Shown: positions 1-55,827 of the stretch, one piece after another
How positions within the stretch are numbered: the stretch's first letter is position 1
Layout of the letters: each line of letters opens with the position of its first letter
NCBI GenBank assembly: GCA_020431995.1
Contig: JAGQHE010000010.1
Coordinates: forward strand, 1-55,827
Reading direction: 5' to 3'
DNA length: 55,827 nt
DNA from: Candidatus Nitrosopumilus sp.
GTDB lineage: Archaea; Thermoproteota; Nitrososphaeria; Nitrososphaerales; Nitrosopumilaceae
Made by a program: the position numbers and the translations under genes
Notes under the pieces: generated by a model
What the model saw: only the letters and a program-made list of their open reading frames with translations
Told to the model about the DNA's origin: nothing
Databases searched by the model: none

Positions 1-1
1 A

Positions 2-1810
2 GAAAAAATAAAAGATGAAGTTCGTGTAAGATTAATTAATTTTCCACTAGAAAGAAGTCTGAGGCAAATTAACGCAGAAACAATTGGACACATTACCAGT
101 GTTTCTGGAATGGTTGTTAGGGCATCAGAAGTGAAACCTCTAGCAAAAGAACTAGTTTTTGTATGTCCTGATGAACACCAAACTAAAATAATTCAGCTTA
201 AAGGAATGGATGTAAAACTTCCTGTAGTCTGTGATAATCCAAGCTGTAAACACAGAGATTTTGAGCTAAAGCCAGAAGCAAGTAAATTCATAGATTTTCA
301 AATTTTAAGACTGCAGGAACTTCCTGAGGATTTGCCCCCGGGACAGCTCCCTCACTATATTGATGTCACAATCAGACAGGATTTGGTAGATAATTCAAGA
401 CCTGGTGATAGAATTATTCTTACTGGCGTGGTAAGGGTAGAACAAGAATCAGTCACAGGAGTTCAGAGAGGACACAGTGGATTGTATAGGTTGAGAATTG
501 AGGGAAATAACATTGAATTTTTGAGCGGTCGTGGTTCAAAAACGGACAGAAAAATAGGAAGGGAAGAGATCTCTCCTGAAGAAGAAAAAAGAATCATTGC
601 ACTTAGTCAGAGCTCTGACGTGTATCAAAGACTAATTGATTCATTTGCTCCGCACATTCAAGGTCAGTCATTAATCAAAGAATCAATCTTACTTCTCCTT
701 GTAGGTTCAAATCAGAAATTACTTGGTGATGGAAGTAAAATAAGAGGAGACATTAACGTATTTCTAGTTGGAGATCCTGGCACTGCAAAATCTGAGATGC
801 TAAAATTCTGTGCAAGAATTGCACCGAGAGGTCTATATACTTCAGGTAGAGGCTCTACCGCAGCAGGACTTACAGCTGCAGTAGTTCGAGATAAAACAGG
901 AATTATGATGCTAGAAGCTGGCGCGGTGGTGCTTGGTGATCAAGGTATTGTGAGCATTGACGAATTTGATAAGATGAAGCCTGAGGACAGAAGTGCTTTA
1001 CACGAAGTTATGGAACAGCAATCAGCAAGTATTGCAAAAGGCGGTATCGTGGCTACCCTAAACGCTAGAACTTCGATTTTAGCTGCTGCAAACCCCATGT
1101 ATGGAAAATATGATCCGTTCAAAAACATTACTGAAAATGTAAATTTGCCTATTCCATTACTTACTAGATTTGATCTTATCTTTGTCGTTAGAGACATTCC
1201 TACTAAAGAACGAGATGAAAAGATTGCAAGGCACATTATTCAAAGAAATACCACTCAGGGGACAGATAAAAAATCTGTAATTGAAGTTGACTTGTTAACA
1301 AAATATCTTTCGTATGCAAAACGTGGAGTTCCGGAGTTGACAAAAGAAGCAGAAGAAAAAATTTTAGCCTATTACCTTCAGATGAGAAATGTAGAATCTG
1401 AAGAAATGATTACTGTTACTCCTAGACAGCTTGAGGGGATCATTAGACTTTCAACTGCAAGAGCAAGGTTGCTCATGAAAGACAAAGTAGAAGAAGAGGA
1501 TGCTGATCGTGCAATATTTCTGATTGAAAGCATGCTTCAGGATGCAGGAGTTGATGTCAATACTGGCAAAGTTGATCTTGGAGTATTGCAAGGAAAACCA
1601 AGAAGTGAAGTCTCAAAGATGCAATTGTTCATGGATGTTCTCAAAAGCCTTGAAGGTGACAATAAAGTTCCAGTAGATGAAAGAACCTTTGTCAAAGAGC
1701 TTGAAAAGAGTGAAAAATTCACAGAAGAAGAGGCAAGAAACTATATCAGAAGAATGCTTAGAGAAGCATCTATTTATGAATCAAAACCCGGTCACTATAA
1801 CCGAGTATGA
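2..1810 (+). CDS. mcm: Replicative DNA helicase MCM (5' partial)
   Basis: Hexameric 3'-5' helicase that unwinds DNA at the archaeal replication fork. The reading frame is open to the window edge, so the N-terminus is missing; about 602 residues are visible. A Cys/His-containing zinc-ribbon region comes first (CPDEH, then C and CKH about 25 residues later). The AAA+ core follows, with Walker A GDPGTAKSE near visible residue 256, Walker B SIDEFDK near 318 and an arginine finger in LLTRFDLIF near 389. A winged-helix-like tail ends the protein. The first internal ATG at 110 is not the real start, because conserved N-domain sequence continues upstream of it. The stop overlaps the next start (ATGA), so the helicase downstream is probably co-translated. 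Confidence 0.96.
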   Translation, partial: EKIKDEVRVRLINFPLERSLRQINAETIGHITSVSGMVVRASEVKPLAKELVFVCPDEHQTKIIQLKGMDVKLPVVCDNPSCKHRDFELKPEASKFIDFQILRLQELPEDLPPGQLPHYIDVTIRQDLVDNSRPGDRIILTGVVRVEQESVTGVQRGHSGLYRLRIEGNNIEFLSGRGSKTDRKIGREEISPEEEKRIIALSQSSDVYQRLIDSFAPHIQGQSLIKESILLLLVGSNQKLLGDGSKIRGDINVFLVGDPGTAKSEMLKFCARIAPRGLYTSGRGSTAAGLTAAVVRDKTGIMMLEAGAVVLGDQGIVSIDEFDKMKPEDRSALHEVMEQQSASIAKGGIVATLNARTSILAAANPMYGKYDPFKNITENVNLPIPLLTRFDLIFVVRDIPTKERDEKIARHIIQRNTTQGTDKKSVIEVDLLTKYLSYAKRGVPELTKEAEEKILAYYLQMRNVESEEMITVTPRQLEGIIRLSTARARLLMKDKVEEEDADRAIFLIESMLQDAGVDVNTGKVDLGVLQGKPRSEVSKMQLFMDVLKSLEGDNKVPVDERTFVKELEKSEKFTEEEARNYIRRMLREASIYESKPGHYNRV

Positions 1811-3933
1811 AAATAGAAAAATTAGAACTTCCTGATCCGGCAATTAATTTTCTGAAATCACAAGGTTTTGAAAAACTATATCCGCCACAAATTGATAGTG
1901 TGCAATCCGGACTGCTTGATGGAAAGAGCATTCTGGTTTCAGCTCCTACCGCAAGTGGAAAAACACTGATTGCAATTCTTGCAATACTCAGTTATCTTTC
2001 AAAAAATAATGGCAAGGTAATTTATCTTAGTCCGTTGCGCGCTTTAGCTGCAGAAAAATTTTCAGAATTCAAAAAATTGGAAAAAATACATCTAGGTAAA
2101 AAAATCAAAATTGGTATATCCACTGGCGATTTTGAAAACATTGAAAAAAATTTAGAGACTAGCAATGTTTTGATTTTAACAAATGAAAAAATGGATTCTA
2201 TTATTAGACATGGTATAGAATGGGTTGAAGACATTGGATTGGTTATCTCCGACGAAGTACATCTGATTGGTGATGAGAGTAGAGGTCCTACGCTTGAAAT
2301 GATTCTCACTCAGATTAAACTGCTAGATACAAAACCTCAGATTGTGGGTCTTAGTGCGACCATAACGAACTCTGATGAGATTGCCAATTGGCTTGGCTGC
2401 ACGCTTGTAAAAAACGACTGGAGACCAGTCCCCCTTTCCGAAGGCGTTTGTAGTGGCAGTGAGGTCGTTATGAATGACGGTAAAACCTTTGAAGTTGAGC
2501 GCAGCCTACGTGGAATTCCAATAGATCTAGGCGTACAGTCAGTGCAACAAGGAGGCCAATCACTTGTTTTTGCAGAAACTAGAACCAGGTCAAAATCACT
2601 TGCAACAAAGGCTGCTGACGCAATTGCACAACTTTTAGAAAAAAAAGAAATAGACGAATTAGAAAAAATATCCAAAAAAATTCTTTCTGAAAATGAACAT
2701 ACAGAATTGGTAAAGACATTATCCTTACTTGTAAAAAAAGGAGTTGCATTTCACCATGCTGGATTAAATCAAAAATGTAGAGAAATTATAGAGATTGAAT
2801 TCAGGAAGGGGAATATCAAACTTCTCTCATCTACTCCTACTTTAGCTGCTGGAGTCAATCTTCCTGCACGAAGGGTTGTAATTTCAAACATTAACAGATA
2901 CAATGCTAAGATTGGGGCGAATAGACCAATCAGTGTCTTAGAATACAAACAGCTTTGTGGAAGAGCCGGTAGACCACAATACGATGATTATGGCGAATCG
3001 ATAATTGTTGGAAATGGAAACACTGATGAACTAATCGAGTATTACATTAATGGTGAACCTGAACCAATAGTCTCAAAAATTACTGATGACAAGTCTTTGA
3101 GAACCAATATTCTTAGCATCATAGTAATTCGTCCTGGAATCAAAAAAGAGGAGATCTTGGAATTCTTTTTGGAAACGTTAGGTGGATCGCAATCAAGAAA
3201 ATCTACAATAAAATTCGCAATTGATATATCACTCCGCTTTCTTTCTAGTCAATATTTGATTATTAAAAAAGGCGAACGATATGCAGCTACTGAATTTGGA
3301 AAAAAAACATCAATGCTGTACATTGATCCTCTAACTGCAACATACTTTCGAGATGCTATCGAAAACATATCTCAAGAAAGAAAGCATACATTCGGATTTT
3401 TACATTTGATTACAAACTGTGAAGAGTTCTTTCCAAAATTCTCACTACGACAAAAAGACTATGAATCAGCTAGTCTGATGATTGAGAACAATTCCTCAGA
3501 ATTGTTGGAACCTATATCGGAATATGATTGCTCAAGAAGTCTTTTGGCCTTGCAGGCATGGATTACTGAATCTAGTGAATTGTCGCTCTCTGATAACCTT
3601 GGAATAGAGTCTGGTGATATGCATAGGATGACTGAAAATGCTGATTGGCTTGCATACTGTCTTAGAGAGATCTCAAAACATGTTGAGAGAGCAGACTTGC
3701 TTGAAGAATTGGGTGATCTAAGGAAACGAATAGCCTATGGAATAAGAGAGGAACTACTTGATTTAGTACAAGTTAAAGGAATAGGAAGGATCAGATCCAG
3801 AATTCTTTACAAACACGGAATAAAGAATCTGGATGATTTGAGAAAAATACCTGTAAATAAATTAGCAGAAATTGATAAAATTGGTCCAACCATTGCAGAT
3901 AACATAAAAACAGAGTTGCAAAAGGTTAGATAA
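1807..3933 (+). CDS. hel308: Hel308/Ski2-like superfamily 2 DNA helicase
   Basis: Predicted ATP-dependent 3'-5' helicase acting on forked DNA during replication restart and repair, judged from family knowledge. Seen in the 708 residues: motif I APTASGKT near 46-53, motif II DEVH near 148, motif III SAT near 182 and motif VI QLCGRAGRPQYD near 383. A winged-helix and ratchet region follows, and two helix-hairpin-helix-like segments lie at the C-terminus (GIGRIRSRILYKHGI and IDKIGPTIADNI). Length matches archaeal Hel308 (about 700). The ATG overlaps the MCM stop by 4 nt, which implies translational coupling of two fork helicases. A Ski2-like RNA helicase is the alternative, but the C-terminal HhH favours Hel308. 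Confidence 0.9.
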   Translation: MKIEKLELPDPAINFLKSQGFEKLYPPQIDSVQSGLLDGKSILVSAPTASGKTLIAILAILSYLSKNNGKVIYLSPLRALAAEKFSEFKKLEKIHLGKKIKIGISTGDFENIEKNLETSNVLILTNEKMDSIIRHGIEWVEDIGLVISDEVHLIGDESRGPTLEMILTQIKLLDTKPQIVGLSATITNSDEIANWLGCTLVKNDWRPVPLSEGVCSGSEVVMNDGKTFEVERSLRGIPIDLGVQSVQQGGQSLVFAETRTRSKSLATKAADAIAQLLEKKEIDELEKISKKILSENEHTELVKTLSLLVKKGVAFHHAGLNQKCREIIEIEFRKGNIKLLSSTPTLAAGVNLPARRVVISNINRYNAKIGANRPISVLEYKQLCGRAGRPQYDDYGESIIVGNGNTDELIEYYINGEPEPIVSKITDDKSLRTNILSIIVIRPGIKKEEILEFFLETLGGSQSRKSTIKFAIDISLRFLSSQYLIIKKGERYAATEFGKKTSMLYIDPLTATYFRDAIENISQERKHTFGFLHLITNCEEFFPKFSLRQKDYESASLMIENNSSELLEPISEYDCSRSLLALQAWITESSELSLSDNLGIESGDMHRMTENADWLAYCLREISKHVERADLLEELGDLRKRIAYGIREELLDLVQVKGIGRIRSRILYKHGIKNLDDLRKIPVNKLAEIDKIGPTIADNIKTELQKVR

Positions 3934-4932
3934 TTGATTGAATTAATACTTCCTGCAATACTGTCTTGCATTATCGCATTCTTTGTTGTGTTTGCAATGA
4001 CTCCTCCACTAATCAAATTTTTAGAAAAAAGAAATCTTACTGTAAAGGACATGAATAAAAAAGAAGACATAATGGTGGCTAGACCAGGTGGCCCTTCAAT
4101 AATTGTTGGATTAATTGCATCAGAAATTATATTATATGCATTTTTACAGATGAATGAGATTATCGCGATAGTTATCACAACTACGACTGCTTTTGTAATA
4201 GGTTATGTTGATGACAGAAAAGTAATGGGGGGTTGGTTTAAACCTGTGGCCCTTGCAATTGCAGCAATTCCAATTGTAGCCTTTGGCTCATATGATTCAG
4301 ATCTTGCATTTCCAATTTTTGGCACAGTTCAAATCCCTGTACTGTATATTGCATTAATAATTTTCATGATTCCTATAACTGGAAATACAATCAACTCAAT
4401 TGATGTTCTCAACGGTGTTGCTAGTGGATTTATGATGATTGCGAGCTTTTCCCTATCGATCTGCTTGTTTATTGTACAGCATTATGAAATTGCAATAGTT
4501 AGTTTGCCTCTTGGGTTTGTCTCGTTGGCATTTTACAAGTACCATAAAATTCCAAGTAGAATCTTTCCTGGCGATTCTGGAGCATTGACATTGGGTGCAA
4601 TGTATGGCGCAATTGCTATTGTGGGAGGCGTAGAAATTATTGCAGCAGTCGCCTTATTGCCTGCAGTGATAAATTCATTTCTATTTCTATCAAGTGTAAA
4701 GAAAATTGTGGAACATAGACAAGTCAAAGGGAAGCCTGTGGAACACACTGATGATTTTAGACTAAAAGCAACATCTGACAAAACTGCTCCTGTGACTTTG
4801 GTGAGGCTGATTCTTGCAAGTGGTCCTTTATCTGAAAAGCAAGTTGGATATGTAATTTTCAAACTAGCTATTTTTTCAGGAATCTTGGCTATGATTACTG
4901 CCTTTTTGATGGGGATTAGTTTTGAAATCTAA
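3934..4932 (+). CDS. Polyprenyl-phosphate GlcNAc-1-phosphate transferase family membrane protein (GPT/MraY/WecA type)
   Basis: Integral membrane enzyme of the family that moves a sugar-1-phosphate from a UDP-sugar to a polyprenyl phosphate, the first step of N-glycan or surface glycan assembly. About ten hydrophobic segments are visible in 332 residues. Family motifs are present: KEDIMVARPGGPSI near 47-60, GYVDD near 90, NSIDVLNG near 154 and FPGDSGALTLG near 211. The start is TTG, directly after the helicase stop. Closest functional parallel is the eukaryotic ALG7/archaeal AglH type rather than MraY, since no peptidoglycan genes are present. Exact sugar and lipid substrates cannot be read from sequence. 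The next small membrane gene overlaps its end. Confidence 0.85.
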   Translation: MIELILPAILSCIIAFFVVFAMTPPLIKFLEKRNLTVKDMNKKEDIMVARPGGPSIIVGLIASEIILYAFLQMNEIIAIVITTTTAFVIGYVDDRKVMGGWFKPVALAIAAIPIVAFGSYDSDLAFPIFGTVQIPVLYIALIIFMIPITGNTINSIDVLNGVASGFMMIASFSLSICLFIVQHYEIAIVSLPLGFVSLAFYKYHKIPSRIFPGDSGALTLGAMYGAIAIVGGVEIIAAVALLPAVINSFLFLSSVKKIVEHRQVKGKPVEHTDDFRLKATSDKTAPVTLVRLILASGPLSEKQVGYVIFKLAIFSGILAMITAFLMGISFEI

Positions 4933-5152
4933 TTTATTTGGATTTTTGTTTGCGATGTGGATTTTGATTATTGTTGGAGGTGGAATTGTTGTTGTTCTTT
5001 TAGGACCCGTATCGATTTCTGGTTTTGGCGATCTTGATTGGTTTATCTTATCTGTCATCAAAGCAGTAATTGCTATTCTACTAGTCATCGTGTGGATTTT
5101 AATCCTGTCAAAATTAAAAAATATGATTTTCAGAAAAGAGATTGAATCCTAG
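4922..5152 (+). CDS. Small two-helix membrane protein, unknown function
   Basis: A 76-residue protein beginning with TTG inside the last codons of the glycan transferase gene (11-nt overlap). Two strongly hydrophobic helices are visible at about residues 6-30 and 38-65. They are separated by a short loop with Asp and Gly (GFGDLDW), and a basic tail follows (KLKNMIFRKE). No recognised domain. Translational coupling to the transferase suggests an accessory role at the same membrane site, but this is inference only. The stop overlaps the convergent acyltransferase stop by 4 nt. Confidence 0.6.
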   Translation: MKSNLFGFLFAMWILIIVGGGIVVVLLGPVSISGFGDLDWFILSVIKAVIAILLVIVWILILSKLKNMIFRKEIES

Positions 5153-5625
5153 CTTTCTTTCCACTGTCTCTGTTTCTTATTATATTCATCTCTAGTGTAT
5201 CTTATAGTTGCAGGAGAGCCAATGACAACTGAATTCTCAGGTACATCTCTTGTTACAACTGATCCCATTGCAACAACACTGTTTCTTCCTACAGTCACAC
5301 CTGCTTTGATAACTGCACGCGCACCAATTATAACATTGTCTTCAATTGTAACGCCTATCATTTTGTCGCACATGGGAAAAGGATCATTTGTTAATACTGC
5401 GGCAGGGCCAATGAACACATTTTTTCCAATTCGTGATAGTGGTGGGATGTATGCTTGACCCTCAATTTTTGTATCTGTGCCGATTTTTACGTTATAATCA
5501 ACATGTACAAGGGAACCAATCTTTACATTATCCCCAATTTCTACATCATCGCCAATATATGAAAAATGCCAAATCTGCACATTTTTACCAATCTTGGCTT
5601 TTTTTGAAATAAAGTTTGTAATCAT
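5149..5625 (-). CDS. Left-handed beta-helix (hexapeptide repeat) acyltransferase
   Basis: The 158-residue protein is built of repeating [IV]-G-x-x-x-x hexapeptides (for example IGKNVQIWH, IGDDVEIGDNVKIG, IGKNVFIG). It continues with NVIIGARAVIKAGVTVGRNSVVAMGSVVTRDVPENSVVIGSPA, cited here only as the typical C-terminal coil arrangement. This trimeric fold is typical of sugar N- or O-acetyltransferases such as WbpD/PglD-type enzymes. It is last in a minus-strand operon with a Gfo/Idh/MocA dehydrogenase, so acetylation of an amino-sugar nucleotide is a reasonable inference. The acyl donor and acceptor are unknown. Confidence 0.85.
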   Translation of the reverse strand: MITNFISKKAKIGKNVQIWHFSYIGDDVEIGDNVKIGSLVHVDYNVKIGTDTKIEGQAYIPPLSRIGKNVFIGPAAVLTNDPFPMCDKMIGVTIEDNVIIGARAVIKAGVTVGRNSVVAMGSVVTRDVPENSVVIGSPATIRYTRDEYNKKQRQWKES

Positions 5626-5629
5626 TATC

Positions 5630-5899
5630 TCACAAATGCCATGGACTTGCCTTCATGATGATTTTCTCAGGCAGCACATTTTTATTATTTCTTAAAAATT
5701 CCATTTCTTGTTTTTTGTCTCGTAATTCATCAGGTAACATAATTGGAATCTCTTCAATTATTGGATAAAATCTAGAACATTTTGTGCAAAACAGTGCTCC
5801 TTCCGATACAACATTGTCTTTTTCATTAATCTCAAATAATTCTAAAGGGTGATTTTTGTCCATTGGGCATGCCAAAATATTCAACATTGTTTTGTTCAT
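5630..5899 (-). CDS. Trm112-like zinc protein
   Basis: 89 residues with the Trm112/UPF0434 pattern: MLNILACPMDK at the start, a central CTKCSRFYPI motif and IPIMLPDEL. In archaea and eukaryotes Trm112 is a small partner that stabilises and activates several methyltransferases of tRNA, rRNA and release factor. Its ATG overlaps the stop of the upstream dehydrogenase gene (ATGA), and the acyltransferase follows after 4 nt, so it sits inside an apparent sugar-modification operon. That setting is unusual for a translation-related factor. A second reading is that it is a bacterial-type YcaR/UPF0434 protein, which accompanies lipid and polysaccharide genes. Confidence 0.8.
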   Translation of the reverse strand: MNKTMLNILACPMDKNHPLELFEINEKDNVVSEGALFCTKCSRFYPIIEEIPIMLPDELRDKKQEMEFLRNNKNVLPEKIIMKASPWHL

Positions 5900-6831
5900 T
5901 TTAGATCCAGATAGATTGGTATTCCTTTTTGGCTAGATAAAAGTGCAGCTTCGGCTATCTTTGTAACATTGACTGCTTCTTGTGCTTTGACAACTTGTTT
6001 GTTTTTACCTTCGATGGCGTCTAGGAAACTTTGAATTTCTAACAATAATGGCTCTTGTTTTTCATTTTGCAATGTTTGAGTTTCGTCATCCTTTTCCACA
6101 ATAGTTTCTTGGGTGATAAAATCTGAAGAAATAATTGCATCTGTACAAACGGCATTAAATTTTCTGAGTTTTTTTGGTGTGATCCAATTGGATGAAATAA
6201 TTGCAACCCTGTCATCGTTGTATCCTAACATTATACTTGCAAAATCCTCATACTCGTGTTTTATTTTTCCTGCTCTTGCAAATACTACATGAGGCATATC
6301 ATCAAACAACCAATTCGCAGTATCAATATCATGAACAGATGTATCATAAATGATTCCCACATCTTTGATATGTAGGGGCATCCTGTTCTCACGGTGGAAC
6401 TCTAGCATTACAAGATCTCCGAATTTCTTCTCTTTGACCATTTTTTTTACAACATCTACCGCTGGATTAAATCGTTCAATGTATCCACATGTAAGAATCA
6501 CATTATTCTTTTCTGCAATTCTTACAAGTTTTTCACCTTCTTCTGACTTGTATGTCATGGGTTTTTCAACAAACACATGTTTTTTCACCTCTAATAATTT
6601 TTCAGCAATCTTTGCATGTGTTGATGTAGGCGTAACTATGAAGGCACCATCAAAATCTTCAGAACTTAGTAAACTATCCAATGTTTCATGATGGTTTACC
6701 GAATATTTTTCTCCGTATTCTTCACTCTTTTTAGAATCTGTGTCACATACTGCAACTAAAACTCCTAACTGTGATAAAATTCTGGTATGGTTTTTACCCC
6801 ATCCTCCAGTTCCAATTTGGACAATTCTCAT
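5896..6831 (-). CDS. Gfo/Idh/MocA family NAD(P)-dependent oxidoreductase
   Basis: 311 residues with an N-terminal Rossmann fold starting IVQIGTGGWGKNH. The family signature is HVFVEKPMTYKSEEG near 88-102, with the catalytic-type EKP lysine, and the second half is the substrate-binding domain. Members oxidise or reduce sugar or inositol rings; in WbpB-type pathways the substrate is a UDP-HexNAc uronate. It follows the aminotransferase gene with no gap and overlaps the Trm112-like start by 4 nt. Together with the acyltransferase this looks like part of an acetamido-sugar pathway, but substrate assignment is inference. Confidence 0.88.
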   Translation of the reverse strand: MRIVQIGTGGWGKNHTRILSQLGVLVAVCDTDSKKSEEYGEKYSVNHHETLDSLLSSEDFDGAFIVTPTSTHAKIAEKLLEVKKHVFVEKPMTYKSEEGEKLVRIAEKNNVILTCGYIERFNPAVDVVKKMVKEKKFGDLVMLEFHRENRMPLHIKDVGIIYDTSVHDIDTANWLFDDMPHVVFARAGKIKHEYEDFASIMLGYNDDRVAIISSNWITPKKLRKFNAVCTDAIISSDFITQETIVEKDDETQTLQNEKQEPLLLEIQSFLDAIEGKNKQVVKAQEAVNVTKIAEAALLSSQKGIPIYLDLK

Positions 6832-7749
6832 CTAATAGACCTCAGTTAGCCAATGTTCATAATCGTCATTTTTGTTCATCACTATGTCTGTATACTCTTG
6901 CATCATTTTTGTCGTAATGTCTCCAGGCTTCCCATTTCCAATCCTTTTTGAATCTATTTCTATTACTGGGGTGATTTCTGCTGCCGTTCCCGTGAGAAAT
7001 ATCTCATCTGATATATTTAACTCGCTTCTTGCAATGTCCCTCTCAACCACGTCAATATCCAAATCTCGTGCGATGTTGATGATTGCATCTCGTGTAATTC
7101 CCTCAAGTGCTGATGATGCAAGTGATGGCGTTGACAATTGCCCTTCTCTTACAATGAATATGTTCTCACCTGGTGCTTCGCTGACATTTCCATTGTGATC
7201 TAGTAAAATTGCTTCATCAACACCATTTCTTTTTGCTTCTTGTGTGGCGATTATTGAATTCAGATAATTCCCACCCATTTTTGCTTGTGGTGGCGTAGAT
7301 GCATCTGAGAATTTTCGCCACGATACAACTCCTGCAGTTATCCCGTTCTTGTTAAACAAATCTCCAAAAGGAAATGTAATAATTGCAACATTTGTTGGAG
7401 CCTTTTCAGTTACATGGAGATTAATTCCGTAATCTCCAACAAAATAAAATGGTCTTATGTAACACGACTTTTTGATTTTGTTTTTCCTGCAAACTCCTAT
7501 TATTGCGTCCGTTATTTCCACATCTGAGAAATTCAATGTAATGTTGTAAAACTGCCCTGATCTTCTAAATCGTTTAACATGCTCATCTAATCTAAATACA
7601 TGCAAATTTTCCCCATTCCAATATGCTCTAATTCCCTCAAAAATGGACGTTCCGTAATGAATTGCATGAGTTGTTATTGGCACCTTGGCTTTTTCCATCA
7701 AAACATATTTTCCATCAAACCACACGTATTTTGAAAGTGGAAGTTTCAT
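6832..7749 (-). CDS. ilvE: Branched-chain amino acid aminotransferase
   Basis: PLP-dependent fold-type IV transaminase (305 residues) for the last step of Val, Leu and Ile synthesis. Seen: the start VWFDGKYVLMEKAKVPI, the THAIHYGTSIFEGIRAY segment typical of IlvE, the PLP lysine in PPQAKMGGNY, and the signature EAILLDHNGNVSEAPGENIF. D-amino acid aminotransferases and aminodeoxychorismate lyases share the fold, but the full set of IlvE motifs favours the branched-chain enzyme. A TATA box lies about 25 nt before the ATG, so it heads a leaderless minus-strand operon with the dehydrogenase, Trm112-like and acyltransferase genes. Confidence 0.92.
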   Translation of the reverse strand: MKLPLSKYVWFDGKYVLMEKAKVPITTHAIHYGTSIFEGIRAYWNGENLHVFRLDEHVKRFRRSGQFYNITLNFSDVEITDAIIGVCRKNKIKKSCYIRPFYFVGDYGINLHVTEKAPTNVAIITFPFGDLFNKNGITAGVVSWRKFSDASTPPQAKMGGNYLNSIIATQEAKRNGVDEAILLDHNGNVSEAPGENIFIVREGQLSTPSLASSALEGITRDAIINIARDLDIDVVERDIARSELNISDEIFLTGTAAEITPVIEIDSKRIGNGKPGDITTKMMQEYTDIVMNKNDDYEHWLTEVY

Positions 7750-7770
7750 AGGACACTTCTACGTGGTGTG

Positions 7771-7778
7771 TATTAATC
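7771..7778 (-). promoter_or_regulatory. TATA box of ilvE operon
   Basis: The minus strand reads GATTAATA here; its centre is about 25 nt before the ilvE ATG. This is the spacing expected if transcription starts at or next to the start codon. Confidence 0.55.
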
Positions 7779-7805
7779 TATTTTCAATTAGATCTGAAGT
7801 TTAAT

Positions 7806-8435
7806 TTAATCCTTGGACGCTAACTCTTGTGTAATTTTTGACCATCCTTCTTTGGGAAACTTCATTCCTGCAACCCTTCTGGTTGCATCTTCTGAATTGG
7901 CAAATTTCTGCACTGTTTTCCAATTTTCCTCAATTATTTTTGCTATGCTTTCTGGAATGTCGTCTTTCCATGATGATTTCTTGCCTAATGCAGCGTCAAA
8001 TAACTTTTCTTTGACTAATGAGGCTGAAAGCATTTTTCTCTCGCCAATTCTTGGTTTTAGTCTATAAATTTTTAGCATATACCCTTCGGCCCTGTCTCCT
8101 GTATATGAAAAAAAATCCCCTTTAACTCCTCGAAGAATTTGCTTTCTTAGTTGCCACGTTCTAGGAGATAATAACGGCGGCAAATATTTTTTGAATGGAG
8201 CAAAAAATGTATAATCATCAGTAATCTGTATTGAATCGCCAAAAACAGAAATTAGCATTTTCTTTCTGGTTTCAAAGTTAAATGGAAAACTCTTACTATT
8301 AATCTCCCTGTCACCATCTTTGAAAACGACAGGCATTACTTTTACGATGCCTGCTTCTTTTTTTAGCTCTGAAATTATTTCTACATGGGCATTAGTTACT
8401 GGATTTAGATGAGCAAGATATAGCGCAGTAGTCAA
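7806..8435 (-). CDS. Cytidylyltransferase/NMN adenylyltransferase-like nucleotidyltransferase
   Basis: 209 residues with a TTG start. The N-terminus ALYLAHLNPVTNAHVEII aligns with the FxPxHxGH nucleotide-binding motif of the nucleotidyltransferase alpha/beta phosphodiesterase family, with Ala replacing the usual Gly in the second histidine pair. The segment RKMLSASLVKEKL near residue 130 corresponds to the ISxTxIR motif, and the region DDIPESIAKIIEENW resembles the end of NMN adenylyltransferases. The likely reaction is nucleotidyl transfer to a phosphorylated substrate such as NMN or a sugar or lipid phosphate. The atypical motif makes the substrate uncertain. Confidence 0.65.
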   Translation of the reverse strand: MTTALYLAHLNPVTNAHVEIISELKKEAGIVKVMPVVFKDGDREINSKSFPFNFETRKKMLISVFGDSIQITDDYTFFAPFKKYLPPLLSPRTWQLRKQILRGVKGDFFSYTGDRAEGYMLKIYRLKPRIGERKMLSASLVKEKLFDAALGKKSSWKDDIPESIAKIIEENWKTVQKFANSEDATRRVAGMKFPKEGWSKITQELASKD

Positions 8436-8492
8436 TTGCTATGTCCTTATTAAATCTCATATTTCAATGATTGATTGGAAAAAATTACTTTT

Positions 8493-9338
8493 TTATCCGT
8501 ACGATTCATATTTGACTTCGAAGCTACCGTCTTCTCGCTTATCATGTTCTGTGGCAAACCCTTTTGGCTTTAAGAAGTCCATGACACCATCAATTGTTCC
8601 TTGCCAGCCACACACATAGAACATTGTGTTTTCTTTAGTAATCTTGTCCCCGATCAATTCCTCCAACGGAGACATCCCGCTCTCTCTTGGTCTTAGAAAA
8701 GTTTCAACTCTTCCCACTTGACCCGACCATGATCTGTTAAACCATTCCTGTGGCCTACTTATTGCAGCTCTATATTTGAAATTCCACTCACTCTTACCTC
8801 TCTTCTCACTTTCATACTCTAAATTAGTTAGTAGGTCTTTGTAACTTAATTCATCCACATAACTTGCTCCATGTAACACGATAATTTCTCGTTTGTCTCC
8901 GGAATCATGAAGGTGCTGTGCATAGCTTACAAATGGGGCAAGGCCTGTACCGCCACCAATACAAACAATTCTCCTATTATCCTTTTCACCGTTTGGCAGT
9001 TCCTCGTTAATCAATAAAGCTCTACCTGTAGGCTTTAACCAAAGAATTTCATCCCCTTCTTTTGCATTAAATATCTGCGTAGTTAATCTACCTGGAAGTG
9101 GTTTTCTTACCCATCTTATTACTAACTCGACGTATTCTCTATTTTCTGGATGCGATGCAATAGAATAAGCCCGTCTCACAATTTTACCTCCCTCTAAAGG
9201 ATTTGGTAATCCTAATGTGATGAACTGACCTGCTTTATATTCAGGAACAGGGCCGTCTTTTGGAACCAACCTAAGAATTACAAGATCTTCCTTTAACAAT
9301 TGAACATAAGTAATTGTCGCTTTGTTATCTACCACCAT
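8493..9338 (-). CDS. Ferredoxin-NADP reductase-like FAD/NAD(P) flavoprotein (paralogue 1)
   Basis: 281 residues in the FNR fold. The FAD-binding beta-barrel carries RRAYSIAS near 55-62 and a glycine-rich GQFITLGLP strand. The NAD(P) domain carries CIGGGTGLAPF near 126-136, and the C-terminal YVCGWQGTIDGVMDFL helps place the nicotinamide. The protein ends in an aromatic tail (KYESYG). It probably passes electrons between NAD(P)H and ferredoxin or another one-electron carrier. A close paralogue with the same tail is encoded on the same strand about 12 kb away. Complex I here lacks the NADH module, so these flavoproteins are candidates for linking NAD(P)H to ferredoxin (inference). Confidence 0.85.
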   Translation of the reverse strand: MVVDNKATITYVQLLKEDLVILRLVPKDGPVPEYKAGQFITLGLPNPLEGGKIVRRAYSIASHPENREYVELVIRWVRKPLPGRLTTQIFNAKEGDEILWLKPTGRALLINEELPNGEKDNRRIVCIGGGTGLAPFVSYAQHLHDSGDKREIIVLHGASYVDELSYKDLLTNLEYESEKRGKSEWNFKYRAAISRPQEWFNRSWSGQVGRVETFLRPRESGMSPLEELIGDKITKENTMFYVCGWQGTIDGVMDFLKPKGFATEHDKREDGSFEVKYESYG

Positions 9339-9463
9339 AACGATTGAATCAGTATTTACACGGTTAAATATATTGTGTTAATTTCATAACCCGATTTCAT
9401 TTTGTACCGCTAAACGTTAATAACCAATTTGAAAAACGTATTTCGATCAGAATTCTGATAATT

Positions 9464-9537
9464 GGGCCGGTCGTCTAGTCTGGTAGGATAGGTGCATGGC
9501 ATGCATCGGATCAAGGGTTCAAATCCCTTCCGGTCCA
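9464..9537 (+). tRNA. tRNA-Ala (GGC anticodon)
   Basis: A full cloverleaf folds by eye: acceptor GGGCCGG/CCGGTCC with the G3:U70 wobble that identifies alanine tRNAs, anticodon stem GGTGC/GCATC with loop ATGGCAT (GGC), and T-stem AAGGG/CCCTT around TTCAAAT. The discriminator is A and no CCA is encoded. The last 19 nt overlap, in antisense, the 3' end of the HEAT-repeat gene. Confidence 0.96.
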
Positions 9538-10073
9538 CTTTTTCTTAATTTGGAAATCATTTTTTTGATTTCATGATCTTTTTCTTTAAGAATTTGCTTA
9601 GTTTGTTTTTCTGAAATTAAAATATCCAGTTCAATAATTGCTTGAAGTGCACTTTTCCTTACATCTATATTTGAATCTGAAAGTGAATTCAGAAAAATCT
9701 CTTCAGCTTCTTGAGCTCTGAGATGGCCTAGTGCACCAAGTGCGCATGATCTAACTATAGCGCGTTCATCTTTCACGAGTTTCATTATCTCCGGAATCGA
9801 TGATCCCTCATTTCTATTTGCCAGCACTAGTGATGTATACCCTCTAATGTTTTCACTTGTAGAATTCAAATTCTTGATTAAAATCTCCAAAATGCTGTTT
9901 TTATTTAATAGGAGTGAACTAAACGCTTCTCCTCTTACCTGAATATCGTCATCATTCAACCTCGAGATTATCTTTTCTAAAACCACTGGATCGTCTGTTT
10001 GTTCAAGGGTTTCTAAAATTTTGATTTTTTCTATACTCTCGCCTGCCTCTAAAATTTTTAAAATATCTTCCAA
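9519..10073 (-). CDS. HEAT-repeat (PBS-lyase type) protein
   Basis: 184 residues from a TTG start, made of about five tandem helical repeats of about 31 residues. Recurring patterns are D-D-x-x-V-R-x-E-A and E-R-A-I-V-R-S-C-A-L-G-A-L-G-H-L, which define a short alpha-solenoid. Such proteins are usually scaffolds for protein interactions; the partner is unknown. The coding end is odd: the stop codon and the last residues (SGPEGI) are read from the antisense of the tRNA-Ala T-arm and acceptor, so the gene terminates inside a tRNA gene. A TATA-like TAATATTA lies about 31 nt before the start. Confidence 0.75.
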   Translation of the reverse strand: MEDILKILEAGESIEKIKILETLEQTDDPVVLEKIISRLNDDDIQVRGEAFSSLLLNKNSILEILIKNLNSTSENIRGYTSLVLANRNEGSSIPEIMKLVKDERAIVRSCALGALGHLRAQEAEEIFLNSLSDSNIDVRKSALQAIIELDILISEKQTKQILKEKDHEIKKMISKLRKSGPEGI

Positions 10074-10158
10074 GTTCTGAAGAAATTCCTTTTCCTAGGT
10101 TAATATTAGTTCAAATCTTTCTAATTCTTTCTATTTAATTCAGTAAATCTCTCCTAGC

Positions 10159-10166
10159 TTTAAATT
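10159..10166 (+). promoter_or_regulatory. TATA box of alba
   Basis: TTTAAATT centred 26 nt before the alba ATG, the spacing for a leaderless transcript. A second AT-rich run (TTAAATAA) lies closer, about 14 nt from the ATG, and is too near to be the TATA box. Confidence 0.6.
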
Positions 10167-10188
10167 ATCGTTAAATAAGAAATGCAAC

Positions 10189-10476
10189 ATGTCAAATGAA
10201 ACCAGAGATACCGTATTCATTGGTAAGAAACCATTGATGGCATATGTGACATCAGCGCTAATTCAATTGGCAAACTTACCTTCAGTCAACATCAAAGCTA
10301 GAGGACTCAGCATAGGTCGTGCTGTGGATGTAGCTCAAATCATTGCAAGAAAAACAGAAAATGCAGGCTACTCTATCGGAGAAATCAAAATTGGCTCAGA
10401 ATCACTAGAGTCACAAGACGGTAGAACTAGAAATGTTTCAACAATAGAAATTGAAGTAAAGAGAGTTACATCTTAA
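10189..10476 (+). CDS. albA: Chromatin protein Alba
   Basis: A 95-residue DNA/RNA-binding protein of archaeal chromatin, forming dimers that coat nucleic acid. Recognisable features are VFIGKKPLMAYVTSAL at the start, with the conserved lysine whose acetylation affects DNA binding in crenarchaea, then KARGLSIGRAVDVAQI and the C-terminal strand TIEIEVKRV. Length matches the family (90-100). It stands alone, transcribed from its own TATA box as a leaderless message, divergent from the HEAT-repeat gene. Confidence 0.95.
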   Translation: MSNETRDTVFIGKKPLMAYVTSALIQLANLPSVNIKARGLSIGRAVDVAQIIARKTENAGYSIGEIKIGSESLESQDGRTRNVSTIEIEVKRVTS

Positions 10477-10502
10477 CCGTACTTTACTTGAAATTTTTTA
10501 TT

Positions 10503-11369
10503 TTACTCACTTTTTGAAAGTCCGTATTGTTTTTCCATTTTTCTAAACTTTGGTAATTCTACTAGATCATTAAACTGATCAAAATCAACAATTTTCTGTT
10601 TAAGTTTTGCAGTAGTTCCAGTCTTCTTTAATTCTCTTAAAATACTCATTGTAGCAAATGTATTTGCAAATAATACTGAAAGTGGATATAGTATTATACT
10701 GAATCCAATTTTGTTTAACGTTTCAGAAGAAGCCAATGGTGTGGCTCCACCTTCTATCATGTTTGCAACAAGAGGCGCTCTGATTGATTTTCCAATTGTT
10801 CTCATTTCTTCTATTGATCTAGGTGCCTCAATGAATATAGCGTCTGCACCTGTTTTTTTGTTTTTTATTCCTCGTTCAATCGCTGCATCTAATCCCTCTG
10901 TAGCTCTTGCGTCTGTTCTAGCAACAATGATGAAATTTTTATTTTCCCGTGCATCAATCGCTGCACCTAGTTTTTCAGTGTATTCTTCTTGTGAAATCAC
11001 TTCTTTTCCTTCCATATGACCGCATCTCTTAGGCCATCTCTGATCTTCAAGAAAAATACCAGAAGCTCCTGCAGACTCCAGTTCTTTTACTAATTTCCAA
11101 ATACTTAGCGCATTTCCATAACCTGTATCAGAATCAACAATTACTGGAACTGAAACTGCTCTGCATATTCTTCTTGCATTGTCTACTGTTTCAGCTGCAC
11201 CGATGAACCCATAATCTGGCATTCCAAATAATGCTGCAGAAGTTCCATAACCCGTTTGAAACATTGCATTAAAGCCAACTTTTTCTGCAATTTTAGCACC
11301 GATAGCATCATAGATTCCAGGAATGACAAGAGGTTTATTTGATTTTAACATCCTGCGTAAATTTTTCAT
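10503..11369 (-). CDS. Isocitrate lyase/PEP mutase superfamily enzyme
   Basis: 288 residues forming the TIM-barrel of the family that cleaves or rearranges C-C or P-C bonds of small carboxylic acids. The catalytic loop reads RCGHMEGK near 118-125, closer to the KKCGH of (methyl)isocitrate lyases than to the EDK loop of PEP mutase. VDSDTGYGNA near 80-88 and FLEDQRWPKRCGH hold the metal ligands. Likely substrates are 2-methylisocitrate, oxaloacetate or dimethylmalate; these cannot be separated by eye. At 288 residues it is too short for a classical glyoxylate-cycle isocitrate lyase. It follows its own TATA box and lies downstream of an MFS transporter and a PadR regulator. Confidence 0.8.
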   Translation of the reverse strand: MKNLRRMLKSNKPLVIPGIYDAIGAKIAEKVGFNAMFQTGYGTSAALFGMPDYGFIGAAETVDNARRICRAVSVPVIVDSDTGYGNALSIWKLVKELESAGASGIFLEDQRWPKRCGHMEGKEVISQEEYTEKLGAAIDARENKNFIIVARTDARATEGLDAAIERGIKNKKTGADAIFIEAPRSIEEMRTIGKSIRAPLVANMIEGGATPLASSETLNKIGFSIILYPLSVLFANTFATMSILRELKKTGTTAKLKQKIVDFDQFNDLVELPKFRKMEKQYGLSKSE

Positions 11370-11388
11370 GAATTTGTTCTCTCGATGA

Positions 11389-11396
11389 ATTATTTA
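11389..11396 (-). promoter_or_regulatory. TATA box of the isocitrate lyase family gene
   Basis: Minus-strand TAAATAAT centred about 24 nt before the ATG, consistent with a leaderless transcript. Confidence 0.55.
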
Positions 11397-11412
11397 TGAT
11401 TTTAAAATAGTA

Positions 11413-12702
11413 TCATAAGGTAATGTCTGCATCTCTTGTCTCTGGATTAATCTTAGCTCCAATCAAAACAATCAGCGAGCCAATAATTACATTAATTCCA
11501 AGTAAAATTGGCACTAATTCTGTATTCTTTGATAGTATTGTTACTGCAATCAGAGGTGCCCATGATCCGAAAATCAACCCACCATTATAGATAAAACCGC
11601 TTGCACTGTTTCTGACTTCAGTTGGAAATCTTTCCGACAAAAATGCGGGAATTGGTCCAAAACCTGTAGTCGCAACAACAATCAAAATTACCGTGTATAC
11701 TGCCCTCTCATATGCGGATTCTGCATAGTATAACCCATAAAATGTTGGGATTGCAACAATCATTGCAGCTATTGCAAAAAATGCAATTGTATTTCGCCTT
11801 CCAATCTTTTGACTAAGGTAACCGGTAAAGATTTGACCAAACAAAGATGTGGTAGTTCCTACAATCATCAGTACCGAAACTTCAGATTTTTCAATTTCAA
11901 CATAATTTTGTAAAAATGTTGGATAAAACCCAATTGATGTATAATATGCATACATGAGTCCTGTCATTAAAATTAAAGAGAAAAAGAATTTTTTTCTTCC
12001 ATCTTTACTAGACAGAAGTTTTTTTAATGGCGATTTTTCAGTTTTCCTTTGTTTTTGTTTTGCAAGCCATACTTGCGACTCATTCATTCTAAATCTGACA
12101 AATAATGCAACAAGTCCTGGAATTATTCCTGTAAAGAACATTATTCGCCAACCCGTCTCTACAAATTGCTCATCTGGAAATACATAAACCGCTCCAAAAA
12201 ACACAACTGATGCAACTACAAAACCAAAATTAAATCCACTTTGCAAAAACCCAGAAAGAATGCCTCTCTTTTCTTTTGGCACTGTTTCCATTGTGATTAC
12301 AGCTCCACTGCCCCACTCCCCACCAGCAAAGAATCCCTGCATTAATCGTAAGCCAATTAACAAAATTGGTGCCATAAATCCAACCATCTGCCATGTAGGT
12401 AACAGTCCTGTTGCAAACGTTGCACCAGAAAACCCCATGATTGTGATGATCATTGCTTTTCTTCTTCCGTGCTTATCTCCAAAATTCCCAAAAAACGCAC
12501 CACCAAATGGCCGCATAATCAATGTAATAATATAGGCTGCAAATGTTGCTAAGAGTGAAAACGTTGGGTCTTCAGCAGGAAAAAATAGCATGCTGATTAA
12601 TGGAATAACTAACAACATCAAAACTAGATCATAACCATCAAGTGACCACCCAAGCCATGAACCAAAAACTATGGATTTTTGCTCTTTGGTAAGTGTTCCC
12701 AT
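11413..12702 (-). CDS. MFS transporter, metabolite:H+ symporter type
   Basis: 429 residues with about 12 hydrophobic helices. The N-terminus has the LGWSLDGYDLVLM signature of the sialate/shikimate/alpha-ketoglutarate-type symporters. The loop 2-3 motif is NFGDKHGRRKAM, and RLMQGFFAGGEWGSGAV is typical of the MHS subfamily; a second loop motif, QKIGRRNTI, lies in the C-half. Such carriers import small organic acids or related metabolites with protons. The neighbouring lyase-family gene (43 nt downstream, same strand) and PadR gene (upstream) suggest a small regulated module for one organic acid, which is inference. Confidence 0.87.
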   Translation of the reverse strand: MGTLTKEQKSIVFGSWLGWSLDGYDLVLMLLVIPLISMLFFPAEDPTFSLLATFAAYIITLIMRPFGGAFFGNFGDKHGRRKAMIITIMGFSGATFATGLLPTWQMVGFMAPILLIGLRLMQGFFAGGEWGSGAVITMETVPKEKRGILSGFLQSGFNFGFVVASVVFFGAVYVFPDEQFVETGWRIMFFTGIIPGLVALFVRFRMNESQVWLAKQKQRKTEKSPLKKLLSSKDGRKKFFFSLILMTGLMYAYYTSIGFYPTFLQNYVEIEKSEVSVLMIVGTTTSLFGQIFTGYLSQKIGRRNTIAFFAIAAMIVAIPTFYGLYYAESAYERAVYTVILIVVATTGFGPIPAFLSERFPTEVRNSASGFIYNGGLIFGSWAPLIAVTILSKNTELVPILLGINVIIGSLIVLIGAKINPETRDADITL

Positions 12703-12743
12703 GACAATTCTAAAAACTAGATTAATTTCTACTTTTCAAAAAA

Positions 12744-13253
12744 TTATTCTATTCTGATCTCTCTTTCTTTCTTCTCTGAGTCACCTTCATCTATTTTCTT
12801 TAGTTCGTCTTGAAGAAATTTTCTATATTTCTCAGTTTCTTCATGAGTCATGTTTGATATGTTTGAGCTAAGAATTGATCCCATGGTGGAAATCTTCTCT
12901 AATAAATCTAATACAACAAACCTGCCGACATTTCCTAGTCTAAAAAGAACATCTAATTGCTTTTTTATGACATCATTGACTTTGTCAATATCTTGCGCAG
13001 TCTCAATTCCTTTTTTTGTAATCTGGTACCTTCCGTCTTTTGTTTCCTCAATCAGTTTTTCATCTAACAACCTTCCCAGTAACGGATAGATCAATCCCGG
13101 AGATGGCTTCCATATCCCATTACTTTGCTCTGATGCATAATTGATGATTTCTATACCTGTATGAGGTTTCTTTTGAAGTAGTTCTAAAATAAAATATCGT
13201 GAAAAACCTCTTGGAACTGAGCTTCCTACTCTTTGAAACCATTCTGAAATCAT
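12744..13253 (-). CDS. PadR family transcriptional regulator
   Basis: About 169 residues. The winged helix-turn-helix lies in the first 85, with PadR-typical SRYFILELLQKKPHTGIEI, GLIYPLLGRLLDEKLIEE and the wing DGRYQITKKG. A helical C-terminal part follows for dimerisation. The ATG at 13253 is preferred over a GTG one codon upstream, because a TATA box lies 27 nt before it. Two ACTAGT-centred palindromes sit between that TATA box and the start codon, which is where a self-repressing PadR dimer would block transcription. The regulated genes probably include the MFS transporter next door, and possibly the divergent sdh operon (inference). Confidence 0.85.
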   Translation of the reverse strand: MISEWFQRVGSSVPRGFSRYFILELLQKKPHTGIEIINYASEQSNGIWKPSPGLIYPLLGRLLDEKLIEETKDGRYQITKKGIETAQDIDKVNDVIKKQLDVLFRLGNVGRFVVLDLLEKISTMGSILSSNISNMTHEETEKYRKFLQDELKKIDEGDSEKKEREIRIE

Positions 13254-13276
13254 CACTAGTGATATTACTAGTGATA
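13253..13276. promoter_or_regulatory. Tandem palindromic operator, candidate PadR autoregulatory site
   Basis: Two near-identical 10-bp palindromes, TCACTAGTGA and TTACTAGTGA, have ACTAGT cores 12 bp apart. They lie between the PadR TATA box and its start codon and touch the first codon. Position and symmetry suit repression of leaderless padR by dimers bound side by side. Confidence 0.5.
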
Positions 13277-13284
13277 TATTTAAA
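13277..13284 (-). promoter_or_regulatory. TATA box of the PadR gene
   Basis: Minus-strand TTTAAATA centred about 27 nt before the preferred ATG; the operator palindromes lie directly downstream. Confidence 0.55.
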
Positions 13285-13314
13285 TATTCTGATACATGTC
13301 TGACAATTACTACA

Positions 13315-13322
13315 TATTTATC
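13315..13322 (+). promoter_or_regulatory. TATA box of the sdhACDB operon
   Basis: TATTTATC centred about 29 nt before the sdhA ATG. It is separate from the padR promoter, although both lie in the same 94-nt divergent region. Confidence 0.5.
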
Positions 13323-13347
13323 TCGCCTAGAGCAAGTTTGACTAACG

Positions 13348-15060
13348 ATGGTAGAATCTATAGAATTTGATTTGATAATCTGTGGATCTGGCCTTGCTGG
13401 ACTTAGAGCAGCAATAGCAGCTGCAAAAAAGGGATCTCATCTCAAAATCGGTGTTGTCTCAAAAGTACAGGTAATGCGTTCGCATTCTGTTTCAGCGGAA
13501 GGAGGAACAGCGGCAGTACTTTTTGAGGAGGAAGGAGATACAATTGAATCGCATGTTTATGACACTGTAAAAGGAAGTGATTTTCTTGCAGATCAAGATG
13601 TTGCTGAACGTCTCTGTGTTGAAATGCCTCAAGAAATCCATCAATTAGATCATTGGGGGATGCCCTGGTCTAGAAGGCCAAGTGGAAGAATAGATCAACG
13701 AAACTTTGGTGGCTATAGTTTTCCTAGAGCAACATATGCATCAGATAAAGTTGGTTTCTTTGAAATGCAAACTCTGTATGATACATGTCAAAAATTTGAA
13801 AATATTGAATATCTTAACGAATGGTTTGTAACCTCAATCATTCATGATGGAAAAAAATTCATGGGTGTTACTGCAATAGAATTATCGTCTGGCACATTTT
13901 ATACCATTAAAGGAAAGTCACTCATCATTGCTACTGGCGGTGCAGGAAGACTGTACAGCTTTTCAACTTATGCCTTGTCATCAACTCCTGATGGTTTGGA
14001 TATGGGATTACGTGCTGGTATGGCATTAAAGGATATGGAGTTTGTACAATTCCATCCAACAGGAATCCTGCCATCTGGAATTCTGATTACTGAAGGTGCA
14101 AGAGGAGAGGGCGGCTATCTTCTTAACAATAAAGGTGAACGATTTATGAAAACATATGCTGCTGGTAAAATGGAGTTAGCTCCTCGTGATATTGTATCTA
14201 GATCAATCATGACTGAAATTTTGGAGGGCCGCGGATTCAAACATGAGACTGGTGTTGATTGCATGAAACTTGATTTAAGGCATCTTGGAGATGAAAAAAT
14301 CAAAGAAAAATTGGGTGGTATTAGAGAAATATCTATAAAATTCTCTGGCATAGATCCAGCTGACGATTTACTTGACATTAGACCTGTTTGTCATTATATG
14401 ATGGGTGGACTTCATACAAACATTGATGGTGCAACTGAAATTCAGGGTGTATGGGCTGCCGGTGAGGCTGCGTGCAATAGCGTTCATGGCTCAAACCGTT
14501 TAGGCGCAAATTCTACCTCTGAATGCATCGTTTGGGGCAAAATCACAGGCGAATTAGCAGCTGAATACGCTATAAATAATACCTCATCAAATCCTTGGCC
14601 GCATCACTTGGTTGCGGCAGAAGAGAAGAGAATCTATGATGGGATATTTAGAGGGAATGGCGATGTCAATCCATATGAAATTAGGCAACAGCTGACTGAC
14701 ACCATGAATGAAAAAGCATATGTCTATAGAAATGAAACCAATCTTATCGAAGGTCTTAAAAAAATTCGTGAGCTAAAGAAACAAACTTGGAAACATGTAG
14801 ATGACAAAGCAAAAGAGTACAATACCAACTTTTCAAACGTGATGGAACTTGATTCTATGTTCAGAGTGGCAGAAATTGTGCTGCTTGGCGCAATCAATAG
14901 AAAGGAATCCCGTGGGGCACATGCAAGGACAGATTATACTAAACGTGATGATGCAAACTTTTTACATCATACGCTTGCTTACTATGATCTAAATGAACCG
15001 ATCATGAAAACACATCCAGTAACAATAACAAAATATCAACCGGTGGAGAGAAAGTACTAG
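13348..15060 (+). CDS. sdhA: Succinate dehydrogenase/fumarate reductase flavoprotein subunit
   Basis: 570 residues, catalytic subunit of complex II, which oxidises succinate to fumarate with FAD. Seen: dinucleotide fold ICGSGLAGLRAAIAAA at the N-terminus; the histidine that carries covalent FAD in MRSHSVSAEGG near residue 45; active-site FHPTGILPSG and ITEGARGEGG near 237-255; and HGSNRLGANSTSECIVWG near 377. Length is normal for the family. It heads a compact + strand operon A-C-D-B. Membership with two cytochrome b-type subunits and a three-cluster iron-sulfur subunit indicates a quinone-linked enzyme. Confidence 0.96.
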   Translation: MVESIEFDLIICGSGLAGLRAAIAAAKKGSHLKIGVVSKVQVMRSHSVSAEGGTAAVLFEEEGDTIESHVYDTVKGSDFLADQDVAERLCVEMPQEIHQLDHWGMPWSRRPSGRIDQRNFGGYSFPRATYASDKVGFFEMQTLYDTCQKFENIEYLNEWFVTSIIHDGKKFMGVTAIELSSGTFYTIKGKSLIIATGGAGRLYSFSTYALSSTPDGLDMGLRAGMALKDMEFVQFHPTGILPSGILITEGARGEGGYLLNNKGERFMKTYAAGKMELAPRDIVSRSIMTEILEGRGFKHETGVDCMKLDLRHLGDEKIKEKLGGIREISIKFSGIDPADDLLDIRPVCHYMMGGLHTNIDGATEIQGVWAAGEAACNSVHGSNRLGANSTSECIVWGKITGELAAEYAINNTSSNPWPHHLVAAEEKRIYDGIFRGNGDVNPYEIRQQLTDTMNEKAYVYRNETNLIEGLKKIRELKKQTWKHVDDKAKEYNTNFSNVMELDSMFRVAEIVLLGAINRKESRGAHARTDYTKRDDANFLHHTLAYYDLNEPIMKTHPVTITKYQPVERKY

Positions 15061-15492
15061 ATGACTCAAGACGAACACAAAGAAGGAATCAAAGGAATGG
15101 TGAATCCCAGTCGATATGGAATTGAACGTTTTGCATATTGGTTAATGCGATTAACTGGATTAGGATTGCTAGCCTATTTCATTGGCCATATTTATGAAAC
15201 AAGTAATATTCTAAGAGGACAAGTAGGATGGAATGAATTTCTTGAGTTAACCCAAACCACTGAGGGACACGCAATTTTGGCCATAGTTATTGCAATGTGT
15301 GTATTTCATACTGTTAATGGTGTTAGAGTGATGTTGGGACATGGAGGAATTGGCGTAGGAAAACCTGCACGACCTGATTACCCATATGAACCGGCATCAC
15401 AAAATTACAGACACAAAATAGGAATTTATTCGGCAATTGTTCTTGCAGCAATTGCAATGATGTATGGTCTAGCGGTAATGTTTGGTGAGTGA
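15061..15492 (+). CDS. sdhC: Succinate dehydrogenase cytochrome b subunit C
   Basis: 143 residues with three hydrophobic helices. The first contains RLTGLGLLAYFIGHIYETS, whose histidine is a likely haem ligand; the second has MCVFHTVNGVRVMLGH, the HxxNGxR pattern of SdhC proteins; the third is near the C-terminus. It anchors the SdhAB arm in the membrane and helps form the quinone site. The start codon follows the sdhA stop directly. The end overlaps sdhD if the upstream start of sdhD is used. Confidence 0.9.
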   Translation: MTQDEHKEGIKGMVNPSRYGIERFAYWLMRLTGLGLLAYFIGHIYETSNILRGQVGWNEFLELTQTTEGHAILAIVIAMCVFHTVNGVRVMLGHGGIGVGKPARPDYPYEPASQNYRHKIGIYSAIVLAAIAMMYGLAVMFGE

Positions 15493-15493
15493 T

Positions 15494-15838
15494 ATGAGGG
15501 AAAGTACAATTATGAAGATCCACTATGGCACTGCATTAGCTGCAGTCGCATTAGTGGCAGTTCATATTTTAATGCGTCTCACACAGGGATTTGCAGAATC
15601 CTTAGAGTATGACAGCGTTCTTGCCAACTACAAATTTATTCCATATGCTGCAATGCTGGAATTGATTCTCATTTTGCTTGCTGTTCATGGATTTAACGGA
15701 TTGAGAGTAATTCTATTGGAATTAAAACAAGGAAGAACATATGAAAAAGCTGTTTCTTATGGGTGTCTTGCAGCAATGGTTGCATTAATAGCATATGGTT
15801 CAAGAACAATTATTATGACCAATATGGGGATGACTTAG
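15494..15838 (+). CDS. sdhD: Succinate dehydrogenase membrane anchor subunit D
   Basis: About 114 residues with three hydrophobic helices. AAVALVAVHILMRL and LILLAVHGFNGLRVILLE each carry a histidine suitable for haem or quinone contact, and the second repeats the HxxNGxR pattern of SdhC. The ATG 2 nt after the sdhC stop is preferred; TTG at 15482 and GTG at 15485 would give 3-4 extra residues and an overlap with sdhC. The stop is 2 nt before the sdhB ATG, so translation is probably coupled through the operon. Confidence 0.87.
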   Translation: MRESTIMKIHYGTALAAVALVAVHILMRLTQGFAESLEYDSVLANYKFIPYAAMLELILILLAVHGFNGLRVILLELKQGRTYEKAVSYGCLAAMVALIAYGSRTIIMTNMGMT

Positions 15839-15840
15839 GA

Positions 15841-16602
15841 ATGACTCAAGTATCTCGCATTACAGACGAACAAACGCCAACTTCCACATCCAGCACAATC
15901 CTTCTAAGAATTTCAAAATTCAATCCTGAGCATGATGACTCCGGTAGATTTATGGAGTTTACCATTCCTTATGAGAAATGGACTACCGTCTTAGAAGCAA
16001 TTCTTGATGTGAAAAAACACTTTGATCATTCGGTAGCTGTTAGATATTCTTGTAGACAAGCTACGTGTGGCTCATGTGGTATGATAATCAACGGAAAACC
16101 AAGACTGGCATGTTTTACAAAAATCAGCGAACTAAACTCCAATGTCGTTACGGTTGAGCCTATGAATAATTTTCCAATTATTCGTGACTTGGCAGTTAAA
16201 TTTGAAAGATTGTTTAACACTCATCAAAAAATTAAACCCTATCTGATACGAGACGATTCAGAGCTAGAATCTGACGAAAAAGAATTTCTACAGTCTCCTG
16301 AAGAAGTAGAACAATACATCCAATTTGCTAATTGTATCAAATGTGGTCTATGTAATTCGGCGTGTCCTACAATGGCAACTGATTCTTCTTTTGTTGGGCC
16401 TCAAGCGCTAGCCCAAGCATATCGATACGTTGCAGATAGTAGAGATAAAGGAAAAGACTCTAGACTAAAAATCATTGATGATTCTCATGGGATCTGGCGA
16501 TGTCATTTTGCTGGTTCTTGTAGCCAAGTATGTCCAAAAGGCGTTGATCCGGCAATGGGAATTCAATTACTACGTGGATATCTACTTGGTTTTAGGGGTT
16601 AG
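15841..16602 (+). CDS. sdhB: Succinate dehydrogenase iron-sulfur subunit
   Basis: About 253 residues that carry electrons from FAD to the membrane subunits. All three clusters are visible: 2Fe-2S ligands in CRQATCGSC and the downstream cysteine of RLAC (near 71-91), 4Fe-4S in CIKCGLCNSACP near 165, and the 3Fe-4S-type CHFAGSCSQVCP near 221. The ATG just after the sdhD stop is chosen; upstream in-frame codons would overlap sdhD and add unrelated sequence. The 3' end overlaps the convergent DUF59 gene by 4 nt at a G/C hairpin. Confidence 0.95.
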   Translation: MTQVSRITDEQTPTSTSSTILLRISKFNPEHDDSGRFMEFTIPYEKWTTVLEAILDVKKHFDHSVAVRYSCRQATCGSCGMIINGKPRLACFTKISELNSNVVTVEPMNNFPIIRDLAVKFERLFNTHQKIKPYLIRDDSELESDEKEFLQSPEEVEQYIQFANCIKCGLCNSACPTMATDSSFVGPQALAQAYRYVADSRDKGKDSRLKIIDDSHGIWRCHFAGSCSQVCPKGVDPAMGIQLLRGYLLGFRG

Positions 16603-16922
16603 CCCAATTTTTTTGGGTTTGGGCTGTTGTTCACCTGATTATTAATTTGTTCAGCCATAAAATGGTTGGAAACATTAACTTTAACATCGTTTACACCATC
16701 TACCTTCAAAAGGTTGTCGTGAATGTCTTGACAAATCTTAAAACCGAATACTGCTGGACAGAATGGGCTAGTGAGATGTAAATCCACTTTAACATTACTG
16801 TTGTTGATGTCTACTTCGTCAATTAATTCCAATTCAACAATAGATGTATTGATTTCAGGATCTACGATCTTTGATAACTCATCAAATAATTTCACTCGTA
16901 GCTGCTTGATATCTTGACTCAT
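16599..16922 (-). CDS. DUF59/MIP18-family Fe-S cluster assembly protein
   Basis: About 107 residues with the family pattern LSKIVDPEINTSIVELELI (the DPE motif), then DLHLTSPFCPAVFGF, which replaces the common T-x-x-x-C-P stretch and keeps the reactive cysteine, and a C-terminal VKVNVS strand. Related SufT/PaaD/MIP18 proteins help load iron-sulfur clusters onto target proteins. The ATG at 16922 is chosen over one 11 codons upstream because the promoter TATA box would otherwise lie inside the coding sequence. It is convergent with sdhB, whose product needs three clusters, and shares one TATA box with argH. Confidence 0.82.
   Translation of the reverse strand: MSQDIKQLRVKLFDELSKIVDPEINTSIVELELIDEVDINNSNVKVDLHLTSPFCPAVFGFKICQDIHDNLLKVDGVNDVKVNVSNHFMAEQINNQVNNSPNPKKLG
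16601..16625. terminator. Hairpin at the sdhB/DUF59 convergent overlap
   Basis: AGCCCAA and TTTGGGCT form an inverted repeat around a T-rich loop, exactly where the two convergent genes overlap. It could end transcription in both directions; low certainty because archaeal terminators are mainly U-tracts. Confidence 0.3.
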
Positions 16923-16942
16923 GTCGGCAAAAGCGTCGATGC

Positions 16943-16950
16943 TATATATA
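16943..16950. promoter_or_regulatory. Shared bidirectional TATA box (DUF59 gene and argH)
   Basis: The perfectly palindromic TATATATA has its centre 24.5 nt from the DUF59 ATG on the minus strand and 25.5 nt from the argH ATG on the plus strand. No other AT box lies at the right place for either gene. One element therefore seems to serve two leaderless genes. Confidence 0.6.
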
Positions 16951-16971
16951 ACCATTTTAGAACCTTAGATA

Positions 16972-18432
16972 ATGTATCGTTCACGTCTTGATACTGATTT
17001 GAGTGATATTACTTTAGATTATGTTTCATCAATTAACGATGACTCTGATATCGCGTTTTATGATATTATTGGGAGTCAAGCTCACGTATTGATGCTATTC
17101 CAAAATAACATCATAACAAAAAATGATGCCAAAAAGATCTTGTCATCCTTAGAAACACTGAAAAATGAAAAATTTGATTCAGCGTCTGGAGCAGAAGATA
17201 TTCATGAATTAATTGAATCTATGGTCATAGCAAAGACCGGAATGGCAAGTGGGGGGAAAATGCACACCGCAAGATCACGTAATGATCAAGTTGCCTTGGA
17301 TATTCGCATGAAGATCAGAGATGATGCCAACATTATCTGTAACTGTCTTTTAGACACTATTGAAGCTCTAGTCTCGGTAGCAAAAGATCATCAAAAAACA
17401 ATCATGCCGCTTTATACTCATCTTCAACAAGCTCAAGCTGGTCTTTTTTCTCATTATCTTCTGGCACATGCAGATGTCTTGTTTAGGGATTTTCAAAGAC
17501 TGTTTGGAACCTTTGAGCGAATAAACCAGAGTCCACTTGGGGCAGGACCTGTAGGCGGAACTAGCATCCAAATTGATAGACATACAACTGCAAGGATGTT
17601 GGGTTTTGATGGTCTAGTTGAAAATTCTATTGACGCAACAAGCACACGAGATTTTGTAGCAGAGTACGTTGCAATGCTTTCGATCCTGATGACTAATCTA
17701 AGTAAGATCTCTGAAGATTTTATAATTTGGTCGACTTCGGAATTTTCTTTTATTGAGATATCTGATGAGTTTACGTCACCCTCAAGTGTGATGCCACAAA
17801 AAAAGAACCCTGATATTTTAGAACTAACCAGAGGAAAAACTGCTGAAGTCATAGGAAATCTCACTTCAATTCTAACCACAATCAAAGGCCTAGCATCTGG
17901 ATACGGTCGTGACTTGCAACAAATAAAATCCTCTATTTGGTCCACATCAAAAACATCTATCGATGCGTTACTAATTTTAAAATCTGTATTTCTTACAATG
18001 AAAGTAAATGAAAAACAAATGAAAAAAGTTACCGAATCAAGTAACCTAATTGCGTTAGACATCGCTGAAAAATTAGTTCTGGAAGGAATACCATTTCGTG
18101 TAACCCATAAAATTGCAGGAATATTGGTTCAACTTGCTCATAATTCAAAAAAACCAATCTCCAAACTAACTCAAATGGAAGTTGAAAAATCCGTATCTGA
18201 TACTAAAGTTGATCCAAAAATTGTTTCAAAAATTATCTCCACTACAACCGTTGTTTCCTCCCTTAAGGCTAGAAAATCATTTGGTTCCTCAGGATATCAG
18301 GAACAAAAAAGAATGATTTCTGATAGGATTCATAAAATCAATCAATATAGAGCAGATGTGTCAAAAAGAGAAAATAAAATTAGTTCGTCAATTGAAGATT
18401 TACTGAAACAAGTAAATGAGATTATCCTGTGA
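16972..18432 (+). CDS. argH: Argininosuccinate lyase
   Basis: 486 residues; splits argininosuccinate to arginine and fumarate. Seen: KMHTARSRNDQVALD near 96-111, the THLQQAQ segment with the catalytic-type histidine near 145, and the fumarase-superfamily signature SSVMPQKKNPD near 272-282 with the flexible catalytic loop. Length is normal (450-500). It is a leaderless gene from the shared TATA box and stands outside any arginine operon in this window. Fumarate released here can re-enter the cycle served by the nearby succinate dehydrogenase. Confidence 0.95.
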   Translation: MYRSRLDTDLSDITLDYVSSINDDSDIAFYDIIGSQAHVLMLFQNNIITKNDAKKILSSLETLKNEKFDSASGAEDIHELIESMVIAKTGMASGGKMHTARSRNDQVALDIRMKIRDDANIICNCLLDTIEALVSVAKDHQKTIMPLYTHLQQAQAGLFSHYLLAHADVLFRDFQRLFGTFERINQSPLGAGPVGGTSIQIDRHTTARMLGFDGLVENSIDATSTRDFVAEYVAMLSILMTNLSKISEDFIIWSTSEFSFIEISDEFTSPSSVMPQKKNPDILELTRGKTAEVIGNLTSILTTIKGLASGYGRDLQQIKSSIWSTSKTSIDALLILKSVFLTMKVNEKQMKKVTESSNLIALDIAEKLVLEGIPFRVTHKIAGILVQLAHNSKKPISKLTQMEVEKSVSDTKVDPKIVSKIISTTTVVSSLKARKSFGSSGYQEQKRMISDRIHKINQYRADVSKRENKISSSIEDLLKQVNEIIL

Positions 18433-18451
18433 ACAAAATAAAGAAAAGTAG

Positions 18452-18525
18452 CGGGTCTAAAGGGATTCGGACCCTTGACAACCGGATTAAAAGTCCGGTG
18501 CGCTACCTGGCTGCGCCATAGACCC
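18452..18525 (-). tRNA. tRNA-Lys (TTT anticodon)
   Basis: Acceptor GGGTCTA/TAGACCC, anticodon stem CCGGA/TCCGG with loop CTTTTAA (TTT), T-stem AAGGG/CCCTT. The T-loop is TCCGAAT: position 55, almost always U and modified to pseudouridine, is C. Discriminator G; no CCA encoded. No intron. Confidence 0.95.
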
Positions 18526-18544
18526 TCACAAAAATGCTTACCGT

Positions 18545-18552
18545 GTATAATT
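18545..18552 (-). promoter_or_regulatory. TATA box of tRNA-Lys
   Basis: Minus-strand AATTATAC centred about 24 nt before the tRNA 5' end. Confidence 0.45.
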
Positions 18553-18620
18553 TAGTCTTTTACAAAAAATTTTGTCGTGACAGAAACTTTTAATCTGGCA
18601 ATCTGACTCAATCAACTTGT

Positions 18621-18695
18621 GCCCTTGTAGTATAGCCCGGTCTAGAATTCGGCCCTGTCACGGCTGAGACGCGTGTTCAAATCCCGCCGAGGGCG
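18621..18695 (+). tRNA. tRNA-Asp (GTC anticodon)
   Basis: Acceptor GCCCTTG/CGAGGGC, anticodon stem CGGCC/GGCTG with loop CTGTCAC (GTC), T-loop TTCAAAT. The T-stem GCGTG/CCCGC has a U52:C62 mismatch, and the D-stem has an A12:A23 mismatch. CCA follows the G discriminator in the genome. TTTTAATC about 29 nt upstream is a plausible TATA box. Confidence 0.92.
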
Positions 18696-18833
18696 CCATA
18701 TTTTCTTTTAATCTGTTAATTTAAAAATTATTTTGCATCGATCACGTTTTCATCTGTGAATATTGTGCAAAAATGAGCATATTGCATTCATCTCACAAGA
18801 ATATTAAAATTCAGGCAATTTTAGTAAAATTTG

Positions 18834-19544
18834 ATGTCTGAAGAGAAAAAAGATTCTGAAGTAGACGCAAAACCTATTGAAGATTCAGCATCTGAAAAAC
18901 CCTCTTCGGATGAGACTGCAAAGCTTGAGGCAGTCGCTAAGGAAGCAGAAGCTGCAGCAAACGCAGTAGCAAAAGCAGAAGCTGCAGCGAAAGCGGTTGA
19001 AGAAGCGGAGCTTGCAGTGAAAGAAGCCCTTGCAAAAGCAGAATCTGCAAAGGCAGAAGCAGAAGCTGCCGCTGAGGAAGAATACAAAGCAATTGCAGCT
19101 GAAGTCAAAGCTGATACCGCTAAAAAATCTGATTTTACATTTAAGAGGCAGGGAGAAGAAATTTTCAGAAGAGAAATGGGCGAACCTGAATTTTTCTTAG
19201 ATAAAAAAGATCGATTCCCACGACCGATACTTACACAAGAGCAACAGGAATCTCTAACAAGGCATGCTGAGACCCCACAAGATCAAACACCTGCATACAT
19301 TCCTGAACATGTTCTGAGCCCTGAGTTTGCCGGTGTTTCAAACTATGAACGCGGAGTTGATTCGTTTTTGGAAGAAACTAAGCAAAAACTTGAGAATTTA
19401 AAAAATAATCCTGATGCGACTGAAAAAGAAATCCGAGATGTTGAAAATGAGATCATTTACTTGGAGTCACTACATGAGAATTTTTATCTTGGCATGAATG
19501 TTTTCCGAACAGCTAAAGGCGGAAGGGATAAAATCAAAGCATAA
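18834..19544 (+). CDS. Ala/Glu-rich coiled-coil protein, unknown function
   Basis: 236 residues, no recognised domain. Residues about 1-30 are acidic and Ser-rich. Residues about 25-95 form one long Ala/Glu/Lys heptad-like helix made of near-repeats of AEAAA and AKAE. A folded-looking part with aromatic and Pro residues follows (KRQGEEIFRREMGEPEFF, FPRPILTQEQQ, AYIPEHVLSPEF), then a second charged coil (FLEETKQKLENLKN) and a basic end. No signal peptide. The ATG is chosen over a TTG one codon upstream. The gene ends 12 nt before the glutamyl-tRNA reductase homologue and is probably co-transcribed with it, so a role with that protein is possible but unproven. Confidence 0.75.
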   Translation: MSEEKKDSEVDAKPIEDSASEKPSSDETAKLEAVAKEAEAAANAVAKAEAAAKAVEEAELAVKEALAKAESAKAEAEAAAEEEYKAIAAEVKADTAKKSDFTFKRQGEEIFRREMGEPEFFLDKKDRFPRPILTQEQQESLTRHAETPQDQTPAYIPEHVLSPEFAGVSNYERGVDSFLEETKQKLENLKNNPDATEKEIRDVENEIIYLESLHENFYLGMNVFRTAKGGRDKIKA

Positions 19545-19556
19545 CAGGTGAATGGG

Positions 19557-20633
19557 TTGAGTCAAATATCCTTTGATGTTATGAACGCGAGAGTAACTTT
19601 CAAAAATGTTCCAATACACACGATTTCTAAATTTGCTTTCAAAGATGTTACTGCAGCATGTAATGAATTTAAAAAAATTCCGGGTGTTGAGGAATGTATC
19701 ATCATTCAAACGGCAACTAGAGTTGAAATCTTTACTGTGAGTAACATTGAAACTGAAGATTCTCCAGATGCAAGAAGACCCGAAGGCAAAACACTTTTGT
19801 TAAATAAAATTAAAGATACTTGGGTATCTTTGTCATCATTAGAACAAATTGATATTGATCATTTTGATCAAACCCTTGAAGTTTACAAAGGTGATGATGT
19901 CTATCTGCATCTTTTACGACTGGCTTCTGGATTGGATTCATTAGTTGTTGGATGGCAAAGCGTTTTTGATGACATTGTTCAGGCATTAACAAATGCAAAG
20001 AATGCAGGCGTGTCCGGTAGAGTTCTCAATAAATTATTTGATAGTGTAATTAGACTAGCCGCACGAATGAGAGATACTACTGGAATAGCAAAAGATGTTG
20101 TTTCTTTAGGTGATGTGGCTATAAAATTGGTTGACGAAAAGGCAGGTCTTGACTCCAAGAAGAAAGTACTTGTAATTGGTACTGGTGAATCTGCAGCAAT
20201 GCTTGCAAAAACTTTGGGTAAAAAAGGAATTTCATTTGATGTGACAAGTCGAACTCTAGATCGTGCCACCGGGTTTACAACACTCCTTGGTGGAACTCCT
20301 GTAGATTTTAATGATGTTTTGGCAGGATTTGATAAATATGATATTGTTTTTGTTGCAACAACCTCTGACTATTTCTTGATCACATTTGATAGAATTCGTT
20401 TAGTTATGGAAGAAAAGAAAAAGGGCACATTGATTTTAGATTTATCTGATCCTAGAACTGTGGATGAAGGAATTACTGCACTTCCAGGAATAAAATTGCT
20501 GTTTAGAGATCAAATTGCAGAAATTTATGATGAGAGTGTCAAATCTAGAACTGGTATTATTCCTGCAGTAGAGAAGATTATTGAAAAAGAATTACCTGTT
20601 TTATCTGCTAGAATGAAAAGACTGGATGCTTAA
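19557..20633 (+). CDS. hemA: Glutamyl-tRNA reductase homologue lacking the catalytic cysteine
   Basis: About 358 residues in the GluTR family, which makes glutamate-1-semialdehyde for haem and cobalamin. Seen: the substrate-domain histidine region LHLLRLASGLDSLVVG near 116-131, the NADP fold VLVIGTGESAAML near 206, ILDLSDPRTVDEG near 296, and a C-terminal dimerisation helix. The usual S-T-C-N-R-x-E motif is QTATRVE here: the catalytic Cys is Ala53 and the following Asn is Thr. The GEPQI loop is also altered (GWQSV). Either this is a non-catalytic paralogue or it works by another route. TTG at 19557 is chosen because AGGTGA, a strong Shine-Dalgarno, lies 5 nt upstream; GTG at 19548 is the alternative. 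Confidence 0.8.
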   Translation: MSQISFDVMNARVTFKNVPIHTISKFAFKDVTAACNEFKKIPGVEECIIIQTATRVEIFTVSNIETEDSPDARRPEGKTLLLNKIKDTWVSLSSLEQIDIDHFDQTLEVYKGDDVYLHLLRLASGLDSLVVGWQSVFDDIVQALTNAKNAGVSGRVLNKLFDSVIRLAARMRDTTGIAKDVVSLGDVAIKLVDEKAGLDSKKKVLVIGTGESAAMLAKTLGKKGISFDVTSRTLDRATGFTTLLGGTPVDFNDVLAGFDKYDIVFVATTSDYFLITFDRIRLVMEEKKKGTLILDLSDPRTVDEGITALPGIKLLFRDQIAEIYDESVKSRTGIIPAVEKIIEKELPVLSARMKRLDA

Positions 20634-20638
20634 TTTTG

Positions 20639-20806
20639 TTATAATCCTTGCTTTCTTAAAAGAAACTGCATAATGGCTTCTTTAGAATAATCTATTCCGT
20701 GTTCTTCATCAGTATGGGTTCTAAACTCGTCAATAACACTTTCCATTTCCCCTTCTGCTACAAAATCACATTCAAATCCATAATCATTGCACTTGAGTTT
20801 TGCCAT
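20639..20806 (-). CDS. DUF1059-like small Cys protein
   Basis: 55 residues: MAKLKCNDYGFECDFVAEG, then a helix ending H-T-x-x-E-H-x-I and a Lys-rich C-terminus. This fits the DUF1059 family of small proteins with a Cys pair about 8 apart and an HxxxxH-like segment, suggesting a bound metal ion. Function unknown. The ATG at 20806 is preferred over one 7 codons upstream because a TATA box sits 23-24 nt before it. Convergent with hemA, 5 nt apart. Confidence 0.7.
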   Translation of the reverse strand: MAKLKCNDYGFECDFVAEGEMESVIDEFRTHTDEEHGIDYSKEAIMQFLLRKQGL

Positions 20807-20825
20807 ACTTTGTAGAAAAATAATC

Positions 20826-20833
20826 AATATAAA
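20826..20833 (-). promoter_or_regulatory. TATA box of the DUF1059 gene
   Basis: Minus-strand TTTATATT centred 23.5 nt before the ATG at 20806; it decides the start choice. Confidence 0.55.
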
Positions 20834-20911
20834 AATCCACAGGTATGAACGATCTGATGGTAACTTTCTAAATTCACAAAAATGAAAATTTATTATTGTT
20901 GGTATGAAACT

Positions 20912-21754
20912 CTATCCGTATGACTCGTATTTGATGCCAAAACTACCGTCTGGCTTTTTCTCATGTTCTGTAACAAACCCTTTTGGACCTAGATAATCAA
21001 TTACACCGTCAATAGTCCCTTGGTATCCGCAAATGTAAATGATTGTGTTTTCTGGAGTTAATGCTTCTCCCACCATTTCCTCTACTGGTGATAATCCCGT
21101 TTTTTTATCCGGTGCAAAAAATGATTCCACTCTGCCGACATGACCGTTCCATGATCTATTGAAAAATTCTTTCGGTCTACTGATTGCAGCTCTGTATCTA
21201 AAATTCCATTGGTCTCTTCCTCTTCTCTCGCTTTCCAATTCCAAATCTGTTAAAAGACGTTTGTAGCTTAATTCATCCACATAGCTTGCACCGTGGAGTA
21301 TTACCACTTCACGTTTATCGTTGGTATCGTGAAAATGTTTTGCAAATGCAATAAATGGTGCTAGCCCTGTACCTCCACCTACACAAATCACCCGTCTGTT
21401 GTCTTTTTGTCCGTTAGGCAACTTGTCACTAATTTGTAATGCAGTTCCAGTTGGGTCGCCAAGATATACTTCATCACCAACACTTAGATAAAATAATTCA
21501 GTTGTGACTCTACCTGGAAGTGGTTTTCTTACCCATCTAATTACAAATTCAAAATAATCCCTATTCTCTGCATGCGATGCAATAGAATATGCTCTTCTGA
21601 CTATCTTTTTTTCTGATGGTATTGGAAGACCTATTGTCAAAAACTGACCTGTCTTATATTGAGGCATTCCTTTTTCTGGAACCAATCTTATAATCACAAG
21701 ATCTTCTTTTAGCAGCTCTCTGTAAATGACCTTTGCTTTCATTTCAGATACCAT
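20912..21754 (-). CDS. Ferredoxin-NADP reductase-like FAD/NAD(P) flavoprotein (paralogue 2)
   Basis: 280 residues, clearly a duplicate of the flavoprotein gene at 8493-9338. It shares RRAYSIASH, the WVRKPLPGR segment, GGGTGLAPF, HGASYVDELSYK, the AAISRP segment and the KYESYG tail. Differences cluster in the surface before the NAD(P) domain (for example YLGDPTGTALQISDKL here) and in the loop before the last domain, so partner or cofactor choice may differ. It probably exchanges electrons between NAD(P)H and ferredoxin. A TATA-like TATTTATC lies about 28 nt before the ATG. Confidence 0.85.
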   Translation of the reverse strand: MVSEMKAKVIYRELLKEDLVIIRLVPEKGMPQYKTGQFLTIGLPIPSEKKIVRRAYSIASHAENRDYFEFVIRWVRKPLPGRVTTELFYLSVGDEVYLGDPTGTALQISDKLPNGQKDNRRVICVGGGTGLAPFIAFAKHFHDTNDKREVVILHGASYVDELSYKRLLTDLELESERRGRDQWNFRYRAAISRPKEFFNRSWNGHVGRVESFFAPDKKTGLSPVEEMVGEALTPENTIIYICGYQGTIDGVIDYLGPKGFVTEHEKKPDGSFGIKYESYG

Positions 21755-21857
21755 ACAAGAAGTTTTTTCGTGACTTTGGATAAATATATTTCTGTCATGA
21801 TCTGATTCACAAATTAGATAATTGTTCTAAAATGCCAAATTAGCTGTAAAACTAATC

Positions 21858-21880
21858 ATCAACATTCAATTAGTGTTGAT
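21858..21880. terminator. Inverted repeat downstream of the inositol monophosphatase gene
   Basis: ATCAACA and TGTTGAT form a perfect 7-bp stem around a 9-nt AT-rich loop, 7 nt after the phosphatase stop on the minus strand. A terminator hairpin is possible; an operator for the downstream flavoprotein gene is less likely because it lies about 80 nt before that gene's TATA box. Confidence 0.3.
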
Positions 21881-21886
21881 ACTACA

Positions 21887-22687
21887 CTACTGATCTATCA
21901 GTTTTGTTATTTCATCAAGAATTTTCTGATTTGAAGCAGCAATAAAGGAAATTCTTGTTTCATAGCTTAGGTCTGCATCTAATGGATTCAAGTCCACATC
22001 AAGCAGAAGACCACCTGCTTCCTTGATGATTATATACCCTGCTGCAATATCTTGAATTCTAATCTTTCCTCTTAAATCAATAAAAACATCAATCACTCCT
22101 CTAGCTAAAAATGCCATTTCTAGAGCATTTGCTCCAAAGTGCCTGGTATGTTCATGCTCTTCATATATTGGAGATAATCGTTTCATTAACTTTGATGATG
22201 CGCCAGATGTATTGATTCCAATTATTTTGTATATTGGATATTCATTGTGTACTTTGATTTGTTTTCCATCAAAAAACGATCCCTTGTTTTTTGAAGCCCA
22301 ATACATTTCACCACTTGATAAATCTGTGATTATCCCATCTGTGACAAAACTAAGCTTATCCTCTGTTGCAAATGCCAGCGAACTACAAAAAAATGGCACA
22401 CCTCTAACTGCATTAGCCGAACCGTCAATTGCATCCATGATGATATAGCCCTTAGACCTATTTGATAACTCGACTCGTCCACACTCTTCACCTAAAACAA
22501 TGCATTCAAAATTAATCTCCTTTAGATAATCTAAAACAGTTTTTTCAGCAATAATGTCTATGCTCCTTGAAATATCTCCTCCTGCACCAATGCCAAAATC
22601 ACCTGCAGCATGTTCAGTGCCTGCAATGCCTTTTACATTTTCATAAATTCTTTTTGAAGCTTCACGAAGAATCTCCATTGTCTCCAT
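21887..22687 (-). CDS. suhB: Inositol monophosphatase/fructose-1,6-bisphosphatase family protein
   Basis: 266 residues; Mg-dependent sugar or inositol phosphatase. Family motifs are visible: LGEECG near 60-66 (metal-binding Glu pair), MDAIDGSANAVRG near 83-95 (the DPxDGT/S motif with Ala for Pro) and IQDIAAGYIIIKEAGG near 210-225. In archaea such enzymes often hydrolyse both inositol-1-phosphate and fructose-1,6-bisphosphate; which applies here cannot be told by eye. A TATA box lies 24-25 nt before the ATG. It stands alone, divergent from the unknown-RFC operon. Confidence 0.88.
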   Translation of the reverse strand: METMEILREASKRIYENVKGIAGTEHAAGDFGIGAGGDISRSIDIIAEKTVLDYLKEINFECIVLGEECGRVELSNRSKGYIIMDAIDGSANAVRGVPFFCSSLAFATEDKLSFVTDGIITDLSSGEMYWASKNKGSFFDGKQIKVHNEYPIYKIIGINTSGASSKLMKRLSPIYEEHEHTRHFGANALEMAFLARGVIDVFIDLRGKIRIQDIAAGYIIIKEAGGLLLDVDLNPLDADLSYETRISFIAASNQKILDEITKLIDQ

Positions 22688-22707
22688 ATTCCGAATTCAT
22701 TTATTCG

Positions 22708-22715
22708 TAATTTAA
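22708..22715 (-). promoter_or_regulatory. TATA box of the inositol monophosphatase gene
   Basis: Minus-strand TTAAATTA centred 24.5 nt before the ATG (leaderless). Confidence 0.5.
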
Positions 22716-22742
22716 GTGAAGAAACCATTTGTTTTGAAAGCA

Positions 22743-22750
22743 TAAATAAC
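22743..22750 (+). promoter_or_regulatory. TATA box of the unknown gene upstream of rfcL
   Basis: TAAATAAC centred 23.5 nt before the GTG start codon at 22770. It supports that GTG as a leaderless start and drives the three-gene operon. Confidence 0.5.
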
Positions 22751-22769
22751 AATAAGGAAGCTATCGATT

Positions 22770-23885
22770 GTGAGTGGCAAAGATCAATCTGTCATAAGCA
22801 AAGAAGCTTTGATGAGCACAAAACCTGGAAAACAAATAATGAAACAGGCTTTATTCAAATCAAAAGGCTACAAATTATTTACCAAATACAAAGAAGAGAC
22901 AGAAGATGAATTTCCAAATTTTGCAGAAAGATTCGCCAGAGGCTTATTTCACGAAATAAAGTCTGATTCTGATCCCAATTTCACGCAACAAGCATTTGGT
23001 AATGAAGTAGGTTCTACAGAGATAATACTCAACTCCTCTGAAATTGCGCCTATAAAATCAAAATTAGAAAGTTACGATGTCTTAAAAGATAGGGTAAATC
23101 GAATTTTAGATTCCAATTTTGTAAAAATGACTTTTCCTGTTTTTAATGGGCTATTTGATGGCGCAGCTGATTATTCTGGAAGAAATAGCCCTCAATTAAA
23201 ACAAGATGTAGTTGAAGGCCATATGCTTGCAATTGATCTTAGTGAACCAATGGATCGAATTGTAGACAAAGATGAAGATTTAGATTTTCTGGATGATTAC
23301 AAACTAATGAATCCATATATTTTGAAGTTAGCTAGAGACAAAATCTCTAAAGGAGGCGATCAAGTTCTGAAAGAATTTGAAGAAGGATTCAAGGATGCAA
23401 GAATTGGGCAATACTTGGATGAAAAATTAAAATCAAAACCAACAAGGATAACCGAAGAAGAATTAACATTATCCTACAAGAAATATCGTTCGGTTATGGG
23501 AACTGCTGGTAGAAACATGGCTCTAGCAGAACGACCCCTAGGTGAAATTTTCTATCTAGGGATGGCAAGAGCTGCCGAAGGAGTTGGATGTGGAAATGAA
23601 ATTGAAGACTCGATTAAAAATGGATTTGTAAAAATTCCTTCATGGCCACTTTATTACTCATTATTGGCAAATGATGTAAAAAAAGGATTTGAGATTACTT
23701 TGGAAAAAAGTACTCTCTATCTACAAGATGCTCGACTTGCACTTGAATTATTGCCTGAAGGGTTTTCTTACAAAGAATTTTTAGAATTTTTATTCTTGAC
23801 TGTGGAACATTATAATCAATACTGGTACAATAAACTACTAAAGGCTAACAAATGGTCAGAATTTGAATCTAAACTTCCCAAGTGA
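22770..23885 (+). CDS. Conserved-looking archaeal protein of unknown function in the rfcL operon
   Basis: 371 residues, predicted soluble and mostly helical; I do not recognise a family. Notable segments: basic KPGKQIMKQALFKSKGYKLF near the N-terminus, acidic DKDEDLDFLDD near 170, LSYKKYRSVMGTAGRNMALAERPLGEIFYLGMARAAEGVGC (cited as a region near 235-275) with invariant-looking Gly, and an aromatic C-terminus with HYNQYWYNKLLKANKW. The start is GTG, supported by a TATA box. Its stop overlaps the GTG of the clamp-loader gene, so it is translationally coupled to a replication protein. A DNA-replication or repair role is an inference from context only. Confidence 0.72.
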   Translation: MSGKDQSVISKEALMSTKPGKQIMKQALFKSKGYKLFTKYKEETEDEFPNFAERFARGLFHEIKSDSDPNFTQQAFGNEVGSTEIILNSSEIAPIKSKLESYDVLKDRVNRILDSNFVKMTFPVFNGLFDGAADYSGRNSPQLKQDVVEGHMLAIDLSEPMDRIVDKDEDLDFLDDYKLMNPYILKLARDKISKGGDQVLKEFEEGFKDARIGQYLDEKLKSKPTRITEEELTLSYKKYRSVMGTAGRNMALAERPLGEIFYLGMARAAEGVGCGNEIEDSIKNGFVKIPSWPLYYSLLANDVKKGFEITLEKSTLYLQDARLALELLPEGFSYKEFLEFLFLTVEHYNQYWYNKLLKANKWSEFESKLPK

Positions 23886-25051
23886 TAACATTGATGTGGT
23901 CTGAAAAATACCGACCTCATATTATTTCTGATATGATAGGTAATGAAGAATCCCGCGCATCTATAATTGACTGGTTTACAAAGTGGAAAAAAGGCACAAA
24001 ACCACTTCTTCTGGTTGGACCTCCTGGTATTGGAAAAACTACAATTGCATATCTTGTAGCAAAACAATTTGGATATGATATGATTGGTCTTAACGCAAGT
24101 GATGTACGAAGTAAATCCAGAATTAATGAAATTCTTATGCCTGTATTGGCCAATGTCAGTGTTATGGGAATTCCGATGATATTTGTAGATGAGGTGGATG
24201 GAATTCATGGCCGTAGTGATTTTGGAGGTGCTTCTGCACTCGTTGATATCCTCAAAGAACCAACTGTTCCAATTGTTCTTGCTGCGAACTGTGATACCTC
24301 TGATAAAATGAGGAGTATTAAAAAAACAGTAAAAACAATTTATTTTAAAAAAATTCCACCTCGTTTGTTGCGAGTTTATCTTGAAAATATTTTAAAAAAA
24401 GAAAATGCAAAACTAAGTCCGGGTTCTTTAATAAAAGTAATTGATAAGTCACGAGGAGATATTCGTTCTATGATTAATCTTGCACAATCATTTGTAACTG
24501 GATTTAACCCTCAAACAGAAACGACTTTTGAAAACATCAATGTTGAAAATGGAATAAATGCTTTCTTTAAAGCGAATTCCACTGAAGAAGCTAGAATCAT
24601 TTTGTACTCTATGCAAATTGATCCAAGAGAAAAAATCAATGCCTTTTATTCTAGTATCATTACAAGCAGTATGGATAATTCGACACTTGCAAAATATTTA
24701 GAAATAATGTCTAACGCTGATATGCTTTTTGGAAAAATTATGAAAACGCAAAATTGGCGATTACTTCGATATCTAAATGATATTTTGATAAAGTTGTATC
24801 AAAACGATGACAGAATTAGATATTCGCAATACAATATTTCATGGCCTTTACTTAATAGAATTCGTTGGGATGGCACCAAAATAAAATCATTTTCCTCCAT
24901 CATGGCAAGAAAATTACACTTATCATCAAGTGCTTTTGTAACAATCTGTTTTCCTTTTGTCTTATTTTGTATTAAAAATAAAACGCTTGAATTAGAATTA
25001 GAAGAGACTTTTAGCGATATTATTGAAAAGGAGATTGATCTAATTCAATGA
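23882..25051 (+). CDS. rfcL: Replication factor C large subunit (clamp loader)
   Basis: 389 residues; with the small subunit it opens the PCNA ring and loads it onto primed DNA using ATP. Seen: WSEKYRPHIISDMIGN at the start, Walker A GPPGIGKTT near 50-58, Walker B IFVDEVDG near 100-107, and sensor-like VLAANCDT. A lid and helical collar domain complete the visible protein. It is somewhat short for RFC-L (often 400-500) and has no C-terminal PIP box that I can see. GTG at 23882 overlaps the upstream stop; ATG at 23894 (MWSEKYRP) is the main alternative and matches family N-termini well. Confidence 0.93.
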   Translation: MITLMWSEKYRPHIISDMIGNEESRASIIDWFTKWKKGTKPLLLVGPPGIGKTTIAYLVAKQFGYDMIGLNASDVRSKSRINEILMPVLANVSVMGIPMIFVDEVDGIHGRSDFGGASALVDILKEPTVPIVLAANCDTSDKMRSIKKTVKTIYFKKIPPRLLRVYLENILKKENAKLSPGSLIKVIDKSRGDIRSMINLAQSFVTGFNPQTETTFENINVENGINAFFKANSTEEARIILYSMQIDPREKINAFYSSIITSSMDNSTLAKYLEIMSNADMLFGKIMKTQNWRLLRYLNDILIKLYQNDDRIRYSQYNISWPLLNRIRWDGTKIKSFSSIMARKLHLSSSAFVTICFPFVLFCIKNKTLELELEETFSDIIEKEIDLIQ

Positions 25052-25359
25052 GCTGGAGAAAAATCCCAATGAAATTTCCAGGAACATGCATTATCTGCAA
25101 TGAAAAAATTGAGATCAACGAAATTGGATTATGGGCAAAAGGATTAGGTGTAAAACATGAAAGATGTGCCCAAATTGATCAATTGCAATGTATTGTGTGT
25201 GGAGGACCTGCAGGATGCTCTCAATGCGAATTCATCGAAAACTGTGATATTTCAAATGTATCTCAATTCTGTATTTGTAAGAAATGCAGTGAAGAGAAAG
25301 ATGCTTTTAGTCTTTATCAAAAATCAACAAACAAAAAATTCCCAATTCTTGCCCCCTGA
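25048..25359 (+). CDS. Cys-rich putative zinc-binding protein, unknown function
   Basis: 103 residues with 11 cysteines. They form CIIC near 14-17, a lone RC, then CIVC, CSQC and the C-terminal CICKKC, enough for two or three zinc sites. The middle carries IGLWAKGLGVKHERC, a treble-clef-like strand. The ATG overlaps the rfcL stop (ATGA), so it belongs to the same translated unit as the clamp loader. No recognised family; a nucleic-acid-binding or protein-adaptor role at the fork is possible but not shown. Confidence 0.7.
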   Translation: MSWRKIPMKFPGTCIICNEKIEINEIGLWAKGLGVKHERCAQIDQLQCIVCGGPAGCSQCEFIENCDISNVSQFCICKKCSEEKDAFSLYQKSTNKKFPILAP

Positions 25360-25464
25360 ACTTCAAAAATACTCAATTATTCATAAATTCTTGTAAAAAT
25401 TTCCTCTCATTGAAATCCTCAAACTAAATTAATATATGAAACCATTTTACTTTACATTACTGTT

Positions 25465-27012
25465 ATGCATTCTGAAAAGATTGAAGGATATGCTAAAAAG
25501 AATAGTACCGCGTTACTGGGTGGTGGCCAAGACAGAATCAAGGCTCAACATGATAAGGGCAAATTAACCGCTCGTGAACGAATAGACCTTTTACTCGATG
25601 AAGGTACTTTTACAGAAATTGATCCATTGACCACGCATCATTATCATGAATATGATATGCAGAAAAAGAAATTCTTTACTGATGGGGTAGTAGGCGGGTA
25701 TGGGACTGTCTATGGTAGGCAAATCTTTGTTTTTGCGTATGATTTCACTGTGCTTGGTGGTACACTTAGCCAGATGGGGGCTAAAAAAATCACTAAACTG
25801 ATGGATCATGCAGTAAAAACTGGATGCCCAATTATTGGAATAATGGATTCTGGCGGTGCACGAATTCAAGAAGGAATAATGAGTCTTGATGGGTTTGCAG
25901 ATATATTTTATCATAATCAGTTAGCTTCAGGAGTAATTCCACAAATTACTGCCAGTATTGGTCCTTCTGCAGGAGGTTCTGTATATTCGCCCGCAATGAC
26001 TGACTTTGTAATTATGGTTGAGAAGGTGGGAACAATGTTTGTTACAGGACCTGATGTAGTGAAAACCGTACTGGGCGAAGAAATATCTTTTGATGATCTT
26101 GGAGGAGCAATGACGCATGGTTCAAAGAGTGGCGTTGCACATTTTGTTGCCCAAAACGAATACGAGTGCATGGATTATATCAAAAAATTAATTTCATATC
26201 TACCCCAAAATAATGCTGAAGAGCCACCAAAAATAACCACTGATGATGATCCAAACCGATTAGATCATAATCTCATCAACATAATTCCGGAAAATCCTTT
26301 ACAACCTTATGATATGAAAGAAATCATTAATTCAATTGTTGATAATCACGAATTCTTTGAAATACATGAATTGTTTGCTCCAAACATTGTAGTGGGTTAT
26401 GGAAGAATGAATGGCAAGGTTGTGGGAATTATAGCTAACCAACCTATGCATCTTGCAGGTGCACTTGATATTGATTCTTCAAACAAGGCAGCACGTTTCA
26501 TAAGATTCTGTGATGCATTTAATATTCCTCTTATTACTCTAGTAGATACCCCTGGATACATGCCAGGTTCTAATCAAGAACATAATGGAATTATCAGGCA
26601 TGGTAGTAAACTACTCTATGCATATTGTGAAGCTACAGTTCCAAGAATAACATTAGTTATTGGAAAAGCGTATGGTGGTGCTTACATTGCAATGGGAAGT
26701 AAAAATCTTAGAACTGATATTAATTATGCGTGGCCAACCGCACGATGTGCTGTTTTAGGTGGAGAAGCAGCTGTAAAAATTATGTATCGAAAAGATCTTG
26801 ATGAGGCAGATGATCCTGAGGCACTTAAAAAACAATTAATCAATGAATTTGCAGAAAAATTTGAAAATCCGTATGTCGCTGCATCTCATGGAACAGTTGA
26901 TAATGTAATAGATCCTGCTGAAACTAGACCTATGTTAATTAAAGCATTAGAAATGCTTGCAAACAAAAGAGAAAAACAACTTCCTAGGAAACATGGAAAC
27001 ATCAATTTGTGA
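25465..27012 (+). CDS. pccB: Acetyl-/propionyl-CoA carboxylase, carboxyltransferase beta subunit
   Basis: 515 residues with tandem crotonase-like domains. It transfers carboxyl from biotin to acetyl-CoA or propionyl-CoA. Seen: KLTARERIDLLLDEGTF near the start, GGTLSQMGAKKITKLMDHA, MDSGGARIQEG near 128-138 and VDTPGYMPG near 364, all typical of the PccB/YngE family. In ammonia-oxidising thaumarchaea this enzyme fixes bicarbonate in the 3-hydroxypropionate/4-hydroxybutyrate cycle (family knowledge). It is followed after 6 nt by biotin carboxylase and then the biotin carrier, a complete three-gene carboxylase. Confidence 0.94.
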   Translation: MHSEKIEGYAKKNSTALLGGGQDRIKAQHDKGKLTARERIDLLLDEGTFTEIDPLTTHHYHEYDMQKKKFFTDGVVGGYGTVYGRQIFVFAYDFTVLGGTLSQMGAKKITKLMDHAVKTGCPIIGIMDSGGARIQEGIMSLDGFADIFYHNQLASGVIPQITASIGPSAGGSVYSPAMTDFVIMVEKVGTMFVTGPDVVKTVLGEEISFDDLGGAMTHGSKSGVAHFVAQNEYECMDYIKKLISYLPQNNAEEPPKITTDDDPNRLDHNLINIIPENPLQPYDMKEIINSIVDNHEFFEIHELFAPNIVVGYGRMNGKVVGIIANQPMHLAGALDIDSSNKAARFIRFCDAFNIPLITLVDTPGYMPGSNQEHNGIIRHGSKLLYAYCEATVPRITLVIGKAYGGAYIAMGSKNLRTDINYAWPTARCAVLGGEAAVKIMYRKDLDEADDPEALKKQLINEFAEKFENPYVAASHGTVDNVIDPAETRPMLIKALEMLANKREKQLPRKHGNINL

Positions 27013-27018
27013 TTTTAT

Positions 27019-28506
27019 ATGATTGAAAAAGTACTTATCGCAAATAGAGGAGAAATTGCTTTACGGGTAATTAGAACATGCAAGAGACTTGGTATTAAAA
27101 CAGTCGCAGTTTATTCTGATGAAGATTATAATTCGATGCATGTTAAACAAGCATCTGAGGCTTACCATATTGGAGAAGCTGCACCCGCAAAATCATATCT
27201 GAATCAAGAGAAAATTTTGGAAACCATACTGTCTTCTGGCGCAGATGCAGTTCATCCTGGTTATGGGTTTCTTTCAGAGAATTCTGATTTTGCAAGTACT
27301 TGTGAAAAAAATAACATAAACTTTATCGGACCATCTGCTAAATCCATGGATCTTTGTGGTGATAAAATGCAATGCAAAGCTGCAATGCTTAAAGCCAAAG
27401 TGCCAACAGTTCCTGGAAGTCCTGGGCTTGTAAAAGATGTTGAAGAGGCATTAAAAATTGCAAATGATATATCTTATCCTGTGTTACTAAAGTCTGTATT
27501 TGGCGGTGGTGGTCGTGGTATTAGACTAGTAAATAATGATAAAGAATTACGTGAAGGTTTTCAAACAGTTACAAGCGAATCCATTTCTGCAGTTGGCAAG
27601 TCTGCGATTATTGTTGAAAAATTCCTTGAAAAGACTAGGCATATTGAATATCAGATGGCAAGAGACAAACATGGTAATGCAGTTCATATTTTTGAAAGAG
27701 AGTGCTCCATTCAAAGAAGAAATCAAAAACTTATTGAACAAACACCTTCTCCAGTGGTTGATCAGGAAACACGAGATCGGATAGGCGAACTAGTTGTCAA
27801 AGCATCCGAAGCAGTCGACTACACTAACTTGGGAACCGCTGAATTTTTGAGAGCAGATAATGGAGAGTTTTATTTCATTGAAATTAATGCAAGATTGCAG
27901 GTAGAACATCCTATCTCTGAAATGGTTTCTGGGCTGGACTTTGTCAAACTTCAATTAGACATTGCGAATGGGGAACCATTACCATTTAAGCAAAAAGATC
28001 TTAAAATGAAAGGATATGCAATTGAGTGCAGAATTAATGCCGAAGACACATTCTTGGATTTTGCACCTTCTACAGGACCTGTTCCAGACGTAACGATTCC
28101 ATCTGGACCTAGTGTTAGATGTGATACTTACTTGTATCCTGGATGTACAGTATCTCCATTTTATGATTCTTTGATGGCTAAACTTTGTACATGGGGACAA
28201 ACATTTGAAGAATCCCGAACTCGAATGCTTACAGCACTTAATGACTTTTACATTCAAGGTGTTGAAACATCAATTCCACTTTACAAAACAATTCTAAATT
28301 CAGAAGAATACAAGAAAGGTGAACTCTCCACTGATTTCTTAAAACGATATGGAATGATTGACAAATTAACTGAAGACCTGAAGAATGAGAAACTAGAGAA
28401 AAGTGAAGCCGCGATTGCTGCTGCAATAATTCACTCAGAATATTTTAAGAGCCGTGTACAAAACAATGCTGTCAATAACTCTAATTGGAAATATGGCCTA
28501 GGTTGA
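27019..28506 (+). CDS. accC: Biotin carboxylase subunit
   Basis: 495 residues with an ATP-grasp core; it carboxylates biotin using ATP and bicarbonate. Seen: VLIANRGEIALRVIRTCKRLG at the N-terminus, the glycine-rich ATP loop KSVFGGGGRGIR near 159-170, ERECSIQRRNQKLIEQTPSP near 225-245, EINARLQVEHPISE near 290 and ECRINAEDTFLDFAPSTG near 333. All are standard AccC motifs. A C-terminal helix of about 50 residues is typical of archaeal and PCC forms. Translation is likely coupled to pccB and to the carrier protein gene 4-7 nt downstream. Confidence 0.95.
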   Translation: MIEKVLIANRGEIALRVIRTCKRLGIKTVAVYSDEDYNSMHVKQASEAYHIGEAAPAKSYLNQEKILETILSSGADAVHPGYGFLSENSDFASTCEKNNINFIGPSAKSMDLCGDKMQCKAAMLKAKVPTVPGSPGLVKDVEEALKIANDISYPVLLKSVFGGGGRGIRLVNNDKELREGFQTVTSESISAVGKSAIIVEKFLEKTRHIEYQMARDKHGNAVHIFERECSIQRRNQKLIEQTPSPVVDQETRDRIGELVVKASEAVDYTNLGTAEFLRADNGEFYFIEINARLQVEHPISEMVSGLDFVKLQLDIANGEPLPFKQKDLKMKGYAIECRINAEDTFLDFAPSTGPVPDVTIPSGPSVRCDTYLYPGCTVSPFYDSLMAKLCTWGQTFEESRTRMLTALNDFYIQGVETSIPLYKTILNSEEYKKGELSTDFLKRYGMIDKLTEDLKNEKLEKSEAAIAAAIIHSEYFKSRVQNNAVNNSNWKYGLG

Positions 28507-28512
28507 TGATTG

Positions 28513-29025
28513 ATGAATTACAAAATAGCTGATATTGAAAAATCATTTGATGGAAAGATTATGGAAAATCTTGGAAACAATGACTATGTAATTAAAATTA
28601 ATGATAATGAACATAAATTAAAAATCATATCTATGAATTCTACTGGAATTGAATTCATTTTAAATCAACAATACCATAAAGCAAAGTATCTTGATCAATC
28701 AACTAACGAAATGAATATTGTAATTGATAATGTTCCTATCGTAATTAATCGTCACACTCACTTTGATGAAGTTGTCTTCAAACATTCTGGTGGAGCAGGC
28801 GCTGGAAATGTGCAATTATTATTGAAGAGTCAAATTCCTGGCAAAGTTGTGTCTATTTCTGTTGCTGAAGGCGATTCTGTAAAAAAAGGAGATGTAATTT
28901 GTACTTTGGAATCAATGAAAATGCAAGTATCAGTGAAAGCACACAAAGACGGCGTTGTTAAATCCATAAAAATCAAAGAAACTGGGACTGTTGCCAAAGG
29001 CGATCCTATAGCCGATATAGAATAA
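28513..29025 (+). CDS. accB: Biotin carboxyl carrier protein
   Basis: About 170 residues. The C-terminal biotinyl domain carries the attachment site ESMKMQ with the biotinylated Lys near 136, 35 residues from the C-terminus as usual. The N-terminal part is a beta-rich domain of PCC type, followed by an Ala/Gly hinge (HSGGAGAGN). ATG at 28513 is chosen over the TTG before it. Third gene of the carboxylase operon; it shuttles carboxybiotin between the two catalytic subunits. A biotin ligase must be encoded elsewhere. Confidence 0.93.
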   Translation: MNYKIADIEKSFDGKIMENLGNNDYVIKINDNEHKLKIISMNSTGIEFILNQQYHKAKYLDQSTNEMNIVIDNVPIVINRHTHFDEVVFKHSGGAGAGNVQLLLKSQIPGKVVSISVAEGDSVKKGDVICTLESMKMQVSVKAHKDGVVKSIKIKETGTVAKGDPIADIE

Positions 29026-29038
29026 AAAATATTTTTCC

Positions 29039-29503
29039 TTATTTCAGGAAATTTTTGATCTCTTCATAGTTTGGTTCTCTTAATGGATCTTCTGAAACCC
29101 ACTTGTATCCTATTTTTCCATCTTCATTAATAACAAAAACAGAACGTTTTGCGGCATTGTATCCTTTAATATGAAGCAAGTCTTTCATTAGTACTCCATA
29201 ATCCCGAATTGTTTTGCTACTATAGTCCCCCAACAATGGAAAATTGAAGTGATTCTTCTCTGCAAATGCTTTATTTGCAAATGGGCCGTCATTACTGATT
29301 GCCACAACTTTTGCGCCTAGATCGGTTATTTCCTTCCATGAATCCCTGAAATTACACAATTCTGTTTCACAAACTGGAGAACTTGCAGCAACTATGAACG
29401 ATAAAACAATTTTTCCACCTCTATAATCATCCAAAGTTTGCATTTTCAACTCTGTATCTGGAAGCTCGAAGTTAGGAGCAATATCCCCAATATTCAACGA
29501 CAT
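29039..29503 (-). CDS. bcp: Peroxiredoxin (Bcp/AhpC-TSA family)
   Basis: About 154 residues of thioredoxin fold. It reduces peroxides through a peroxidatic Cys in SSPVCETELCNF near 45, with a second Cys five residues later, the arrangement of Bcp-type (PrxQ) enzymes. The N-terminus SLNIGDIAPNFELPDTE is typical. ATG at 29503 is chosen because an upstream extension would add an unrelated basic, aromatic stretch and enter the nuoA promoter. It is convergent with the carboxylase genes and divergent from nuoA. It may protect against peroxide made by ammonia oxidation and respiration (inference). Confidence 0.9.
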   Translation of the reverse strand: MSLNIGDIAPNFELPDTELKMQTLDDYRGGKIVLSFIVAASSPVCETELCNFRDSWKEITDLGAKVVAISNDGPFANKAFAEKNHFNFPLLGDYSSKTIRDYGVLMKDLLHIKGYNAAKRSVFVINEDGKIGYKWVSEDPLREPNYEEIKNFLK

Positions 29504-29583
29504 GATCGTTATTTTGCAATGCTCTATAAAGTACTTTACAACAATAACTTTTTCAGACACCGATCGAAAAAAGGAAGCATACC

Positions 29584-29591
29584 TTTTTATA
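29584..29591 (+). promoter_or_regulatory. TATA box of the nuo operon
   Basis: TTTTTATA centred about 28 nt before TTG 29616. It supports a leaderless start for nuoA and argues against a longer N-terminus reaching back into the peroxiredoxin promoter. Confidence 0.5.
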
Positions 29592-29615
29592 CAAAAATTA
29601 GGGTCAAAAGCTAAA

Positions 29616-29990
29616 TTGGTCGGGGAATTAGCGGGCAATTATAGTACCGTTGTATTGATGTTTGGTTTTGCTATAGTAGCAATGGCTCCAGCATTAATTA
29701 TATCCAGAATGATTTCTCCTAGAAAACGAAGTAACCCTGTCAAGTTTTTGCCAATGGAGTGTGGACAAGTTCCGTCTGGAGAAGGAAGAACTCATTTCAT
29801 GATGCAGTACTATCCTTACATTTTGATGTTTGTTGTTTTTGATGTAATGGCAATTTTCTTGTATGCTTGGGGCAGTTCACTTTTGGAGATTCCAAAGGTT
29901 GCTACTCTGCCAATGATGGGATTTTTAGGGATTATGTTTGGGGCGATGGCATTTGCTTTGTATCAATCGGGGAGACGAAGAATATGGTAG
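29616..29990 (+). CDS. nuoA: NADH-quinone oxidoreductase subunit A
   Basis: About 124 residues with three hydrophobic helices. It is the small membrane subunit near the quinone channel of complex I. The conserved loop is FLPMECGQVPSGEGRTHFMMQYYPYILMF, cited as a region, with the Glu and Cys of the ECG motif; the last helix ends in basic RRRIW. The TTG start is chosen from the upstream TATA box; an ATG at residue 15 (MFGFAIVAM) is an alternative. First gene of an 11-gene operon A-B-C-D-H-I-J-K-M-L-N. Confidence 0.88.
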   Translation: MVGELAGNYSTVVLMFGFAIVAMAPALIISRMISPRKRSNPVKFLPMECGQVPSGEGRTHFMMQYYPYILMFVVFDVMAIFLYAWGSSLLEIPKVATLPMMGFLGIMFGAMAFALYQSGRRRIW

Positions 29991-30030
29991 TTTTTTATAT
30001 AAATTGTATTTACGAGGATAGGGGATAATA

Positions 30031-30555
30031 TTGCTTAAAGACTTAGTAACACCAGAAAACGCAAATGTCTTTGTAGGAAAGTTAGGAGACATTTTGGAAA
30101 GAGCTATTGATAAACCATTGGGATATGCCATTAATTGGGGTAGAATTTGGTCGCTCTGGCCAGTACATATTGAAACAGCATGTTGTAGTGTAGAATTTGG
30201 TGCAGCGTCTAGTCCTAGATATGATGTTGAAAGATTTGGTATCATTGAAGCATTTGGATCCCTTAGACAATGTGATCTTGTAGTTGTTCAAGGAACTATT
30301 ACAAGAAAAATGGCACCTCGTCTAAGATTGGTTTATGATCAAATGCCAGAACCAAAATATGTCATTGCTATGGGAGCATGTGCAATTACCGGAGGTTTGT
30401 ATTTTGATTCATATAACGTACTTCCAGGAATTGATGGAGTAATCCCGGTCGATGTTTATGTTCCAGGCTGTCCACCTAGACCTGAAACTCTAATTCAAGG
30501 ATGCATGTTGTTACAAGAAAAAATCAAGAGAATGAAAGCTAGGAAGTTTGTATGA
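30031..30555 (+). CDS. nuoB: NADH-quinone oxidoreductase subunit B
   Basis: 174 residues. It holds iron-sulfur cluster N2, which hands electrons to quinone. All cluster ligands are present: TACCSVEFGAA (two adjacent Cys near 50), MGACAITGG near 118 and PGCPPRPE near 148. SSPRYDVERFG is the standard following helix. The start is TTG, and the stop overlaps the nuoC ATG. Confidence 0.95.
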   Translation: MLKDLVTPENANVFVGKLGDILERAIDKPLGYAINWGRIWSLWPVHIETACCSVEFGAASSPRYDVERFGIIEAFGSLRQCDLVVVQGTITRKMAPRLRLVYDQMPEPKYVIAMGACAITGGLYFDSYNVLPGIDGVIPVDVYVPGCPPRPETLIQGCMLLQEKIKRMKARKFV

Positions 30556-31130
30556 TGAGTTCTGATTCTGAAAAACCTGATGCAGATGAAACTCAAGTAA
30601 AAGCAACTCCTACAGCAAAAAAACCTGAAATAGAATTACCTGCATTTGAAAAGAGTATCTCAGATAAAATTGTTGAAAAGTTTGGTGATAAAGTCGAAGT
30701 CACATTTGTAAAAGAAGACAGGATTGGAATTAAAGTTGGCAGAGAAAGCATACATGATGTTGCTGAATTTACCCGTGATGTGTTAAATTATGATCATGTA
30801 GAGTCTGTTTCAGGCGTTGACTACCCTCAAGACAAAGAGATTGAAGTTGTATATCACATAGGATCTTATTCAGACTCTTCACTAGCAAGACAAATACTTG
30901 TTTTGTCTACCCGGGCTCAAAGAGAAGAAAATCCCATCCCTGGCAATGATGCCACTAGGCTTCCCACTCTTAGAGATGTATTTTACAGTGTAGAATTTCA
31001 TGAAAGAGAAGTTTTTGAAATGTTTGGTGTTTACTTTGAAGGCCATCCTGATAATAGACGACTACTCTTGCCAGAAGATTGGGCAGATTTGCCTCCGCTT
31101 AGAAAGGACTTTGCGATAAAGGGAAGATAG
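30552..31130 (+). CDS. nuoC: NADH-quinone oxidoreductase subunit C
   Basis: 192 residues in the peripheral arm. An acidic, low-complexity tail of about 35 residues (DSEKPDADETQ) precedes the domain. The conserved 30-kDa signature is FYSVEFHEREVFEMFGVYFEGHPDNRRLLLPEDW, cited as a region near 140-175. It is a separate gene here, not fused to nuoD as in E. coli. The ATG overlaps the nuoB stop by 4 nt. Confidence 0.94.
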   Translation: MMSSDSEKPDADETQVKATPTAKKPEIELPAFEKSISDKIVEKFGDKVEVTFVKEDRIGIKVGRESIHDVAEFTRDVLNYDHVESVSGVDYPQDKEIEVVYHIGSYSDSSLARQILVLSTRAQREENPIPGNDATRLPTLRDVFYSVEFHEREVFEMFGVYFEGHPDNRRLLLPEDWADLPPLRKDFAIKGR

Positions 31131-31132
31131 AG

Positions 31133-32269
31133 ATGACTGAGAAATTCCCACCTGGATTAGCACTCCAAAAAGTTGACGAGAGAATTATGACTCTCAATGT
31201 TGGACCACAACATCCTGGCTCTGGTCACATGAGAATTATTGTTCAAATCGACGGTGATTATATTGTTGCGTGTGACCCTGATCCTGGATATGTCCATCGT
31301 GGAGAAGAGAAAATGGCTGAATATAGAAATTATATCACAAATATTCCTCACTTAGAAAGACCTGTGATTCACGATTCCTGTAATGTATTGTATCCATATG
31401 TTTTAGGAGTTGAGGAACTTGTTGGAATAGAAGTTCCGGAACGTGCCAAGTATGTTAGAGTTATTGCATCTGAACTAAATCGATGTATTTACACAATGTA
31501 TTGGCTTGCAATTTATGGCATCTTTTTGGGGCATTCTACAATGTTCATGTGGCCAGCAGGGGATCGTGAACTCTTAATTGATCTTATGGAAAAAATGTCT
31601 GGTGCAAGAGTCACACATGCACATTTTGTTCCAGGTGGAGTAAGAAATGATTTACCTCCAAACTTTGAAGATGTCTGTTTACGTCAAGTTAATTATTTTG
31701 AAAAACGTATCAAAGAGTACTCTGCCGTCTTTTATGACAATCCTATCCTGATTGCCAGAACCAAAGACACTGGTGTCCTTTCTCGCGAGGATGCAATAAG
31801 ACTTGGAACGACAGGTTCTGTACTTCGTGCAAGTGGAGTTGATTATGATCTTAGAACAAAGGAACCATATGATGTTTACGAAGAATTAGATGTTCATACT
31901 AATGTGATGAAAGAAGGTGATTCTTATGCGAGATCTAAAGTACCGTGGCTTGACATGTTAGAAAGCTGTAATATCATTAGACAAGCATTACAAAAAATGC
32001 CCAAGTCTGGTTCTGTTAGAACCAAACTAAAACCTAACCCAAAAGGCAAGGGACTTAATTCAGTTTACAAACGCGTGGAATCTGGCAGAGGTTCGTTAGG
32101 CTGCTATATTGTGTCTGATGGTAAAACTGAGCCGTACAGACTAAAGTTAAGTGTTGGGTCATTTAGAAATTTGATTGCATTACCATATCTTCTTAAAGGC
32201 GAAAAACTTGGCAATATGCCTTCAGTGTATTGGAGTCTTAATTATTGGCCAGTGGAGGCAGATCGATAA
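31133..32269 (+). CDS. nuoD: NADH-quinone oxidoreductase subunit D
   Basis: 378 residues, 49-kDa subunit forming the quinone-binding cavity with NuoB. Seen: LNVGPQHPGSGHMRI near 22-36, the quinone-contact His and Gly segment, DPGYVHRGEEKMAE near 56-69, RVTHAHFVPGGVRND near 160, and the C-terminal stretch FRNLIALPYLLKGEKLG. No hydrogenase Ni-Fe cysteines, as expected for complex I. ATG 2 nt after the nuoC stop. Confidence 0.95.
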   Translation: MTEKFPPGLALQKVDERIMTLNVGPQHPGSGHMRIIVQIDGDYIVACDPDPGYVHRGEEKMAEYRNYITNIPHLERPVIHDSCNVLYPYVLGVEELVGIEVPERAKYVRVIASELNRCIYTMYWLAIYGIFLGHSTMFMWPAGDRELLIDLMEKMSGARVTHAHFVPGGVRNDLPPNFEDVCLRQVNYFEKRIKEYSAVFYDNPILIARTKDTGVLSREDAIRLGTTGSVLRASGVDYDLRTKEPYDVYEELDVHTNVMKEGDSYARSKVPWLDMLESCNIIRQALQKMPKSGSVRTKLKPNPKGKGLNSVYKRVESGRGSLGCYIVSDGKTEPYRLKLSVGSFRNLIALPYLLKGEKLGNMPSVYWSLNYWPVEADR

Positions 32270-33568
32270 ATGTCAGTTATAGCACCAAAATTCAAACTAA
32301 GTGAATTTATCAAATCATTACTTGATAATGCGTTCTGGGCTGTGCTTATACTCTCTCTTATTGGCATTCCAGCTGTCATGACGGTTTTGTTCTTTATCGA
32401 AATGCCTGTAATTAATGGTGAATTACTTACCCCATTTCTTGCATTAACTTGGATAGCGGATCCTTCACGTATTCTTCCAATCGTACATGCATTCATGGCA
32501 ACTGATATTTTTAGAGTAATGGTTTTTCCAGGATTTGGATTTGCTGCGTTACTAGCTGCTGGAACAATATTTGTTGAAAGAAAGATGCTTGCAAAATTAC
32601 AATTACGAGTTGGACCATTTTATTGTGGAAAAGTTGAAGGCATCTTGCAATTAATGGGAGATGGGCTCAAATTAATCTCAAAAGAAATCATCATTCCTGC
32701 AAAAGCTGATAAACCTATCTTCTGGGCAGCACCAGTACTATTTGTTGCAGCAGCGGCAGCATTTGTTGCATTAATTCCTGTAGCTCCTGGCTGGGTAGTT
32801 GCGGATGTGGATCTAGGATTGCTTGGTGTATTTGCAGTAATCGGATTCTTCCCAATCATTACAATTCTTTCTGCATGGTCTGCAAATAGTAAATTCCCAT
32901 TTATTGGCGGTATCAGAGCTTTGTTCCAAATGGTCTCATTTGAAATCCCACTGATCTTGTCTTTGTTAGGAGTTGTAATGCTAACAGGCTCTCTTAATCT
33001 GTCTGAAATCGCCGCAAGTCAATCTAATTTCCCGTGGATTGTCTTTCTACCAATTGGCGCTATTGTTTTCTTTATAACTATGCTTGCAGAACTAGAAAGA
33101 ATTCCATTTGACTTACCTGAAGCAGAAAGTGAAATCGTGGCTGGTTGGTTGACAGAATTATCTGGTATGATGTATGGACTTGTACAATTAGGAACTTATC
33201 TGAAACTCTACGCATTTGCAGCATTGTTTGTTGTATTGTTCCTCGGTGGATGGAATGGTCCTATGGTTGTACCTCCATTTCCAGCAGAAATTCTTACTGA
33301 AGGGATTGTACTTGGCCCTATAACTGCAAACATTCCAGGATTGCCTTTATTTACACAAGAGATGCTTAATGGAACCCTTTGGTTTGTTCTCAAAACAGTA
33401 GCCGTTATATTCTTCATATTATTGCCAAGAGGAGTTTTCCCAAGAATCAGGGTTGATATGTTATTGAATCTTGGATGGACTAAACTAATTGGTCTTGCTT
33501 TCGTTAACATCTTTATTGCACTTGGATTGCTTTATGCTGGAGTGCTAGGACCAGGAGGATTACAATAA
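32270..33568 (+). CDS. nuoH: NADH-quinone oxidoreductase subunit H
   Basis: 432 residues with about nine hydrophobic helices; it links the peripheral arm to the proton pumps. Seen: AGTIFVERKMLAKLQLRVGP near 100-120, the GDGLKLISKE segment, and ELERIPFDLPEAESEIVAGW near 275-295 with the charged quinone-channel residues. The first 75 residues carry an extra hydrophobic helix and are longer than in bacterial NuoH. The stop overlaps the nuoI ATG by one base (TAATG). Confidence 0.95.
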   Translation: MSVIAPKFKLSEFIKSLLDNAFWAVLILSLIGIPAVMTVLFFIEMPVINGELLTPFLALTWIADPSRILPIVHAFMATDIFRVMVFPGFGFAALLAAGTIFVERKMLAKLQLRVGPFYCGKVEGILQLMGDGLKLISKEIIIPAKADKPIFWAAPVLFVAAAAAFVALIPVAPGWVVADVDLGLLGVFAVIGFFPIITILSAWSANSKFPFIGGIRALFQMVSFEIPLILSLLGVVMLTGSLNLSEIAASQSNFPWIVFLPIGAIVFFITMLAELERIPFDLPEAESEIVAGWLTELSGMMYGLVQLGTYLKLYAFAALFVVLFLGGWNGPMVVPPFPAEILTEGIVLGPITANIPGLPLFTQEMLNGTLWFVLKTVAVIFFILLPRGVFPRIRVDMLLNLGWTKLIGLAFVNIFIALGLLYAGVLGPGGLQ

Positions 33569-34065
33569 TGGGAACTGCAACAGGTATTATTCGAGCATTA
33601 AACTCTGGAATTAAACACATTGCAATAAAACGATTCACACTTCGTTATCCTGAGGAGAAACTAAAGTTTGCAGGTGATGGTTATCAATTTGACCCATCTA
33701 CTGGAGTGGGAATTGCTGGACTAAAAGGCCGCCATATGTTATTCCACGATCACTGTACTGGTTGTCAGTTGTGCTCTATCGCATGTGAGGGTGTTGCTGA
33801 AGCGATAGCAATGGTAAAGGTTCCTGATCAACAAAAACAAAACAAGAAATCTATTATGCCTCAAATTGATTATGGAAAATGTGTTTTCTGTGGTCTATGT
33901 GTTGATGCATGTCCATTTTACGCACTTTACATGACCAATGATTATGAACTGTCTTCCTTTTCTAAGGAAGGCTTGATTTACACTCCTGCGCAATTACAAG
34001 TAAAACCATATGTTGCACAGGATAGTGAAATCCAAATTACTAGCAGGGGTGCAACACATGGCTGA
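33568..34065 (+). CDS. nuoI: NADH-quinone oxidoreductase subunit I (2x4Fe-4S ferredoxin)
   Basis: 165 residues. Two 4Fe-4S motifs are present: CTGCQLCSIACEG near 65 and CVFCGLCVDACPF near 109. The first ends CEG rather than CP, a small departure. This subunit normally takes electrons from NuoG; since no nuoE, F or G is encoded nearby, it is a candidate docking site for an external carrier such as ferredoxin (inference). The C-terminus overlaps the nuoJ start. Confidence 0.95.
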   Translation: MGTATGIIRALNSGIKHIAIKRFTLRYPEEKLKFAGDGYQFDPSTGVGIAGLKGRHMLFHDHCTGCQLCSIACEGVAEAIAMVKVPDQQKQNKKSIMPQIDYGKCVFCGLCVDACPFYALYMTNDYELSSFSKEGLIYTPAQLQVKPYVAQDSEIQITSRGATHG

Positions 34066-34570
34066 TGCTGCATTTCTCGCATTGTCTGTTATTACAATTG
34101 GTTCTGCAATTGCAGCACTTGAATTAAGGTCACTAATTTATGGTTCAATCGCTTTGATGGGAACACTTGGCGGTGTTGCGGGATTCTTTTTATTGTTAGA
34201 TGCCCCGTTTGTTGCATTATTCCAATTAGCAGTATATGTTGGCTCTATCGCTGTTTTAATTTTGTTTACTGTGATGTTAGTTAAAAGAGAATTAATCTTC
34301 AAAAAAATTGAAGACAAGAGAAGAAAGTTTGCGGGCATTGGCTTGATGCTTGTAATGATGGTATCGTTGGGAGCTGTATTCCTTGATTCTGGAATCAAAA
34401 CAATAACCACTGATGAACCTGCTACTAATTTTAGAGATATTGGTACGGACTTTGTAACATATTATTGGCCTGCACTTATCCTGATGGGACTGATTTTGGC
34501 AGGTTCTGTAACTGGGGCGTTAGTTTTAGCTAAACGGGAGGATGTGGAGAATGACCAACGAGTTAATTGA
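34058..34570 (+). CDS. nuoJ: NADH-quinone oxidoreductase subunit J
   Basis: About 170 residues, five hydrophobic helices. The conserved FQLAVYVGSIAVLILFTVMLV helix lies near 55-75, and the pi-bulge-type helix LIYGSIALMGTLGGVAGFFLLL before it. The ATG at 34058 is chosen; it overlaps the nuoI end by 8 nt, while an upstream codon would add unrelated residues. The 3' end overlaps nuoK. Confidence 0.92.
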   Translation: MADAAFLALSVITIGSAIAALELRSLIYGSIALMGTLGGVAGFFLLLDAPFVALFQLAVYVGSIAVLILFTVMLVKRELIFKKIEDKRRKFAGIGLMLVMMVSLGAVFLDSGIKTITTDEPATNFRDIGTDFVTYYWPALILMGLILAGSVTGALVLAKREDVENDQRVN

Positions 34571-34856
34571 TTTTACACTTGTGTCTGTTGCTATGCTAGC
34601 AATAGGCATTTACGGACTAGCAGTAAAGCGTAATTTTATTCGAATGCTTTTTGCAGTTGAAATTATTATTAATGCTGCAAATCTTAACTTGGTAGCATTT
34701 GGTAGATTTCTGCCTCATAGCGGCGGTCAGACTTTAGCATTATTTTCAATAGCAATCGCTGCCGCAGAAGTTGCAGTGGGGCTTTCATTAATTATTGTGG
34801 CATATCGCATGTATCAGAATGTCGATATTGCAGACTTTAGGAGTTTGAAAGGATAA
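34551..34856 (+). CDS. nuoK: NADH-quinone oxidoreductase subunit K
   Basis: About 101 residues, three helices. It contains the two membrane glutamates important for proton transfer, in MLFAVEIIINAANLNLV and AIAAAEVAVGLSLIIV. ATG 34551 is chosen because GGGAGG ends 9 nt upstream; an ATG three codons earlier is too close to that Shine-Dalgarno. It overlaps the nuoJ end by 20 nt, and its TAA overlaps the nuoM ATG by one base. Confidence 0.93.
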   Translation: MTNELIDFTLVSVAMLAIGIYGLAVKRNFIRMLFAVEIIINAANLNLVAFGRFLPHSGGQTLALFSIAIAAAEVAVGLSLIIVAYRMYQNVDIADFRSLKG

Positions 34857-36409
34857 TGGAGTATGCATTATTACAGGCAGTTTTCTTGCCACTACTATTA
34901 TCTCCAATAGCGTACATTCTCGGAAGAAAAATAGGACCGACTCCTGCAATGTGGTTTACTTTTGTAATTTTGCTGTATACGACAGTACTTGTAATCAATG
35001 CAGCGCTTTCTGGCACTATTGAGGAGCACTATCCTTGGACTGAACAATTCGGTGAGTTTGGCTTCTTGTTAGATGGTCTAGCATCGCCATTTGCAATAAT
35101 GATCTATGTGCTATCTACGATATTGGCACTTTACTCAAAGCCATACATGCTTCATAAATTCCATGAGCAATTTGAAGAAGAACACAAAATAAACACATCT
35201 GGAAGCGGGCAAACCACAATTGTTGAATCTTCATCTCTTACAAATTATGTTAATGCTAAATCTGGACTCTATTTTGCACTGTATCTTGTTTTTGCGATGG
35301 GGATGCTTGGAACAGTTCTTTCTACAAATCTGATTGAATTTTACATCTTCTTTGAAGTTATGTTGATTCCTGGTTTCTTCTTAGTTGCTCTTTGGGGCGA
35401 TGGTCCACGAAGAAAGATTGGTTTAATGTTCTTGTTTTGGACTCATGCTGGCGCAGTTGTTCTGCTTCTAGGGTTTTTGATGATTGGTCTAACACTTGGA
35501 AGTTTTGACTTTGTAGATATTCGTGAATCAGAAATTCCTCAAGATATCGTCATGCTTTCTGCTATTGCGATCTCTATAGGCCTTGGTGTCAAACTGGCAG
35601 TATTTATGTTCCATATTTGGCTTCCATATGTTCACGGTTCTGCACCGACACCAATCAGTGCATTACTGTCACCAGCTATGATTGGAATTGGCGCTTATGG
35701 TATTTTTAGATTAATTGTTGAATTTTTACCTTCGACATTTGCCGAACTTTCCATATGGTTCCATATTTGGGGTCTTGTTACAATGATTTATGGCGGTGCA
35801 ATGGCACTAATGCAAGATGACTTGAAACGATTACTTGCCTACTCTAGCATAAGTCAAATGGGTTATATTCTGTTTGGTATAGGTTCAATTTCTGCACTGG
35901 GTCTTTCAGGTGCTGAGATGATGTATGTCACACATGCAATTGGAAAAGGCATACTCTTCATGATGGCTGGAATAATCATCGTTAAAGTTGGAACTAGAAG
36001 TATTTCGAAACTAGGAGGATTGGCAGGAAAGATGCCAATAACTGCGGTCTGTGCAGTAATTGGTGCATTGACGATTATGGGCGTTCCACCAACAAGTGGA
36101 TTCATGGGCGAATGGATTCTCTTTTTTGGAGCCTTAGAGACTGCAATTGAAGATGGTTCTACACTTAGAGCAGTAACATTTGGTTTAGGTCTTGTTGCAA
36201 CTGCACTTACAATGTCTTATATGCTGTGGATGTTAAAGCGAGTATTCTTTGGAAAAACTCCTGAACATCTTGAAAATGTAAAAGAAGGAAGTTGGTATAT
36301 GACTGCACCCATGATGGTTTTAGCAGGATTCTCAATCGTAGTTGGCATTTATCCAGATATTTTCTTGAAAACAATAATCCCATACATGAACGGAGTGTTA
36401 GGAGTTTAG
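34856..36409 (+). CDS. nuoM: NADH-quinone oxidoreductase subunit M
   Basis: 517 residues, about 14 helices; Mrp-antiporter-like proton pump. Seen: EFYIFFEVMLIPGFFLVALWG near 160-180 with the pump glutamate, FWTHAGAVVLLLG, the LAVFMFHIWLPYVHGSAPTP segment near 250 with the lysine-containing helix before it, and LKRLLAYSSISQMGY near 323-337. The order M-L-N after K differs from the bacterial L-M-N order. Confidence 0.94.
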   Translation: MEYALLQAVFLPLLLSPIAYILGRKIGPTPAMWFTFVILLYTTVLVINAALSGTIEEHYPWTEQFGEFGFLLDGLASPFAIMIYVLSTILALYSKPYMLHKFHEQFEEEHKINTSGSGQTTIVESSSLTNYVNAKSGLYFALYLVFAMGMLGTVLSTNLIEFYIFFEVMLIPGFFLVALWGDGPRRKIGLMFLFWTHAGAVVLLLGFLMIGLTLGSFDFVDIRESEIPQDIVMLSAIAISIGLGVKLAVFMFHIWLPYVHGSAPTPISALLSPAMIGIGAYGIFRLIVEFLPSTFAELSIWFHIWGLVTMIYGGAMALMQDDLKRLLAYSSISQMGYILFGIGSISALGLSGAEMMYVTHAIGKGILFMMAGIIIVKVGTRSISKLGGLAGKMPITAVCAVIGALTIMGVPPTSGFMGEWILFFGALETAIEDGSTLRAVTFGLGLVATALTMSYMLWMLKRVFFGKTPEHLENVKEGSWYMTAPMMVLAGFSIVVGIYPDIFLKTIIPYMNGVLGV

Positions 36410-36412
36410 AAT

Positions 36413-38491
36413 ATGGTGACTGAATCTCTTGGATTGCCATTTGAAGTCGGAACTCTTAGTGCTTGGTTAGTTTGGATTCTGCCATTTGCAGCAGCAATGA
36501 TTATTCCAGGTGTAGGGAAATTATCAAAACATTCAACTGGTTATGTGGCAGTAGCATTTGCTTTGATGAGTGCTTTGTCTGCAGCGACAATGATTCCAGT
36601 GGCATTAGATGCACATGAAATGCATCATCAAATCATGTGGATAGAAGCCATTGGTCTTAAAGGAGGCGTATTAGCGGATCCGCTCTCAATAATAATGGCC
36701 AATGTAGTTGGTTGGATTTCATTCCTCATTATGATTTACAGTACAGGATATATGAAAGGCGATAAGGACATTACGAGATTTTGGTTCTGGATGATGTTCT
36801 TTATCGGTTCAATGCAATTAATTGTGTTGTCTGATAACTTACTCCAAGTATTCTTTGGATGGGAAGGTGTGGGTCTCGCTTCTTATGCATTGATCAGCTT
36901 TTGGTATCGTGACAAAAAGAAAGATCATGTTGGTGTTGAAGGAAGAACAGTTCTTGGCATGTTAGATTATTATGCTCCGACCCATGCCGGCATGAAGGCA
37001 TTCATCATGACCAAAGTCGGAGATGTAATGATGATTGCCGGCATGCTTCTGATATTCTTATTTGCAGGTACTTTTGGGTTTAGAGAACTGATGGGCAATA
37101 CTGAATGGGCAATTGCAATGGATGCCCAGGGGCTATTAGTTCCCGCATTCATCCTACTTTTCGGTGGTGCTATAGGAAAGTCTGCACAATTCCCACTAAA
37201 CGAATGGCTATTGGAAGCAATGACTGGTCCAACCGCGGTATCTGCACTAATTCACGCAGCAACGATGGTAAAAGCAGGCGTATTTTTAGTGGCAAGAATT
37301 GGGCCACTTGTTTTTGCATTGGGGGCTGCAGGAATTCTGGCAGACCAATTCTTCGAAGTTGTTGCTTGGGTTGGAGCAATTACTGCATTATTACTTGCAA
37401 CTCAAGGCATGGTTAACCCTGAAATTAAAAAAGTCCTTGCTTATTCTACTGGATCTCAAATAGGTTATATGATGATGGCATTAGGCGTTGCTGGATTATC
37501 TCATCAATATGTTGACGGTTATACTGCTGGGTTCTTCCATTTGATTTCTCATGCAATGTTTAAAGCTTCATTGTTCATGGCTGCAGGTTCATTGCTGCAT
37601 ATTGTAGGTTCTCGATTTATGACCGATATGGGAGGTTTGAGAAAACAGATGAAGAAAACATATGCATTCATGTGGGCAGCAGGACTTGGTTTGATGGGTG
37701 CTCCATTTATCACAACCGGTTTCTGGAGTAAGGATGCAATATTTGCAGCGGTTTACGAATCTGGAAATGAATGGGCAATGCCCCTATACGCAATTGCTGT
37801 CTTAACTGCGGTAATAACTGCATTCTATACTACAAGAATGATTGGCATGGTCTTTTTTGGAAAGAAGAGCAAGCACATCGAAAAGATGGAAGAGGAAGGC
37901 CATCACATACACGAGGCATCACTATCCATGTGGATTCCATATGGGATTCTTGCAGTACTCACTATTGGGATTGGTCTTATTGGATTGTCTGCTGAAGAAG
38001 GATTGCATCATCTATTTGTAGAATACCTTGAAGAATCATTTGGTATTCACACTGTACATGTTGCTGCTGAAGAATCAATTCTTCCAGAATTCTTACAGGG
38101 TCTTAATCCTGTTGCATTGGGCTCTTCATTAGTCGCATTTGGAACTGGTATAGGATTAGGCTACATCTTCTATATTGGAAGATGGGTTGATCCTGTAAAA
38201 TTCATTAATTCAAATATTTTCTTTTATGCAATACATAAAGTCATCTTAAATAGATGGTATCTTAATGCCATTATCTATTGGTGTTTTGTAGTGGCACCAT
38301 TGTGGTTGGCAAGAGGCATTTTCAGATACTTTGAAAAGACTGCTATTGATTATGGTATGAATGATGGAGTACAGAAAGCAGTTGGATGGGGCGCAAAAGT
38401 TGTCCAAGGGACTCAAACTGGTGTGTCTCAATCGTATCTATTCGTATTTGGAGCAGGATTACTATTTGTAGTCCTGATATTGTTGATATAG
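36413..38491 (+). CDS. nuoL: NADH-quinone oxidoreductase subunit L
   Basis: 692 residues, the longest antiporter-like pump subunit. Seen: FFGWEGVGLASYALISFWYR near 145-165, AQFPLNEWLLEAMTGPTAVSALIHAATMVKAGV (cited as a region near 260-292), and KKVLAYSTGSQIGYMM near 340. The long C-terminal lateral helix expected for NuoL probably corresponds to about residues 560-692. The ATG is 3 nt after the nuoM stop. The protein is His-rich around residues 485-500 and 540-555. Confidence 0.94.
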   Translation: MVTESLGLPFEVGTLSAWLVWILPFAAAMIIPGVGKLSKHSTGYVAVAFALMSALSAATMIPVALDAHEMHHQIMWIEAIGLKGGVLADPLSIIMANVVGWISFLIMIYSTGYMKGDKDITRFWFWMMFFIGSMQLIVLSDNLLQVFFGWEGVGLASYALISFWYRDKKKDHVGVEGRTVLGMLDYYAPTHAGMKAFIMTKVGDVMMIAGMLLIFLFAGTFGFRELMGNTEWAIAMDAQGLLVPAFILLFGGAIGKSAQFPLNEWLLEAMTGPTAVSALIHAATMVKAGVFLVARIGPLVFALGAAGILADQFFEVVAWVGAITALLLATQGMVNPEIKKVLAYSTGSQIGYMMMALGVAGLSHQYVDGYTAGFFHLISHAMFKASLFMAAGSLLHIVGSRFMTDMGGLRKQMKKTYAFMWAAGLGLMGAPFITTGFWSKDAIFAAVYESGNEWAMPLYAIAVLTAVITAFYTTRMIGMVFFGKKSKHIEKMEEEGHHIHEASLSMWIPYGILAVLTIGIGLIGLSAEEGLHHLFVEYLEESFGIHTVHVAAEESILPEFLQGLNPVALGSSLVAFGTGIGLGYIFYIGRWVDPVKFINSNIFFYAIHKVILNRWYLNAIIYWCFVVAPLWLARGIFRYFEKTAIDYGMNDGVQKAVGWGAKVVQGTQTGVSQSYLFVFGAGLLFVVLILLI

Positions 38492-38503
38492 GAGATTGAT
38501 GAA

Positions 38504-39988
38504 ATGTTAGAGATTACTTCAACCCCCTTGGTCTTAATTGCAATATTGGGAACTGTCGGAATTATTCTTCCGATTATCAGTATTTCAAGAAAAGAGCGAG
38601 GTTCTAATTCCTTTTATGCCATAATTGCATTTGCAGCATTAATTGTATCTGTTGCTTATGTCGGATATCAATTCATAAGCGATAATGTGTCCCCATCAGC
38701 ACTTTTCTCCCAAGACGTAGTGGTGGATGACGCATTTGGTGGATTCTTTGCAATTGCAATGTTGGTTGTTGCACTCTTCACTACTGTCGGCTCTTTTAAT
38801 TATATGCGAAAACATAACTCGCCTGCTGTATACTATTCACTAATTTTACTTGCAACAATTGGTATGGTACTAGTCGCATATTCTACTGACTTGGTGATGC
38901 TGTTTGTTGCATGGGAGCTTATGAGTATTCCGACATATGTTTTGGTAGGATTTATGAAAAAGAATCCAAGCTCAAATGAGGCTGCTCTGAAATATTTCTT
39001 GTTTGGTGCCTTATCGTCTGCAATCATAGTTTACGGAATTTCAATTTCATATGGATTGACTGGCTCCACAAATATTGGTGAAGTCATTCAAGGCTACTCT
39101 ACACTTGATCCCTCTCTGTTCCCTCTTGCTCTACTCTCTGTTGGCCTTTTTATTGCAGGATTTGGGTTTAAGATGGGGCTTGTACCTTTCCATCAATGGC
39201 TTCCTGATACCTATGAAGGTGCACCTTCACCAATAACAGCTCTTCTTGCGGCTGCAACAAAGAAAGCTGGATTTGCAGCAACAATACGAGTTGTTATTCT
39301 TGGAATGGTCGTTCTTAATCTTGATTGGGCCTTGGCTCTTGGTATTATTGCAGTGATGACTATGACGATTGGAAATGTTGCTGCAATCATGCAAAAGAAT
39401 CTCTCAAGAATGCTTGCATATTCTAGCATTGCACATGCCGGATACATCTTGATTGGGCTTGCAGTTGCTCCTTATAGTTCACTTGGCTTGCAAGGTTCTC
39501 TATACCAAATAATGAATCACGCTGTGATGAAAGGTGCGGCATTTATTGCAGTTGCAGGAATTGTAACTACACTTGCAGTAACTAACATCGACAAACTAAA
39601 GGGACTTGGAAGACGAATGCCCATCACTGCTCTTGGTTTGGTAATCGCTTTGTTTGCATTAGCAGGCATTCCACCACTTTCAGGATTTTGGAGTAAACTG
39701 ATGTTATTTGGTGGTGCATTGGATGCCGGTTCTGTTATTTGGTGGGCACCCTGGCTTGCAATTGCAGGTGTTCTTAACAGCGCATTGTCCCTTGCTTATT
39801 ATGGTTGGATTACAAGAAAAATGTACTTTGAAGGTGAAACAGAAAGGAAAGTTGCAGAACCAAAATCAATTATCGCAGTAATGATCTTCTCAACAATCTT
39901 TTTGGTGGGTTTTGGCGTGTATCCAGATCCATTGATTAAATTTGTAGAATTTGCGACCCCTGTAATTAGCTTAGGGCTTATGCCTTAA
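38504..39988 (+). CDS. nuoN: NADH-quinone oxidoreductase subunit N
   Basis: 494 residues, about 14 helices, third antiporter-like subunit and last gene of the operon. Seen: MLFVAWELMSIPTYVLVGF near 133-151 with the pump glutamate, AALKYFLFGALSSAIIVYG, LVPFHQWLPDTYEGAPSPITALLAAATKKAG (region near 227-258), and SRMLAYSSIAHAGYIL near 303-318. A GGAG Shine-Dalgarno lies 9 nt before the ATG. The 3' end overlaps the convergent prenyl synthase by 11 nt. Confidence 0.94.
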   Translation: MLEITSTPLVLIAILGTVGIILPIISISRKERGSNSFYAIIAFAALIVSVAYVGYQFISDNVSPSALFSQDVVVDDAFGGFFAIAMLVVALFTTVGSFNYMRKHNSPAVYYSLILLATIGMVLVAYSTDLVMLFVAWELMSIPTYVLVGFMKKNPSSNEAALKYFLFGALSSAIIVYGISISYGLTGSTNIGEVIQGYSTLDPSLFPLALLSVGLFIAGFGFKMGLVPFHQWLPDTYEGAPSPITALLAAATKKAGFAATIRVVILGMVVLNLDWALALGIIAVMTMTIGNVAAIMQKNLSRMLAYSSIAHAGYILIGLAVAPYSSLGLQGSLYQIMNHAVMKGAAFIAVAGIVTTLAVTNIDKLKGLGRRMPITALGLVIALFALAGIPPLSGFWSKLMLFGGALDAGSVIWWAPWLAIAGVLNSALSLAYYGWITRKMYFEGETERKVAEPKSIIAVMIFSTIFLVGFGVYPDPLIKFVEFATPVISLGLMP

Positions 39989-40829
39989 ACGAAGTAAACT
40001 TAATTAAATTATCTAAATTGTTTTTGGCATTGCTGTCTGGTATTTTTCTTAACCCGTCTCTTGCTTTTTGCGAATATTTTTTTAACAATTCCTCCATTTT
40101 ATTAAAAACATCTCTTGGATCTGAACTTTTTTTAATTAGCAAATTAAACAATTTGTCTTCGTTTTTCCAGTCTAGCAAATCATCTCTTATTTGATATGCA
40201 ATTCCTATATTTTTGCCATATTCAGTTAACGCCTCAATCTGCTCTTCACTCCCATTTGCAATAATTGCCCCTGTCCTAGCTGCAACTTCGAATGCAGTAG
40301 CTGTCTTGTACTCGATAACTTTGAGATAATCATCAAACGTCACATCCTCGCTAGTCTCTAGTCTGTTTTCAATCATTTCTCCTTCGCTCATTAGCATTGC
40401 AGTAGTGGCCAAATCTTTTGTAATTCTTGCGTTATCTAATCTAGAGGATATGGCAAGAATTAATCCTAAAACAAAATCTCCTGTAAGAATGCTAGTATTG
40501 TAACCGTACTTGATATGAAATGGATCCTTTTGCCTTCGCATGGTTTCATTGTCTATGATGTCATCATGAATGATTGATTCCATATGCAAAAATTCAACAG
40601 CACATGATGCTGCAAATGTGTTTTCATCGATTTTTCCTATGCTTTCAGCAGCCAAAGTCAAAATAATTGGCCTGATTCGTTTTCCACCTTCTAGAGAATA
40701 TTTCAATGGTTCAATAAATTCAGATTCAGAATATAGCGCAAGCTCATCTTCCAAAGCTTGATCTATTCTTTGAATATACTTTCCATATGTTTCAAGTAGA
40801 GGATTTATTTCGATATTTTTCCTGTCCAA
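39978..40829 (-). CDS. idsA: Polyprenyl synthetase (geranylgeranyl diphosphate synthase type)
   Basis: About 283 residues. It condenses isopentenyl diphosphate with allylic diphosphates to make the C20 chains of archaeal lipids. Seen: GGKRIRP near 45, the first Asp-rich motif DDIID near 85-89 within MESIIHDDIIDNETMRRQ, and the region YQIRDDLLDW near 205, the second Asp-rich motif. The first motif has the spacing of long archaeal synthases; exact chain length is not certain. The frame stays open upstream to 40919, but those codons lie in the tRNA-Glu gene, including its intron, so TTG 40829 is the most likely start. Confidence 0.88.
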   Translation of the reverse strand: MDRKNIEINPLLETYGKYIQRIDQALEDELALYSESEFIEPLKYSLEGGKRIRPIILTLAAESIGKIDENTFAASCAVEFLHMESIIHDDIIDNETMRRQKDPFHIKYGYNTSILTGDFVLGLILAISSRLDNARITKDLATTAMLMSEGEMIENRLETSEDVTFDDYLKVIEYKTATAFEVAARTGAIIANGSEEQIEALTEYGKNIGIAYQIRDDLLDWKNEDKLFNLLIKKSSDPRDVFNKMEELLKKYSQKARDGLRKIPDSNAKNNLDNLIKFTSFKA

Positions 40830-40873
40830 GATGACTTGATCAAAAACCTTTACAATAAGTAAATAAATCTTGG

Positions 40874-40964
40874 TGCTCCAGCCGGGATTTTCATCGATTG
40901 ATTTTGAACCCGGGATCACTGCCTTGAAAGGGCAGTATGCTTGACCGGTCTACACCACTGGAAC
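40874..40964 (-). tRNA. tRNA-Glu (TTC anticodon) with a 15-nt intron in the T-loop
   Basis: Acceptor GTTCCAG/CTGGAGC, D-stem GTGT/GCAT, anticodon stem CTGCC/GGCAG with loop CTTTCAA (TTC), T-stem CCGGG/CCCGG. The T-loop is 22 nt instead of 7; removing 15 nt restores exactly TTCAAAT, which indicates a non-canonical intron at about position 59/60. The exact cut is ambiguous by three bases because the ends repeat AAA. Discriminator A is followed by genomic CCA (40871-40873). TTTTATGG about 26 nt upstream is a possible TATA box. Confidence 0.88.
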
Positions 40965-41016
40965 CCATGAAAATTCTGCATTTTGACCATAAAATCTTTT
41001 GTAAACCGCAAAGATT

Positions 41017-41024
41017 TTTTTATC
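41017..41024 (+). promoter_or_regulatory. TATA box of the TenA/CADD-like gene
   Basis: TTTTTATC centred 23.5 nt before ATG 41044; it favours that ATG over the TTG four codons upstream. Confidence 0.55.
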
Positions 41025-41043
41025 GGCAAATTTGTCGAACAAT

Positions 41044-41676
41044 ATGAGTATAATAAAAAAAATTGATGAAATGATTGAAGAAAGAAGTTTACTAAAACAC
41101 CCTTTTTACCAAATGTGGTCTGATGGAACATTATCAAAGGAATCTTTAGCGGGATATTCTAAAGAGTACTTTCAGCTTGTCAAAGCGGTCCCTTCTTTTA
41201 TGGCACCAATTATTGCAAAGGCGCCTGATTCGGTAATGAGTGAATTAGTTGCAAACCAGCAAGAAGAGTCTGATCACATAAAACCCTGGATTGCTTTTGC
41301 TGGGGAACTTGGAATACCTGAAGATGAACTGACTTCCTATGCCGGAACGGAAAAAACCCGCAAAGCAGTGTATGCTCTAAATGAATTAATGAATACTTAT
41401 GATGGCGGTGCATGTGCAATGTATGCATTTGAAAAAGAAATTCCTAAAATCAGTCAAACAAAGCTTGACGGATTAGCTGAATTCTATGGAATGACAAGTG
41501 ATGCGGCTACGAGATACTTCAAACTTCACACTGAAGCTGATATCAGACATGCAGCATCATGGAGAAACATCTTGGAAAAATCTTCTGTTGATTCAAGTAA
41601 CTTGATTGAGATTGCAGACAAATCCATATCTGCACAAAACCTGTTACTTGACAGCTGTTATGAAGAATACTGCTAG
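41044..41676 (+). CDS. TenA/CADD-like haem-oxygenase-fold protein
   Basis: About 210 residues, all-helical haem-oxygenase-like fold as in TenA, PqqC and CADD. Seen: LLKHPFYQMWSDGTLSKESLAGYSKEYFQLVKAVPSF at the N-terminus (region), QQEESDHIKPWIAFA near 78, ACAMYAFEKEIPKISQTK near 128, and LHTEADIRHAASW near 164. The E-x-x-H and H-x-E-x-D-x-x-H residues could bind a di-metal centre, which points to CADD-type enzymes rather than classical thiaminase TenA. CADD proteins take part in p-aminobenzoate synthesis in some bacteria; whether that holds here is unknown. Leaderless start on a TATA box. Confidence 0.78.
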   Translation: MSIIKKIDEMIEERSLLKHPFYQMWSDGTLSKESLAGYSKEYFQLVKAVPSFMAPIIAKAPDSVMSELVANQQEESDHIKPWIAFAGELGIPEDELTSYAGTEKTRKAVYALNELMNTYDGGACAMYAFEKEIPKISQTKLDGLAEFYGMTSDAATRYFKLHTEADIRHAASWRNILEKSSVDSSNLIEIADKSISAQNLLLDSCYEEYC

Positions 41677-41686
41677 CCTCATAACA

Positions 41687-41694
41687 TTTTATAC
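41687..41694 (+). promoter_or_regulatory. TATA box of the CAU-anticodon tRNA
   Basis: TTTTATAC centred about 27 nt before the tRNA 5' end. Confidence 0.5.
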
Positions 41695-41717
41695 CTAAGA
41701 AAAAGTTAACCTGCTTA

Positions 41718-41791
41718 GGGCCCGTAACTCAGCTTGGTAGAGTAACCGGCTCATAACCGGTGAGCCAAGGGATCGAAGCCCTTCGGGCCCA
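41718..41791 (+). tRNA. tRNA with CAT anticodon (elongator Met or Ile2)
   Basis: Acceptor GGGCCCG/CGGGCCC, D-stem ACTC/GAGT, anticodon stem ACCGG/CCGGT with loop CTCATAA, T-stem AAGGG/CCCTT. It is not the initiator, which needs three G:C pairs next to the anticodon loop. The GGGCCCG acceptor resembles archaeal Ile2 tRNAs read with a modified C34, but Met cannot be excluded. The T-loop is ATCGAAG: position 54 is A instead of U. Confidence 0.92.
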
Positions 41792-41905
41792 TTATTTTCA
41801 ATTAGTTTTAAAATGAGCCAATTTAAAATCAACTGGCCGCAATGAAGAATCAGAGTTATATCTGAAATGGTGATTGGAAGGCATTTGTCTGAGCTGCCCT
41901 TTTAC

Positions 41906-42511
41906 TCATCTGTTTATCTGCATCTTCACTTTTTCTAAAATAGCATGGTCTATGAGATTTCGCTCGTATAACAGTTCTGTGATTTCTAAAATGCTTAACA
42001 CTGAATGAATCTTTACTCCTAACTTTGCTAACACATCATTAGCACCTTCCATCCTATCTACTATCACATACACATCTTTAATTGAAATATTGGATTCTCT
42101 TAGAGACTTTATTGCATTGGCCACTGAGCCACCAGTAGTTGCAACGTCGTCTATCATTAGCACCTTCATCCCATCATGAATCTTACCTTCTACCGATTTT
42201 GATGTACCATAATCTTTTGGTTTATTTCTTACATAGATTAATGATTTGACAGTTTCTATTGCCAATGCTGATGCAATCACTAAACCCCCTGTAGGAACTG
42301 AAACAATTGAATCAAATTCGTCTAATCCTATATTCTGTGCAATATCGTTTTCAAGATATTTCACCATCTTTCTAAATTCAAGAGGATAACTTGGAACTAG
42401 CCTTAAATCTACATAATATGAACTCTTTTTTCCACTTGCGAGTGTAAACTCCCCGAATTTTATGATGCCATTTTGGTGCAAAAAGATTGCAAATTCTTTC
42501 ACAAACTCCAT
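41906..42511 (-). CDS. pyrE: Orotate phosphoribosyltransferase
   Basis: 201 residues; makes orotidine monophosphate from orotate and PRPP in UMP synthesis. Seen: GEFTLASGKKSSYYVDLRL near 19-37, typical of PyrE, the loop RNKPKDYG near 92, and the PRPP motif VLMIDDVATTGGSV near 115-128. Single-domain form, not fused to PyrF. It shares one TATA box with the divergent LarA-like gene; both are leaderless. Confidence 0.94.
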   Translation of the reverse strand: MEFVKEFAIFLHQNGIIKFGEFTLASGKKSSYYVDLRLVPSYPLEFRKMVKYLENDIAQNIGLDEFDSIVSVPTGGLVIASALAIETVKSLIYVRNKPKDYGTSKSVEGKIHDGMKVLMIDDVATTGGSVANAIKSLRESNISIKDVYVIVDRMEGANDVLAKLGVKIHSVLSILEITELLYERNLIDHAILEKVKMQINR

Positions 42512-42532
42512 GCCAAAGTTAACTACACTGGA

Positions 42533-42540
42533 TTTATTTT
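42533..42540. promoter_or_regulatory. Shared bidirectional TATA box (pyrE and LarA-like gene)
   Basis: TTTATTTT on the plus strand, AAAATAAA on the minus strand, centred 25.5 nt from both start codons (42511 and 42562). The geometry matches the DUF59/argH case almost exactly. Confidence 0.55.
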
Positions 42541-42561
42541 AGTTTGTATTGTGAATGAATT

Positions 42562-43644
42562 ATGCCTGAAATCTGGTTAAATTACGGTGTTACCGACGTG
42601 GTTTTGGATATAAGGGCAGAAAACCTTGATCAAAAAATTGATTCTGAAGGCAAAATTCTAGATGATTCAGCGATCAATGAAAAATTAAATGTGCTTGATC
42701 TATCCAAACCCTTGGAACTTGTAGTTTTACATAATTCTAAATCTGTTCAAAAAATAATTTCTTCTCTGTTTACCCTTTGTGAGCAAAAGTCAAAACCATT
42801 CCCAAAAATTTTTGCCGAGAAAAACATTCTAAATTCAGTCAAAGCAGGATTGCCTGAAGGAAGTTCAATCAATGAATTTGACGATGTTAATGTTTCAAAT
42901 TCAAATCTTGTATTTATGGGCGAAATGGAATTTGATGGATTGTTTGGATATGAAACTATATCTACACGTCTTATCAAAAAGTTTGGTTTAGACTCTATGC
43001 TATCCGCATATGCTAAAAGAAAAGGAAATTTTCCTGTACCTGGACAGTATCCTGAGAGCCTAACTGAAGCAAAAAAATTCACTGATAACTTTGAAGTTCA
43101 AGGAATTGAAATAATTGCAAACTCTGATGGCATAATAGATTTCTCCATAGGCCATCCTTCAGAAACTCTTTCAACTACAAAAATTCTAGAATCTACTTCC
43201 ATCAAAGACATAGGTCAGCATAAAACGATGATAATTAGCACGGGTAAGGATGCAAGTAATGATAATCTGGCAAATTCCCTCTCGTCGCTTTGGAATTGCT
43301 CAAATGCAATTAGGAAAGATGGCCTTGCAATCTTAGTTGCTGAATGTAAAGGTGGACTAGGTTCTGATGCGCTTCAACAATATATTGAAGATAGATTAAC
43401 TTTGGAACAATTACATAACCCGACAAAATATACTAGTGGAATGGAAGATTTGCTGTTTCTTTCAGAGATAGGAAAGAATTTTCAGATTGGCCTAGTTTCG
43501 ATCATTCCTGAATTTTATGCAAAAAAACTTAATTTGATTTCTTTACCTGGAATCAAATACTCCATGGATTATATCCTAAAAACACAAGGTGGAAAACAGA
43601 AAGTTGTAGTAGTTTCGGATGGCGCTAGACTCTTGTTAAGGTAA
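42562..43644 (+). CDS. LarA-like (nickel-dependent racemase superfamily-like) protein, divergent
   Basis: 360 residues. The C-terminal half resembles the LarA fold: HKTMIISTGKDASNDNLANS near 221-240 aligns with the glycine-rich NDINLYQ region, and GLAILVAECKGGLGSDALQQYI near 255-276 with the LarA VAEC-x-x-G-x-G segment; the end is QKVVVVSDGARLLL. The N-terminus WLNYGVTDVVLDIRAENL also fits LarA starts. The usual paired His motif of LarA N-domains is not obvious, and a nickel-pincer lysine cannot be located with confidence. The substrate is unknown. It shares a promoter with pyrE and overlaps the convergent S2P gene by 9 nt. Confidence 0.5.
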   Translation: MPEIWLNYGVTDVVLDIRAENLDQKIDSEGKILDDSAINEKLNVLDLSKPLELVVLHNSKSVQKIISSLFTLCEQKSKPFPKIFAEKNILNSVKAGLPEGSSINEFDDVNVSNSNLVFMGEMEFDGLFGYETISTRLIKKFGLDSMLSAYAKRKGNFPVPGQYPESLTEAKKFTDNFEVQGIEIIANSDGIIDFSIGHPSETLSTTKILESTSIKDIGQHKTMIISTGKDASNDNLANSLSSLWNCSNAIRKDGLAILVAECKGGLGSDALQQYIEDRLTLEQLHNPTKYTSGMEDLLFLSEIGKNFQIGLVSIIPEFYAKKLNLISLPGIKYSMDYILKTQGGKQKVVVVSDGARLLLR

Positions 43645-44757
43645 AAGACCATGCATAAAATCTGATGGCAATGGAGCACATAAAATCGCTAATCCTATAA
43701 TCCCAATGTATGCCAACTTTCTATTTCTTGTAAGTGGTGACACATCGTCTAATGGGGATGCACTAGGATTTTTTGAACTCATTATGAGGATCAACACTGC
43801 CATTAACCAATAATTTAACAAAATCAAAATTCCTATACTTCCAAAAGTTGCATATCTGTGTAGTTTTACTCCTAACAGCGTTCTTGCTAAATGCCCTCCA
43901 TCTAATTGCCATGCAGGCAATAAATTCAAAAATGTAATTAGAAATCCAATCCACGCAGCAAACATAACTGGTGTCATGATTACTTCGTTTCCTGCACCGA
44001 CCTTTCCAAACAATGCTAGACTGGCAGACATAAGCAATGGTTCTCCTTGCTCCCATTCCATCAATTTTGAACCTGCAAATAATCCTGCTGCAACATCTTG
44101 ATCTAACACTGGTGCAGTATATGCTCCGTACATCGAAACTATTATTGCGATAATTAATCCTGCAATTGGACCTGCAATGGCAACATCGAATAAAATCTCT
44201 CTGTTAATCGTTAATCCACGTGATTGGATAAACGCTCCAAATGTCGGTATTCCAATTACTGGTAATCCTGGAATAAAGTACGGCCAAGTTGTTTTCAATC
44301 TATGTGCTTTGGCAGCAATAATGTGGCCTAACTCATGGACTCCTAAAATTCCTAATAATGACAACGTGTAAACTCCTGCCATTTTTAAAGGATCACCGAT
44401 CTCAACTATTGAATTTGTCCCAGATGTTCTATAGTATCCATCAATCATTACAAATGAAACTACAACTGCAAACAAGATTCGAGGAGTCCATGCTGTACTC
44501 ATCCATTTTCTTTGTATTTTTGGGGAGAATTTCTGAATAATTACATGTATGGTGCCATTACTTTCCTCTAATTTACATACGTAACTCATGTCTTCTAATT
44601 TTCTTGCCAAATCCTCAAATTTTGACTTAAATTCTGAATTCTCTATTTTAAATTCCAGTGAAAATTCTGTTTTATTAAAACCGCTTACTTCAAAAATCGA
44701 ATTTACCAATGAAATAATTTCTTCTTGTGTATGCTCCACCATGCTTTGAACTAACAT
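43636..44757 (-). CDS. Site-2 protease family membrane metalloprotease (M50)
   Basis: 373 residues. A soluble N-terminal domain of about 85 residues precedes several membrane helices. The zinc site is HELGHIIAAKAH near 140 with LDGGHLARTL near 287 supplying the third ligand (NLLPAWQLDGGH). Such proteases cut within the membrane to release regulators or clear signal peptides. The substrate is unknown. The start lies 59 nt from the divergent acetyltransferase start, with overlapping TATA elements between them. Confidence 0.92.
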   Translation of the reverse strand: MLVQSMVEHTQEEIISLVNSIFEVSGFNKTEFSLEFKIENSEFKSKFEDLARKLEDMSYVCKLEESNGTIHVIIQKFSPKIQRKWMSTAWTPRILFAVVVSFVMIDGYYRTSGTNSIVEIGDPLKMAGVYTLSLLGILGVHELGHIIAAKAHRLKTTWPYFIPGLPVIGIPTFGAFIQSRGLTINREILFDVAIAGPIAGLIIAIIVSMYGAYTAPVLDQDVAAGLFAGSKLMEWEQGEPLLMSASLALFGKVGAGNEVIMTPVMFAAWIGFLITFLNLLPAWQLDGGHLARTLLGVKLHRYATFGSIGILILLNYWLMAVLILIMSSKNPSASPLDDVSPLTRNRKLAYIGIIGLAILCAPLPSDFMHGLLP

Positions 44758-44779
44758 CTTTCCATTAAATGGTCTTTTG

Positions 44780-44795
44780 GTTTAAAATTAAATAT
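44780..44795. promoter_or_regulatory. Overlapping divergent TATA elements (S2P protease and acetyltransferase)
   Basis: Minus-strand TTTTAAAC (44780-44787) is 26.5 nt from the protease ATG; plus-strand TTAAATAT (44788-44795) is about 24.5 nt from the acetyltransferase ATG. The two boxes are adjacent, so binding at one could block the other. Confidence 0.5.
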
Positions 44796-44815
44796 TGATA
44801 ATTCTATAGAGAATT

Positions 44816-45313
44816 ATGCAAGTAATTCTCAGACAGTTAGGTGATTGTAGTATTAGACGAGCAGGACCAAGCGATCTGATTTCTGTGATGGAAATTAATC
44901 TAAAAACTCTTCCTGAGCATTACTCTGATTACTTCTATGAGAGCTTATTGGCAGAACTTCCTGAGGCCTTTATAGTTGCAGAGATTGGAGGAATGCATGT
45001 TGGATATATTATGTGCAAAACTGAATACGGTTTTTCAAATTTTAAGAAATTGGGGTTTGTCAAAAAAGGTCATGTTGTTTCAATAGCTGTTCTTGATGAA
45101 TATCGAAGAAAAGGTATTGGACAAGCACTTGTTGAAGAATCAGTCAATGGTGTTAAATTAAAAAAATGTGATGAATTTTACTTGGAAGTGAGATGTAGCA
45201 ATAATGAAGCTGTAAGATTGTATGAAAAATTAGGATTTGTAATAAGACAACAATTAAACGCATACTACCGTGATGGTGAAGATGCGTATCTTATGGCGAT
45301 TGAATTAAATTAG
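44816..45313 (+). CDS. rimI: RimI-like GNAT N-acetyltransferase
   Basis: 165 residues of the GNAT fold: IRRAGPSDLISVMEINLKTLPEHY near 12-36, then VSIAVLDEYRRKGIGQALVEES near 88-108 with the acetyl-CoA P-loop R-x-x-G-I-G, and YLEVRCSNNEAVRLYEKLGF near 122-141. This arrangement matches archaeal Ard1/RimI, which acetylate protein N-termini. ATG is supported by a TATA box about 25 nt upstream. Confidence 0.9.
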   Translation: MQVILRQLGDCSIRRAGPSDLISVMEINLKTLPEHYSDYFYESLLAELPEAFIVAEIGGMHVGYIMCKTEYGFSNFKKLGFVKKGHVVSIAVLDEYRRKGIGQALVEESVNGVKLKKCDEFYLEVRCSNNEAVRLYEKLGFVIRQQLNAYYRDGEDAYLMAIELN

Positions 45314-45322
45314 TTCAAACCA

Positions 45323-45330
45323 ATAAATAA
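45323..45330 (+). promoter_or_regulatory. TATA box of the small membrane protein gene
   Basis: ATAAATAA centred 24.5 nt before the GTG at 45351, supporting it as a leaderless start. Confidence 0.5.
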
Positions 45331-45350
45331 CTCACAAAAAATTATTTTCC

Positions 45351-45569
45351 GTGGACAAACGAAAAGGAATTGGCATCACCATCTTTGTACTCTGTATTGG
45401 AGGTTTCTTTCTTTATGCATATTTGCTAATGTTATCTGAATGGAGTCCAATTGTTTTACAATTGTCAATATTAATGATTGCTGGTGGTATTTTAGGAGTT
45501 GTGGCATGGATTGGATATGTCATGGCAACAACAAAACCGTCATCTGCATCAATTACATCTGAAGATTAG
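45351..45569 (+). CDS. Small two-helix membrane protein, unknown function
   Basis: 72 residues from GTG: a short basic N-terminus (DKRKG), a first helix GITIFVLCIGGFFLYAYLLML, a second helix IVLQLSILMIAGGILGVVAWIGYVM and a Ser/Thr tail. Basic residues at the start suggest the N-terminus is inside. No recognised family. The stop is adjacent to the convergent methyltransferase stop. Confidence 0.65.
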   Translation: MDKRKGIGITIFVLCIGGFFLYAYLLMLSEWSPIVLQLSILMIAGGILGVVAWIGYVMATTKPSSASITSED

Positions 45570-46406
45570 TTACTTGGAAATTCTTACGTCTACAACAGTT
45601 TGATAATATCTTGGGCCTACAGCTCTGACTATTTTTGAATTTAGAATTTCTGATTTTACTGGTGTAATTTGAAGATAATGTTCTTCTGAAAGTTTTCTTG
45701 CATCTTGTTTTTTGTCTGCATGAATGTGTGAATAATAATGAATGATTCCATTATTTTTGGTTGTGTTGATTGCTGATTCTAAAAACTCATCAGATCTTTC
45801 AGGTAACAACATCAACGTTCTATCTGATTCATTCACTAATTGCTCGTTAATTATTTTAGATGCATCCCCATTTCTGGAAATTACTTTTCCAACAAGTTTG
45901 TTTATTGCAATATTTTTCTCACATAGCTTTGAAGCAACTGGATTGATGTCAAGACTATAAACCGTACATTTTTTCTTTTTAGCCGCCATGATGGAAAACA
46001 TCCCAATTCCTGCAAACATGTTGGTTACTATCTCCCCATCTTGAATCAAATTCGCAATTCGCTCTCTTTCTGTAGATAGTCTAGGTGAAAAAAATGCATT
46101 TTTTACGTCTACTATGAATTTACAACCAAACTCCTTATATTCCGTTTCGGTAGTGTCTTTCCCTGCAAGAATCTCTAGATCTCTTGTACGAAAATCACCT
46201 TCTACCGCAGATGCTTGATAGAATACACTTCTAGCTGTTTTCACCTCGTTTAGCAATGTCTCTCCAATGAGTCTCTTCTTTGAAGATAAGGAATCTGGTA
46301 TTCTTAAAATGATTATGTCTCCGATCTGATCAAATGCTGAAATTAACTCATCACTCTCTTCCACTGTAAGCACATTTTCTAATGCTTTTTTTAACATTCT
46401 AGTCAA
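45570..46406 (-). CDS. Trm5/Taw2-like SAM-dependent tRNA methyltransferase
   Basis: 278 residues. The Rossmann domain has SAM motif VTNMFAGIGMFSIMAAKK near 130-147 and SLDINPVASKLCEKNI near 153. The N-domain carries KFIVDVKNAFFSPRLSTERERIA, the typical Trm5 linker that precedes motif I, and the C-terminus RAVGPRYYQTVVDV is also Trm5/Taw2-like. These enzymes methylate G37 N1 or add the aminocarboxypropyl group in wyosine synthesis. The position-IV motif reads LMLLPERSDEF, lacking the Asn of canonical Trm5 (NLP), so the Taw2-like or a divergent Trm5 activity is possible. The TTG start overlaps the stop of ABCE1 (TTGA). Confidence 0.8.
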   Translation of the reverse strand: MTRMLKKALENVLTVEESDELISAFDQIGDIIILRIPDSLSSKKRLIGETLLNEVKTARSVFYQASAVEGDFRTRDLEILAGKDTTETEYKEFGCKFIVDVKNAFFSPRLSTERERIANLIQDGEIVTNMFAGIGMFSIMAAKKKKCTVYSLDINPVASKLCEKNIAINKLVGKVISRNGDASKIINEQLVNESDRTLMLLPERSDEFLESAINTTKNNGIIHYYSHIHADKKQDARKLSEEHYLQITPVKSEILNSKIVRAVGPRYYQTVVDVRISK

Positions 46407-48190
46407 TGCTTGTAATAGAAATTGCCAGATGTTTTTTGATCCTTGTCTAATCTGCTTTCTAATTTATTCACACGCGGCCTCAAGCTACGTTCATCTCTTC
46501 TAAACGACATGTCAAGTGACTTTAGAAATCTGTTCATGGCATCGGCTTTTCGCATTGGCGATGTTGCTTTACCTGCAACTCCTGATCTCCCTTCAAAAAT
46601 TACCATTGTATCTGATACTAAATCCATCAATTGCAAATCATGATCAATAATGATTGCAGACTTTCCGAAAGAACGAACAAATTTCTGTATGAATTTTGCA
46701 ACTGCAATTCTATCCTCTACATCTAAGAATGCTGATGGTTCATCTAATGCATATAAATCTACTTTCTGTAAAAGACATGATGCAACTGCAATCTTTTGTA
46801 GTTCGCCTCCTGAAAGATTCTTGATGGATTTATTGTATAGTTTTTTAATCTTTAATGGCTCAAGTATTTGTTCTTCTTCCATACTTCCCTCAACTTGATT
46901 GCCATTTGCTTTGTCTAATAATGATATGACTTCTACATCAATATCGTTTTGGAGATATTGGGGTTTGTATGCTATCTTTATTTTTTTATCAATACTGCCT
47001 ACATCTGGCTTTTCAACACCAGCAATCATTTTCATCATTGTTGTTTTGCCTAGAGCATTAGCACCCATTATTCCTACAACTTCGCCTTTTCTTACTTGAC
47101 CAGGCTCAATTGTGACTGAAAATGTGGGATATTCTTTTACCAGTCTTGGATATGTGACAATCGTGTTTCCTTCTTCAAATATGTCGGTGGTTGATGATGA
47201 TACATCAAAAGAAAATTTTTTATCTCTAAATCTGACGTTTTCATTTGGTAAATACCCGTCAAGAAATACGTTGATTCCAATTTTTGTAGATAGGATTGTT
47301 GAAACAATTCCATATGCTGCAGGTTCGCCATATAACACTTCAATATAGTCACTTAGAAAATCAAGTAATGTAAGATCATGTTCTACAACCATTACACTTT
47401 TTCCAATACTTGCCAAATTTTGAATTACGCGAGCAACCCCAGTTCTTTGAAAAACATCGTTATATGAAGATGGTTCGTCAAAAAAATAAAACTCTGCATC
47501 TTTAGATGCAGCGGCAGCAACTGCGATTCTTTGTAACTCGCCTCCACTTAGCTCCTTTAGTCTCTGCTCCAAGGAATTTTCTAATCCTAATTCTTTGATT
47601 AGTTCTCTTGAAACTCCCCTTTCATCATATCTGTCAAGAAGTTCTTTCCCTGTCCCTTCAAACGCTTCTGCAATGTGGTGTACTTGTTGAGGTTTAATTG
47701 ATGCGCGAATTTGTTTTTGTTGAATTTTATCAAAATGTTGTTTTAGTTCTGTACCGCTATAATGTTTTAAAATTTCATCCCATTCTGGAGGGTTTTCATA
47801 TCTGCCCAGATTGGGTTTTAAATTTCCTGACAATATGTTTACCACTGTACTTTTACCCATCCCGTTTCTTCCTAGCAGTCCTACAACCTCACCTTTTTTT
47901 GGGGTTGGTAATTTGTATAGCCGAAATGAGTTTATTCCATACTGATGAATTTTATCTGTAGCTAACTCGCTAGCTAGATTTACAATTGTGATTGCATCAA
48001 ACGGACATACTTTGACACATATTCCGCATCCATTACATATGTCTTCATCAATTTGAGCCTTTTTTATCTCTTCATTTAGAACAATGCATTCAGCTCCTGA
48101 TTTGTTGACTGGACAGTATTTTATGCACTCTAGACCGCATTTTTTTGGTTGACAAAGATCCTGGTCCAAAACTGCAACCCTGTGTGTCAT
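46403..48190 (-). CDS. Ribosome recycling ATPase ABCE1/Rli1
   Basis: About 595 residues. It splits ribosomes after termination. An N-terminal iron-sulfur domain has CQPKKCGLECIKYCP and CNGCGICVKVCPF. NBD1 follows with GLLGRNGMGKST, LSGGELQRI and FFDEPSSY. NBD2 has IMGANALGKTT, LSGGELQKI and LDEPSAFLD. Domain order and length match the family. ATG 48190 (MTHRVAVLDQD) is preferred over codons up to 48241 because the TATA box TATAAAGC lies 26 nt before it. The TTGA overlap couples it to the tRNA methyltransferase. Confidence 0.96.
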   Translation of the reverse strand: MTHRVAVLDQDLCQPKKCGLECIKYCPVNKSGAECIVLNEEIKKAQIDEDICNGCGICVKVCPFDAITIVNLASELATDKIHQYGINSFRLYKLPTPKKGEVVGLLGRNGMGKSTVVNILSGNLKPNLGRYENPPEWDEILKHYSGTELKQHFDKIQQKQIRASIKPQQVHHIAEAFEGTGKELLDRYDERGVSRELIKELGLENSLEQRLKELSGGELQRIAVAAAASKDAEFYFFDEPSSYNDVFQRTGVARVIQNLASIGKSVMVVEHDLTLLDFLSDYIEVLYGEPAAYGIVSTILSTKIGINVFLDGYLPNENVRFRDKKFSFDVSSSTTDIFEEGNTIVTYPRLVKEYPTFSVTIEPGQVRKGEVVGIMGANALGKTTMMKMIAGVEKPDVGSIDKKIKIAYKPQYLQNDIDVEVISLLDKANGNQVEGSMEEEQILEPLKIKKLYNKSIKNLSGGELQKIAVASCLLQKVDLYALDEPSAFLDVEDRIAVAKFIQKFVRSFGKSAIIIDHDLQLMDLVSDTMVIFEGRSGVAGKATSPMRKADAMNRFLKSLDMSFRRDERSLRPRVNKLESRLDKDQKTSGNFYYKH

Positions 48191-48212
48191 GTTGTAATCC
48201 GGCATTTCCTTT

Positions 48213-48220
48213 GCTTTATA
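48213..48220 (-). promoter_or_regulatory. TATA box of the ABCE1 gene
   Basis: Minus-strand TATAAAGC centred 26.5 nt before the ATG at 48190; it decides the start. Confidence 0.6.
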
Positions 48221-48283
48221 CCTATTTTGAACATTTTCCAATCTGGCGTTACGTTAATAGATGAGAATCTTCAAAGCGTTATC

Positions 48284-48400
48284 AAGCCGGCCATAGCGTT
48301 AGGGTGCGACCCAATCCCTTTCCGAACTTGGAAGTCAAACCTGACGTCGCTGTTGTGCTACTAAGATGCGAGAGCTCTTGGGAAGCAACGGTGCTGGCAT
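48284..48400 (+). rRNA. rrf: 5S ribosomal RNA
   Basis: Helix I pairs GCCGGC (48286-48291) with GCTGGC (48393-48398). The central 5S core is clear: GTGCGACCCAATCCC, TCCGAACTTGGAAGTC and GATGCGAGAGC. Ends are approximate by a few bases. No 16S or 23S gene is nearby, so the 5S gene is unlinked, as in other thaumarchaea (established knowledge). Confidence 0.92.
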
Positions 48401-48421
48401 CTTCTATTTTCACAATCAATC

Positions 48422-48429
48422 TTTTAATA
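48422..48429 (+). promoter_or_regulatory. TATA box of the 45-residue zinc-finger gene
   Basis: TTTTAATA centred 23.5 nt before ATG 48449, about 20 nt downstream of the 5S gene. It supports an independent leaderless transcript. Confidence 0.5.
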
Positions 48430-48448
48430 CTGAGTAGACCAAATTGAT

Positions 48449-48586
48449 ATGATTTCGATGCCAAATTGTTCTGTATGTGGAGAGCCTTTTTCTGATGATA
48501 TTCGATTTCTCAATCATATGATGGAGAAACATGGCTTTAGAAATCCAAATGTTGGTACGCCTGATAGAAATAGTAGAGGATACTGA
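48449..48586 (+). CDS. 45-residue C2H2 zinc-finger protein
   Basis: The short frame encodes M-I-S-M-P-N-C-S-V-C, a 12-residue spacer, then H-x4-H (NHMMEKHGF) and a polar, basic tail with D-R-N-S-R. Cys7, Cys10, His23 and His28 have the spacing of a single C2H2 finger (C-x2-C-x12-H-x4-H). A TATA box stands at the proper distance. It ends 2 nt before the convergent aminopeptidase stop. Function unknown; binding of nucleic acid or another protein is possible. Too short for routine gene calling. Confidence 0.7.
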   Translation: MISMPNCSVCGEPFSDDIRFLNHMMEKHGFRNPNVGTPDRNSRGY

Positions 48587-48588
48587 TT

Positions 48589-50058
48589 TTACAGATTTTG
48601 TAAATAATCCAAAACCAATCTTACTCCAAAACCTGTAGCGCCATTTGGATTGTATGATTTTTCTTTTGTACCTGCCTGTGTCCATGCAACCCCTGCGATA
48701 TCTAGGTGAACCCATGGCGTATCTTTGATGGCATTTCTCAAAAACGCTGCAGCTGTGATAGTACCAGCAGATCTACCAATTCCGACATTTTTCATATCTG
48801 CAACTTCTGATTTTATCATATCCATGTAATCTTTGTTCAATGGAAGTTCCCAAATCTCTTCCATGGTTCTGCTGGAAGCTAGGTAGATCTTCTCTGCTAG
48901 TTTTTTGTTGTTTGATACAATTCCAGCTACATTAGTACCTAATGCGATTATACATGCCCCTGTCAACGTAGCAAAATCAATTATTGCTTTTGGCGAATAG
49001 GTTTTTTCCCCATATGATAATGCGTCAGCTAAAATCAATCTGCCCTCTGCATCTGTATTTTGAATTTCTGCAGTTTTTCCGCTGTATAGCTTTATGATGT
49101 CCCCAGGTCTGTATGATTCGCCACCAGGCATATTTTCAACGGAAGGAATAATCCCGACAACATTGATTGGTAGTTTTAACTCTGATACACCTTTCATAAT
49201 TCCAAGAACCGTGCATCCACCGCATTTGTCAAATTTCATCTCGTCCATCCTGTCCCCTGGTTTTAATGAAATGCCCCCGGTGTCAAATGTCACTGCCTTT
49301 CCTACAAGAACAATTGGTTTTTCATTTTTTGATCCGTTATTATGTTCTAAAACAATTAGTTTTGGTTGGTTTTTACTTCCTTGACCAACTGCTGATATGC
49401 CGCCAAAACCTTTCTTTTTTAATTCTGGCTCAGATATGACTTTGCATTTTAACCCACTATTTTTAGAAATTGTTTTAGCAAGGTTTGCTAACGTAGTTGG
49501 CGTACATTCATTTGGAGGTAAATTGGCAACACTTTTTGTAAATATTGTACTGTCCGCAATAATCTCAGCATTTTTAATAGCCTTTGAAATTTTATCTGAT
49601 TTAGAAACAATGATTGTCAAATCTGGAGACCTTTCTGATTTTTCTGATTTGAAATTATCGAATTTATATAATCCCATTTTAACTCCTTCCACAATCTGAG
49701 AAACAGATGAAACTGGTTCTTCCACGAAACTTGGAGGCACAATTATTGAAAACTCTTTTAATTTTAACTCCCTTGCTTTTTGAGCAATTTTTCCAGACAC
49801 TGCTCTGATAGTATCTTTTGTTATCTCTTCCTTTTTGCCCAATCCTGCAAGTAGAATTCTCTGAATTGAATTTTTTCCTGAAAAAGGAATTATGCTTAAT
49901 CTTCCTAACTTTCCTTCCATGTCTTTTACAGCTTGATCTATAATTGAGGATGTTTTAGCATCAAATTTTCCCAATCCTGAAACTGTAGTTGAATTTTCTA
50001 ATACAAATACACAAAGAAGGCTTGTCTTCTTTTTCGAGTATTCGATTCTAATTTTCAT
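48589..50058 (-). CDS. pepA: Leucyl aminopeptidase (M17 family)
   Basis: About 489 residues; dinuclear-metal enzyme releasing N-terminal amino acids. The catalytic domain is complete: VLVGKAVTFDTGGISLKPG near 252-270, KFDKCGGCTVLG, the signature NTDAEGRLILADAL near 330-343, and the C-terminal HLDIAGVAW. The N-terminal alpha/beta domain spans about 1-160. ATG 50058 is favoured because a TAAATAAT box lies about 26 nt before it; an ATG four codons upstream is the alternative. Confidence 0.93.
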   Translation of the reverse strand: MKIRIEYSKKKTSLLCVFVLENSTTVSGLGKFDAKTSSIIDQAVKDMEGKLGRLSIIPFSGKNSIQRILLAGLGKKEEITKDTIRAVSGKIAQKARELKLKEFSIIVPPSFVEEPVSSVSQIVEGVKMGLYKFDNFKSEKSERSPDLTIIVSKSDKISKAIKNAEIIADSTIFTKSVANLPPNECTPTTLANLAKTISKNSGLKCKVISEPELKKKGFGGISAVGQGSKNQPKLIVLEHNNGSKNEKPIVLVGKAVTFDTGGISLKPGDRMDEMKFDKCGGCTVLGIMKGVSELKLPINVVGIIPSVENMPGGESYRPGDIIKLYSGKTAEIQNTDAEGRLILADALSYGEKTYSPKAIIDFATLTGACIIALGTNVAGIVSNNKKLAEKIYLASSRTMEEIWELPLNKDYMDMIKSEVADMKNVGIGRSAGTITAAAFLRNAIKDTPWVHLDIAGVAWTQAGTKEKSYNPNGATGFGVRLVLDYLQNL

Positions 50059-50091
50059 ATGTGTGTTCATTTTTCCAAGTATTATTTAGAT

Positions 50092-50472
50092 TTACTTTAG
50101 AACTATTTTCTTGCTATTTGTAAATAAACTGGATGATCTTACAAAAACTGATTTGATTGTCTTACAATCTTTGTTGCATTTTTCATCAATTACAAAAATC
50201 GGTGATTCACTTATTTTCTTAGATAGCATTGATTTCAGTAATGGAAATAATGCTGCTCTCCCACCATATGCAATTTTTTCATCAATAAACCAAAACATAT
50301 CCAATGCAGACTCATCTAGAATGTCTCTTCTAATCTTTGTTCCAAGATCGGAATAGTGACCTACCATTGAAATTTTATTCCTAGCAAAAAAATCAACCAT
50401 TCTTGAAAATTTTATGCATAAGTAACAATGATTATCAAATAATAGCATTGAAGTATTTTTTTTAATTCCCAT
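50092..50472 (-). CDS. DCC-like (DUF393) thiol protein
   Basis: 126 residues. The start MLLFDNHCYLCIKFSRMVDFFAR resembles the FDGDCxFC motif of the DCC family, a thioredoxin-like group with a CxxC, though Asn-His replaces Gly-Asp. The middle is WFIDEKIAYGGRAAL, also typical (G-x-A-A). Two further Cys lie near 97 and 101. A thiol-disulfide or electron-transfer role is likely but unproven. It stands on its own after the aminopeptidase promoter. Confidence 0.65.
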   Translation of the reverse strand: MGIKKNTSMLLFDNHCYLCIKFSRMVDFFARNKISMVGHYSDLGTKIRRDILDESALDMFWFIDEKIAYGGRAALFPLLKSMLSKKISESPIFVIDEKCNKDCKTIKSVFVRSSSLFTNSKKIVLK

Positions 50473-50533
50473 GTTATCATTTGATTGCGATCAAATTAAA
50501 ATTTTACAGAAGTAGATTTTTATTCAATTTACA

Positions 50534-52216
50534 ATGACGATGTTTAAGGTGGGCCTCAATTACTATCACATTAAAAAGAACGTTCTTAAGGCAAGAAAGT
50601 TAGTAATAAAGTCGATAGATTCAGCCGGCTCTGGTCATCCTGGAGGCTCTTTTTCTATGGCGGAAATTCTTGGGTGCTTATTTAACAAATATCTTAACTT
50701 TGATCCTAACAACCCTCAATGGGAAGATCGGGATCGCCTAGTTCTATCCAAAGGCCATGCTGCCCCTGGCTTATTTTCCAACATGGCAGTTGCAGGATAC
50801 TTTCCAGAATCTGAAATAGAAACGCTGCGAAAGTTTGGAAGTAGACTGCAAGGACATCCTGACCTTAAATGCCCTGGTGTGGAGTTTTGTGGAGGATCTT
50901 TAGGCACTGGATTATCTTATTCTATTGGAATGGCGCTTGCAGCAAAGATTGATTCCAAAGAACATCATGTTTATACAATTATCGGCGATGGTGAGTCTGA
51001 CGAAGGTCAGATCTGGGAAGCTGCTATGACAGCTGCAAAATACAAAGTTGATAATCTTACTGTCTTTCTTGATAGGAACTTCATTCAACAAGACTCCTAC
51101 ACTGAAAAAATAATGCCTCTTGATGAACAATTAGAAGGTGATGACTTTTCTGAAATGTGGAAAGATGCGTCACGTTGGAAAACCGGTGATAAATGGAGAT
51201 CATTTGGTTGGAATGTGATTGAAATTGATGGACATCGAATTGAACAAATTAACGCGGCCCTTGCAAAAGCCAATGCAACAAAAGGAGTCCCGACAATTAT
51301 CATCTCTAGAACCATAAAGGGAAAATCAATTGAACATATGGAGAATAACCCCCAATGGCATGGAAAATCTCCTGACTCTAATATCGTTCCCGTGATTAAT
51401 CTTGAGTTAGACTCGCAATTCATGATTGCGCCATCCATCATTGCAGGAGATATATCCAACCTTCAAAATGAAATTAAAAGGTGCGTGTCTGGCAGAGCTG
51501 ATTATATTCATCTTGATGTGATGGACGGCAAGTTTGTTCCTGCTAAAACTTTTGATCATAATAAAATCCGAGAATTAAGACCACTGACTGTTATTCCATT
51601 TGACTCCCATCTGATGATTGACGAACCTGTAAAACATGTTGGAGACTATATTGACGCTGGAAGTGATATTATTACAGTTCATGCAGAGGTTACTGATGAA
51701 TCCAGTTTTGGGGAGATTCATGATCGACTGAATCAAAATCAAGTTGGTGTCGGATTAGCAATTAATCCCGACACTGAATTGCCTGAATGGTCATACAAAT
51801 TTCTACATTCTATTGATCAACTGATTGTAATGTCAGTGGTACCTGGAAAATCTGGTCAGAAATACATTGAAGAAACCCATGCAAAAATGGCAAGATTGAA
51901 TCCTATATTGAAAGAGCACAATTTTTCAGGTTATATTGAGGCTGATGGTGGAGTAAATCTTGAAAATATCGGCTCTGTTTTTGCAGATGGAGCACGTGTA
52001 TTTGTTGGTGGTGGGGCTATAATTGGACAGCAAGACGTACGTGTTGCAATTAGGGACTTTAGAAATGAAATTTTACATTCTAGAAGACGCATCTTACTTG
52101 ATAAATCCAATGAGTTAGGAGGAAAAGACTTGGTAAACAAATGGATTAAGTTGCATGTCATAGGAGAAAAACAAGAACAAATTAAAAAAATTGCGCAGGA
52201 GGCTGGATATCTTTGA
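50534..52216 (+). CDS. Fusion of transketolase N-terminal subunit and ribulose-phosphate 3-epimerase
   Basis: 560 residues with two enzyme halves. Residues about 1-295 form the TPP-binding domain of transketolase: GSGHPGGSFSMAE near 33-45, SKGHAAPG near 75, and the TPP-Mg motif starting IIGDGESDEG near 148. Residues about 297-513 form a complete Rpe TIM barrel: MIAPSIIAGD, IHLDVMDGKFVP (metal His and Asp), DSHLMIDEP, MSVVPGKSGQ and IEADGGVN. A helical tail of about 45 residues follows. The C-terminal transketolase half is the next gene, so one operon makes both enzymes. ATG 50534 is used; codons 50540 and 50549 are alternatives. Confidence 0.92.
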   Translation: MTMFKVGLNYYHIKKNVLKARKLVIKSIDSAGSGHPGGSFSMAEILGCLFNKYLNFDPNNPQWEDRDRLVLSKGHAAPGLFSNMAVAGYFPESEIETLRKFGSRLQGHPDLKCPGVEFCGGSLGTGLSYSIGMALAAKIDSKEHHVYTIIGDGESDEGQIWEAAMTAAKYKVDNLTVFLDRNFIQQDSYTEKIMPLDEQLEGDDFSEMWKDASRWKTGDKWRSFGWNVIEIDGHRIEQINAALAKANATKGVPTIIISRTIKGKSIEHMENNPQWHGKSPDSNIVPVINLELDSQFMIAPSIIAGDISNLQNEIKRCVSGRADYIHLDVMDGKFVPAKTFDHNKIRELRPLTVIPFDSHLMIDEPVKHVGDYIDAGSDIITVHAEVTDESSFGEIHDRLNQNQVGVGLAINPDTELPEWSYKFLHSIDQLIVMSVVPGKSGQKYIEETHAKMARLNPILKEHNFSGYIEADGGVNLENIGSVFADGARVFVGGGAIIGQQDVRVAIRDFRNEILHSRRRILLDKSNELGGKDLVNKWIKLHVIGEKQEQIKKIAQEAGYL

Positions 52217-53187
52217 ATGAACCAATAATGACTGACATGCGTTCAGAATATTCAAAATCTCTGATCCAGGCTGGAAAAGAAAACCCAAACATCGTTGTTT
52301 TAGGCGCAGACACAACCGATTCACTAAAAACTTCTGAATTTGGTAAAGAATTTCCAAACAGGTTTTTTAATGTAGGAATTGCAGAAGCAAATCTTGTTAC
52401 CATTTCATCTGGATTGGCAATCTCTGGAAAGGTTCCATTTGCTAGCACTTATGCTATATTTTTGCCTGGAAGGGCAGTTGATCAAATTCGAAACAACATT
52501 GCTTACCCTTCACCACCTGGTAGAAAAGGCCTCAATGTTAAATTAGTTGTGTCTCATGGTGGTCTGTCTGTTGGTCCTGACGGTGGATCACATCAACAAA
52601 TTGAAGACATTGCAATAATGAGAGTGATTCCGAATTTCCACGTTTTTATTCCTGCGGACACTGTTGCCGTTTCAAAATTAATCCAATTAATGGCAAAAGA
52701 ATATGGCCCATTTTACATGAGAATGGCAAGATCAAAAACCCCCCTGGTCCATTCGGAATCTCAAGATTTTCGAATTGGCAAGGGAATCACTCTAAGAGAT
52801 GGGTCTGATTGTACTATTGCAGCATGTGGGATAACCGTTAGAATGGCTTTGGAAGCTGCTGAGTCATTACAAAAAGAAGGAATTTCTTGTAGGGTTCTAG
52901 ATATGTTTTCAATAAAGCCAATTGATCATGGAATTTTGGAAAAAGCAGCAAGGGAAACCGGCTGTATTGTCACTGCTGAAGAACATAACATCATTGGCGG
53001 AATGGGATCCGCTGTAACAGAGTCTGTTTCTGAATCCTACCCCGTCCCTATTAGGAGGATTGGAGTACAAGATATGTTTGGAGAATCTGCTAGAGACGAT
53101 GAAATTCATTTACTCTTAGAAAAACATGGGATAACATCTTTTAATATGGTGAAACAAGTCAAAGAAATCAGGAGTAAAAAGATATGA
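52213..53187 (+). CDS. Transketolase C-terminal subunit
   Basis: 324 residues carrying the pyrimidine-binding and C-terminal domains. Seen: RFFNVGIAEANLVTISSGLA near 50-69 with the TPP-activating glutamate, ASTYAIFLPGRAVDQIRNN near 77, the SVGPDGGSHQQIEDIAIMR segment with conserved His, and the C-terminal AEEHNIIGGMGSAV. With the fusion protein's N-half it makes the alpha2beta2 transketolase. The TTG overlaps the upstream stop (TTGA); ATG 52228 is an alternative. Confidence 0.95.
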   Translation: MNEPIMTDMRSEYSKSLIQAGKENPNIVVLGADTTDSLKTSEFGKEFPNRFFNVGIAEANLVTISSGLAISGKVPFASTYAIFLPGRAVDQIRNNIAYPSPPGRKGLNVKLVVSHGGLSVGPDGGSHQQIEDIAIMRVIPNFHVFIPADTVAVSKLIQLMAKEYGPFYMRMARSKTPLVHSESQDFRIGKGITLRDGSDCTIAACGITVRMALEAAESLQKEGISCRVLDMFSIKPIDHGILEKAARETGCIVTAEEHNIIGGMGSAVTESVSESYPVPIRRIGVQDMFGESARDDEIHLLLEKHGITSFNMVKQVKEIRSKKI

Positions 53188-53849
53188 AGATTTTTCTTGA
53201 CACTGCTAATCTTGAATCCATTAGAAAATTCAATGACATGGGGTTGCTAGATGGTATTACAACTAATCCGTCCCTTATGTCAAAGGAAGGTGGTAATCCA
53301 AAAGATGCCATGAAAGAGATTACAAAAATCATCAAAGGTGACGTTAGTCTAGAAGTTGTTAGTACTGAATATCCTGGAATGGTGGAAGAAGGAAAACGTC
53401 TTCGTGAATATGGTGATAACGTTGTTGTCAAAGTCCCTATGACTCCTGATGGCCTAAAAGCTTGTAAATCCCTTTCGTCTGAGGGAATTCCTGTAAATGT
53501 TACCTTGATCTTTTCTCCAAATCAAGCTTTGCTTGCTGCAAAATCAGGAGCAAAATATGTCAGCCCGTTTATCGGCAGACTGGATGATATTGGGCAGGAT
53601 GGAATGCACCTAATCAAAGAGATTAAAGAGATTTTTTCACATTATGATTTTGGAACACAAATTCTTGTTGCAAGTATTCGTCATCCATTACATGTTATTG
53701 ACGCTGCAAAAATAGGGGCAGATGTGGTAACGCTACCGCCTGCAGTCTTAGATAAGATGCTAGAACATCCATTGACAAAAATTGGCTTAAAGAACTTTCT
53801 TACAGATTGGAACAAACTAAAATTGGGAAACCCTGATATCAAAATTTAG
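53184..53849 (+). CDS. tal: Transaldolase (short TalC/FSA type)
   Basis: 221 residues. Start MKIFLDTANLESIRKF, DGITTNPSLMSKEG near 24-37, the Schiff-base lysine in VVVKVPMTPDGL near 83-94, and QILVASIRHP near 162. The short form is shared by transaldolases and fructose-6-phosphate aldolases. The operon with transketolase and epimerase favours transaldolase. ATG overlaps the transketolase stop (ATGA). Confidence 0.93.
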   Translation: MKIFLDTANLESIRKFNDMGLLDGITTNPSLMSKEGGNPKDAMKEITKIIKGDVSLEVVSTEYPGMVEEGKRLREYGDNVVVKVPMTPDGLKACKSLSSEGIPVNVTLIFSPNQALLAAKSGAKYVSPFIGRLDDIGQDGMHLIKEIKEIFSHYDFGTQILVASIRHPLHVIDAAKIGADVVTLPPAVLDKMLEHPLTKIGLKNFLTDWNKLKLGNPDIKI

Positions 53850-53857
53850 CCCTGCTG

Positions 53858-53903
53858 TTTCTAGCATACCCTAGAAATAGAATTTTAAAAATAATATTCT
53901 ATT
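53858..53903. terminator. Two stacked hairpins between convergent genes
   Basis: TTTCTAG/CTAGAAA (53858-53877) and AATAGAAT/ATTCTATT (53876-53903), perfect stems of 7 and 8 bp in the 49-nt gap between the transaldolase and TGRGTG-repeat genes. A bidirectional terminator is the simplest reading. Confidence 0.4.
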
Positions 53904-54174
53904 GTTCTGACCCTTTGTTAGTACTCTTTCTTGAGCTAGTGCCTCTGCCTGTACTTCTTGTCATTCCTTCTGTTGAAGGTCTTGCTTTTGGATCAGGCAT
54001 ATCACCTAATCGTCTAGAACCCGTGCCTCTGCCTGTGTGAACCATTCGATTTGCTGCGGCTTTTTTTCTGACTTCTTGAATTTTTCTATATTCATCGCCT
54101 GACCACTTTGTAGGATCGTCGTCGACTTCGATAGTTCCTGTACCTCTTCCAGTTCTAATCCTTATTTTGCCCAT
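53899..54174 (-). CDS. TGRGTG-repeat small basic protein, unknown function
   Basis: 91 residues with no recognised domain. The sequence TGRGTG or TGRGTS occurs three times (residues about 8-13, 47-52 and 74-79), each flanked by basic or Ser residues. The stretches between are acidic then basic (EVDDDPTKWSGDEY, KIQEVRKKAAANR). The repeats resemble RGG-like linear motifs used for RNA binding, though no RGG is present. Predicted disordered. A TATA box lies 24.5 nt before the ATG. Convergent with the pentose phosphate operon. Confidence 0.7.
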   Translation of the reverse strand: MGKIRIRTGRGTGTIEVDDDPTKWSGDEYRKIQEVRKKAAANRMVHTGRGTGSRRLGDMPDPKARPSTEGMTRSTGRGTSSRKSTNKGSEQ

Positions 54175-54194
54175 GGCTTAAGTTAGTGTTGCTT

Positions 54195-54202
54195 ATATTT
54201 AT
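54195..54202 (-). promoter_or_regulatory. TATA box of the TGRGTG-repeat gene
   Basis: Minus-strand ATAAATAT centred 24.5 nt before the ATG. The rest of the 179-nt gap up to CorA (54203-54353) shows no gene that I can support. Confidence 0.5.
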
Positions 54203-54353
54203 CTAATCTTGTTTTGATCGAAACTGGTGATGTTTTGGTCTTTTCTAACACGTTCTATGTAGATGTTGAAAAAACCTGTCTTTGATATCTTCCTGAGAGA
54301 TAAATCGTTGATCAAAATAAGCAAATCATGATGCGTTCCAAATCATTCTGATC

Positions 54354-55370
54354 TTAATTACTAATCCATCCTAGTTTTTTAAAATACACAAACATCATAA
54401 CTGCTGGTATGGCAGATGCGATAATAATTACTATGAAAGTTGTAAATGGGCCTAGTAATACTGTATTGTCGCCAACCCCGCCTGGCAAATTAACGTTCAT
54501 TCCATAAAATGTCCCAATTACTGTGGATGGAATGGCTAATGTGAAGATAATAGTCAACATTCCAAGTACTTTGTTTGTTTTTTCAGTACTTAATACAAAG
54601 TCTGTGTCTTTGTAAATTTCCATGGTTTCCCTTGATTCTTCTAATGTTTCTATTACTTTCTCAATGTGGTCAATTACATCATCATAGTATAATCCAAGCT
54701 GTTCATCTTCATCAGAAAATCTTTTCACTTGTTTTGCAATTTCTAAAACAAATTTTTTCAACGGATTGGCAATCCTTCTCAGTCTGTTGATCTCCCTTCT
54801 TAGTAGAGATATGCTTCTTGCCACCGGTTTTGTTTCATCAAACACCCTATCTTCTATCTCGTCTAGATTGGCAATTATTTTCCTCGATGTGTGTAAGAGA
54901 TCATCTACTAAAACATCTATTATCTCATGAAGTAGCAGTCCTGACGATTTACCCAATAACCTATTCTTCATTTGCTGTTCTGAATCATTTTTACATGTGT
55001 TCACCAATCCTACCAATGGTTTAAGATCTCCCTGATGTACTGTAACTAGAAAATCCTTCCCAACAAATATTGATAATTGGCTATTTTTTGATATGCCCAT
55101 TTTCTGTGACAACGGTGGAAAATGCAGAATTACAAAGAAGTGGTCATCATAACTATCCAGCTTTGGCAGTTCAAACTTTGTCATGCAATCTTCAATGTTT
55201 AGTGTATTGAAATTATATTTTTCAGCCAATTTTTCCACATCGCTTCTATCTGGATTTTGCAAATCAATCCAAACAAAATTTTTGCTCTCTATGGTCTCAA
55301 TCCTGCTTTCAATACTGTCTACTGATTTCTTACTAGAACGCAATCTGTTGGCAAGGAACCCTCTTTTCAA
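54354..55370 (-). CDS. corA: CorA-type magnesium/cobalt channel
   Basis: 338 residues from a TTG. The large cytosolic funnel domain ends in a long helix. Two C-terminal membrane helices follow, with the selectivity motif YGMNVNLPGG near 298-307 between them. The conserved P-G-x-Y-G-M-N is represented by TVIGTFYGMN. The C-terminal helix ends in basic KKLGWISN, as in CorA. Probably the main Mg2+ uptake route, driven by membrane potential. Confidence 0.93.
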   Translation of the reverse strand: MKRGFLANRLRSSKKSVDSIESRIETIESKNFVWIDLQNPDRSDVEKLAEKYNFNTLNIEDCMTKFELPKLDSYDDHFFVILHFPPLSQKMGISKNSQLSIFVGKDFLVTVHQGDLKPLVGLVNTCKNDSEQQMKNRLLGKSSGLLLHEIIDVLVDDLLHTSRKIIANLDEIEDRVFDETKPVARSISLLRREINRLRRIANPLKKFVLEIAKQVKRFSDEDEQLGLYYDDVIDHIEKVIETLEESRETMEIYKDTDFVLSTEKTNKVLGMLTIIFTLAIPSTVIGTFYGMNVNLPGGVGDNTVLLGPFTTFIVIIIASAIPAVMMFVYFKKLGWISN

Positions 55371-55471
55371 GTTGAAAAATATCCTAATATAACAAATTTA
55401 AAGCGATCGCTATTACTGTTATACAAATTTTGGATTATCAACAAAATTAAAAAATATTGATAAATCTGAAA

Positions 55472-55552
55472 CTATTTGAAAGGAAGCAAATAGTTCATTC
55501 CAACCCAAGTAGCTCCAATTGCTATTGCCATTGCAATCCACCATAATCGCAT
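55472..55552 (-). CDS. 26-residue single-helix membrane microprotein
   Basis: The short minus-strand frame encodes M-R-L-W-W-I-A-M-A-I-A-I-G-A-T-W-V-G-M-N-, followed by Y-L-L-P-F-K and stop. It has one hydrophobic helix, with a basic residue near the N-terminus and a Lys at the end. A TATA box (TTTATTAT) lies 25.5 nt before the ATG, the same geometry as larger genes here. Function unknown; small respiratory-complex subunits have a similar shape. It is too short for routine gene calling. Confidence 0.55.
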   Translation of the reverse strand: MRLWWIAMAIAIGATWVGMNYLLPFK

Positions 55553-55573
55553 ACTATGAACTTCATCTAGTCA

Positions 55574-55581
55574 ATAATAAA
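55574..55581 (-). promoter_or_regulatory. TATA box of the microprotein gene
   Basis: Minus-strand TTTATTAT centred 25.5 nt before the ATG at 55552. Confidence 0.45.
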
Positions 55582-55646
55582 TCTACAGCCCAGTTTCAGG
55601 TTAGAACTTAAAGATTATTACAGGACGAGCAAATTCAATTCTTTGT

Positions 55647-55719
55647 GGCCCTCGTAGTATAGTGGCTAGTATAGAGGACTGTGGATCCTCGGACAGGAGT
55701 TCGATTCCCCTCGAGGGCC
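55647..55719 (+). tRNA. tRNA-His (GTG anticodon)
   Basis: Acceptor GCCCTCG/CGAGGGC, preceded by an encoded G-1 that faces C73, the histidine identity pair. Anticodon stem GAGGA/TCCTC with loop CTGTGGA (GTG). The T-stem AGGAG/CCCCT contains an A52:C62 mismatch. No CCA encoded. Confidence 0.93.
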
Positions 55720-55731
55720 TACACTTTTGTG

Positions 55732-55739
55732 TTTAATAC
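55732..55739 (+). promoter_or_regulatory. TATA box of the 3'-terminal partial gene
   Basis: TTTAATAC centred 23.5 nt before ATG 55759. Confidence 0.45.
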
Positions 55740-55758
55740 CCTCAAACACGCAATCTGC

Positions 55759-55827
55759 ATGATGCAGGAGTTTCAGTTACTAGACTATGATAGGAAGATT
55801 CAAAGGGCATTTGACAAGGCAAAAGCC
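55759..55827 (+). CDS. Unknown protein, 3' partial
   Basis: Starts MMQEFQLLDYDRKIQRAF and runs out of the window after 23 codons; the sequence is charged and helical, and I cannot assign it. The TATA box at leaderless distance supports a genuine gene start. Confidence 0.5.
   Translation, partial: MMQEFQLLDYDRKIQRAFDKAKA

Follow-up and report, generated by a model that had tools for sequence, protein, structure and literature searches.

The closest described relative of the gene studied here is glutamyl-tRNA reductase (GluTR or HemA, EC 1.2.1.70), represented by the enzymes of Methanopyrus kandleri (1GPJ) and Arabidopsis (4N7R), in which the cysteine of the loop Q-T-C-N-R-x-E forms a thioester with glutamate. 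In plants GBP and FLU are described as non-catalytic partners that act on GluTR (PMC4726326). For the archaea, a 2010 survey of haem genes names NMAR_0510 as the sole entry for N. maritimus and points out that it does not list copies located away from the cluster (PMC3004389). A second described system comprises the bacterial-type ferredoxin/flavodoxin-NADP reductases (FPR; 2QDX, 1A8P), built from FAD_binding_6 and NAD_binding_1.

In a window of 55,827 nucleotides from Candidatus Nitrosopumilus sp. (the whole stretch of DNA that was analysed) a GluTR paralogue is encoded, which shares with GluTR the N-terminal and NAD(P) domains, the spinal helix and the motifs QT..R.E, SGLxS and GxGxxA, and is nested in the GluTR tree. 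In contrast to GluTR, the paralogue lacks the catalytic Cys, its GEPQI loop is altered, a PDARRxEGK segment is added and the gene lies outside the hem cluster. It is accompanied by genes for a helical protein and an FNR-like flavoprotein (Table 1). The latter has both domains of the FPR proteins, but scores under every NCBIfam equivalog cut-off and falls into a clade of its own. A literature search, with most subscription journals outside its reach, returned no paper on the paralogue or on the three-gene association, which we provisionally regard as a new finding.

Table 1. Position of the three-gene set, its motifs and the resident FNR-like gene in the window
Feature	Position	Strand	Remark
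Resident FNR-like gene	8493..9338	-	ordinary family-wide copy, 67% identical to the module copy
Upstream partner, 237 aa	18831..19544	+	Ala-rich helix; motifs FRREMGEPEFF and, at the C-terminus, GMNVFRTAKGGR; 3 nt separate it from the GluTR-like gene
Cys-less GluTR paralogue, 361 aa	19548..20633	+	GTG start; catalytic-like N domain, NAD(P)-binding domain, spinal helix
Active-site loop Q-T-A-T-R-V-E	19707..19727	+	canonical Q-T-C-N-R-x-E; GCA in place of the Cys codon
Paralogue-specific insert ...DSPDARRPEGK..., aa 70-81	19755..19790	+	catalytic domain; absent from canonical copies
G-W-Q-S-V, aa 135-139	19950..19964	+	canonical G-E-x-Q-I; E and Q both altered across the paralogue clade
FNR-like flavoprotein (FAD_binding_6 + NAD_binding_1)	20912..21754	-	module copy, convergent downstream of the GluTR-like gene

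The Cys-less paralogue and the canonical GluTR of the same genome

The first-pass annotation had placed the reading frame at 19557-20633. The end is correct, but 19557 is only an alternative in-frame TTG and the frame begins nine nucleotides further upstream. The reported replacement of the catalytic cysteine by alanine was confirmed: the codons ACG GCA ACT AGA are found at 19710-19721, with GCA at 19713-19715, and the Cys loss is common to more than 80 orthologous loci. As GCA mismatches either Cys codon at all three bases and the loss recurs in so many loci, a sequencing error is ruled out, in agreement with the view that this is not a single error. The change of GEPQI to GWQSV and the preserved NADP fold with LASGLDS were also found as described, and the NAD(P)-binding motif GTGESA is retained.

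In a Pfam search of the window copy, GlutR_N (PF05201, 3e-28, 98.9 bits) and Shikimate_DH (PF01488, 9.8e-20, 71.5 bits) both match above their cut-offs, and the C-terminal dimerisation domain GlutR_dimer (PF00745) is absent. The score against the HemA equivalog TIGR01035 is 195.3 bits, under the cut-off of 209.55 bits. By sequence, the top match among solved structures is the M. kandleri enzyme (8e-37). An AF2 model was obtained with a pLDDT of 88.9, and in a PDB fold search with this model GluTRs rank first (E 7.6e-25, TM-score 0.50, rmsd 8.7); the modest TM-score is probably caused by a differing domain orientation. Judged by sequence, the protein is thus GluTR-like in its GlutR_N and Shikimate_DH-type domains and outside the GluTR enzymes in its missing catalytic Cys, missing PF00745 and low TIGR01035 score. 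Because the thioester cannot form in the absence of the catalytic Cys (PMC6399207 for the general mechanism), we infer that the paralogue is not a GluTR. Automatic annotation may label the gene HemA or shikimate dehydrogenase, and neither name fits.

It had been considered that this could be the only GluTR of the organism, in which case tetrapyrrole synthesis would need explanation, and a search for a second hemA with the Cys had been suggested. Such a gene was found in the source genome (completeness 99.2%) at C92:12128-13135, which rules out that the window copy is the sole GluTR. It encodes a canonical GluTR of 423 aa with QTCNRIE, GEEQI and the dimerisation domain, reaches 329.9 bits against TIGR01035, over the HemA cut-off, and is flanked by genes for porphobilinogen synthase (hemB), a precorrin-2 dehydrogenase-type protein (PC2-DH) and a fused AhbA/AhbB siroheme decarboxylase (ahbAB). 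The window copy is 46% identical to it across 354 residues and, unlike the canonical GluTR, has none of these motifs, domains or linkages. Since this genome has a canonical GluTR within its tetrapyrrole cluster, tetrapyrrole (haem) synthesis is accounted for. The siroheme decarboxylase subunits AhbA and AhbB are fused in a single protein of 348 aa at L113:8858-9904, beside canonical hemA.

Descent, selection and distribution of the paralogue

All paralogues form one clade (support 100; 100/99 in the careful tree) that is nested in the canonical GluTRs of the Nitrosopumilaceae, and a constraint that keeps the canonical copies as a clade of their own was rejected (p-AU 0.00025). On this evidence the paralogue is a member of the GluTR superfamily by descent. 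The alignment of homologues also settles the earlier question whether the Cys is lost across a clade: it is, in this single one. Both the duplication and the Cys loss are thereby seen directly; one duplication and one Cys loss within the Nitrosopumilaceae is the most economical reading.

To describe the residue changes, 36 aligned paralogues were compared with 24 canonical copies (1GPJ numbering unless stated otherwise). The catalytic Cys is missing in 36/36 paralogues, whereas it is present in 24/24 canonical copies. Compared with the canonical copies, C48, N49, E99, position 101 (canonical Q), G134, S152, P238 and N267 are changed, among them S152D-, P238D- and N267D/E-type changes. On the other hand Q46, R50, E52, S94, G98, R138 and R269 are kept: Gln46 in all paralogues, R50 and E52 in 36/36 each and S94 in 34/36. 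T47 is found in 30/36 and the active-site His84 in 25/36, and the window copy has all four substrate-side residues Arg50, Glu52, His84 and Ser94. New invariants were gained as well, namely F9, L83, H105, D107, Q108 and D274 (window numbering). The PDARRxEGK insert is conserved among the paralogues and occurs in no aligned canonical copy; this conservation, together with a pLDDT below 50 in the AF2 model, suggests that it is a candidate binding site.

The first-pass annotation had allowed for another Cys taking the place of the lost one. No substitute is apparent: Cys50, placed on the strand that precedes the active-site loop, is shared with 17/24 canonical copies, and a Cys at window position 127 is present in only 18/36 paralogues and not in the window copy. 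R199, which by analogy with the shikimate dehydrogenase family would be the 'grip' Arg of the NADP 2'-phosphate type, is still found in the window copy but gives way to M, K or Q in 25/36 paralogues. Given this replacement, many of them may have changed or lost their NADPH binding.

Pairwise dN/dS (NG86) of the paralogues ranges from 0.018 to 0.174, mostly from 0.04 to 0.10, and that of canonical pairs from 0.026 to 0.065; selection is thus directly visible. The function had been proposed to be relaxed or changed. Changed is borne out, relaxed only for the Cys position itself, where eight residues are allowed (A/S/T/Q/H/N/P/G, never C), and not for the whole protein with its strong purifying selection and new invariants.

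A scan of genome contigs yielded 80 paralogue loci (68-96% identity) from Nitrosopumilus, Nitrosarchaeum and Nitrosopelagicus; those readable through the site have A, S, T or G, and Cys occurs in none. Among 250 Nitrosopumilaceae genomes surveyed for presence, the paralogue is found in nearly all near-complete g1 genomes, in g18-g22, g25-g27, g29, g30, most of g32, g35 and g36, and genera g23, g24, g28, g31, g33, g34, g37 and g38 have the canonical copy only. Altogether, about 14 genera retain an intact copy in almost every near-complete genome. No intact second GluTR copy was seen among the 16 other families of the order that were sampled. In one genome of the same genus (G009; contigs C1, C6 and C7; contamination 9%) three equal-scoring copies of paralogue plus partner lie on separate contigs, which is probably assembly redundancy.

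Deep-branching paralogues read QTQSR, QTHSR, QTNSR, QTPSR or QNAFR at the active site, and many are still about 420 aa long with PF00745 (shown for L144 and L148). As these Cys-less proteins keep PF00745, the Cys was lost earlier than the dimerisation domain.

A functionless relic, that is a decaying hemA duplicate, or a sequencing or assembly artefact could account for the lost Cys and GEPQI residues and for the C-terminal domain missing in part of the clade. However, the gene is intact across so many genera, its dN/dS is about 0.05, it has new invariant motifs and a constant gene partner, and the step from Cys to GCA takes three base changes, so we regard this explanation as highly improbable; decay in particular is ruled out by dN/dS. 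As far as can be told from sequence, the paralogue is a pseudoenzyme, with the fold kept, an essential catalytic residue lost and purifying selection acting on it. Given its strict conservation and its ties to two partner genes, the Cys-less copy almost certainly took a new job rather than decayed.

Such a pseudoenzyme could regulate the true GluTR by binding Glu-tRNA, GSA aminomutase or GluTR and thereby tune ALA formation. This would be consistent with the GluTR fold and the retained substrate-side Q46, T47, R50 and E52, and the dimerisation domain of the deep paralogues would have permitted heterodimers with GluTR at first. The plant regulators GBP and FLU, to our knowledge not homologous to GluTR, would offer a functional analogy only. 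However, the window copy and its clade are without the dimerisation domain, the gene is away from the hem/ahb cluster, beside ACC or SDH/argH loci, and the linked FNR is left unexplained. We consider a regulatory role unlikely.

The helical partner and the FNR-like gene

In all 23 paralogue loci with flanks a partner homologue is located directly upstream on the same strand. In 22 of these the two genes are spaced by -4 to 20 nt, and in the remaining one by 191 nt. The coupling of the two genes is a direct observation, and the spacing points to translational coupling. FRREMGEPEFF and the C-terminal GMNVFRTAKGGR are near-invariant among the partners. The wider surroundings vary, with SDH/argH in Nitrosopumilus, an RFC-ACC locus in G041, G085, G091 and G048, and unrelated genes in G238 and G231; the labels RFC, ACC, SDH, argH and Zn-ribbon are our own reading of the translated sequences. 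No relatives of the partner were found by sequence in Pfam or the PDB. Its AF2 model is poor (pLDDT 66, pTM 0.29), and a fold search with this model gave no match.

In the examined genomes without the paralogue the partner occurs only as a short form of 67-193 aa, located between the Zn-ribbon ORF, which follows a replication factor C large subunit-like gene, and acyl-CoA carboxylase genes. The Nitrosopumilaceae share this placement with three further families of the order (short forms in L191-L208). Since the short form occupies this site outside the family too, the GluTR duplicate joined an older small-protein gene, the product of which was extended N-terminally. In g32 genomes the two forms coexist: the short one occupies the ACC locus, and the long one accompanies the paralogue at a different site. 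When the tables for near-complete genomes were inspected, neither the long partner nor the paralogue was seen without the other; the partner tree (about 110 columns) is mostly unresolved. One may speculate that the small helical protein with GMNVFRTAKGGR is an accessory subunit of acetyl/propionyl-CoA carboxylase.

An FNR homologue adjoins the pair of partner and paralogue in most loci. In raw counts, which ignore kinship among the genomes, at least two FNR copies are present in 11/11 genomes with the paralogue and a single full-length copy in 13/13 Nitrosopumilaceae genomes without it, so that co-occurrence is seen directly; of the two FNRs in G048 one is just 46% identical to the query, and the second FNR of G085 is partial at a contig edge. 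The module FNRs, including the unlinked copy of G238, form one clade (100/97) separate from the resident copies and seen only together with the Cys-less paralogue. For G232 and G238, the resident copy joins those of g32 genomes lacking the paralogue, and the module copy falls among the remaining module FNRs. This suggests that in g32 (G231, G232, G238; L144, L145, L202-L204) partner, GluTR-like gene and FNR travelled or were retained as a unit, off the ancestral ACC locus, and horizontal transfer of the three-gene set within the family is possible. The FNR is not adjacent to the pair in G231 and G238, and in the window it is convergent and not co-transcribed. Between the GluTR-like and FNR genes of the window lies a 62-aa DUF1059 ORF (20639-20827), found at the same place in the relatives L151, L159 and L160.

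The dedicated FNR also raises the question of a new Cys-independent NAD(P)H reductase, acting for example on a ready thioester such as an acyl-CoA, for which the FNR would supply or balance electrons. GluTR itself works by transferring a hydride to a thioester (PMC6399207), the paralogue has an intact NAD(P) fold, and the ancestral site adjoins acetyl/propionyl-CoA carboxylase genes. However, there is no conserved new nucleophile, the NADP-grip Arg is often replaced and the acyl-CoA idea is a speculation prompted by where the gene lies. In addition, genera of the same family, presumably with the same carbon cycle, are free of the gene, and their lack of the module weakens the case for an essential carbon-cycle enzyme. 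We think such a reductase improbable, somewhat more so than a regulator.

A proposed role for the three-gene module

Our preferred explanation, held as a whole with modest confidence, is a neofunctionalised Cys-independent GluTR paralogue that works in a redox-linked module with the partner and the FNR. An ancient archaeal GluTR duplicate would have arisen inside the Nitrosopumilaceae, lost its Cys once at the origin and been kept by selection for another job. The paralogue cannot form the glutamyl-thioester of GluTR, but it probably still binds NAD(P)H and a small carboxylate ligand: the QTxxRxE loop has kept its Arg and Glu, and most paralogues have also kept the active-site His. We propose that it forms a small complex with the upstream helical protein, in which it would be the subunit that binds NAD(P)H and the ligand; the disordered but conserved PDARRxEGK insert would be a likely site of docking, and the dedicated FNR-type flavoprotein a functional partner. 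Against this explanation count that several genera of the Nitrosopumilaceae manage without the gene, that R199 is replaced in the majority of paralogues and that the FNR is unlinked in two genomes.

More tentatively, the three proteins may constitute a redox system assembled from duplicates or extensions of the resident GluTR, FNR and helical-protein genes, the short ancestor of the partner sitting in the acetyl/propionyl-CoA carboxylase gene cluster. In this system the GluTR-like subunit could have a new NAD(P)H-dependent activity or a sensing role outside tetrapyrrole synthesis.

The Nitrosopumilaceae include marine and soil ammonia-oxidising archaea and are among the most abundant ammonia oxidisers of the sea, and nearly every genome of the main genera has the gene. 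The co-occurrence pattern singles out three concrete proteins. A Cys-less GluTR that is under selection across a clade and has a dedicated flavoprotein would mean that a core enzyme of tetrapyrrole synthesis was recruited to another task in this family.
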